Below are positions 1 to 35,043 of a DNA stretch of 35,043 nucleotides, piece by piece. The notes beneath the pieces were generated by a model that saw nothing but the letters and a program-made list of their open reading frames with translations, did not search any database and had not been told where the DNA came from. Source of the stretch: Desulfobacteraceae bacterium (GTDB lineage Bacteria > Desulfobacterota > Desulfobacteria > Desulfobacterales > SKZT01); contig SKZT01000150.1 in NCBI GenBank assembly GCA_007127235.1, forward strand, positions 1 to 35,043, given 5' to 3'. Positions within the stretch are counted from its first letter, which is position 1. Each line of letters opens with the position of its first letter. The position numbers were made by a program, and so were the translations under genes.

Positions 1-1
1 C

Positions 2-1027
2 CTCCGCCGATGGATCATATCACTTTTGCAACTTTCCTCATTGGTCCCTTTTTGCATTGCCGTATCCACGCTGATCTTAGCCAAAGCCGGTTTTGTTTTT
101 AATGAGATATTTCTGTATTGGTTTCCAAACCTGTTTTTCTCCGTATGCTTTCTTGTATTCATCGTTGGCATCAACATAATGAGACCTTCATTATCCCGAT
201 GCCTTCAGGGCATTTCTGTTTTTATTTTTTTGGGATCAATTTTATTTTTGCTTATTTCCGGGCTTGTGAACTGGGAAAAAACGATTGTCGAAGCTCAAAA
301 TACCATGCAATCTGAGCCTTTGCACTGGAGGCATCTGATCTTGGGTTTTTGGCTTTTTATGGCCGGCGAACTGGCTGTTTACCATAATACGATTCATCAA
401 CAGCGACCGGTTTCTTTGTTTAACATCGTATGTGCATTTGTTGTTTCTCTCGTCATTTTTATATCCTGGGGAAAATTCGCGCTCCATTTTGTCTCTATGG
501 AACGTCTGGCTGACAGCACAGTCCCTCATTTCGTTGTAGCCCAGGCCATTTCAGGGGAAATGGGTCAAAAGATCATGGGCGCGGCTATTCTCGCCGGCAG
601 CTTTGCTTCGGTTAACCTGCTTATGGCGGGGGGTAGCGCAGCGCTGGCCAAGATGGCCAGGTCTCGACAAATCTTTCCCATACTAAAAAATCCTAAACTT
701 GTAGAAAAGTTTTCAATGATGATTTTGTTTATCGCAATACTGAGCATGTTACTTTCAGGAATGGCCGGAAAGGAAATAACATGGACAATTGCATACAGTG
801 CCTTTTATGTTTGGCTTGTTTCATACGCAGCCTTTAATGTGTTTGCTTTTCAACAATCGCGGCATTACGCATTTTTATCTGCCGCGATTTATTTGGGGGC
901 AGTTGCTGTTCTTATTGTCACGGACCCGGATTTACTGTTGGTAAGTCTATTTATTGCCGGCTTTATCATATTTTCGGGTTTTATCTTGATTTTGGGCAGA
1001 AACAATGGTGGCGCACCTGTTGGTTAA
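2..1027 (+). CDS. APC-like amino acid permease / multi-TM transporter, 5'-truncated by the window edge
   Basis: ORF 26..1027; the same frame stays open to base 2 with no stop, so the true start is outside the window. Many hydrophobic TM segments and an APC-like pattern (STVPHFVVAQAISGEMGQKIMGAAILAGSFASVNLLMAGGSAALAKMARSRQIFP). Confidence 0.6.
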   Translation, partial: LRRWIISLLQLSSLVPFCIAVSTLILAKAGFVFNEIFLYWFPNLFFSVCFLVFIVGINIMRPSLSRCLQGISVFIFLGSILFLLISGLVNWEKTIVEAQNTMQSEPLHWRHLILGFWLFMAGELAVYHNTIHQQRPVSLFNIVCAFVVSLVIFISWGKFALHFVSMERLADSTVPHFVVAQAISGEMGQKIMGAAILAGSFASVNLLMAGGSAALAKMARSRQIFPILKNPKLVEKFSMMILFIAILSMLLSGMAGKEITWTIAYSAFYVWLVSYAAFNVFAFQQSRHYAFLSAAIYLGAVAVLIVTDPDLLLVSLFIAGFIIFSGFILILGRNNGGAPVG

Positions 1028-1087
1028 AAATTTCATGATTTTCAGACAGGTGCATAATCTTTTTTATTAAAAAGAAAGGAAAATGAG

Positions 1088-1504
1088 ATGGCTATTACGA
1101 GAATGAAAACGTTGATAACTTTAACAGCTTTTGTTGTGGCGGTTTTGATTACCACAAACTACGCCGCACTGGCCAATGAAATCCCACGCATCTCCAAGGA
1201 AGAGGCCAGAGAGATGTTGGATAATCCAGACGTGGTTTTTCTGGATGTGAGGTCCGGCAGCGACTGGAGGGCAAGCCAGGTGAAAATCAGCGGTGCGGTT
1301 TACGAAGATTATAGAAATGTGGAAACATGGGCTCAAAAATATGATCCGGAAAAAACTTACATTCTGTATTGCGCCTGACCAGGCGAAGGTACCTCTGCCT
1401 GGACGGCAGCGCAAATGAAAGAGAAAGGTTTCGAAAATGTTTACGCTTTAAAAGGGGGATGGCACGAGTGGCATCGTTCCCGATTTCCTACCGAGTACAA
1501 ATAA
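1088..1504 (+). CDS. Exported rhodanese-like domain protein, probable selenoprotein with UGA(Sec) at 1376-1378
   Basis: ORF track gives 1088..1378 ending in TGA. Reading through TGA in the same frame gives U-PGEGTSAWTAAQMKEKGFENVYALKGGWHEWHRSRFPTEYK* with TAA at 1502-1504, which is the C-terminal half of a rhodanese domain. N-terminal signal peptide (MAITRMKTLITLTAFVVAVLITTNYAALANE) and rhodanese CH2-like segment PDVVFLDVRSGSDW. RBS-like aaaggaaaatgag before ATG. Confidence 0.8.
1376..1412 (+). promoter_or_regulatory. Candidate bacterial SECIS element immediately 3' of the in-frame UGA
   Basis: Hairpin CTGCC(1395-1399)-TGGAC loop-GGCAG(1405-1409), with its apical loop starting 21 nt after the UGA and a G in the second loop position. 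A competing perfect 6-bp stem CCAGGC(1379-1384)/GCCTGG(1397-1402) can extend with GCC(1373-1375)/GGC(1405-1407). Confidence 0.55.
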
Positions 1505-1552
1505 TAAAAATTTATCGTTTTAATTAATCATTATAAACACCCCGAACGAAAA

Positions 1553-1576
1553 CTCCCCTCCCGCGTGGGAGGGGAG
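1553..1576. terminator. Perfect 10-bp palindromic hairpin between convergent genes; bidirectional terminator or dispersed palindromic repeat
   Basis: CTCCCCTCCC-GCGT-GGGAGGGGAG; outer ACCCC/GGGGT can add to the stem. A TTTT follows on the minus strand. Lies between the rhodanese (+, ends 1504) and the FGE-like gene (-, ends 1608). Confidence 0.6.
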
Positions 1577-1607
1577 TGGGGTACATAGGCATTAACCTAA
1601 GGGATGT

Positions 1608-2621
1608 TCAGTCTGGTTCAACAACAATACGAAGGCCGTTGCTTTCGAGTTGTAAGTCGGAGGGATAACGCCCCCGAAACAAAGCACGAAGATGGTGTTT
1701 TTCAGAGTCCCAACCGCCTCCCCTGCGGACGCGAAACATCTGTTGACTTCTTCGAGAAGGTTGCTTTTCAAGACCTTGATTATAAGCGTCTTTTAGGTAA
1801 ATATCCTGACACCATTCCCAAACATTGCCGCTCATGTCATGGAGCCCAAAAGAATTTGCTTTTTTTTCTCCCACGGGATGTGTGGCATTCTGACTATTGG
1901 CTTGATACCAGCCAAGGTTTGATATTTCATTGCCTCCGGCATAAATTTCTTTCTTGCCACCACCTCTGGCGGCATACTCCCATTCAGCTTCGGTTGGCAG
2001 ACGTGCGATATATCCACCAGCGATATTTAATTTTGAAGCAAATTCTGTGGCTTTGTTCCAGCTCACATGCTCAACGGGATAATTATCCCCTTTTTTAAAG
2101 CGGGAGGGATTTTCTCCCATGATTTTTTCCCAAACTCCCTGGGTGATCTCGTATTTGCCCATCCAAAAACCATCGACACAAACTTCATGAGCGGGAATTT
2201 CATCAGCTTGGCATTCTTTAGCCCACTTGCCGCAACCCATCATAAAGCATCCTTCCGGAATCCAAACCAATTCAATGCCCGTCTCAGGATCTGTCCACTG
2301 CTTGCTTTTTCTCAATTCCACAAAAAGATCAAACATTTCTCCTGCTTCGATATAGATTCGCTTCTGATATTTTTCGTACCCGTATTTGTTGACTTGAATC
2401 AGATAGGCTCCGGGTTCTATGGCCATACCGGGATAATAATCGTGATCAATTTCCAATATTTCCACAATGGAATCCATTGGCTCAGGATAGACAAACAGCA
2501 AGCCGTTGGTCATTGCAAGTGCCTGATAATTACTTAGAGGCGAAAAAAAAACAAGAAACTTTATCAACAAAAAAGTTGTTATTATCCAGTGTTTTGAAAA
2601 AAAAAATAAGGATAGATTCAT
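1608..2621 (-). CDS. PEGA-like plus FGE/SUMF1-fold (formylglycine-generating enzyme-type) secreted protein, probably non-catalytic
   Basis: Signal-like N-terminus; PEGA-like segment (AIEPGAYLIQVNKYGYEKYQKRIYIEAGE); FGE hallmarks VWIPEGCFMMG, YEITQGVWEKIMGENPSRF, PVEHVSWNKATEFASKLN, RLPTEAEWEYAARGG, GLHDMSGNVWEWCQDIY, RVRRGGGWDS, SNGLRIV. Start overlaps the fliW stop (ATGA, 2618-2621). Confidence 0.85.
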   Translation of the reverse strand: MNLSLFFFSKHWIITTFLLIKFLVFFSPLSNYQALAMTNGLLFVYPEPMDSIVEILEIDHDYYPGMAIEPGAYLIQVNKYGYEKYQKRIYIEAGEMFDLFVELRKSKQWTDPETGIELVWIPEGCFMMGCGKWAKECQADEIPAHEVCVDGFWMGKYEITQGVWEKIMGENPSRFKKGDNYPVEHVSWNKATEFASKLNIAGGYIARLPTEAEWEYAARGGGKKEIYAGGNEISNLGWYQANSQNATHPVGEKKANSFGLHDMSGNVWEWCQDIYLKDAYNQGLEKQPSRRSQQMFRVRRGGGWDSEKHHLRALFRGRYPSDLQLESNGLRIVVEPD

Positions 2622-3046
2622 TTGGTTGTATTGGGCAAGGGAGTTTTATTTTGGTAACCACTGTTTTCCGAGACAATTTGCACCGCCCGATCTGTTTTGG
2701 GAGCGTAAATGACCGGGGCCAGAAGATTTAGGGTGACATTGTTATCCTGGTAGAAAGTGATAGTGGAAAGGATAAAATGGGGGTCTTTTATTCCGATCCC
2801 CAATTTTTCTCTTATATCCGTTCTTACATCGACACGGTAATCTGGAAAAAAAAGAGCTGGATTAATAAGCAGGAATGCCACATGGGGTTCTTCGACACTT
2901 TGGAAACAAAAGAGAACGTCATCATTTTTTGTCGGCATAACGATAAAATCTCTGAGCTGTTCAAAACCGATTAGTCCTTCCGGAAAGTGTACCACTTTTT
3001 TCGGGTCATAGCTAATTTCACCAAATCGGGTCTGAAGGGTTTTCAT
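2618..3046 (-). CDS. fliW: Flagellar assembly factor FliW
   Basis: [38 protein letters not shown]... is typical FliW. The track's start at 3133 runs into csrA; the internal ATG at 3046 gives an ATGA overlap with the csrA stop. Confidence 0.93.
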
Positions 3047-3285
3047 TTCGGGTTTTTTTTCCCGGGAAGAATCGAAGCGATGGCATCGAGCCTCTTTAAA
3101 TCCCACTGACTTGCCTCCTTGTTTTCCTGGCATATCCGGTCATAAATTTCTTGACGAAAAATTTTTTTTTCACGAGGAGCTTCAATACCGATACGAATTC
3201 TTCCCTCTTTGTTTTCCAAAATGGTGATCCTGATATTATCACCAATGACAATGCCCTCACCGCTTTTTCTTGTCAATACCAGCAT
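3043..3285 (-). CDS. csrA: Carbon storage regulator CsrA
   Basis: [51 protein letters not shown]. Start chosen at MLVL (ORF track extends to 3324); GGGAGGGCGGG Shine-Dalgarno directly upstream. Confidence 0.95.
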
Positions 3286-3327
3286 CCCGCCCTCCCTGGC
3301 GATTTTTTTTGAATTGATTGTCAACGA

Positions 3328-4272
3328 TTACATAAAATTAAGAATAGACAACCTCGCCACCTTGGCTGTGACGTTTAAAGCCGCTTCGAAAGCAGTTTCC
3401 TGCTGAACCAGCCTTGAATACACATCAATTATGTCGGCATCTTCATATCGGGATATGATTTGCTTAAATTCGATGGAGGCTATCTCAAGCTGCTCTGTTG
3501 CTCTATCGATTCTCCAGGCATTATTGCCCATCTGCCCTTTTAAGCGCCGCACCTGTTCGGCACCGGTTTCCAAAAGGTTAAGTCCTTCACTTATATTTTC
3601 CAGATCGTTGCCGCGCACCGCAATTTCGAGATTATTTAAGACCGAAAAAAGGTTTACAGCTCCGGGATCTACCTCTCCATTATTGTCAGCATCTCCCAAA
3701 AAAAGTGCATTGCCGGTCAGGCTGATCTGGATATGGTTTCCAGGGGCGATTTCTACGGTTTTAATGTTATTGTCTCCATGATAATACATCAAAGGGCCGG
3801 TTGAAGGATCGTCAGGATTATAATCTGTGTTTTTTGTGAATGGAATCGTTTTGTCTTTATACCCGGCAAAGATAAATTGGCCGGTGGACTGACTGTTGGC
3901 CACTTGAAGCATTTCATCGAACAACGCAGCGATCTGATTGGCAAAAATCTGCAAATCTTCATCATTGACAGTTCCACTGATTGAGGCTATCCCAAGCTCC
4001 TTTGCCCTGACCATGATTTCCCCGATATGGCCCAGGCTGGAATCAAGAAGCTCCATGCTTCCTTTAGCAACTGCCATATGGTTCAGATAGCGCTCGGTCA
4101 TTTTACTCTGTGCCCCATAAAGGAGAACAGGTCTTATGGCGGCCGGGTCGTCTGAGGGCTTGTTGAGTTTTTTTCCTGTAACGGATTGTTGTCTCAAATC
4201 ATACAATTTATTGGAAATGCTTTCAAGGTTATATCCCAGCATTCGATAGTTCATACCTAAAGTGGCTTTCAT
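3328..4272 (-). CDS. flgL: Flagellar hook-associated protein 3 FlgL
   Basis: Flagellin-like N-terminus (ESISNKLYDLRQQSVTGKKLNKPSDDPAAIRPVL) and C-terminus; position after flgK. Confidence 0.92.
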   Translation of the reverse strand: MKATLGMNYRMLGYNLESISNKLYDLRQQSVTGKKLNKPSDDPAAIRPVLLYGAQSKMTERYLNHMAVAKGSMELLDSSLGHIGEIMVRAKELGIASISGTVNDEDLQIFANQIAALFDEMLQVANSQSTGQFIFAGYKDKTIPFTKNTDYNPDDPSTGPLMYYHGDNNIKTVEIAPGNHIQISLTGNALFLGDADNNGEVDPGAVNLFSVLNNLEIAVRGNDLENISEGLNLLETGAEQVRRLKGQMGNNAWRIDRATEQLEIASIEFKQIISRYEDADIIDVYSRLVQQETAFEAALNVTAKVARLSILNFM

Positions 4273-4279
4273 TGTATCC

Positions 4280-5644
4280 TTACCTCTTCATGTTCAGAAC
4301 CGTTGCCATCATTTCATCAATTGTACTTACGTATGTACAACAGGCTTCAAAACCTCGTTGAAATAGAGTCAGGTTGATAATCTCCTGTTCTAAAGACACG
4401 CCGACGGAGGCCTCGCGCATATTTTCCAGCTGGGTCAGAGTATCCGAAGCGCCTCCCAGTGCCATGGCGTTTCTTCTGCTTTCAGTGCCTACCGTGGATG
4501 ACATTTGCCCAGAGAACTCCATAAAGGATTCCTTATCGTTAATAACCTGAGCGTTAAACAATGCGTAAATGCTAAGGGCGTTTTCATTATCACCGGGAGC
4601 TCCGGTGGTGGCTCCGGCTGCTGCAATCTCCTGGGTGGATTTTATTTCAACGATGATGACATCTGATCCCTCCGAAAAAAATGGTCTTCCGGTTATTCCA
4701 TCAAGGCCATAGCCATCCTCATGCTGAGCATTGACCTGGGTGACCATACTGTTTTTCAACTCATCCAGACTATTTTCCAATTCCTGAATAAGGGTATCGC
4801 GGATATCCAGGAAACCTCTGAACTCGCCGCCGAAATTGTTTTTAGTGGCAGGAAAAATGATATCTCCGGTTTTGATCCGGAATTGAATGTTATCGCCATC
4901 ATAATAGGATTCGAATTGTGCCGTGTAGTTACCCTGTACCAGAGGAAGTCCTCCTGGAAGCTGAACTCCGGTTTGACCATGTTCCGACTGATAGGTTTGA
5001 ATGCCTATCATATTGGACAGATCATTGAGCAAAAGGTCTCTTCTATCCCGATCGTTGCTGGCCGTATGTCCCAGGACCTCCTTGTTTCGAATGTTTTCAT
5101 TCAGCTTGGCAACCTCCTGAACTTTGAGGTTGATTTCATTGACCTTTGTGGTCAGGCTTAAGTTGATGTTTTGTCCGATTTTGACCAGTTCTCCTTTTGT
5201 TTGTGCAAAAGAATCCAGAAGGTTGTCTCCTTCATAAAGTACCCGGTCTCTTTCCACGTACCCCGAGGGATTCTGGGACAGATCGTGCCAGGCTCCGAAA
5301 AATCGCTCAATATGCGATGCCAAAGAATATTCCCCTGTATTGAAAACACGTTCAAGCTCGGCCAGGGGACCTTTTTTGGCACTTTCATTTCCCAATACAT
5401 TGTGCTGATTGAGAAGCTGACCGGAAATAAAATGGTCATACTCTCTGGATATTTCCAGCACATTGACTCCCTGGCCGATTATATGTCCCTGGATATTGAT
5501 GGCGATATTGGGCGATAACCTTGCAAATTGCCTGGAATATCCGGGTGTATTGACATTGGCCACATTGTTGCCGGTGGTTTCCACGGCTTTCTGATTGGCC
5601 AAAATACCTGTTAGGCCCGTATTCAAGGATCCGACAAGAGACAT
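4280..5644 (-). CDS. flgK: Flagellar hook-associated protein 1 FlgK
   Basis: N-terminal LNTGLTGILANQKAVETTGNNVANVNTPGYSRQ; C-terminal SLEQEIINLTLFQRGFEACCTYVSTIDEMMATVLNM. Confidence 0.95.
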   Translation of the reverse strand: MSLVGSLNTGLTGILANQKAVETTGNNVANVNTPGYSRQFARLSPNIAINIQGHIIGQGVNVLEISREYDHFISGQLLNQHNVLGNESAKKGPLAELERVFNTGEYSLASHIERFFGAWHDLSQNPSGYVERDRVLYEGDNLLDSFAQTKGELVKIGQNINLSLTTKVNEINLKVQEVAKLNENIRNKEVLGHTASNDRDRRDLLLNDLSNMIGIQTYQSEHGQTGVQLPGGLPLVQGNYTAQFESYYDGDNIQFRIKTGDIIFPATKNNFGGEFRGFLDIRDTLIQELENSLDELKNSMVTQVNAQHEDGYGLDGITGRPFFSEGSDVIIVEIKSTQEIAAAGATTGAPGDNENALSIYALFNAQVINDKESFMEFSGQMSSTVGTESRRNAMALGGASDTLTQLENMREASVGVSLEQEIINLTLFQRGFEACCTYVSTIDEMMATVLNMKR

Positions 5645-6009
5645 TATATCCTCCCTGAGAGTAATACGCCGGAAAATTTTCCCGCCACTTTTGATCCATC
5701 TTCTTCATAAAACTCGTGAAACATCCGGTCCCCAAAAAAACCCATTGACTCACGAACCCAGCTTAAGGCTGACAAGAAAAAATATGCGTTTCTGAGATTT
5801 TCCGAGAAAACAGTTTCAGACAGTTCTTTTTCTTCAGGAGTCAATGCGCCAACAATTTCGATAACACCGGATATTTCTTTGAGCAAACTTTCTTTCTGAG
5901 CTGTCAACTCGAGCATCTTGCCAACTAAAAGTTTTTTGGCGGCCTGTCTTTCTTCTAAAATAACATCACGCAATCTAATGAGCAGTTCTGTCAGCATTTT
6001 CCTATCCAT
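5644..6009 (-). CDS. flgN: FlgN-family flagellar export chaperone
   Basis: Helical FlgN-like protein between flgM and flgK; TAATG overlap with flgK. Confidence 0.75.
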   Translation of the reverse strand: MDRKMLTELLIRLRDVILEERQAAKKLLVGKMLELTAQKESLLKEISGVIEIVGALTPEEKELSETVFSENLRNAYFFLSALSWVRESMGFFGDRMFHEFYEEDGSKVAGKFSGVLLSGRI

Positions 6010-6292
6010 TTTTGTTGCTTTTCAAGATATATTTCAATAGACTCATTGCTACTTTTTTCAAATCGGGAGAGTAGGTACCCTCTGCAATTTGTGCTTTAAC
6101 CTCCTGGAGCTTGGCCTGCCGGTCTGTATTGGGGGAAAGATTTTCTTCCATACCTTGAACCTGCTGTAATTGTGTTGAAAAATCAACCTTATCGCCTTCC
6201 TTGATTTCCACCTTTTTTGGAGCAGTTTCCATATGCGGATTTTTTTGCGCGGCGATAAGCTGCTTGATTTCTGAACAGGAATATATTTTCAT
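6002..6292 (-). CDS. flgM: Negative regulator of flagellin synthesis (anti-sigma28) FlgM
   Basis: Small protein with C-terminal VKAQIAEGTYSPDLKKVAMSLLKYI (FlgM pattern); operon position. Confidence 0.85.
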   Translation of the reverse strand: MKIYSCSEIKQLIAAQKNPHMETAPKKVEIKEGDKVDFSTQLQQVQGMEENLSPNTDRQAKLQEVKAQIAEGTYSPDLKKVAMSLLKYILKSNKNG

Positions 6293-6353
6293 TAACCACG
6301 CTCCTTGTTAAACTTTATATCCATTCTTGCCAAATGGTATTTCGTTTCTTTTT

Positions 6354-6381
6354 TTATCGGCAGAAACCATCCAATAGTTTA
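6354..6381 (-). promoter_or_regulatory. Sigma28 (FliA)-type promoter upstream of flgM
   Basis: Minus strand TAAACTAT-N12-GCCGATAA; consensus is TAAAGTTT-N11-GCCGATAA. The -10 box is a full match, about 60 nt upstream of the flgM ATG. Confidence 0.8.
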
Positions 6382-6399
6382 GAGAATGAAAGGAAAGCG

Positions 6400-6717
6400 T
6401 TACTCAGATTCAGCATCTTTTTTGTATTGAAGCTGCTCATAGATAAGGCGGGCAAGGCCCAAGCCGCCTCTGTTGGACATTTCCCTGGCAATTTCCATAT
6501 CCATCATTTCGTGAAAAATTTCCATGCTCATTTCATGCTTCAGGTATCCATTGTCCGGTATCGACTTTCGCATCTCTTTAAAGAGTGAGTTGATAAATAT
6601 TGACTCGAAATCCTGGCAGAGCTGTTTCAAGGTGTTTTGGTCATTTTTATCGGATCTGTTTTCATGGTTGGCCATAATTTCAGGATAACTTACTTGGGGG
6701 TCAAAAGCCAGTTTCAT
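6400..6717 (-). CDS. flgJ: Rod-binding protein FlgJ, N-terminal domain only (no muramidase domain)
   Basis: LCQDFESIFINSLFKEMRKSIP...EIFHEMMDMEIAREMSNRGGLGLARLIYEQL; follows flgI. Confidence 0.88.
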   Translation of the reverse strand: MKLAFDPQVSYPEIMANHENRSDKNDQNTLKQLCQDFESIFINSLFKEMRKSIPDNGYLKHEMSMEIFHEMMDMEIAREMSNRGGLGLARLIYEQLQYKKDAESE

Positions 6718-6730
6718 AATAAACGCCTTT

Positions 6731-7831
6731 CTACAAAATTACCAATTCCGCCTGCATGGCTCCGGCTGCCTTGATAGCCTGAAAGATTGCAATCACATCT
6801 CTGGGGGTTACCCCAATTGCATTCAATGCACCAGCCAAATCTCCGACACTAACGCCTCTTTCCATGACCACGAAGCGGGAATCTTCCTCCTGAACCTCGA
6901 TCTCCGTGTCTGGTATTATGACTGTCCGGCCATGGGGGCTAAATGACATTGGCTGCGAAACGAAAGCGGATTCTTTAATGGTCAGTTTAATATTGCCGTG
7001 GGCGACTGCTACTGTTGAGATACGGACATTGCTTCCAATAACGATGGTTCCGGTTCTTTCATTAATAACGATTCTGGCTTTGCTGTCTGTTTCCACCTCC
7101 AAATTTTCCACATGGGACAAGAATTGAACCGGTCCTGCGTTATAAGTTGAAGGCAAATTGACGACAAGACTTCTGCTATCCAAGGGCTGGGCAATTTCTT
7201 GTCTGAATTCGGTGTTGATAACGTTTGTCATACGGGATATGGTCGTAAAATCGGCATCCCGGAGATTAAAAACAAATTTTCCTTCTGCAGGAAGGACAAA
7301 AGGAACTTCCTGTTCAACCATCCCCCCATCCGGAATTCGGCCGACAGTGGGATGGTTTTTTTCAATTTGGGCGGCTTGGCCGCCTATTGAAAATCCTCCT
7401 ACAATGACCGGTCCTTGTGCAAGGGCATAGACATTTTGATCGGGGCCCAGAAGGGGTGTGCGCAGAAGAGTACCGCCAGATAGACTGTCGGCATCTCCAA
7501 GGGATGATACCACAACATCGATCTTGGTACCTGCTTTGGCAAAGGGGGGAAGGCTTGCGGTGACCACGACGGCAGCCACGTTTTTAACTTTGATTGCCCG
7601 ACGATCTACAGTCATGCCCAGGTTTTCCATCAGATTGGCCACGGTATCCATGGTGAGTTTCATATTTGAGCTATCCCCGGTATCATTTAAGCCCACCACG
7701 AGGCCATAGCCAATCAACTGGTTGTCGCGCACCCCCTGAAGTTCGGAAAGATCTTTAATCCGTGCCCCCTGTGCAAGGCTGGCGGAAATAATGCAAATGC
7801 CGAAAAGAAAGCCACCAATCCATTTATGCAT
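6731..7831 (-). CDS. flgI: Flagellar P-ring protein FlgI
   Basis: ARIKDLSELQGVRDNQLIGYGLVVGLNDTGDS; GVTPRDVIAIFQAIKAAGAMQAELVIL. Confidence 0.97.
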   Translation of the reverse strand: MHKWIGGFLFGICIISASLAQGARIKDLSELQGVRDNQLIGYGLVVGLNDTGDSSNMKLTMDTVANLMENLGMTVDRRAIKVKNVAAVVVTASLPPFAKAGTKIDVVVSSLGDADSLSGGTLLRTPLLGPDQNVYALAQGPVIVGGFSIGGQAAQIEKNHPTVGRIPDGGMVEQEVPFVLPAEGKFVFNLRDADFTTISRMTNVINTEFRQEIAQPLDSRSLVVNLPSTYNAGPVQFLSHVENLEVETDSKARIVINERTGTIVIGSNVRISTVAVAHGNIKLTIKESAFVSQPMSFSPHGRTVIIPDTEIEVQEEDSRFVVMERGVSVGDLAGALNAIGVTPRDVIAIFQAIKAAGAMQAELVIL

Positions 7832-7852
7832 ATTTGTTACCTGTTTTTAGAT

Positions 7853-8566
7853 TTAAAAAGGCCAAGCATTGTCCAAAATTCTGATTAGCCAACCCGGCTT
7901 TTGTTTTTCACTGAGTACTCCCTTGCCCATATATTCGATTTTGGCATCCAAGATATACTTGGAATCTATTATGTTATATGCGGAAATATCCGCGGGGCGG
8001 ACAATTCCTGTTAACCGTATCTCCTGATTTTCATTGTTGACTCGCACTGTTTTACTGCCTTGCACCCTGAGATTGCCGTTGCTTAAAACTTCCACAACCT
8101 GTGTCGTTAGAGTGGCCGAAAGTTTCTCCTCTCTTGAGGTTCTTCCGGATCCCCTGAAATCCGTTGCGCTCTCAGCGCTGATCAAATTGGAAGGATCCAG
8201 ATTAGGATTTCGGTTAGCGATACTTGTTTCGATGCCAAAAAACTTTGGTATCCCCATTGCCGCCGAAGCAGATCTTCCGGTGGAAGTTGCTGCTTCCTTT
8301 TTTGCGCTTGCCTGCTCATAGATTGCCACCGTGAGAATATCTCCGACAGTGTTTGCCTTGTTTGCAGCAAACAAAGAGGCTCGCGACTGTTTCCATAAAG
8401 AGCCATGTGTCGCGTGAGGTGCATTATCAACAACCGGAATCTCGGATTCAAAAACGGGTGGGGCTTGACTTGATTCATGGACAGCGTTTACTTGTCGATA
8501 TCCGCTGCAACCGGACAAGAATAAAACCCATGCGAGGATCATAATTAAAACTGTTTTGGCATTCAT
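7853..8566 (-). CDS. flgH: Flagellar L-ring lipoprotein FlgH
   Basis: Lipobox LSGC; GSLWKQSRASLFAANKANTVGDILTVAIYEQASAKKEA; LRVQGSKTVRVNNENQEIRLTGIVRPADIS. Confidence 0.96.
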   Translation of the reverse strand: MNAKTVLIMILAWVLFLSGCSGYRQVNAVHESSQAPPVFESEIPVVDNAPHATHGSLWKQSRASLFAANKANTVGDILTVAIYEQASAKKEAATSTGRSASAAMGIPKFFGIETSIANRNPNLDPSNLISAESATDFRGSGRTSREEKLSATLTTQVVEVLSNGNLRVQGSKTVRVNNENQEIRLTGIVRPADISAYNIIDSKYILDAKIEYMGKGVLSEKQKPGWLIRILDNAWPF

Positions 8567-8601
8567 TTATAATTCCTAAGATTCTGGAAAGTGTTATCAT
8601 G

Positions 8602-9549
8602 TCAAAATTCCACCATGGTCAAACCGGGACCTATAACTCGGCATGGTATCTCCCTGTTGGATTTCATGTTTTTTACCATGATGACATCTCCCATTTTTCC
8701 TTTTTGTAAGGCCAATCCGTTGGTGCTGATCTGAAGAGATCCTTTTTGCAAAATCATGGTTACCACTTGTCTGCGTTCAACCAGAATGGGAAGATCCAAA
8801 TCAGATTCGGTGATCACCTGGTTTATATTGACAGACCTTTTCAGCCTTTTTCCAATGACTTTATCAGGGTCGAGATAAGGATTTGTCAGTTGGGCAATAT
8901 TTTTTACCCTGGTTTGCACTTGCTCTTGTTCAATAACCGCTCCCCGGTTCATCCTTTCAGTTGCTAACACTACCGGTACAAAAGCCTGAACATGTCCTGC
9001 GATGACCAGGTTTTCCCTTACCTGCCCATTAACTCTTATGATGACATTGACCTGTCTGCTTTTGAGAATATCCCGATCCGAAAACAGCACTTCATATTCT
9101 ACCTTTCCCGTTTTGAAGTTCGGGACTGCCGGCAAATTTCTGACGTTAAAAGCAACCCGTTGAGCAGAAAGAGGCTTTAAGGCTTTCTGAAGTTCGATGT
9201 TGATTGCCGACTGAATCTCACAGCCACTTTTTGATACCACTTCATGGCTGATACAAACCGTGTCGGCACCTGTCCAACGAATCGATTCTTTATTAATAAC
9301 AGCATCCAGCACATATGCTTTTAGCGTGAGACTGTCAAAACACTTTTTTTTTCCTTTGGAAGGCGATGGGAACAGGACAAGGTCAGAGAGCACTTCAGAT
9401 TTTGAAAAGGGTCTTATTACAGCCACATCGGCTAAAGTCAGCATGGCGGTATCGACTACCACTTCTTGCTTGAAATGTATTTCCATGCCGAGCAATAAAG
9501 AGGGAAAACAAAAAAGAAATAAAACTATGCTAAAAACAAATCGTTTCAT
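8602..9549 (-). CDS. flgA: Flagellar P-ring assembly chaperone FlgA
   Basis: SAF-like region AVIEQEQVQTRVKNIAQL...GKRLKRSVNINQVITESDLDLP; VTMILQKGSLQISTNGLALQKGKMGDVIMVKNMKSNREI. Confidence 0.93.
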   Translation of the reverse strand: MKRFVFSIVLFLFCFPSLLLGMEIHFKQEVVVDTAMLTLADVAVIRPFSKSEVLSDLVLFPSPSKGKKKCFDSLTLKAYVLDAVINKESIRWTGADTVCISHEVVSKSGCEIQSAINIELQKALKPLSAQRVAFNVRNLPAVPNFKTGKVEYEVLFSDRDILKSRQVNVIIRVNGQVRENLVIAGHVQAFVPVVLATERMNRGAVIEQEQVQTRVKNIAQLTNPYLDPDKVIGKRLKRSVNINQVITESDLDLPILVERRQVVTMILQKGSLQISTNGLALQKGKMGDVIMVKNMKSNREIPCRVIGPGLTMVEF

Positions 9550-9551
9550 TA

Positions 9552-10337
9552 TTAAATCAACTGATTGGTCTGCTGAAGCATTTCATCGGCTGTTTTTATT
9601 GCCTTGGAATTGATTTCATAGGCCCGTTGGCCGGCAATGAGATTGATCATTTCCTGCATGACGCTTACATTGGAACGTTCCAGAAATCCCTGGGCCAGCG
9701 TTCCAAACCCCTGAGAGCCAGGAGCTCCCAAAATGGGTGCACCTGAAGAAACGGACTCTTGATGAAAATTACTGCCAAGGCTTTTAAGCCCTGATGGATT
9801 TCCGAATCTGGCCAGTTCCACAATGCCGATTTCCATGCCTTGTGATTCGTCATCCATATAAACCACTACGGTACCATCCTTACCAATAGCAAGCTTTGTG
9901 GCATTTTGGGGGATAACGATTTCGGGCACAAGGGGATTGCCATCGGCCGTGACCAGCCTGCCCATGCTGTCTTTTTTAAAACTGCCGTCACGTGTATAGG
10001 CCGTTTCTCCATTGGGAATATTTACCTGAAAAAAACCATCCCCCTCAATGGCCAGGTCAAGGTCACTGCCTGTTTTTTCAAAATCTCCCACGGTATATAT
10101 TTTTTCCACGGCTACGACCCGCGTTCCCAGCCCGACCTGAATTCCGGTAGGCACTTCGGTATCTTCTGTTGCTGAACTTCCCACAGCCCTTGCATTTTGA
10201 TAAAAGAGATCCTGAAAATTAACCCGGCTCCTTTTGAACCCGGTTGTGTTTACATTGGCCAGGTTGTTTGCCGTAACATTAATATTGGTCTCCTGCGCAT
10301 TCATGCCGGTTGCTGCTGAAAATAAAGCTGTGATCAT
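9552..10337 (-). CDS. flgG: Distal rod protein FlgG
   Basis: ITALFSAATGMNAQETNINVTANNLANVNTTGFKRSRVNFQDLFYQ; LERSNVSVMQEMINLIAGQRAYEINSKAIKTADEMLQ. Confidence 0.97.
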   Translation of the reverse strand: MITALFSAATGMNAQETNINVTANNLANVNTTGFKRSRVNFQDLFYQNARAVGSSATEDTEVPTGIQVGLGTRVVAVEKIYTVGDFEKTGSDLDLAIEGDGFFQVNIPNGETAYTRDGSFKKDSMGRLVTADGNPLVPEIVIPQNATKLAIGKDGTVVVYMDDESQGMEIGIVELARFGNPSGLKSLGSNFHQESVSSGAPILGAPGSQGFGTLAQGFLERSNVSVMQEMINLIAGQRAYEINSKAIKTADEMLQQTNQLI

Positions 10338-10387
10338 AACTGTCCCCGCTTGTAAATAATGTTAACATTTATGAAAAGCCTGAGAAA

Positions 10388-11113
10388 TTATCCAAGCCTT
10401 CCGATTTCTCGTGCTTTTTCGCTTATATCACTGAAAATTTTCATAGTGTTCATAAAAGCGGCATATGCTCTCTTGGTCTCTATAATTTCAGCGGTTAAGA
10501 GCACGGGATTGACATTGGAACGTTCCAGACTCCCCTGTAGAAGACTTGCACCGCTGGAAAGCTTATCTGCCATTCCCGGTTTTAATTCCCAAAATCCGTT
10601 TCCTTTTCTCAGCAGGTTTTGATTGTCAGGTACTTCATAAACAGTCAGCCGCCCAATTTCAATACCATCAGCAGTTACAATTCCATCGCTGTTGATCAGC
10701 ACATTATTGTGAGGAAAATTCACCGGACCATTCTCACCGATCACTTGCAGATCGTTAATGGATGTTACCAGGTTGTTTTGTTTGTCCAGTTTAAAATTTC
10801 CCTGCCGGGTATATAAAAAGCCATCTTCTAAAGCCACCTTAAAAAAACCCTCGCCTTTTATGGCTAAATCCAAGGACCTATTGGTTGTTTCCATATCACC
10901 TTGAGAAAAATCAGTATAGGAGCCCGAGGTTCTGGTAAAATTTATGCCTCCACCGATGCGGTTTTGTAGATTTTCGTTAAAAACCGATTCAAAAGAAACC
11001 CGGTCGGCTTTAAAACCGATATCGCCAATGTTGGCCAGATTATTAACGGTTACTTCCAATTGCTGCATTTTGGCCACAGCTCCAGACAATGCGCTGTATA
11101 TACCTGAACCCAT
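10388..11113 (-). CDS. flgF: Proximal rod protein FlgF
   Basis: GSGIYSALSGAVAKMQQLEVTVNNLANIGDIGFKADRVSFE; LERSNVNPVLLTAEIIETKRAYAAFMNTMK. Confidence 0.94.
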   Translation of the reverse strand: MGSGIYSALSGAVAKMQQLEVTVNNLANIGDIGFKADRVSFESVFNENLQNRIGGGINFTRTSGSYTDFSQGDMETTNRSLDLAIKGEGFFKVALEDGFLYTRQGNFKLDKQNNLVTSINDLQVIGENGPVNFPHNNVLINSDGIVTADGIEIGRLTVYEVPDNQNLLRKGNGFWELKPGMADKLSSGASLLQGSLERSNVNPVLLTAEIIETKRAYAAFMNTMKIFSDISEKAREIGRLG

Positions 11114-11163
11114 ATTTTTTCCCTTCTATCGCTTTGTAGAGCATTTTTAATTAGCTAATTATC

Positions 11164-11190
11164 TTATCGTCACTTTTCTGGCGGATTTTA
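11164..11190 (-). promoter_or_regulatory. Sigma28-like promoter upstream of flgF
   Basis: Minus strand TAAAATCC-N11-GACGATAA; spacing identical to the sigma28 consensus, -35 core TAAA and -10 GACGATAA (7 of 8 to GCCGATAA). About 50 nt upstream of the flgF ATG. Confidence 0.6.
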
Positions 11191-11231
11191 ATTTTGTATT
11201 TCATAATCCATAATATGTTCCGCACTCATGT

Positions 11232-11624
11232 TCAGTCCCTCTTGGAAAGTCGTGCCAAGGAGAGCATCTGTTCGGCCTCAGGGAGGGAGACATCCAGAAT
11301 TTCAGCTATTTCCTGAACTCCAAGGCCAGAGCGTTCCAATTGAGCAACATGACGATATTTGTCTGAGACTGGGGTTTTTAAAGCGGGGATGGTTTCGAAC
11401 CTGTATTTTAGTTCCTCTTTGTCTATATGGTTTTTAAAGGGATTATCCGAAGTATTCTTGAAATCTTCAAAGGTCCCCATTTTTTGCGCCAAACCATCGA
11501 ACTGCTGACTAATTTGTTTCAGGCGCTTGTTGTTTCGAAAAAATAACAACAGGCAAAAACCGCTGAGAAAAACACAAAACATCGTAAAAGAACATAATAC
11601 ATAAAGTAATCCTGTTTGATCCAT
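11232..11624 (-). CDS. DUF2802-like membrane-anchored protein of flagellar clusters
   Basis: N-terminal TM helix and C-terminal HTH-like segment VAQLERSGLGVQEIAEILDVSLPEAEQMLSLARL; adjacent to fliA. Confidence 0.65.
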   Translation of the reverse strand: MDQTGLLYVLCSFTMFCVFLSGFCLLLFFRNNKRLKQISQQFDGLAQKMGTFEDFKNTSDNPFKNHIDKEELKYRFETIPALKTPVSDKYRHVAQLERSGLGVQEIAEILDVSLPEAEQMLSLARLSKRD

Positions 11625-11650
11625 TGATGGGGGTATCCTGTATAATAATT

Positions 11651-12382
11651 CTAACCCAGCATTCTGGCCTTTAGTTTCATCAAGGCCTGAGTATGAAGCT
11701 GCGATATCCTTCCTTCAGAAAGCTCCAGGATTTCCGCTATTTCTCGTTGAGTAAATTCTTCATAATAAAACAAAGTAAGCACCAAGCGCTCTTTTTCGGA
11801 AAGCTTTTCAACTTCATCTGCCAGTTCCTGAATTAATTCCTGGTTTCCGATTGCTTCCTCCGGGTTTTTACCGTTAATATCTTTGAGTTGATCCAGGAAA
11901 GTTTCCCCATTGGACGAATCGCTGAGAATCTCATTTAGGCTCACAATGCTGAGATGGCCAATTTCGTTAAGAAGTTTCTGATATTCTTCGGTGCTCATAT
12001 TCATGGCCTCTGCAATTTCTTTTTCTTCCGGGTCCCGTCCCATTTGCTGTTCCAATCTTTTTATTTCTTTGATCATCCGTGTATGCTTTTCGCGCATGGA
12101 GCGAGAAAACCAGTCCATTTTACGGATTTCATCCATAACTGCTCCCCTGATTCGGGTTTCGGCATAGGTTTTAAAAAGTACCCCTCTGTCAGGATCAAAG
12201 CGACCGGCAGCTTCAATAAGTCCATATATCGCTGCACTTTTCAATTCGTCCATTGAGATAAATAGGGGGATTTGCGGACGCATCCGTTGTACTATGAAAT
12301 TAACAAAATCTATATGGGCCTTAATCAATCCGTCTCTTTGATCATATGCAGTGGTTTGATACATTTTTTCAGGCTCCTTCAC
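11651..12382 (-). CDS. fliA: RNA polymerase sigma factor for flagellar operon FliA (sigma28)
   Basis: ISMDELKSAAIYGLIEAAGRFDPDRGVLFKTYAETRIRGAVMDEIRKMDWFSRSMR; LSEKERLVLTLFYYEEFTQREIAEILELSEGRISQLHTQALMKL. Confidence 0.97.
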   Translation of the reverse strand: MKEPEKMYQTTAYDQRDGLIKAHIDFVNFIVQRMRPQIPLFISMDELKSAAIYGLIEAAGRFDPDRGVLFKTYAETRIRGAVMDEIRKMDWFSRSMREKHTRMIKEIKRLEQQMGRDPEEKEIAEAMNMSTEEYQKLLNEIGHLSIVSLNEILSDSSNGETFLDQLKDINGKNPEEAIGNQELIQELADEVEKLSEKERLVLTLFYYEEFTQREIAEILELSEGRISQLHTQALMKLKARMLG

Positions 12383-13284
12383 TGTGCTTCAGAATAAGAC
12401 AGCATATTTTTCCAAAAAAATTGCATGGATCCTTTTTGCGCCTGTTTTTCCGATTTCAGTTCAATATTTTCGACAAGTTCTTCAAAGGCCAGGCTGGGTT
12501 TTGCTTTGGGAAACAGTTCCACAATAGTCTTTTGTTTACGGACTGAATCAACGAAACGCTTATCCATGGGAATAGCCCCTAAAAAGTCGATTGAGATGTC
12601 GATAAATCGGCTGCTGACCAGGATTAATTTCTGATAGGCATCAAGGGCTTCATTTTCAGAAACCACCGAATTGACGACCAGCTTGAATTTTTTTTCGTTA
12701 AACATGGTGGAAAGTAGTTTCATCAGAGCATAGGCATCTGAGAGTGCAGTTGGTTCGGGAGTGGTGATCACAATAATTTCCTGAGAAGCCAGGATGAAAT
12801 AGGTAACATTTTCCGAAATACCGGCTTCCGTGTCGATTAAAACCACATCAAAGCGCCCGTGCAAGAGGTCGATCTCCTCCATAAGGTGAAGCTTTTGAGT
12901 AGAGTCCAGGTGGGTGTATTGTTGAAGTCCTGATCCGGCAGGCAGGACCGTAATTCCACAAGTAGTTTGAACCAGTATGTCCTGAAGCGTTTTCTCACCT
13001 GCAAAAAAGTGATTCAGGTTAAACTTGGGATTAAGTCCGAAATGCAGGTCAATATTGGCAAGACCAAGATCGGCATCAATTACCAGAACACGATATCCCC
13101 GTTTAGCCATGACAACTGCTAAGTTTGCAACACAAATGGTCTTGCCCACGCCTCCTTTTCCACTGGTTATCGAAACGACTCTGGCTGTTTTTAAGCCTTT
13201 GGTTTTGCGCTGCTTTTTGTATTCAAATTCATGGCTCAATGCACGAAGAGTCTCTGCTTGGTCGCATTTTTTTTGAAATTCCAT
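12379..13284 (-). CDS. flhG: MinD-like ATPase FlhG (FleN/YlxH)
   Basis: N-terminal DQAETLRAL (FlhF-activating motif) and P-loop SGKGGVGKTICVANLAVVMAKRGYRVLVIDADLGLANID. 49-nt overlap with the 3' end of flhF. Confidence 0.95.
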   Translation of the reverse strand: MEFQKKCDQAETLRALSHEFEYKKQRKTKGLKTARVVSITSGKGGVGKTICVANLAVVMAKRGYRVLVIDADLGLANIDLHFGLNPKFNLNHFFAGEKTLQDILVQTTCGITVLPAGSGLQQYTHLDSTQKLHLMEEIDLLHGRFDVVLIDTEAGISENVTYFILASQEIIVITTPEPTALSDAYALMKLLSTMFNEKKFKLVVNSVVSENEALDAYQKLILVSSRFIDISIDFLGAIPMDKRFVDSVRKQKTIVELFPKAKPSLAFEELVENIELKSEKQAQKGSMQFFWKNMLSYSEAQ

Positions 13285-14567
13285 TGTTCAACTATTCCGT
13301 TTTTTTGAAGAATCATCCTGGCAAGCTGTTGGGCTTCAGGTAAAAAAAGGTCTTCCGGTACTTTTTGCCCGTTGGTCAAAAAAGATACCGGATACCCTAC
13401 CCGCAGGTGAACATTGAGAATCGAACCTAAAAGATCACATTCATCGAGTTTTGTAAAAACAAGCCCTTGGAGTTTCAGGCTTTGAAATCTGTGAATGATG
13501 CTGTTTAAATCACGTTCGCGGGTTGTAGCTGAAACCACCAGATGATTTTCTATTTTCAGGGTGGGATCTAAAAAAGCTGCCAGTTCTTTCAGGCTCAACT
13601 CGTCTTTTGGACTTCTTCCGGCAGTATCCAGAAGAATTAAATCCTTGTCCTGATGCCGATTGAAAATATTTTGCAGCTGTTGGGGGGATTTGGCCGTTTC
13701 TACCGGAACATTCATAATTTGCCCGTAAATTTTCAGCTGTTCTGCTGCTGCGATTCGATAATTATCAATGGTTGCCAGGGCGACGTTTTTGCCGCCATTG
13801 AGCAGAAAATTTGCTGCAACTTTTGCAATGGTCGTGGTTTTGCCGACACCGGTAGGCCCGATAAAAGAAATTCGTTTTTGGCCGTTCCAGGGAACGGCGA
13901 GGGGATTTTCGATATTGATAACTTCTGCAACCACTTGTTGGAGAATATAGTGTTGGTTTTTATAGGTTGTGTTGTCAAAATTTGTACTTTTTTTTCTAAT
14001 CATTCCGATGAGCACATGAATTGTTTCAGGCCCTATACCCAATTGGCCGAGCTGATCCACGAATTTTTTTTCTGAGTTTCCCAAGGTGAATTCCTGATGA
14101 TTGTTATTGGGGCTGGAATAAAACAGTTGTTTTTTCCATTGTCCTTTAATATCGGATATTTCGCGGGATAGCCCTTGAAAGGTTTGTCTCATTTGCTTTA
14201 ATTCATCAAGAATGTATTCATCCTGGTTCAGATACATTTGGTTTCTGGAAACCTCTTGGGTTTTTTTAAGGATATCCTCGAAAAGCCCCTTGTTTTGATA
14301 AGGATCGGTTTTTTCCGGAGTCTCCTGTACGATTTCAGGACCAGTTGCATTTTTGAAGGGTTTGTCTTCGGTCTTTTTATGTTCTTTTTCCGGTTTCATG
14401 GATGTATCCACCGCCGCAATGACTTCAATCCATGGCTTTCCCAAAACACCCAGCTTTGTTTTGTAAATATTTCTGGAGGATAATATTAAAGCATCAGGAC
14501 CCAGTTCCTTTTTGACTTTCTCTATTGCTGACCGGATATCCTGTGCTTCATAGACTTTAACTTGCAT
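13236..14567 (-). CDS. flhF: Flagellar biosynthesis SRP-like GTPase FlhF
   Basis: MQVKVYEAQDIRSAIEKVKKELGPDALILSSR; GPTGVGKTTTIAKVAANF; LLDTAGRSPKD; FTKLDECDLLGSILNV. Confidence 0.97.
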   Translation of the reverse strand: MQVKVYEAQDIRSAIEKVKKELGPDALILSSRNIYKTKLGVLGKPWIEVIAAVDTSMKPEKEHKKTEDKPFKNATGPEIVQETPEKTDPYQNKGLFEDILKKTQEVSRNQMYLNQDEYILDELKQMRQTFQGLSREISDIKGQWKKQLFYSSPNNNHQEFTLGNSEKKFVDQLGQLGIGPETIHVLIGMIRKKSTNFDNTTYKNQHYILQQVVAEVINIENPLAVPWNGQKRISFIGPTGVGKTTTIAKVAANFLLNGGKNVALATIDNYRIAAAEQLKIYGQIMNVPVETAKSPQQLQNIFNRHQDKDLILLDTAGRSPKDELSLKELAAFLDPTLKIENHLVVSATTRERDLNSIIHRFQSLKLQGLVFTKLDECDLLGSILNVHLRVGYPVSFLTNGQKVPEDLFLPEAQQLARMILQKNGIVEQWNFKKNATKQRLFVH

Positions 14568-16656
14568 TAAATCTCACCGTTCCCAAAGATTGGATTTTGA
14601 TTTGAGGTGCAACTTCGTTATGGGAAATAACCGCCAGGCCTGGAAAATATCTTTCCGTCAACTTTTTGACATGAAGACGAATTGATGCAGGGCAGAGCAA
14701 TACCGGATTGTTTCCGCCTCTGAATTTTTCGAGCTGTTTGCCGATATTTTCCAGGAGTGCTTTGGTCTTTTCAAAATCGAGAGCCAAGATTCCCCCGTGT
14801 CTATTTGACTGGATTGTTTCATGGATAGCTTCTTCCACTTCATGGTCCAGGGTAATAATGGAAAGCATGTTGTCGTTACCTGCGAATGCTGCACTAATTT
14901 GTCTTGCAAGGGCCTGCCGAACCTGTTCGGTCAACAAATCCAGGTCTTGAACATGAGGAGCGAAATCGGCGAGGGTTTCGAGTATTGTGCGTAAATCTCG
15001 AACAGAAACCCCCTCTTTTAATAGATTTTGCAGTACTCTCAATATTCCTCCCAGGCTCAGCAGATTAGGCATCAGTTCTTCAACTAACTTAGGATAATTT
15101 TTGGAAATATTATCAAGCAAATTTTGTGCCTCCTGCCGGCCCAATAACTCATGAGCATGGTTTTTGACCATTTCACTAAGGTGAGTTGCTATAACCGTAT
15201 TGCAATCCACCACCGTATAGCCGGCCATCTGAGCCCTTTGTTTTTTATCTTCGGAAATCCAGACGGCCGGAAGTCCGAAGGCAGGCTCAACAGCGGATAT
15301 TCCTTTCATTTTTTCCGTAGTATTTCCGGAATCTATAGCCAGATAATGACCCGGGGTCATTTCGGCTGATGCAAGGGGAACCCCCTTGAGCAGAAAGCGG
15401 TATTCGTTGGGTTTTAGTTGAAGGTTATCCTTGATATGGATTGGGGGCATAATGAAACCCAGAGAAAGTGCGAATTGTTTACGTATCTGCCGGATTCGAT
15501 TCAACAATTCTCCATCCTGAGAGGTATCCACCAGCCGGATTAACCCGTAACCCACTTCCAATTCCAAAAGGTCTACTGAAAGAAGATGTTCATAGTTTTC
15601 CTCCTTTTCTTTCTCTTTTTCTCTGACCATAGTGACTTCTTTTTCGTCACGGACTGTATCAATTTCTTTTTGATGTCTCTGCACAAAATAAGCCACTGTG
15701 AAAAGAAGGAGCGAAAGTATCAGAAAAGGAAAAAAGGGAAGGCCGGGGATCAGAGCAAATGACATCAATATAGCCCCAACCACCCATATGGCCCGCACAT
15801 TAAACGAGAATTGATTTTTCAACTGGGTGCCGAAATCTCCTTGTCCGGCGCTTCGGGAGACCAATATTCCGGCTCCCGTTGAAATGATCAGGGCAGGAAT
15901 CTGACTCACCAGACCATCTCCGACAGTCAGGGTTGTGTAATTATGCGCTGCTTCCAGCAGTGGCATCCCCTGTTGAACCACACCAATAATAAAACCAGCG
16001 CATATATTGATCAGGGTGATAACTATTCCCGCAATGGCGTCTCCCCGTACAAATTTGCTGGCTCCGTCCATGGCACCGAAAAAATCGGCTTCCCGGGTGA
16101 TTTCTTCCCGCCTGAAGCGAGCCTGCTCTTCATTGATGAGTCCGGCGTTTAAATCAGCATCAATGGCCATCTGTTTTCCTGGCATGGCATCGAGTGTGAA
16201 GCGTGCAGACACCTCAGCCACTCTTCCGGCGCCTTTGGTGATAACTACAAAATTGATTACTACGAGAATAAGGAAAACGACAATTCCCACCACATAGTTG
16301 CCTCCCACCACAAACTGCCCGAAAGATTGAATGACTTTACCAGCAGCAAATTCTCCGGTGTCTCCGTATAATAATATCAAGCGGGTGGAGGCCACATTCA
16401 GGGAAAGGCGAAACAGGGTGGTGACCAGAAGAACTGTTGGAAATATTGAAAATTCGAGCGATTTTTGCACATAGAGTGTTATAATCAGTATCATCAGTGC
16501 TACAGTGATGTTTAATGCAAGGAATATATCCAGTAAAAAAGGCGGGATTGGTATAACCATGACCAGAAGAATAACCACCAGACCAAAAGAGACCAGAAGG
16601 TCACTTCTTAATAAAAACTGAGCCCATCTTTGCTGAACGAGTTGATCTATCGTCAT
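14557..16656 (-). CDS. flhA: Flagellar export apparatus protein FlhA
   Basis: 699 aa; LDIFLALNITVALMILIITLYVQKSLEFSIFPTVLLVTTLFRLSLNVASTRLIL; GKQMAIDADLNAGLINEEQARFRREEITREADFFGAMDGASKFVRGDAIAGI. Confidence 0.98.
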   Translation of the reverse strand: MTIDQLVQQRWAQFLLRSDLLVSFGLVVILLVMVIPIPPFLLDIFLALNITVALMILIITLYVQKSLEFSIFPTVLLVTTLFRLSLNVASTRLILLYGDTGEFAAGKVIQSFGQFVVGGNYVVGIVVFLILVVINFVVITKGAGRVAEVSARFTLDAMPGKQMAIDADLNAGLINEEQARFRREEITREADFFGAMDGASKFVRGDAIAGIVITLINICAGFIIGVVQQGMPLLEAAHNYTTLTVGDGLVSQIPALIISTGAGILVSRSAGQGDFGTQLKNQFSFNVRAIWVVGAILMSFALIPGLPFFPFLILSLLLFTVAYFVQRHQKEIDTVRDEKEVTMVREKEKEKEENYEHLLSVDLLELEVGYGLIRLVDTSQDGELLNRIRQIRKQFALSLGFIMPPIHIKDNLQLKPNEYRFLLKGVPLASAEMTPGHYLAIDSGNTTEKMKGISAVEPAFGLPAVWISEDKKQRAQMAGYTVVDCNTVIATHLSEMVKNHAHELLGRQEAQNLLDNISKNYPKLVEELMPNLLSLGGILRVLQNLLKEGVSVRDLRTILETLADFAPHVQDLDLLTEQVRQALARQISAAFAGNDNMLSIITLDHEVEEAIHETIQSNRHGGILALDFEKTKALLENIGKQLEKFRGGNNPVLLCPASIRLHVKKLTERYFPGLAVISHNEVAPQIKIQSLGTVRFNAS

Positions 16657-17717
16657 TATTTTCTCTTTTTCAGTTTATAAACATAAGCTAAAATTTCTGC
16701 CACGGCCTTGAACATTTCTTCAGGGATTGTTTGTCCGAGTTCTACTTGGTATAAAGCTCTGGCCACAGTCGGATTTTCTATCAAAGGCACATCATGTAAT
16801 TTGCCAATCTCTTTGATTTTTTTAGCGACCAGGTCCGCACCTTTGGCCACCACTACCGGGGCATCCATTGTTTCTCTTCTATACTGAAGTGCCACTGCAT
16901 AATGGGTCGGATTGGTTATGATCACATCGGATTGGGGGATCTGATTCATCATGCGTTTTTTTGACATCTCCCGCTGAATCATCCGTACACGTTGCTTTAT
17001 CTGAGGATCGCCATCTCTTTCTTTATATTCTTCTTTCAATTCTTGCTTGGTCATTTTCATTTTCTTTTCCATCTCATAACGGGAAAAAAAATAATCGGCC
17101 ACGGCAATAATGATGAGCAATATGCAGCATTTCAAAAGAATAATGAACATTACCCTGGCCATAAAACCAAGGGTTGGTTCCAGTTCATTTCCCGCAAGGC
17201 TCAGAAATTCATCGAAGCGTACAAAAAGGGTCCAATAGGCCACAGCACCCACTAAAAATACTTTCCCGAATGATTTGGCAGCTTCAAAAAAGGAGCGTTT
17301 GGAAACAAATTTGCGCATGCCTTTGATGGGATCTAATTTTTTCAGATCAGGTTGGAGAGGTTTGACCGTGAACAACCAGCCTATCTGCAGAAAACTGGAA
17401 AGAAACCCGACGACCAAACAAGTAAGAAGCATTGGCCAAATTAGGCCGAAAAGCTTTTGTACCCCAAAAATTAACATCTGTCTTGCCGACAAAAAAGTGA
17501 CCGAAAATTCAGAACTCAATCCCCAAAAAATGGCTAAAAATGATTTTAAATCCTCCCAGAAAAAAGGTGCATAAAAGGACCACATTATGAGGGCGGCCGT
17601 AAGCAGCATGGCGGTGTTTACTTCACGGCTTTGGGCGACCTGTCCTTTTTCCCTGAATTCACGCCGCCTCTTTTCGGTAGGCTCTTCGGTAGGTTCCTGA
17701 TTTTTTTCTTCAGCCAC
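16656..17717 (-). CDS. flhB: Flagellar export switch protein FlhB
   Basis: EPTEKRRREFREKGQVAQSREVNTA; autocleavage motif NPTH in VIITNPTHYAVALQY. Confidence 0.98.
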   Translation of the reverse strand: MAEEKNQEPTEEPTEKRRREFREKGQVAQSREVNTAMLLTAALIMWSFYAPFFWEDLKSFLAIFWGLSSEFSVTFLSARQMLIFGVQKLFGLIWPMLLTCLVVGFLSSFLQIGWLFTVKPLQPDLKKLDPIKGMRKFVSKRSFFEAAKSFGKVFLVGAVAYWTLFVRFDEFLSLAGNELEPTLGFMARVMFIILLKCCILLIIIAVADYFFSRYEMEKKMKMTKQELKEEYKERDGDPQIKQRVRMIQREMSKKRMMNQIPQSDVIITNPTHYAVALQYRRETMDAPVVVAKGADLVAKKIKEIGKLHDVPLIENPTVARALYQVELGQTIPEEMFKAVAEILAYVYKLKKRK

Positions 17718-17725
17718 TCAGCACC

Positions 17726-18502
17726 TCAAACCAATTGCAAAATATGTAGAAGGCGCTCCTGTAACCCTTGAAATTCGCGCTCCAGAATGGTGAAAACCAT
17801 TTGCATGCTCAATCCAATAATGATCAAGGCCAAGGAAATATTGATGGGAAAAGACAGCATAAAAACCTGTAACTGTGAAAACACCCGGGACATGATCCCC
17901 AGAATAAACATAGACACCATGAGTACCACCATTACAGGAATTACCAACTGGAGACCCAAAACAAACATTTGGCCAGTCATTGTTAAAATAAAAGGAATTG
18001 CATTTCCCGAAAAATCCATATTTCCCGGAGGTAGAAGGGTATATGATCGAGCAATAACCCGAAATATGATATGGTGAATATCAAGGGCCAGAAATATCAA
18101 AATGGCAATGACATTCTGAAATTGCGACAGAAGGGGTACCTGTTGTTGATGTTGAGGATCAAGGATTTCAGCTGCCGCAAACCCCATTTGATACCCCACG
18201 ATTGTGCCGCCGAATTGAACAGCAAAAAACAAGAGCTGAACCACAAGTCCAAGAAGTAGTCCCAGAAAAGCTTCCTGGAGAATAATCAGACCAAATCCGA
18301 TGGATGTCATCTGTTGTTCGGACAGTTTAAAATCAAGGACCGGAAACAGAAGCAATGACATGGTCACTGCCACTGCAAGGCGAACTCTTATTGCGGCATT
18401 TGAAATTGTAAAAACAGGAAGCGAAACGACTATGGCGCCCATCCTTGCCAGGATGACCAGAAATACATACCAGCGTTCAAATGAAAGGAGTTCTATTTCC
18501 AA
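17726..18502 (-). CDS. fliR: Flagellar export apparatus protein FliR
   Basis: FGLIILQEAFLGLLLGLVVQLLFFAVQFGGTIVGYQMGFA; between fliQ and flhB. Confidence 0.96.
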   Translation of the reverse strand: MEIELLSFERWYVFLVILARMGAIVVSLPVFTISNAAIRVRLAVAVTMSLLLFPVLDFKLSEQQMTSIGFGLIILQEAFLGLLLGLVVQLLFFAVQFGGTIVGYQMGFAAAEILDPQHQQQVPLLSQFQNVIAILIFLALDIHHIIFRVIARSYTLLPPGNMDFSGNAIPFILTMTGQMFVLGLQLVIPVMVVLMVSMFILGIMSRVFSQLQVFMLSFPINISLALIIIGLSMQMVFTILEREFQGLQERLLHILQLV

Positions 18503-18549
18503 AAGAGTTCAACCCGTCTTTCTTGATATTGCCCATCAACTGCTCATCG

Positions 18550-18831
18550 TCATTGTGCTCCTGTGATTACAATCAGCGTCCCGAAAATTTCACGGGCAAG
18601 TTCCACCACAATATTGAGTATCCAGGGGGCGGCAATGATCAGGGCAACCAGAACGGCAACAATTTTGGGAACAAAGGTCATGGTTTGTTCATTAATCTGG
18701 GTTGCTGCCTGGAAAATACTTATCAGCAAACCTGTTGCAAGGCCGGAAAGCATCATGGGAGAAGCAGCCAAAAGTATAGTTGTTACCGCCTGTCTGGCGA
18801 GATCAATTACCATTGCTTCGTTCATCATCAT
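18550..18831 (-). CDS. fliQ: Flagellar export apparatus protein FliQ
   Basis: MNEAMVIDLARQAVTTILLAASPMMLSGLATGLLISIFQAATQINEQTMTFVPKI. Confidence 0.97.
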   Translation of the reverse strand: MMMNEAMVIDLARQAVTTILLAASPMMLSGLATGLLISIFQAATQINEQTMTFVPKIVAVLVALIIAAPWILNIVVELAREIFGTLIVITGAQ

Positions 18832-18856
18832 CTCCTTTTATTTAAATCTGCATAAC

Positions 18857-19612
18857 TTAATAGAAACCTTGCAGCAAAGAACCGACAATTAAATTCCATC
18901 CATCCACCAGCACAAACAAAAGGACCTTGAAAGGCAGAGATATGATGATAGGTGGAAGCATAAGCATGCCCATGGTCATCAGCACCGAGGCTGTGATCAT
19001 GTCAATGATCAAAAAAGGAACGAAGATCATAAATCCAATCTGAAACGCTCTTCTTAATTCAGAAAGCATAAATGCAGGAATGAGCGTCAGGGTTGCAATG
19101 TCTTCTTTGGTTTCGGGTAAATTGTTGCCGGCGATTTCGATCATGAGTTTAAGATCGTCTTCTCGGACCTGGGAAAACATAAAATCCCGCAGTGGGGTGA
19201 CGGCAAGCTGAAGGGCTGCTTTTTCTTCAATCTGTTCCTGGAGGTAGGGTTGCAATGCGGTTTCATTGATTTGGATAAAAACCGGAGACATGATAAAAAA
19301 AGTCAAAAACATGGCCAGGCCGATAATGATTTGATTGGGAGGCATCTGTTGTGTGCCCATGGCCTGCCTTAAAAAAGAGAGGACAATCACGATGCGAATA
19401 AAAGATGTGGTCATCAACAATATGGCGGGAGCCATAGTCAAGATTGTCATCAAAACCAATATCTGCAATATCATTGAGACTTGGGCCGGTCCTGAGGGTG
19501 ACCCCAAATTCAGGGTCAGGCCTGGCAAATCCTGCGCCAGTCCTGAAACGGGGCATATTAATGGGATCAGTAACGTAATTAAGAGCAATAAGTTCAACTT
19601 GAGTATTTTCAT
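18857..19612 (-). CDS. fliP: Flagellar export apparatus protein FliP
   Basis: ILLMTTSFIRIVIVLSFLRQAMGTQQMPPNQIIIGLAMFLTFFIMSPV; start overlaps the fliO stop. Confidence 0.97.
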   Translation of the reverse strand: MKILKLNLLLLITLLIPLICPVSGLAQDLPGLTLNLGSPSGPAQVSMILQILVLMTILTMAPAILLMTTSFIRIVIVLSFLRQAMGTQQMPPNQIIIGLAMFLTFFIMSPVFIQINETALQPYLQEQIEEKAALQLAVTPLRDFMFSQVREDDLKLMIEIAGNNLPETKEDIATLTLIPAFMLSELRRAFQIGFMIFVPFLIIDMITASVLMTMGMLMLPPIIISLPFKVLLFVLVDGWNLIVGSLLQGFY

Positions 19613-19989
19613 TTTTTTGTCTCAAAATGTTCCTTGAGGTTATCTTCGAAACTGATATTCGATCGGTGACTATCGAAATGATAAAGAAAATCAACCCTTT
19701 CATTTCCAAGGCCCAGCAATATTTCCTCTCCGCGGACCTCGACAAGGCACAAAATTTTTTTCCCCCCGACAGGACGCATCTCCAAAATCTTGATATGGCC
19801 GGTTTTACTCCCTTTTAAAAATTTAATTCCTTTTCGGTTCAGAACATAGATCAGAAGCATTAACCCCACCACAATGATCATCCCGATAAACATTCTTAAG
19901 CCTGAAAAAAACAAATCAATGGTTTCTGACTGGGCAGCCCACAGATCAGCAGGAAATAGCAGTATGAAAACAGGCAGGAAATGTAGCAT
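19609..19989 (-). CDS. fliO: Flagellar biosynthetic protein FliO
   Basis: Single-TM small protein with KILEMRPVGGKKILCLVEVRGEEILLGLG; between fliN and fliP. Confidence 0.85.
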   Translation of the reverse strand: MLHFLPVFILLFPADLWAAQSETIDLFFSGLRMFIGMIIVVGLMLLIYVLNRKGIKFLKGSKTGHIKILEMRPVGGKKILCLVEVRGEEILLGLGNERVDFLYHFDSHRSNISFEDNLKEHFETKK

Positions 19990-19995
19990 CCTTAT

Positions 19996-20376
19996 TTACC
20001 TCAATTTTTCCAGGCGCTCCATAGTACTGACCACATCAATCAGGCGCAGGCCGAATTTCTCATTGACCACAACAGCTTCACCCCTGGCAATGAGGCGTGA
20101 ATTTACATAGAGATCAAGGGGTTCATCGGCCATTTTGTCCAGTTCGATAATTCCGCCTTCTTTCATTTTCAGAAAATCCTTGATCAGCATTTTGGCGCGA
20201 CCCACCTCTACCGAGATCTTAAGAGGAACATCTAGCAAAAAATCGATATCCTTTGCATTGGAACCCCTATCCGTTTGCGTTTTGGATAATTTAGTTTCCG
20301 GTTCCAATGATTCTTCCAGAGTTTTTGATTTATGATCGATTTGTTCGACGTTTTTATCCTTATTCTTTTCAGACAT
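19996..20376 (-). CDS. fliN: Flagellar motor switch protein FliN
   Basis: LDVPLKISVEVGRAKMLIKDFLKMKEGGIIELDKMADEPLDLYVNSRLIARGEAVVVNEKFGLRLIDVV. Confidence 0.97.
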   Translation of the reverse strand: MSEKNKDKNVEQIDHKSKTLEESLEPETKLSKTQTDRGSNAKDIDFLLDVPLKISVEVGRAKMLIKDFLKMKEGGIIELDKMADEPLDLYVNSRLIARGEAVVVNEKFGLRLIDVVSTMERLEKLR

Positions 20377-20379
20377 TTT

Positions 20380-21390
20380 TTACTCTCCTATACTGGCTTG
20401 CTTCACAATGCGTACGGCTTTTTTTCCATTCAATAAGCCCGGTTGAGCGCTGTATTTCTGTCTTTGTCCTGCCAATACCTTAATCGGTGCGGATTCATCG
20501 TAATCGAAAGTGACAATATCTCCCTTTGATAACTCGATTATTTCCTGAACTGTTAGGAGCAATTCTCCCCAAATGGCCGAAATAGAGATGTCCATATTAA
20601 TGACCTCTTTTTCTAAAAATTTGGCCCAGTTGCTATCATTGGTAGTTTCGGACATCAAAAGTCCTTCTTCACGGAACCTCTCTCTAAACGGTTCAAGGGA
20701 AAAATAAGGAATGATCATCAGGATTTCTCCTTTGAGTTCTCCAACAGAAACTGAGAAACCGACCTGAATTACCTCAGTTTCAGGAGATAAGATATTTAGC
20801 ATTTTCCAGTTTGTTTCCACCCGGATTATGCTGGAATGCAAATAATCTAAAGAGGCGAACGCACGATTTAACACATGACAGCCTTCTGACATCAAAGACC
20901 TGATAACATTTGACTCAATGGGTGTGACCTCTCTGTGCAGCACCAAAAAATCGCTTTCGGAAGATACACCGAACAGCATTTCCACAAGGCCGAAACATAG
21001 GTTTTTGTCAAAAACAAATAATCCGTTGCCTTTTAAGGGATCTAGAGAAAAAACTCCGAGTACCCCGGCATTTTGAAGGTTTGATAAAAAATCCTCAAAG
21101 AACCTTGAAACGATCTCGGTTTTTTGAATATTTACATTTCGCTGAAGGCTGTTGGAAAGGCCGATGCCGTAATAACGGGCAAAGGCGTTAAATACGCTGT
21201 CGAGATTGGCTATACGCCACTTGCTGTAGTTTTGGCCTTTGGTCAGATCGATGCTGGCTATGTTTCTGGTCTCAGGCAAAACAGCAGAGAATTTACAAGT
21301 GGTACCTGGATTTAACCGATCTCCTATTTCTCCACCTACAAAGGCGGACAAAAGTTCATCGATTTCATCCTGGGTCAAAATTCGATCCAT
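20380..21390 (-). CDS. fliM: Flagellar motor switch protein FliM (GGxG motif absent)
   Basis: N-terminal LTQDEIDELL; NYSKWRIANLDSVFNAFARYYGIGLSNSLQRNVNI; VSVGELKGEILMIIPY; C-terminal SpoA domain. Middle-domain loop reads MLFGVSSESDF. Confidence 0.94.
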   Translation of the reverse strand: MDRILTQDEIDELLSAFVGGEIGDRLNPGTTCKFSAVLPETRNIASIDLTKGQNYSKWRIANLDSVFNAFARYYGIGLSNSLQRNVNIQKTEIVSRFFEDFLSNLQNAGVLGVFSLDPLKGNGLFVFDKNLCFGLVEMLFGVSSESDFLVLHREVTPIESNVIRSLMSEGCHVLNRAFASLDYLHSSIIRVETNWKMLNILSPETEVIQVGFSVSVGELKGEILMIIPYFSLEPFRERFREEGLLMSETTNDSNWAKFLEKEVINMDISISAIWGELLLTVQEIIELSKGDIVTFDYDESAPIKVLAGQRQKYSAQPGLLNGKKAVRIVKQASIGE

Positions 21391-21402
21391 GTTTGACTCC
21401 TG

Positions 21403-21894
21403 TTATTGGACCACAAAATCAGTGAAAAAGATGTCGTTGAGTTCATCGTTTCCAAGCAAGGAGTTTACATGCGCTATCAAGTCGGCTTTCAGCTGCAATT
21501 TTCCCTGCAGATCTTTTATCTGGTCAAAATGTTTATTGCCCACAAGAAGCAAGACTGCGTCGGTAATCTGAGGCATGCGATTTTTAATCCGTACACTGCT
21601 CTCCTTGTCTTTGGCCTCCAGGGTGATTCCCATCTTTAGAAAACGGGTCGTGTCTTTGTGCATAATATTGACCACAAAATCCTCCATTTTAACCAAAGGG
21701 CCCAGACTTTCATTGATTGTAGGGGTATTTTTTTGTAAGCCAGCCTCAGCAGAGCGAAAGCCATTAAATCCACCGTAGAAATAGGCGGCCAATCCTCCTC
21801 CAACAACCAGAAAAATCAGCATGGGAATTCCAATCAAGAAGATTTTATTCTTAGCGTTTTTTTGATTTTCCTTCGGTTCTTTTTTTTTAGTCAT
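21403..21894 (-). CDS. fliL: Flagellar basal body-associated protein FliL
   Basis: Single TM N-terminus; LGPLVKMEDFVVNIMHKDTTRFLKMGITLEAKD; C-terminal LNDIFFTDFVVQ. Confidence 0.93.
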   Translation of the reverse strand: MTKKKEPKENQKNAKNKIFLIGIPMLIFLVVGGGLAAYFYGGFNGFRSAEAGLQKNTPTINESLGPLVKMEDFVVNIMHKDTTRFLKMGITLEAKDKESSVRIKNRMPQITDAVLLLVGNKHFDQIKDLQGKLQLKADLIAHVNSLLGNDELNDIFFTDFVVQ

Positions 21895-21932
21895 ATTTGT
21901 ATCTCCATTTTTTGAAACTCATTGATTAAAAA

Positions 21933-22679
21933 TCAAAACGGCAACTGGTCACTGGAATCTATCAAATAGGGAAGTGTCTGCCTGTAGTTCCCGGCAAATT
22001 CGAGCACGAATTCCACCCGCCTGTTTAGAGCTCTGTTTTCAACAGTATCGTTGGGGACAATCGGACGATGCTCTCCATAGCCCACTGCTGATAATCTATC
22101 CAAGGAGAGAAGCTCATTTTGAGCGAAAAATTTTAAAACCTCGATAGCCCGATAGGCAGACAAATCCCAGTTTGTCTGGTCTGATGTAATATAAGGGGTG
22201 TCATCGGTATGACCTTCAATGCGGAGCTCGAAAGGAAGCGGTGAAACCAGTTGAGCCACTTTTCGTAAAACCGGGTGCGCTTCGTTTTTCAAGCGGCTGG
22301 AACCCGGATCGAATAAAATTTTTTCTGTAACTCGAAGCACCATTGCTCCCCGATCATTTACCAGTTCGATATCTCTGTCCAATTCCAGCTTTTTAATATT
22401 TATTTCCAGCTGTTTATAAACCCTTTGAAGCATGTCAAAAGGAATGGAAACGGTCCGTGGAATAATCATGACGGATCTTGGGTCTTTGTCGGTCTTGCTC
22501 TCGGTTATTCCAAAAGCTCCCCGTAGGGATGTCACCGCCTGTTCAAATTTGATTTTATCCATCTCGGCCATGGACAGCAGCAAAACAAAAAAGGTTAACA
22601 GCAAAGTCACCATGTCACTGTAAGTGGTCATCCATGCCGGAGCACCGACCATTTTTTTCTTTTTGTTCCTGTTTAACAT
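21933..22679 (-). CDS. motB: Flagellar motor stator protein MotB
   Basis: PAWMTTYSDMVTLLLTFFVLLLSMAEMDK and OmpA-like LRIEGHTDDTP. The ATG at 22679 avoids the overlap with motA implied by the track's start at 22733. Confidence 0.95.
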   Translation of the reverse strand: MLNRNKKKKMVGAPAWMTTYSDMVTLLLTFFVLLLSMAEMDKIKFEQAVTSLRGAFGITESKTDKDPRSVMIIPRTVSIPFDMLQRVYKQLEINIKKLELDRDIELVNDRGAMVLRVTEKILFDPGSSRLKNEAHPVLRKVAQLVSPLPFELRIEGHTDDTPYITSDQTNWDLSAYRAIEVLKFFAQNELLSLDRLSAVGYGEHRPIVPNDTVENRALNRRVEFVLEFAGNYRQTLPYLIDSSDQLPF

Positions 22680-22689
22680 CAAGTCTTTA

Positions 22690-23463
22690 TTATTTAACTT
22701 TTTTGAAAACGCTTTGCCGGTCTTTAGGAGCAAGATAGATATGAAGTTTTTGTTCCATGATTCTGGGGTTTTCTCCAGCGAGTATGGAATTCATTCCTTC
22801 AACAATGAGTTCTTTTTTTAAAAGTTCAAATTGTGATCGGGTTTTTAATTTTCCGGACATGGGTAAAAAAAGAACGTTGGCGGATACAGCACCATAAAAA
22901 GTGGTTAGTAGTGCAACAGCCATGGCAGGGCCAATTGTGGAAGGATCGTTCATGGTTTGGAGCATCTGCACAAGGCCTATCAAAGTTCCGACCATTCCAA
23001 TTGCCGGTGCGTAAGTTCCAAGAGCTGCAAAAATATCGGCACCGCTTTCATGCCGTTCACGTATATGATCAATTTCCCGAACAAGCATCTGTTCCAACAG
23101 CTCGGGTTCGTGCCCGTCCGCGGCCATCTGCAAGCCTTTAACCAGAAACGGGTCCTCTACATCCTTGGCCACGGATTGAAGAGACAGCAGCCCCTCTTTT
23201 CTGGCTTTTCCGGCAAAGCTGGTCAGTTGCTCGATAAGTAAAGTGGGGGGCAATTCTTTAATAAAAAATGTTTTTTTTGCCACGGAAAATGCGCGAAAAA
23301 CTTCCTTGAAAGGATAATGTACCAGGATTGCGCCCATGGTTCCTCCCGTAACAATCATAATGGCCTGAGGATCAATAAAGATAGTCAGGTGGCTACCGCT
23401 CATAATGGCAAGTATCATAAGTCCTAAGGCTGAAATTATACCAAGAAGGGTTGAAATATCCAT
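22690..23463 (-). CDS. motA: Flagellar motor stator protein MotA
   Basis: FIDPQAIMIVTGGTMGAILVHYPFKEVF; TYAPAIGMVGTLIGLVQMLQTMNDPSTIGPAMAVALLTTFYGAVSANVLFLPMSGKL. Confidence 0.96.
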   Translation of the reverse strand: MDISTLLGIISALGLMILAIMSGSHLTIFIDPQAIMIVTGGTMGAILVHYPFKEVFRAFSVAKKTFFIKELPPTLLIEQLTSFAGKARKEGLLSLQSVAKDVEDPFLVKGLQMAADGHEPELLEQMLVREIDHIRERHESGADIFAALGTYAPAIGMVGTLIGLVQMLQTMNDPSTIGPAMAVALLTTFYGAVSANVLFLPMSGKLKTRSQFELLKKELIVEGMNSILAGENPRIMEQKLHIYLAPKDRQSVFKKVK

Positions 23464-23498
23464 CGATGCAATCTCCTTGCTTTTTTTTAGGGATTAAA

Positions 23499-23514
23499 TG
23501 CAAGCAATATACCA
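23499..23514 (-). promoter_or_regulatory. Sigma54-type (-24/-12) promoter upstream of motA
   Basis: Minus strand TGGTATATTGCTTGCA; consensus TGGCACGNNNNTTGCW, with the invariant GG-N10-GC spacing exact. About 35 nt upstream of the motA ATG. Confidence 0.65.
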
Positions 23515-23544
23515 GCCTGAGCAGCAGTGCTGATCAGCTATAGA

Positions 23545-23575
23545 TAAAAAAAGGCCGGTCAAATCGGACCGGCCT
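23545..23575 (-). terminator. Rho-independent terminator after flgE, before motA
   Basis: Minus strand AGGCCGGTC-CGATTT-GACCGGCCT followed by TTTTTT (plus strand A-run 23546-23552). Confidence 0.9.
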
Positions 23576-23702
23576 ATAAAATAATTACTTATTATTCTGA
23601 GCGATTTTTCTGGCAAATAGTTGCCACTGCAGCGGAAGCGGCAAGGATGTTTGGAGTTTTTCGAAACGGAAACGCTAAAAGAGTCAGTTTTTTGGCTTTA
23701 AA

Positions 23703-25025
23703 TTATCTTTTAAGGCTGATGACTTCGTTGAGCATTTCATCGGTAGTGGTAATGGTTTTGGAAACAGCTTGAAAAGATCGCTGGGTAATAATCATTTTTG
23801 CAAATTCTGCGGCAATATCCACCGTGGAATTTTCCAATGCATATGAGAAAATCTTTCCGACTCCAGAGCCGGCTGTTCCTAAATCCGGCGGGCCGGATTC
23901 TTTAGTGGCCTCGAACAGGTTGTTACCGATTTTAGCCAGGCCATTGTTGTTTGAAAATTTTGCAAGACCCAGCTTGGCCAGGTCTCTGGTTTGTCCGTTT
24001 GAATAAATACCAGTGATAACACCGTCTTTATCGATGGAAATTGTAGTTAAATTTCCCGAGGCACCTCCGTTGGCTTCCTGGGTTACCACCACAGAATCGG
24101 TGGCAAATTGGGTAAGGTTCATGGTAAATTCGATGGTGTTGTCAATGGCGGAGCCGTTATTCCAGGCTAGTCCGTTGGGTTCCTTGCCTGCAATGATTTT
24201 TGGCCAGGTGGGGTTAGTCGGGCCGATGGTTTCCCCACCCGATGTAATCGTTGCGAGAATACCATTCTCATCAAAGGTAAATTCCCCACCTCCAACTTTA
24301 ACTATGGGGGGATCATCATCACCATCAAAGCCTTGAATATCTTCCGCAGACACCGCTTGATTGTATTCCCAGGCGTTGGTATCGGTTTTTGTAAAATAGG
24401 TGGTAATCAAGTGCGTATCGCCCAGGGAGTCGTATACCAGAGAAGTAATCGAAAAATTGGATGTTTCGCTCGGTGCTTCATCATCCCATCCACCTTCAAT
24501 TATTTCCGATTGCGAATTCAGGTTTGTGTTTAAATTGACTTTCGAAGTGGCCTCGGCTTCCACAAACGAGCGGGTATTGATCTGAATATCGCTTGCATAA
24601 TCGGCAAAACCGCCGGCCTCAAGACGCTGAAAGCCCTGAACGATATATCCCTCAGGATTTACGAGATGTCCTTGTCCACTCAGATGAAAAGCTCCTGCTC
24701 TGGTGTATTGCTTGGCCTGGCTGTCAGGATTCCGAACGATAAAAAAACCGGGCCCCTCGATAGCCAGGTCGGTTATGGAGTTGGTGCTTTCTATTGAACC
24801 CTGGCTGAAAATGTTATCAACTGTGGAAAGGCTTGCTCCCCTGCCGATTTGACTTATTCCGCCGCTTCCGGATACGTTGTTGGGAATCAGATCTGAAAAA
24901 AGTGTTCGGCTGGCTTTAAAGCCGGTCGTATTGATGTTGGCCAGGTTGTTGCCGATAACGCTCATGGAATTTGAAAAGGATTGCAGCCCTGAAATGCCGC
25001 TATTCATTGCACTGCTTAGTCCCAT
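23703..25025 (-). CDS. flgE: Flagellar hook protein FlgE
   Basis: LSSAMNSGISGLQSFSNSMSVIGNNLANINTTGFKASRTLFSDL; C-terminal VDIAAEFAKMIITQRSFQAVSKTITTTDEMLNEVISLKR. Confidence 0.97.
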   Translation of the reverse strand: MGLSSAMNSGISGLQSFSNSMSVIGNNLANINTTGFKASRTLFSDLIPNNVSGSGGISQIGRGASLSTVDNIFSQGSIESTNSITDLAIEGPGFFIVRNPDSQAKQYTRAGAFHLSGQGHLVNPEGYIVQGFQRLEAGGFADYASDIQINTRSFVEAEATSKVNLNTNLNSQSEIIEGGWDDEAPSETSNFSITSLVYDSLGDTHLITTYFTKTDTNAWEYNQAVSAEDIQGFDGDDDPPIVKVGGGEFTFDENGILATITSGGETIGPTNPTWPKIIAGKEPNGLAWNNGSAIDNTIEFTMNLTQFATDSVVVTQEANGGASGNLTTISIDKDGVITGIYSNGQTRDLAKLGLAKFSNNNGLAKIGNNLFEATKESGPPDLGTAGSGVGKIFSYALENSTVDIAAEFAKMIITQRSFQAVSKTITTTDEMLNEVISLKR

Positions 25026-25084
25026 ATTCTCTCCTCCTGTTTTTACTGGAAAATTTTATAATTTCAAATTTTTTTCGAACTTTG

Positions 25085-25768
25085 TTAATCATTAGTTTCA
25101 GAAATTGTCAGATTATTGACTTCGGAGATTTCAGAAAGTTTCACCGGCCCGTTGGTGGTCATAAGAATCGTTTCCGGCGCGGAAAAATCCACTCCCGTAA
25201 TTCGGCTTTTGACCAAGGATGAACCCGAAATTGGATCACCCTCCTCCGTTGTACCGACAACTCTCAGAGAATAGATACCTTCCGGCAGTTGTTGACCATT
25301 CTGATCTTTGCCATCCCACCAAACAAAAGGTTCACCGGCAGAGGGGGGGTCAACCTTAATATCGCCTACGGCTTGTCCTTCTGCGGTGGTTATGTAAACA
25401 GTTGCATCCTTGATCTTTTCATTAAAACGAAAACCAACTTCCACGGCCTCCCCATGGAATTTAAATGTCTCAGATTCAGACGCCACATATTTATCGATCA
25501 TGGATAAAGCAGACAACCGGTCAAAACCGCCCTGGATCGAATGCAGTGCTTCCAGGTTTTCATTGATATTATTAAGTTGCTCCAATGAGCTGAACTGAGC
25601 CAGCTGAGATGTAAACTCGGTTGGATCCATAGGTTTGAGGGGATCCTGGTTTTGAAGTTGAGTAACCAGAAGGGTCAGGAAATCATCCTTGCCAAGGGTT
25701 TGAGCATGGGTACTGCTTGGGATATCCCCTATATATCCAGGTTGTCGCAATGCAAAGATACTGTTCAT
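25085..25768 (-). CDS. flgD: Flagellar hook assembly scaffold protein FlgD
   Basis: LGKDDFLTLLVTQLQNQDPLKPMDPTEFTSQLAQFSSLEQLNNINENL; FVWWDGKDQNGQQLPEGIYSLRV. Confidence 0.97.
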   Translation of the reverse strand: MNSIFALRQPGYIGDIPSSTHAQTLGKDDFLTLLVTQLQNQDPLKPMDPTEFTSQLAQFSSLEQLNNINENLEALHSIQGGFDRLSALSMIDKYVASESETFKFHGEAVEVGFRFNEKIKDATVYITTAEGQAVGDIKVDPPSAGEPFVWWDGKDQNGQQLPEGIYSLRVVGTTEEGDPISGSSLVKSRITGVDFSAPETILMTTNGPVKLSEISEVNNLTISETND

Positions 25769-25787
25769 TTCATAGCTCCTTTTGATT

Positions 25788-27014
25788 TTATACTCTCAGG
25801 CTCAACCCTTGAGTCGTCTCCCATCCTTTAGAGTTATTTTGAGGTAGAAAGACATTCAGGTCTTCCGGGGAGGCTTTTTTCGGGGCTACATTTTCATCTG
25901 CCTTTGAAAATTTTTCTTCTTCAAACGGGGATTTTTCCTGATTGTCAGATTCAACACTTACCCGAAGATCGGAAAGAGCAATGCCGTGGTCTTCCAAAGA
26001 TTGTTGTAACAAGGGAAGGTTTTTTTCCAAAATTCCAACCACCTGATTATTTGTGGATTGTAAATGCACATTCAGACCCTCTTTTTTGGAAACGATTTTT
26101 ACTTTCACTTTTCCCAGTTCAGGGGGATATAAATGAATAACCATATTTGGGATATTTTGCCGAACACCGGTAAAAAGGCGGGCAGAAATCTGAGCAAGCA
26201 CATTGTTTTCAGTCCGCTGCATATTTTTGTCAGAGGCTGCCTCAGCTTGTTTTATATGTGAATTCGCATTGTTTATGCTTTCGTGCATATCCACTGCCGC
26301 TTTTATTTGAAAAGAAAAACCTGGCGTGGATTGTCCTCTTACCGGATTGCTGAAATCCGATTTGTTAAGGGTTGAAACTTTTGGTGTTTCTATGGCATTT
26401 TTTATTTTTTCTTCCGGGTTGGTAACCATTTTCAATCCAGCATCCCTTTTTGTATGTTCCATAAAAGGTTTATCTTTGAGCAGTGTTTTTTCCGAATCTA
26501 TGTCCATTTTCAGTACGATATCCGCTTTGCCGTTTCCGTAAACCGTTTTATCCTTTGATTCTCCTTTAATAACGCTGTTTCCCGGAGCAGAAGCTGCCTC
26601 CATTAGGATCTCTTTTAGCGGATGCTTCACCATGTTATACCTTTCAACGGTTTCCAACATAGATGCCTGAGTGGAATAAATTTCTGTTGAAGCTGACCCG
26701 GAAACATGGGATCTGTTTTCCGAACCGTTCATATTTGCAGACAAAAGCAATTGGCCCACTTCGGTTTGGGAGGCAATCAAATTAAGATGATCTTTTTCAG
26801 AATGTTTTTGATGAGTGAGCAGTTCGGATTGGTTTGTTAGCGGTGCTGTTGACTTTTCAATTCCTTTAGCCAGCAATTCCCAAAAAAAATGGTGGTTTGA
26901 ATCATTTTTTTGGAAACAATGGTCTGCCAGTTTTTCATGAGGTGTTTCACCCTTTTTACCCGCAGAACTCATTAAGTTTTCAAGACCCGTAAGTTCTTGA
27001 TCGGAAAAAATCAT
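25788..27014 (-). CDS. fliK: Flagellar hook-length control protein FliK
   Basis: C-terminal MVIHLYPPELGKVKVKIVSKKEGLNVHLQSTNNQVVGILEKNLPLLQQSLEDHGIALSDLRVSVES (Flg_hook domain); low-complexity N-terminus. Confidence 0.9.
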   Translation of the reverse strand: MIFSDQELTGLENLMSSAGKKGETPHEKLADHCFQKNDSNHHFFWELLAKGIEKSTAPLTNQSELLTHQKHSEKDHLNLIASQTEVGQLLLSANMNGSENRSHVSGSASTEIYSTQASMLETVERYNMVKHPLKEILMEAASAPGNSVIKGESKDKTVYGNGKADIVLKMDIDSEKTLLKDKPFMEHTKRDAGLKMVTNPEEKIKNAIETPKVSTLNKSDFSNPVRGQSTPGFSFQIKAAVDMHESINNANSHIKQAEAASDKNMQRTENNVLAQISARLFTGVRQNIPNMVIHLYPPELGKVKVKIVSKKEGLNVHLQSTNNQVVGILEKNLPLLQQSLEDHGIALSDLRVSVESDNQEKSPFEEEKFSKADENVAPKKASPEDLNVFLPQNNSKGWETTQGLSLRV

Positions 27015-27058
27015 GGGTTGACCTTCGAATTTGTATCGTAATTATTCATCATATCATT

Positions 27059-27583
27059 TTAATGTCCCACACGTCCCAGTGCTGTACTATATTCCACGGC
27101 TGTTGTTTTTTCCATTTGATCCAATATCCTTCCGGCATATTTGTCGCGCATCATGGAAAGAATTGAGACCGCCAAGGTTTTATCCATGGAAGCCAGTGTC
27201 AAGGCGGCTCCGGCCGGGTCCCTTTTTTGATAAATCAAACTCAATTTTCTCACCTTATCGCGCTCGGCATCATCTTTTCGCGCAAGAAGTTTTTCCAGTT
27301 CTTCCCGAAGTTCTCCTAAACGCTTTAGCTTATTATCGACCTCTGATTGCAAAACCTTTAATTCTTTTTCGCGTCTGTCCAAAGCCTGTTGCCTTTTGTC
27401 GAGTTTGAGCTTTTCTTCATTGAAATTCAACAGTATCCTTCTTGCCTCAACTCCGATATCACCACAATCGAAAAAAACTATGGAATCTTGTCCGAGACTT
27501 TGGGATGGATGGCCGGCAATGATGCAAAACATTAAAAACATCGCAAGAATCCAACCATGATAAATGTTTTTATTTCCTTTCAT
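27059..27583 (-). CDS. MotE-like periplasmic coiled-coil flagellar protein
   Basis: Signal-like N-terminus, coiled coil, C-terminal LIYQKRDPAGAALTLASMDKTLAVSILSMMRDKYAGRILDQM; sits between fliJ and fliK. Confidence 0.7.
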   Translation of the reverse strand: MKGNKNIYHGWILAMFLMFCIIAGHPSQSLGQDSIVFFDCGDIGVEARRILLNFNEEKLKLDKRQQALDRREKELKVLQSEVDNKLKRLGELREELEKLLARKDDAERDKVRKLSLIYQKRDPAGAALTLASMDKTLAVSILSMMRDKYAGRILDQMEKTTAVEYSTALGRVGH

Positions 27584-28017
27584 TTTCTGTCTCCAAAACA
27601 GAGATTTGCTACTTCATCCAAAAAAACATTTTCCATGTGTTTGTGCTTTTCTTTCTCAATTTTTCCCCTGTTTTTTTTAAGAATTTCCAATACTTTTTTT
27701 TCCTGCCGTGCCTTAACCAGTTTTTTTTGTTTTTTTTTAATTTTTTGATCAAGGCTATCCAGTTGTTGCCGGATATCCTGCAGTTGATTTTTTTTGCACC
27801 CGATACATTCCAGATAAAGATTGATCTCAGTAATAAGCATGCCTATATGCGTTGCCTCCTGAAACGCATCATAAAGTTTTTGCAATTTTTTTTGTTCCTC
27901 CTCTTTTTTCAAAATCAGCAAATGCTTTTGTTCAAGACACATCAAGAGGGATTTTTGTGTTATATTTTCAATTTGCTTTCGATAATCCAGAACCGATTGT
28001 AGTCTGAAAGGTTTCAT
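27580..28017 (-). CDS. fliJ: Flagellar export protein FliJ
   Basis: MKPFRLQSVLDYRKQIENITQKSL; coiled coil; follows fliI with an ATGA-type overlap. Confidence 0.88.
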   Translation of the reverse strand: MKPFRLQSVLDYRKQIENITQKSLLMCLEQKHLLILKKEEEQKKLQKLYDAFQEATHIGMLITEINLYLECIGCKKNQLQDIRQQLDSLDQKIKKKQKKLVKARQEKKVLEILKKNRGKIEKEKHKHMENVFLDEVANLCFGDRK

Positions 28018-29327
28018 TTTTCATTATCCTGAAAGAGTTTTTCCATAGCTTTCCTGGTTTGTTTCAAGGTTATTTTTTCTGTTCGCCCCTGGCATAGAAA
28101 GTGGTTAACTGGGTCAATATACTTTAAAGCCATGTCGATTTTTGGGTTTGTTCCTTTTTTATAGGCTCCGATGTTGATGAGATCTTCATGTTCAGAATAA
28201 AGTGCCAGTACTTTCCTGATCTTTGCGCTAAGTGCCAGATGATCCTCATCGACAATTTTTTGCATCAGCCGGCTGTTGGAATGAAGGACATCGATAGCCG
28301 GATAGTGATTTTTAGAAGCCAGTTCGCGGGCAAGAACAATGTGGCCATCCAATATTGAACGTACTGCATCCGCCACTGGTTCATTCATATCGTCCCCTTC
28401 AACCAGCACCGTAAATAAACCGGTAATACTGCCCATATCGATGAAGCTGCCTGCCCGTTCCAGTAGTTTGGGAAGCCTGGAAAAAACCGAAGGTGTATAA
28501 CCTTTTGTAGTGGGCGGTTCTCCTACGGCAAGACCGATCTCGCGCATGGACATGGCGAACCTGGTGACCGAATCCATCATCAGCAATACCTGTTTTCCCC
28601 GGGCACAAAAAAATTCAGCTATGGCCATGGCGGTGAATGCCCCTCGCATTCTCAGCAAGGGTGATTGGTCAGATGTGGCTACTATCACAACAGAGCGTGA
28701 TAAACCTTCCTCACCGAGGTCATCCTCTATAAATTCCCGAACCTCTCGTCCCCTTTCACCAATCAGGGCAATCACGTTGATGTCGGCTTTGCTATTTCTG
28801 GCCATCATTCCCAGCAAAACACTTTTTCCCACTCCTGATCCTGCCATAATGCCCATTCTTTGACCCATACCGCAGGCTAACAGCCCGTTGATTGCTTTTA
28901 CACCCAAATCCAGGGCATCAGAAATTTGACTTCGGTTTAAGGGAGGCGGGGGCAAATGATATAATGCCTGTTTTTCAGAGCAGTTTAAGGGCCCTTTTTT
29001 ATCTGCAGGCTTGGCCATTGCGTCAACTACACGTCCAAGCAGGGATGACCCCACAGGAATGTGTGCATTTGTATCCAAAACGCGAATTATGCTCCCTGCG
29101 CCCAACCCGTGCATTTCCCCCAGGGGCATCAGCAGGCTCACATTTTCGCGAAATCCCACTACTTCAGCCAAAACTGACGATCCGGAATGCCGGGGCATAA
29201 CTTCACATATGGAGCCTATGGAAGCCTGAGGACAGTATCCTTCAATGACCAATCCCACAATTTTTATTACTTTACCGCTGATTTTGAGTGGGTTAACCCG
29301 GCTTAAAGAAGATACTACATGCTGCAT
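28014..29327 (-). CDS. fliI: Flagellum-specific ATPase FliI
   Basis: Walker A GIMAGSGVGKSVLLGMMAR; VIALIGERGREVREFIED; LLMMDSVTRFAMSMREIGLAVGEPPTTKGYTPSVFSRLPKLLERAG. Confidence 0.98.
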   Translation of the reverse strand: MQHVVSSLSRVNPLKISGKVIKIVGLVIEGYCPQASIGSICEVMPRHSGSSVLAEVVGFRENVSLLMPLGEMHGLGAGSIIRVLDTNAHIPVGSSLLGRVVDAMAKPADKKGPLNCSEKQALYHLPPPPLNRSQISDALDLGVKAINGLLACGMGQRMGIMAGSGVGKSVLLGMMARNSKADINVIALIGERGREVREFIEDDLGEEGLSRSVVIVATSDQSPLLRMRGAFTAMAIAEFFCARGKQVLLMMDSVTRFAMSMREIGLAVGEPPTTKGYTPSVFSRLPKLLERAGSFIDMGSITGLFTVLVEGDDMNEPVADAVRSILDGHIVLARELASKNHYPAIDVLHSNSRLMQKIVDEDHLALSAKIRKVLALYSEHEDLINIGAYKKGTNPKIDMALKYIDPVNHFLCQGRTEKITLKQTRKAMEKLFQDNEK

Positions 29328-29347
29328 AATTAAGGGTCTCTGATGGT

Positions 29348-30079
29348 TTATGTTTTGTTTGCCTGACAGACCGTCGCGTACAGATGTTTATAAATTTCAT
29401 CCAGTTGTGACTCAATGGTTGCATCAACTTCTCCTGACCGGGATTCGGCGATGCACCCACCTCTGGAAATTGTTTCGTCTGAAATAAAATGAATATTTTG
29501 TAAACCTTTCATGCTAGCCAAAAACAAAGGTTCTTTTTCTGAAACTATTTGGAGATCCTCCGGATGAACCTTAATATAATATTCATCAGCTTCAATAGCC
29601 GATTGAAGAGCCTTGTTTACGGTATGTATGATAATTTCCTTATTTTTTTCGATTTCAGTTTGGATAACTTTTTTGGCTACTGCCATAATCAGCCTGACCA
29701 TGTCTTCTTTGCTGCTTTCTAACAAAGATTTCCGGAGACCGTTGATCTGTTCAAGACCTTCACCAAAAGCCTGGACAGCTGAATGGAATTTTTTTTCACT
29801 TTCCTGCCGGCCGGCTATTCTGCCTTTGGTGTAGGCTTCTTTTTTTATTGCCTCAAGCTCTGTGGTTTCGTCCTTAAGAAGATTCTCATCCGTTTTTTTC
29901 TTAGCTTCGGATACAGAAACGGCGGATGGCTTGATATCTCCAGGTCCGTTCGGAAATTTTGGCACAAAAAGGGCGTTTGTGCCATCTTGGGTTAGTTCCA
30001 GATCCTGAAATCTAACACTTTCATACTGAATGTCGCTTCCAGAAGGATATATTTTAAACAAGGGTTTCTTTACCTCCAC
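29348..30079 (-). CDS. fliH: Flagellar assembly protein FliH
   Basis: C-terminal VHPEDLQIVSEKEPLFLASMKGLQNIHFISDETISRGGCIAESRSGEVDATIESQLDEIYKHL; between fliG and fliI. Confidence 0.93.
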   Translation of the reverse strand: MEVKKPLFKIYPSGSDIQYESVRFQDLELTQDGTNALFVPKFPNGPGDIKPSAVSVSEAKKKTDENLLKDETTELEAIKKEAYTKGRIAGRQESEKKFHSAVQAFGEGLEQINGLRKSLLESSKEDMVRLIMAVAKKVIQTEIEKNKEIIIHTVNKALQSAIEADEYYIKVHPEDLQIVSEKEPLFLASMKGLQNIHFISDETISRGGCIAESRSGEVDATIESQLDEIYKHLYATVCQANKT

Positions 30080-31064
30080 CCGTGAGTATCAGCTGGCCTT
30101 CTTCTTCGAGTCTCAAGGCAATTCTGACAATACTGCGTTGAGCCTGTTCAACATCTGATAATCTTACGGGACCAAGGGCTTCCAGGTCTTCGGAAATAAT
30201 ATCGGCAGCTCCTTCGCTAATATTTTGGAATATTTTTTCTTTTATACTTTCACTGGCGGTTTTTAAAGCTAAAGTCAGCGTTTCACTTTTAACTTCCCTT
30301 AAAATTTTCTGCATTCCAATATTATCGATCAGGAGCAGGTCATCAAAAGTAAACATCAAATTTCTTATCTTTTCGGCAGTTTGTTGGTCGATTTCTTCTA
30401 TTGCGTTTAAAATTTTTTGCTCAGTTCCTTTTTCCAGGCGAGTTAATATTTCTACCACTTTGTCTACTCCGCCGACATGCTGTTGGTCTTTTTTAACAAA
30501 TCCCCCGATATCCCCTTGCAGCGCTTCTTCAATCTGATGAATAATTTCCGGTGATACCTTTTCTATCCTGGCAATTCTATATATTAGATCTGAACGAAGA
30601 TCTTCCGGCAAATATAAAAGAATTTTGCCGGTGTGCTCAGCCTTTTGAGTTGATAAAATCAGAGCTACGGTCTGAGGGTGTTCATTTTGAAGCAACCCCG
30701 CCACCATTCGGGGTTCCATCATGGAAATGGTCTCCAGAGGTTTTTCATCAAAGTCAGAATTAAGGTCCTCAAGAATAGATTCTGTCCACTCATTGTTTCC
30801 TGTGGAAGTCAGGGCGTTATTTACAAAATCTTTTCCATCAACGAAGATCCCTGCATATTCCTCCTGGGTTTTGCGATAATGTTGCACGGCTTGTTTTGCC
30901 AATTCAGCAGGCACATGTTCAATTCCTTTCATGTAGTTGCTGATTATCAGAACTTCTTCTTTTTTAAGCTCTTTAAAAACTTCGGAGGTGGTTTTTTCTC
31001 CAAGGCAAAGCAGAAGGTAGGCAGCCTTTTCAGCACCATCCATTTTTGAGAAATCTTTTTTCAT
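30054..31064 (-). CDS. fliG: Flagellar motor switch protein FliG
   Basis: EHPQ motif in LLQNEHPQTVALILSTQKAEHTGKILLYLPEDLRSDLIYRIARIE; LMFTFDDLLLIDNIGMQKILREV. Confidence 0.98.
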   Translation of the reverse strand: MKKDFSKMDGAEKAAYLLLCLGEKTTSEVFKELKKEEVLIISNYMKGIEHVPAELAKQAVQHYRKTQEEYAGIFVDGKDFVNNALTSTGNNEWTESILEDLNSDFDEKPLETISMMEPRMVAGLLQNEHPQTVALILSTQKAEHTGKILLYLPEDLRSDLIYRIARIEKVSPEIIHQIEEALQGDIGGFVKKDQQHVGGVDKVVEILTRLEKGTEQKILNAIEEIDQQTAEKIRNLMFTFDDLLLIDNIGMQKILREVKSETLTLALKTASESIKEKIFQNISEGAADIISEDLEALGPVRLSDVEQAQRSIVRIALRLEEEGQLILTGGGKETLV

Positions 31065-31077
31065 CTGAAATTATCTT

Positions 31078-32613
31078 TTAACCTTCTTTGAGCCACGCCC
31101 TGATTACCTGTGTAGGCGTTACCGAATTTTCCTCCAGCTCCTTTCGCAGTCGGGCTGGGGGATCAAGGGCTTTTAACTGCTGTCCATATTCACTTTCCAA
31201 TTCCTTTACAGTCCTGTTGTAAGGAACTAACTCGCCCTTGAGGGTATTTACCATGGGTCGTATCAGAATCTTGTAGAGAAGCAGAACAGCGATAAATAAA
31301 ATGATGTATTTAATATAGCTAAGATACCTGAAGGGATCAGAAACTGAATCCACTGCAGATATTTCAAGGGAGCTTTGTATAAAAGGCATGGCTACAACTT
31401 CTATGCGATCACCGCGGTCTATATCAATTCCAAGGGCGCTGCTTACCATCCGGCTGATGTCATTGATTTTTTCATCGGAAAAAGCAACCGGAGTGCCACT
31501 TTCTCCCGCCTCTCCTGGCGTAATTTTTTCCGCGAGCAAAACGGCGGCGGATACGTTTTTTACTCTGCCTATTGGATGGATAATCTTTTTTACTGTTTTG
31601 CTGATTTCGTAATTGGTGGTCTCCGATGTTTGGATTGTGGGAATCATGGTTTCAATGGGAGTGTTGTCTCCCAGATTGGCCTCAACTCCAGGTATACCAC
31701 CGGCCTGCCTGAGCCCTGATTCACTTCCGGTGACTCTTTCGCTTCTGGGCACGAGACTGTCCGGATCATATTCTTCCATTGTAATTGCCTCCTGAGTAAA
31801 ATCTATCTCGGCAGTTACTCTTACAATGGAGTTTCCCTGGCCCAGCGCACGATCCAGGAGCGACTGAGCTCTATTTTCCAAGTCGGATTCCAGGGTATTC
31901 TTAAATTTGAGTTTATCGGGAAGCATCCAATTATCAGCTTCGTTTTCACTGCCCTGGCTCAGAGTCCGGCCGCTGGTATCAACCACGGTAATTGCTCCCT
32001 TTTTCAGCCCTTCGATACTTCCGGCTACCAGATGAACAATTCCCTGAATTTGATTTGAAGCAAGGGAATGCCCTGCTGCCATATCTAATACCACGGATGC
32101 TTTAGCCTCTTTTTGCTGCTCAGGTAAGAGACGTCTTTCAGGCAGCACAAGATGAACTCTGGCTGATTTTACGGCTTCGAGGGATGAGATGGTGCGGGCC
32201 AGTTCGCCTTGCAATGCCCGCTGATAATTAATTTTTTGAGTAAAATTGGTAATGCCGAAACCTTGCTTGTCAAAAATCTCGAAACCTACCCCTCCCTGTC
32301 TTGGAAGGCCTGCGGCGGCCAGATCCAATCGGGTTTCGTAAACAGTGTTAGCCGGGACGTAAATAGAACGTCCGCTGTTTTTGAGTTGATAGGGTATGGC
32401 CTGGTCTTTGAGCCATTGGGTTACCGAAGATGCTTCTTCCTGGGAAAGCTCTGTGTACAAAGGGAGGTATTCTGCGCGGTTAAATTGAAAGATGATAATG
32501 GAAAAAAGAAACACAGAAAGCATTGTAATTCCTGCCAGGGACAGTTTCCTGGAAATAGGCCAGCGTTTGATATTGTTGATAAGGTTTTTAAAAGGCGTTT
32601 CTTCCATAACCAT
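31078..32613 (-). CDS. fliF: Flagellar MS-ring protein FliF
   Basis: EYLPLYTELSQEEASSVTQWLKDQAIPYQLKNSGRSIYVPANTVYETRLDLAAAGLP; YQRALQGELARTISSLEAVKSARVHLVLPERRL. Confidence 0.98.
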   Translation of the reverse strand: MVMEETPFKNLINNIKRWPISRKLSLAGITMLSVFLFSIIIFQFNRAEYLPLYTELSQEEASSVTQWLKDQAIPYQLKNSGRSIYVPANTVYETRLDLAAAGLPRQGGVGFEIFDKQGFGITNFTQKINYQRALQGELARTISSLEAVKSARVHLVLPERRLLPEQQKEAKASVVLDMAAGHSLASNQIQGIVHLVAGSIEGLKKGAITVVDTSGRTLSQGSENEADNWMLPDKLKFKNTLESDLENRAQSLLDRALGQGNSIVRVTAEIDFTQEAITMEEYDPDSLVPRSERVTGSESGLRQAGGIPGVEANLGDNTPIETMIPTIQTSETTNYEISKTVKKIIHPIGRVKNVSAAVLLAEKITPGEAGESGTPVAFSDEKINDISRMVSSALGIDIDRGDRIEVVAMPFIQSSLEISAVDSVSDPFRYLSYIKYIILFIAVLLLYKILIRPMVNTLKGELVPYNRTVKELESEYGQQLKALDPPARLRKELEENSVTPTQVIRAWLKEG

Positions 32614-32687
32614 CCATCCGGTTTGAATTAATAAAAAAAATATGGCCTAATCAGTATTGTTAATTGTTGGGAGTCTAAACACCGAAT

Positions 32688-32975
32688 TCACACCTGCATG
32701 CGCATAATTTCCTGATACGCATCAATGGCCTTATTGCGAACCTGGACCAAAAAGCGTAAGGAAATATCGGCTTTTTCCATAGCAATCATCATTTCATGCA
32801 GATCCACATTACCGCCGGTGTTAGCATTCAGAACCGCCTGATCGGCTTTTTGCAGGTTATGGTTTGTTTTTTCGAAAATTTTCTTAAAAGAGTCGGCAAG
32901 AGAATTTTGTGGTTTGTTTTGGTCCGTTGGGTTTGTGTCGAGCTTGGCCGCTATTTGAGAAATTTCGTTAATCAT
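32688..32975 (-). CDS. fliE: Flagellar hook-basal body complex protein FliE
   Basis: VDLHEMMIAMEKADISLRFLVQVRNKAIDAYQEIMRMQV. Confidence 0.95.
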   Translation of the reverse strand: MINEISQIAAKLDTNPTDQNKPQNSLADSFKKIFEKTNHNLQKADQAVLNANTGGNVDLHEMMIAMEKADISLRFLVQVRNKAIDAYQEIMRMQV

Positions 32976-32977
32976 GT

Positions 32978-33409
32978 TTATTTACCGATCTCCAAGGTTT
33001 TCAAAGCCATACGCTGTGCGGCCTTGATTGCGTTTACATTAGCTTCATAACTTCCTTTTACTTTCATCATGTCAGTTATTTCTTCAACTAAACTGATGTT
33101 CGGTTTTTCAACGAAACCATCCTCATCGGCATCAGGATGTCCCGGATCATAAACTTTTTTGGCATCAAGAGGGCTGGTAACAATCTGCTCAACTTTAACA
33201 CCCTCAATCCATTTCAGCCTGCTGTTGTCAAGGTCCTTTGCAAAATCCGGTTTAGTGGTGGTAAAAAGCACTGATTTTTTTTTATAGGGTCCGCCCTCCG
33301 GAGTCCTGGTGGTATCCATGTTGGCCAGGTTTGAGCTGATGACGTTTAGTCTGATTGATTGGGCTTTCAGTGCCGATGAACTTATATTCATTGCATTTAG
33401 AATATCCAT
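32978..33409 (-). CDS. flgC: Proximal rod protein FlgC
   Basis: MNISSSALKAQSIRLNVISSNLANMDTTRTPEGGPYKKKSVLF; VEEITDMMKVKGSYEANVNAIKAAQRMALKTLEIGK. Confidence 0.96.
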   Translation of the reverse strand: MDILNAMNISSSALKAQSIRLNVISSNLANMDTTRTPEGGPYKKKSVLFTTTKPDFAKDLDNSRLKWIEGVKVEQIVTSPLDAKKVYDPGHPDADEDGFVEKPNISLVEEITDMMKVKGSYEANVNAIKAAQRMALKTLEIGK

Positions 33410-33420
33410 GATAATCTCCT

Positions 33421-33837
33421 TTACAGTTTTTCCTGAATAACGTGTTTTAGCATACTGAATTTTTTGTTCAGTGAAACAATGGCGGCTTCAAACCGAATCT
33501 GATTGACAGAAAGTGCCACCATTTCCTGATCCAGGCTCACATTGTTGTTGTCTCCAACACCGCTGTGATGTTTTTCTCTAAAAAAATTTGCCTCAAAAGA
33601 CTCAATCATTTGCTTGGACGGACTGGGTATATGTCCTGGATGTGTTGCTGTCTGACCGGTTTCCGATCCCATGGTCAGTTCCCTCAACTGATCTTCGAAT
33701 TCCATTCTTAGCCTGGCGTAGCCCGGGGTTTCCGCATTGGCGATGTTTGCTGAAATGGATTGGTGTTTTTGAGTTCTTAATTCCAAAACCTTGTTCAGAA
33801 AATGAATAGTTGAGCCAAAAATGCCTTTTGTTGTCAT
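33421..33837 (-). CDS. flgB: Proximal rod protein FlgB
   Basis: LNKVLELRTQKHQSISANIANAETPGYARLRMEFEDQL; VSLDQEMVALSVNQIRFEAAIVSLNKKFSMLKHVIQ. Confidence 0.95.
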   Translation of the reverse strand: MTTKGIFGSTIHFLNKVLELRTQKHQSISANIANAETPGYARLRMEFEDQLRELTMGSETGQTATHPGHIPSPSKQMIESFEANFFREKHHSGVGDNNNVSLDQEMVALSVNQIRFEAAIVSLNKKFSMLKHVIQEKL

Positions 33838-33838
33838 T

Positions 33839-35043
33839 TCAATTGTCCTTGATTAAATTTTGGGTTTGAACCGTTTCAGCTGCAAGTGTCAGCCAGGGCT
33901 TCTCTATTGGTAATTCGGTCAGTTTCCCGTAAAGTTTAATTGCCTGTTCATTTTTCCCCAGGTGAAAAAATGTGCTTATTAAGCGATAAGCTGCTTGTCC
34001 GTTATATGGGGGTTTGTCCAGTAAAGATTCGTAAAAGCCAATCGCTTTTTCCCAGTTCTGTCCTGAATAGTTAGCTTCCGCGCGTTGCAATATTATATCA
34101 GGCGGAACATTTTCATTTTTAACATCATAGGCCTTGGAAAGGTAATGGTCGGCCAGTTCATATTGTTCCATTTCAAAAAAGAGGTTTCCTGCCAGGTGAT
34201 CCAGTTTTTGGTTTATAGGTCTGTTTTTTTCCAGCAACAAACCAACCACAGTGTTAATCTCTCCTTTTTTGATTAAAACATCGGCCAAATAATACAATAT
34301 TTGTCCTTTTCTTGAGCCTTCAGGGTATTTTCTAAAATAGTACGAAGCGTAATGCTCCACCTGATCATGCTTATCCTGCTGGTGACAGGTTTTAATTAAT
34401 CTAAAAAAAACATCTTCTTTTCTCTCCTTGTTTTTTTCAAAATCCAGCATGTAGAGATAGGTTTTTTCAGCTTGGGCTAAAAAACCGGAATTTAAATAAT
34501 GATTTGCAAGGTTTTGTAAGAAATCATAATCAATCTGGGCCTGGGCCAGAAGGTCTCTGTGTTTTGCAACCAGGCTCAGCGCTATCAGGGGAGATTCCTG
34601 ATTGATCAGAGCCTGCACGGCATCCGGAAAAATTTCTATAAACAGTGCTTGGGCTTCCGGAATAAGTTCACCCGCCCAGAAATCTTTAAAAAAACGTCCC
34701 AGAAATTTGATTGCCCTGAGGTTTTCCCCATATAAATGACAGGCGAGGATCTTCTTGAAAAAGGCTTCTTCACGAAGCATTCGGGTGGGTCCAAGCTCAG
34801 CGATTTTACTGTATTCGTTTAAAATATCGCTCAGGGGTGTTTTTAAATCATCCAGCAGCTTAAGATCAACCAGTTTGAGTCTGGCCCTGATTTCAGCCTC
34901 GGTTCCGGCATTTTTTTCAGTGATTTGGGTGAATAAAAGACGGGCAGGATCTTTACCTCCTTGTTTTAAAATGGCCATTGCCGACCGGAATTTGGCCAAT
35001 GCCTGCTGTGCCGGAAACTTATCTTTCAACATTACGGATAAAA
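33839..35043 (-). CDS. TPR-repeat protein coupled to flgB, probably 5'-truncated by the window edge
   Basis: Repeated helical pairs (e.g. NYSGQNWEKAIGFYESLLDKPPYNGQAAYRLISTFFHLGKNEQAIKLYGKLTELP). Frame open upstream of the track's Met to the window end. 1 nt separates it from flgB. Confidence 0.7.
   Translation of the reverse strand, partial: LSVMLKDKFPAQQALAKFRSAMAILKQGGKDPARLLFTQITEKNAGTEAEIRARLKLVDLKLLDDLKTPLSDILNEYSKIAELGPTRMLREEAFFKKILACHLYGENLRAIKFLGRFFKDFWAGELIPEAQALFIEIFPDAVQALINQESPLIALSLVAKHRDLLAQAQIDYDFLQNLANHYLNSGFLAQAEKTYLYMLDFEKNKERKEDVFFRLIKTCHQQDKHDQVEHYASYYFRKYPEGSRKGQILYYLADVLIKKGEINTVVGLLLEKNRPINQKLDHLAGNLFFEMEQYELADHYLSKAYDVKNENVPPDIILQRAEANYSGQNWEKAIGFYESLLDKPPYNGQAAYRLISTFFHLGKNEQAIKLYGKLTELPIEKPWLTLAAETVQTQNLIKDN

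Follow-up and report, generated by a model that had tools for sequence, protein, structure and literature searches.

A CxU rhodanese with a UGA-encoded, predicted selenocysteine in a Desulfobacteraceae genome

Rhodanese domains (PF00581) that carry selenocysteine (Sec) include UxxS and UxxG forms (PMC13188914). The same 2026 review lists the NCBIfam family NF041203 rhodanese_LYCAU as 'Rhodanese-like domain-containing protein form 3, CxU', with one Sec (PMC13188914). Selenium is also found in the rhodanese domain of TsoB (NF045694), a rhodanese/DsbD fusion-like selenoprotein with a UxxxxU motif. The protein encoded at 1088-1504 of the window, the whole 35,043-nucleotide stretch analysed here, matches NF041203 with 165.4 bits against a cut-off of 115, over positions 3-126 of the 126 in the profile. 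It has the same C-x-U loop, and nothing distinguishes it from the family. Because the profile matches end to end and the review lists the CxU family, the protein is by these comparisons a new member of the catalogued LYCAU selenorhodaneses and no new kind. The preliminary description of this DNA had presented it as a probable unannotated selenoprotein, a novelty that is superseded by the NCBIfam entry and the review.

The resemblance to the other selenium-containing rhodaneses is looser. TsoB is only weakly matched (19.6 bits vs 805). The UxxS and UxxG proteins also have a rhodanese domain with Sec but, according to their listed motifs, elsewhere in the loop, whereas the Sec of the window protein would lie two residues past the catalytic Cys. 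The sulfide dehydrogenase 1qxn, which we take to be the polysulfide-sulfur transferase Sud of Wolinella, has the rhodanese fold and a catalytic Cys that aligns with Cys95 of the window protein (E 1.2e-6), but it contains no Sec and its active-site loop is two residues shorter. Sud is an exported protein, as the window protein appears to be.

The reading frame and its in-frame TGA

The frame opens with ATG at 1088 and is interrupted by a single TGA at codon 97, after which 41 sense codons follow up to TAA at 1502-1504 (Table 1). This arrangement is exactly as first described. The TGA sits within the rhodanese active-site loop, Y-C95-A-U97-P (LYCAUP, residues 93-98). The U had rightly been placed in this loop in the preliminary description; the canonical catalytic Cys position is, however, that of Cys95, two residues before Sec97. 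The full read-through product scores 58.2 bits with the Pfam Rhodanese profile (PF00581, cut-off 22.2) and the part preceding the TGA 27.1 bits. Since the match of this first part covers two thirds of the 102-position profile and stops at position 69, the TGA lies inside the rhodanese domain, and the remainder of the domain is encoded past it, as had been proposed. Compared with a same-genus relative, the post-TGA sequence differs by 5, 4 and 18 substitutions on codon positions 1, 2 and 3, respectively; judged by this pattern, the read-through half is therefore a coding sequence that evolves under protein constraint. No sign of decay was seen in 1088-1504.

Table 1. Positions of the features discussed in the text (window coordinates)
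Feature	Position	Strand	Evidence
APC-superfamily permease, 5′ end lost at contig start	26..1027	+	family profile match, 363 bits
Shine-Dalgarno-like AAGGA, 7 nt 5′ of ATG	1076..1080	+	sequence reading only
Predicted selenocysteine rhodanese, 138 aa, TGA read through to TAA	1088..1504	+	frame and NF041203 match
Probable signal peptide, residues 1-29 (..AALA/NE..)	1088..1174	+	by-eye reading
Cys95 codon, canonical catalytic rhodanese Cys position	1370..1372	+	aligned with the Cys of the 1qxn CKTAAR loop
TGA codon, predicted to be read as selenocysteine (Sec97)	1376..1378	+	TGA kept in homologs
SECIS hairpin: CUGCC 1395-1399, loop UGGAC 1400-1404, GGCAG 1405-1409	1395..1409	+	conservation and covariation in UGA homologs

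Residues 1-29 show, by eye, a basic start, a hydrophobic core and an AxA-type end, and the mature protein is probably periplasmic. An AF2 model (pLDDT 83, with block means no lower than 87 beyond residue 30) has a secondary structure that fits a rhodanese. It places a low-confidence helix at residues 7-30 and a strand at 90-94; Cys95, the first residue past the strand, and codon 97 lie in the loop that follows, and a further helix starts at residue 98.

Conservation of the UGA, its hairpin and the decoding machinery

About 60 loci in 292 genomes of the window's order match the selenorhodanese at E < 1e-17, nearly all of them with TGA at the same place. Together with six loci from a scan of named genomes, the 60 from the order search gave 66 aligned loci in which codon 97 could be read: 63 have TGA, and Cys (L042), Ser (L079) and Thr (L082) occur once each. 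A wider sample of the phylum beyond the order contained 41 loci with TGA, three with Cys, two with Ser and two with Ala. A TGA kept at one column in 104 homologs, 63 in the order and 41 beyond, is not there by chance. Named relatives that possess the gene include Desulforhabdus, Desulfacinum and other Syntrophobacteraceae; L020 belongs to the named isolate Desulfacinum infernum. The expectation that homologs would have Cys or Sec at this column thus holds for nearly all of them (Cys in L042, L129, L131 and L135) and fails for a few divergent members with Ser, Ala or Thr, most of which have also lost the RNA hairpin described below; because of these members Sec97 would not seem to be absolutely required. 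The Cys-bearing L042 still has the hairpin and has probably lost Sec recently. Two other loci may be mentioned in passing. L142 (G520:C29), perhaps a decaying copy, has Ser at the Sec site and TAA at the Tyr that precedes the catalytic Cys; the non-Sec homolog L079 (G112:C284), with a C-S-S loop, has an in-frame TAG in its leader region and may have a downstream start.

The preliminary description had advised a search for a SECIS element in the 3′ flank, and a conserved, covarying and UGA-linked hairpin is indeed present. It begins 16 nt past the TGA and pairs bases +19 to +23 with +29 to +33, counted from the first base of the TGA, which gives a stem of 5 bp and a loop of 5 nt. All five pairs are intact in 59 of the 63 TGA loci of the order and in 40 of 41 beyond it. 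Overall, the stem is complete in 99/104 UGA homologs as against 2/10 with Cys, Ser, Ala or Thr (p=1e-7), and when the partners are shifted by 1-3 nt only 0-1 of the 63 TGA loci remain paired. In the second stem pair a Ser codon and an Ala codon each contribute their third base; this pair occurs as T-A (45), C-G (13) or T-G (3), with p=8.5e-11, uncorrected for phylogeny. Since both bases change synonymously, protein constraint cannot explain this covariation. At the outer pair, 55 loci have G-C and three have C-G, one of which is the window. Loop sequences among the 63 TGA loci are GGUCU, AGUNU, CGGGU and similar. The spacing of 21 nt between UGA and loop and the G at loop position 2 agree with the published bSECIS model (PMC13188914). 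An Rfam search for the hairpin matched no family.

The folding energy of this hairpin is borderline, −7.3 to −8.0 kcal/mol. Folding of the window RNA with the UGA as its start favours another hairpin, CCAGGCG..UGCCUGG, and leaves the family hairpin a probability of 0.003; this rises to 0.83 once the first nine bases are omitted, bases which would be those covered by a ribosome stalled at the UGA. The CCAGGCG..UGCCUGG structure, the minimum-energy hairpin right after the UGA, was considered as SECIS and dropped because the homologs do not have it in common and share the +19 to +33 hairpin instead.

The host genome (333 contigs, 95% complete) was searched for the Sec machinery, as the preliminary description had advised. 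It contains tRNA-Sec with anticodon UCA, a selA match of 610 bits and selD (L094, G000:C26:1160-2086; 380 bits). The selD gene has an in-frame TGA of its own, and because of it the host SelD is probably itself a selenoprotein. For selB only a C-terminal piece is found, which begins with the very first base of its contig; it comprises two SelB winged-helix domains and shares 73% identity with the SelB of a same-genus genome, where the protein is complete. Given tRNA-Sec, selA, selD and this contig-edge piece of selB, the machinery is, as judged from these matches, present in the host, and only the front of selB is absent from the assembly. A second, distant SelB-C-terminal-like stretch (24% identity) lies elsewhere in the genome (L152, G000:C230:79-609). 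Co-occurrence has no power as a test within the order, where selA is found in 80/80 genomes with and without the selenorhodanese; across the phylum it is found in 66/69. One genome, G554, has a UGA rhodanese without a selA match yet has tRNA-Sec at 74.6 bits, and because of this tRNA a selA gene missing from the assembly is likelier than a true counter-example.

Decoding of the UGA and chemistry of the loop

In 25 of the 104 homologs, 14 in the order and 11 beyond, the codon for the catalytic Cys is also TGA (U-x-U; L059, L060, L061, L063, L069, L070, L075-L077, L080, L081, L083-L085, L110, L111, L113, L123, L125 and L136-L141). The two TGAs are six bases apart and share one hairpin, whose loop lies 27 bases from the first UGA, within the published range. 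Three such members compared with NF041203 each score >150 bits. They are scattered on the family tree, where parsimony, applied to a poorly resolved topology, counts nine transitions between C-x-U and U-x-U, and U-x-U has apparently arisen by several independent changes. U-x-U is absent from the motifs listed for NF041203 and the CxU family (PMC13188914), and we found no mention of U-x-U rhodaneses in a literature search that was incomplete, so that an earlier mention is possible. Repeated change from Cys to Sec at position 95 suggests that positions 95 and 97 are both chemically active, and members with two UGAs so near each other are a natural setting in which to test how one SECIS serves two codons.

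On the observed machinery, conservation and covariation, we infer that the UGA at codon 97 is almost certainly decoded as Sec. Taken by itself, a frame that ends at TGA would fit a true stop, either because a former Cys or Trp rhodanese was hit by a nonsense mutation or misread in sequencing, or because the functional protein has only 96 residues and the tail is dead. Such a product would be without a third of the rhodanese domain, however, and the TGA is found at the same column in 104 homologs, the tail evolves as protein and the hairpin tracks the UGA; a true stop is very improbable, and conservation, as far as comparison of sequences can do so, already refutes it. An in-frame TGA would by itself also fit a codon read as Trp or another standard residue. 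This is more improbable still, given the host's Sec-tRNA, selA and selD, the covarying SECIS-type hairpin and a column that alternates with Cys, not Trp; the refuting pattern named earlier, Trp or Arg in relatives together with decay in this copy, is likewise not what we see. All the refuting conditions of the preliminary description that lend themselves to computation were examined, and nearly all results favoured the Sec reading. One more in-frame UGA is thereby confirmed, comparatively, as a Sec codon, and the evidence reaches beyond protein similarity: the hairpin covaries at synonymous positions and is missing from most homologs that lack the UGA.

Our overall explanation, to which we give a probability close to 0.9, is that of an exported CxU selenoprotein with hairpin-directed Sec insertion, sulfur redox chemistry at Cys95/Sec97 and pairing with a permease. 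SelB and Sec-tRNA(Sec), the latter charged with the help of host SelA and SelD, would decode the UGA as directed by the hairpin. In the resulting rhodanese fold, whose loop exceeds the usual length by two residues, Cys95 would stand at the persulfide-forming position and Sec97 beside it would act as a second redox-active nucleophile. Cys95 could take up sulfane sulfur, with a persulfide, polysulfide or thiosulfate as donor; Sec97 would resolve the Cys95 persulfide with release of the sulfur and formation of a Cys95-Sec97 selenenylsulfide, and an outside reductant would then reset the pair. We are inclined, with some reserve, to accept this sulfane-sulfur chemistry. The most likely function would be that of a periplasmic sulfane-sulfur/thiol redox carrier using the Cys95/Sec97 pair, and the likeliest chemistry either sulfane-sulfur transfer by Cys95 with Sec97 resolving or a plain thiol/selenol exchange. 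A selenoprotein that is no sulfurtransferase at all, but a periplasmic disulfide/selenenylsulfide oxidoreductase or peroxide-type reductase working by CxU thiol exchange, is a possibility that we rate lower. CxU is similar to CxC redox motifs, the 25 U-x-U homologs are what one would expect if both positions were redox partners, and a 2022 review considers uncharacterized selenoproteins to be mostly probable redox proteins (PMC9312934). Against this stand the rhodanese fold, the position of the Cys and the presence of 1qxn, a sulfide dehydrogenase/polysulfide-sulfur transferase, among the closest solved relatives.

The upstream permease and other neighbours

The permease frame shares the strand of the selenorhodanese and ends 60 bases 5′ of it. 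Pfam gave no match with the window copy alone; its relatives match AA_permease_2 (E 1e-17) and, weakly, MJ0609, a solved transporter in the PDB, and the gene is therefore assigned to the APC superfamily. A permease just upstream on the same strand is found at 23 loci, one of them a partial match (window, L018-L022, L028-L033, L035, L036, L038, L040, L041, L043, L046, L049, L052, L056 and L062). This corresponds to 23 of the 27 testable loci in the window's clade, a group of 31 loci with support 83/88 on the family tree; of the remaining eight, four have upstream sequence too short to judge. Outside this clade no upstream permease was seen on the family tree.

The paired gene order in the clade is the reason to consider that the permease and the selenorhodanese act jointly, which we regard as an even chance, and the permease suggests that the substrate would be a sulfur compound or an amino acid. 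A link between a CxU rhodanese and a permease was not found in the literature either, in a search that was incomplete and may have passed over an earlier mention. The permease pairing and the U-x-U forms are thus what the locus adds beyond the known family, a modest novelty, and they give the uncharacterized CxU proteins two functional handles, the permease that accompanies them in one clade and a catalytic Cys that has repeatedly been replaced by Sec. Tentatively, the CxU loop might be seen as a two-position Cys/Sec switch, with U-x-U in separate lineages and one hairpin in range of both UGAs, to which a dedicated APC-type permease has been added in the window's clade to form a selenium-based pair for sulfur uptake.

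Downstream of the selenorhodanese, the minus strand of 1608-3324 encodes an FGE-sulfatase/PEGA protein, FliW and CsrA. Between the selenorhodanese and the convergent FGE-sulfatase gene lies a GC-rich inverted repeat (CTCCCCTCCCGCGTGGGAGGGGAG) at 1549-1576, with no clear T run.
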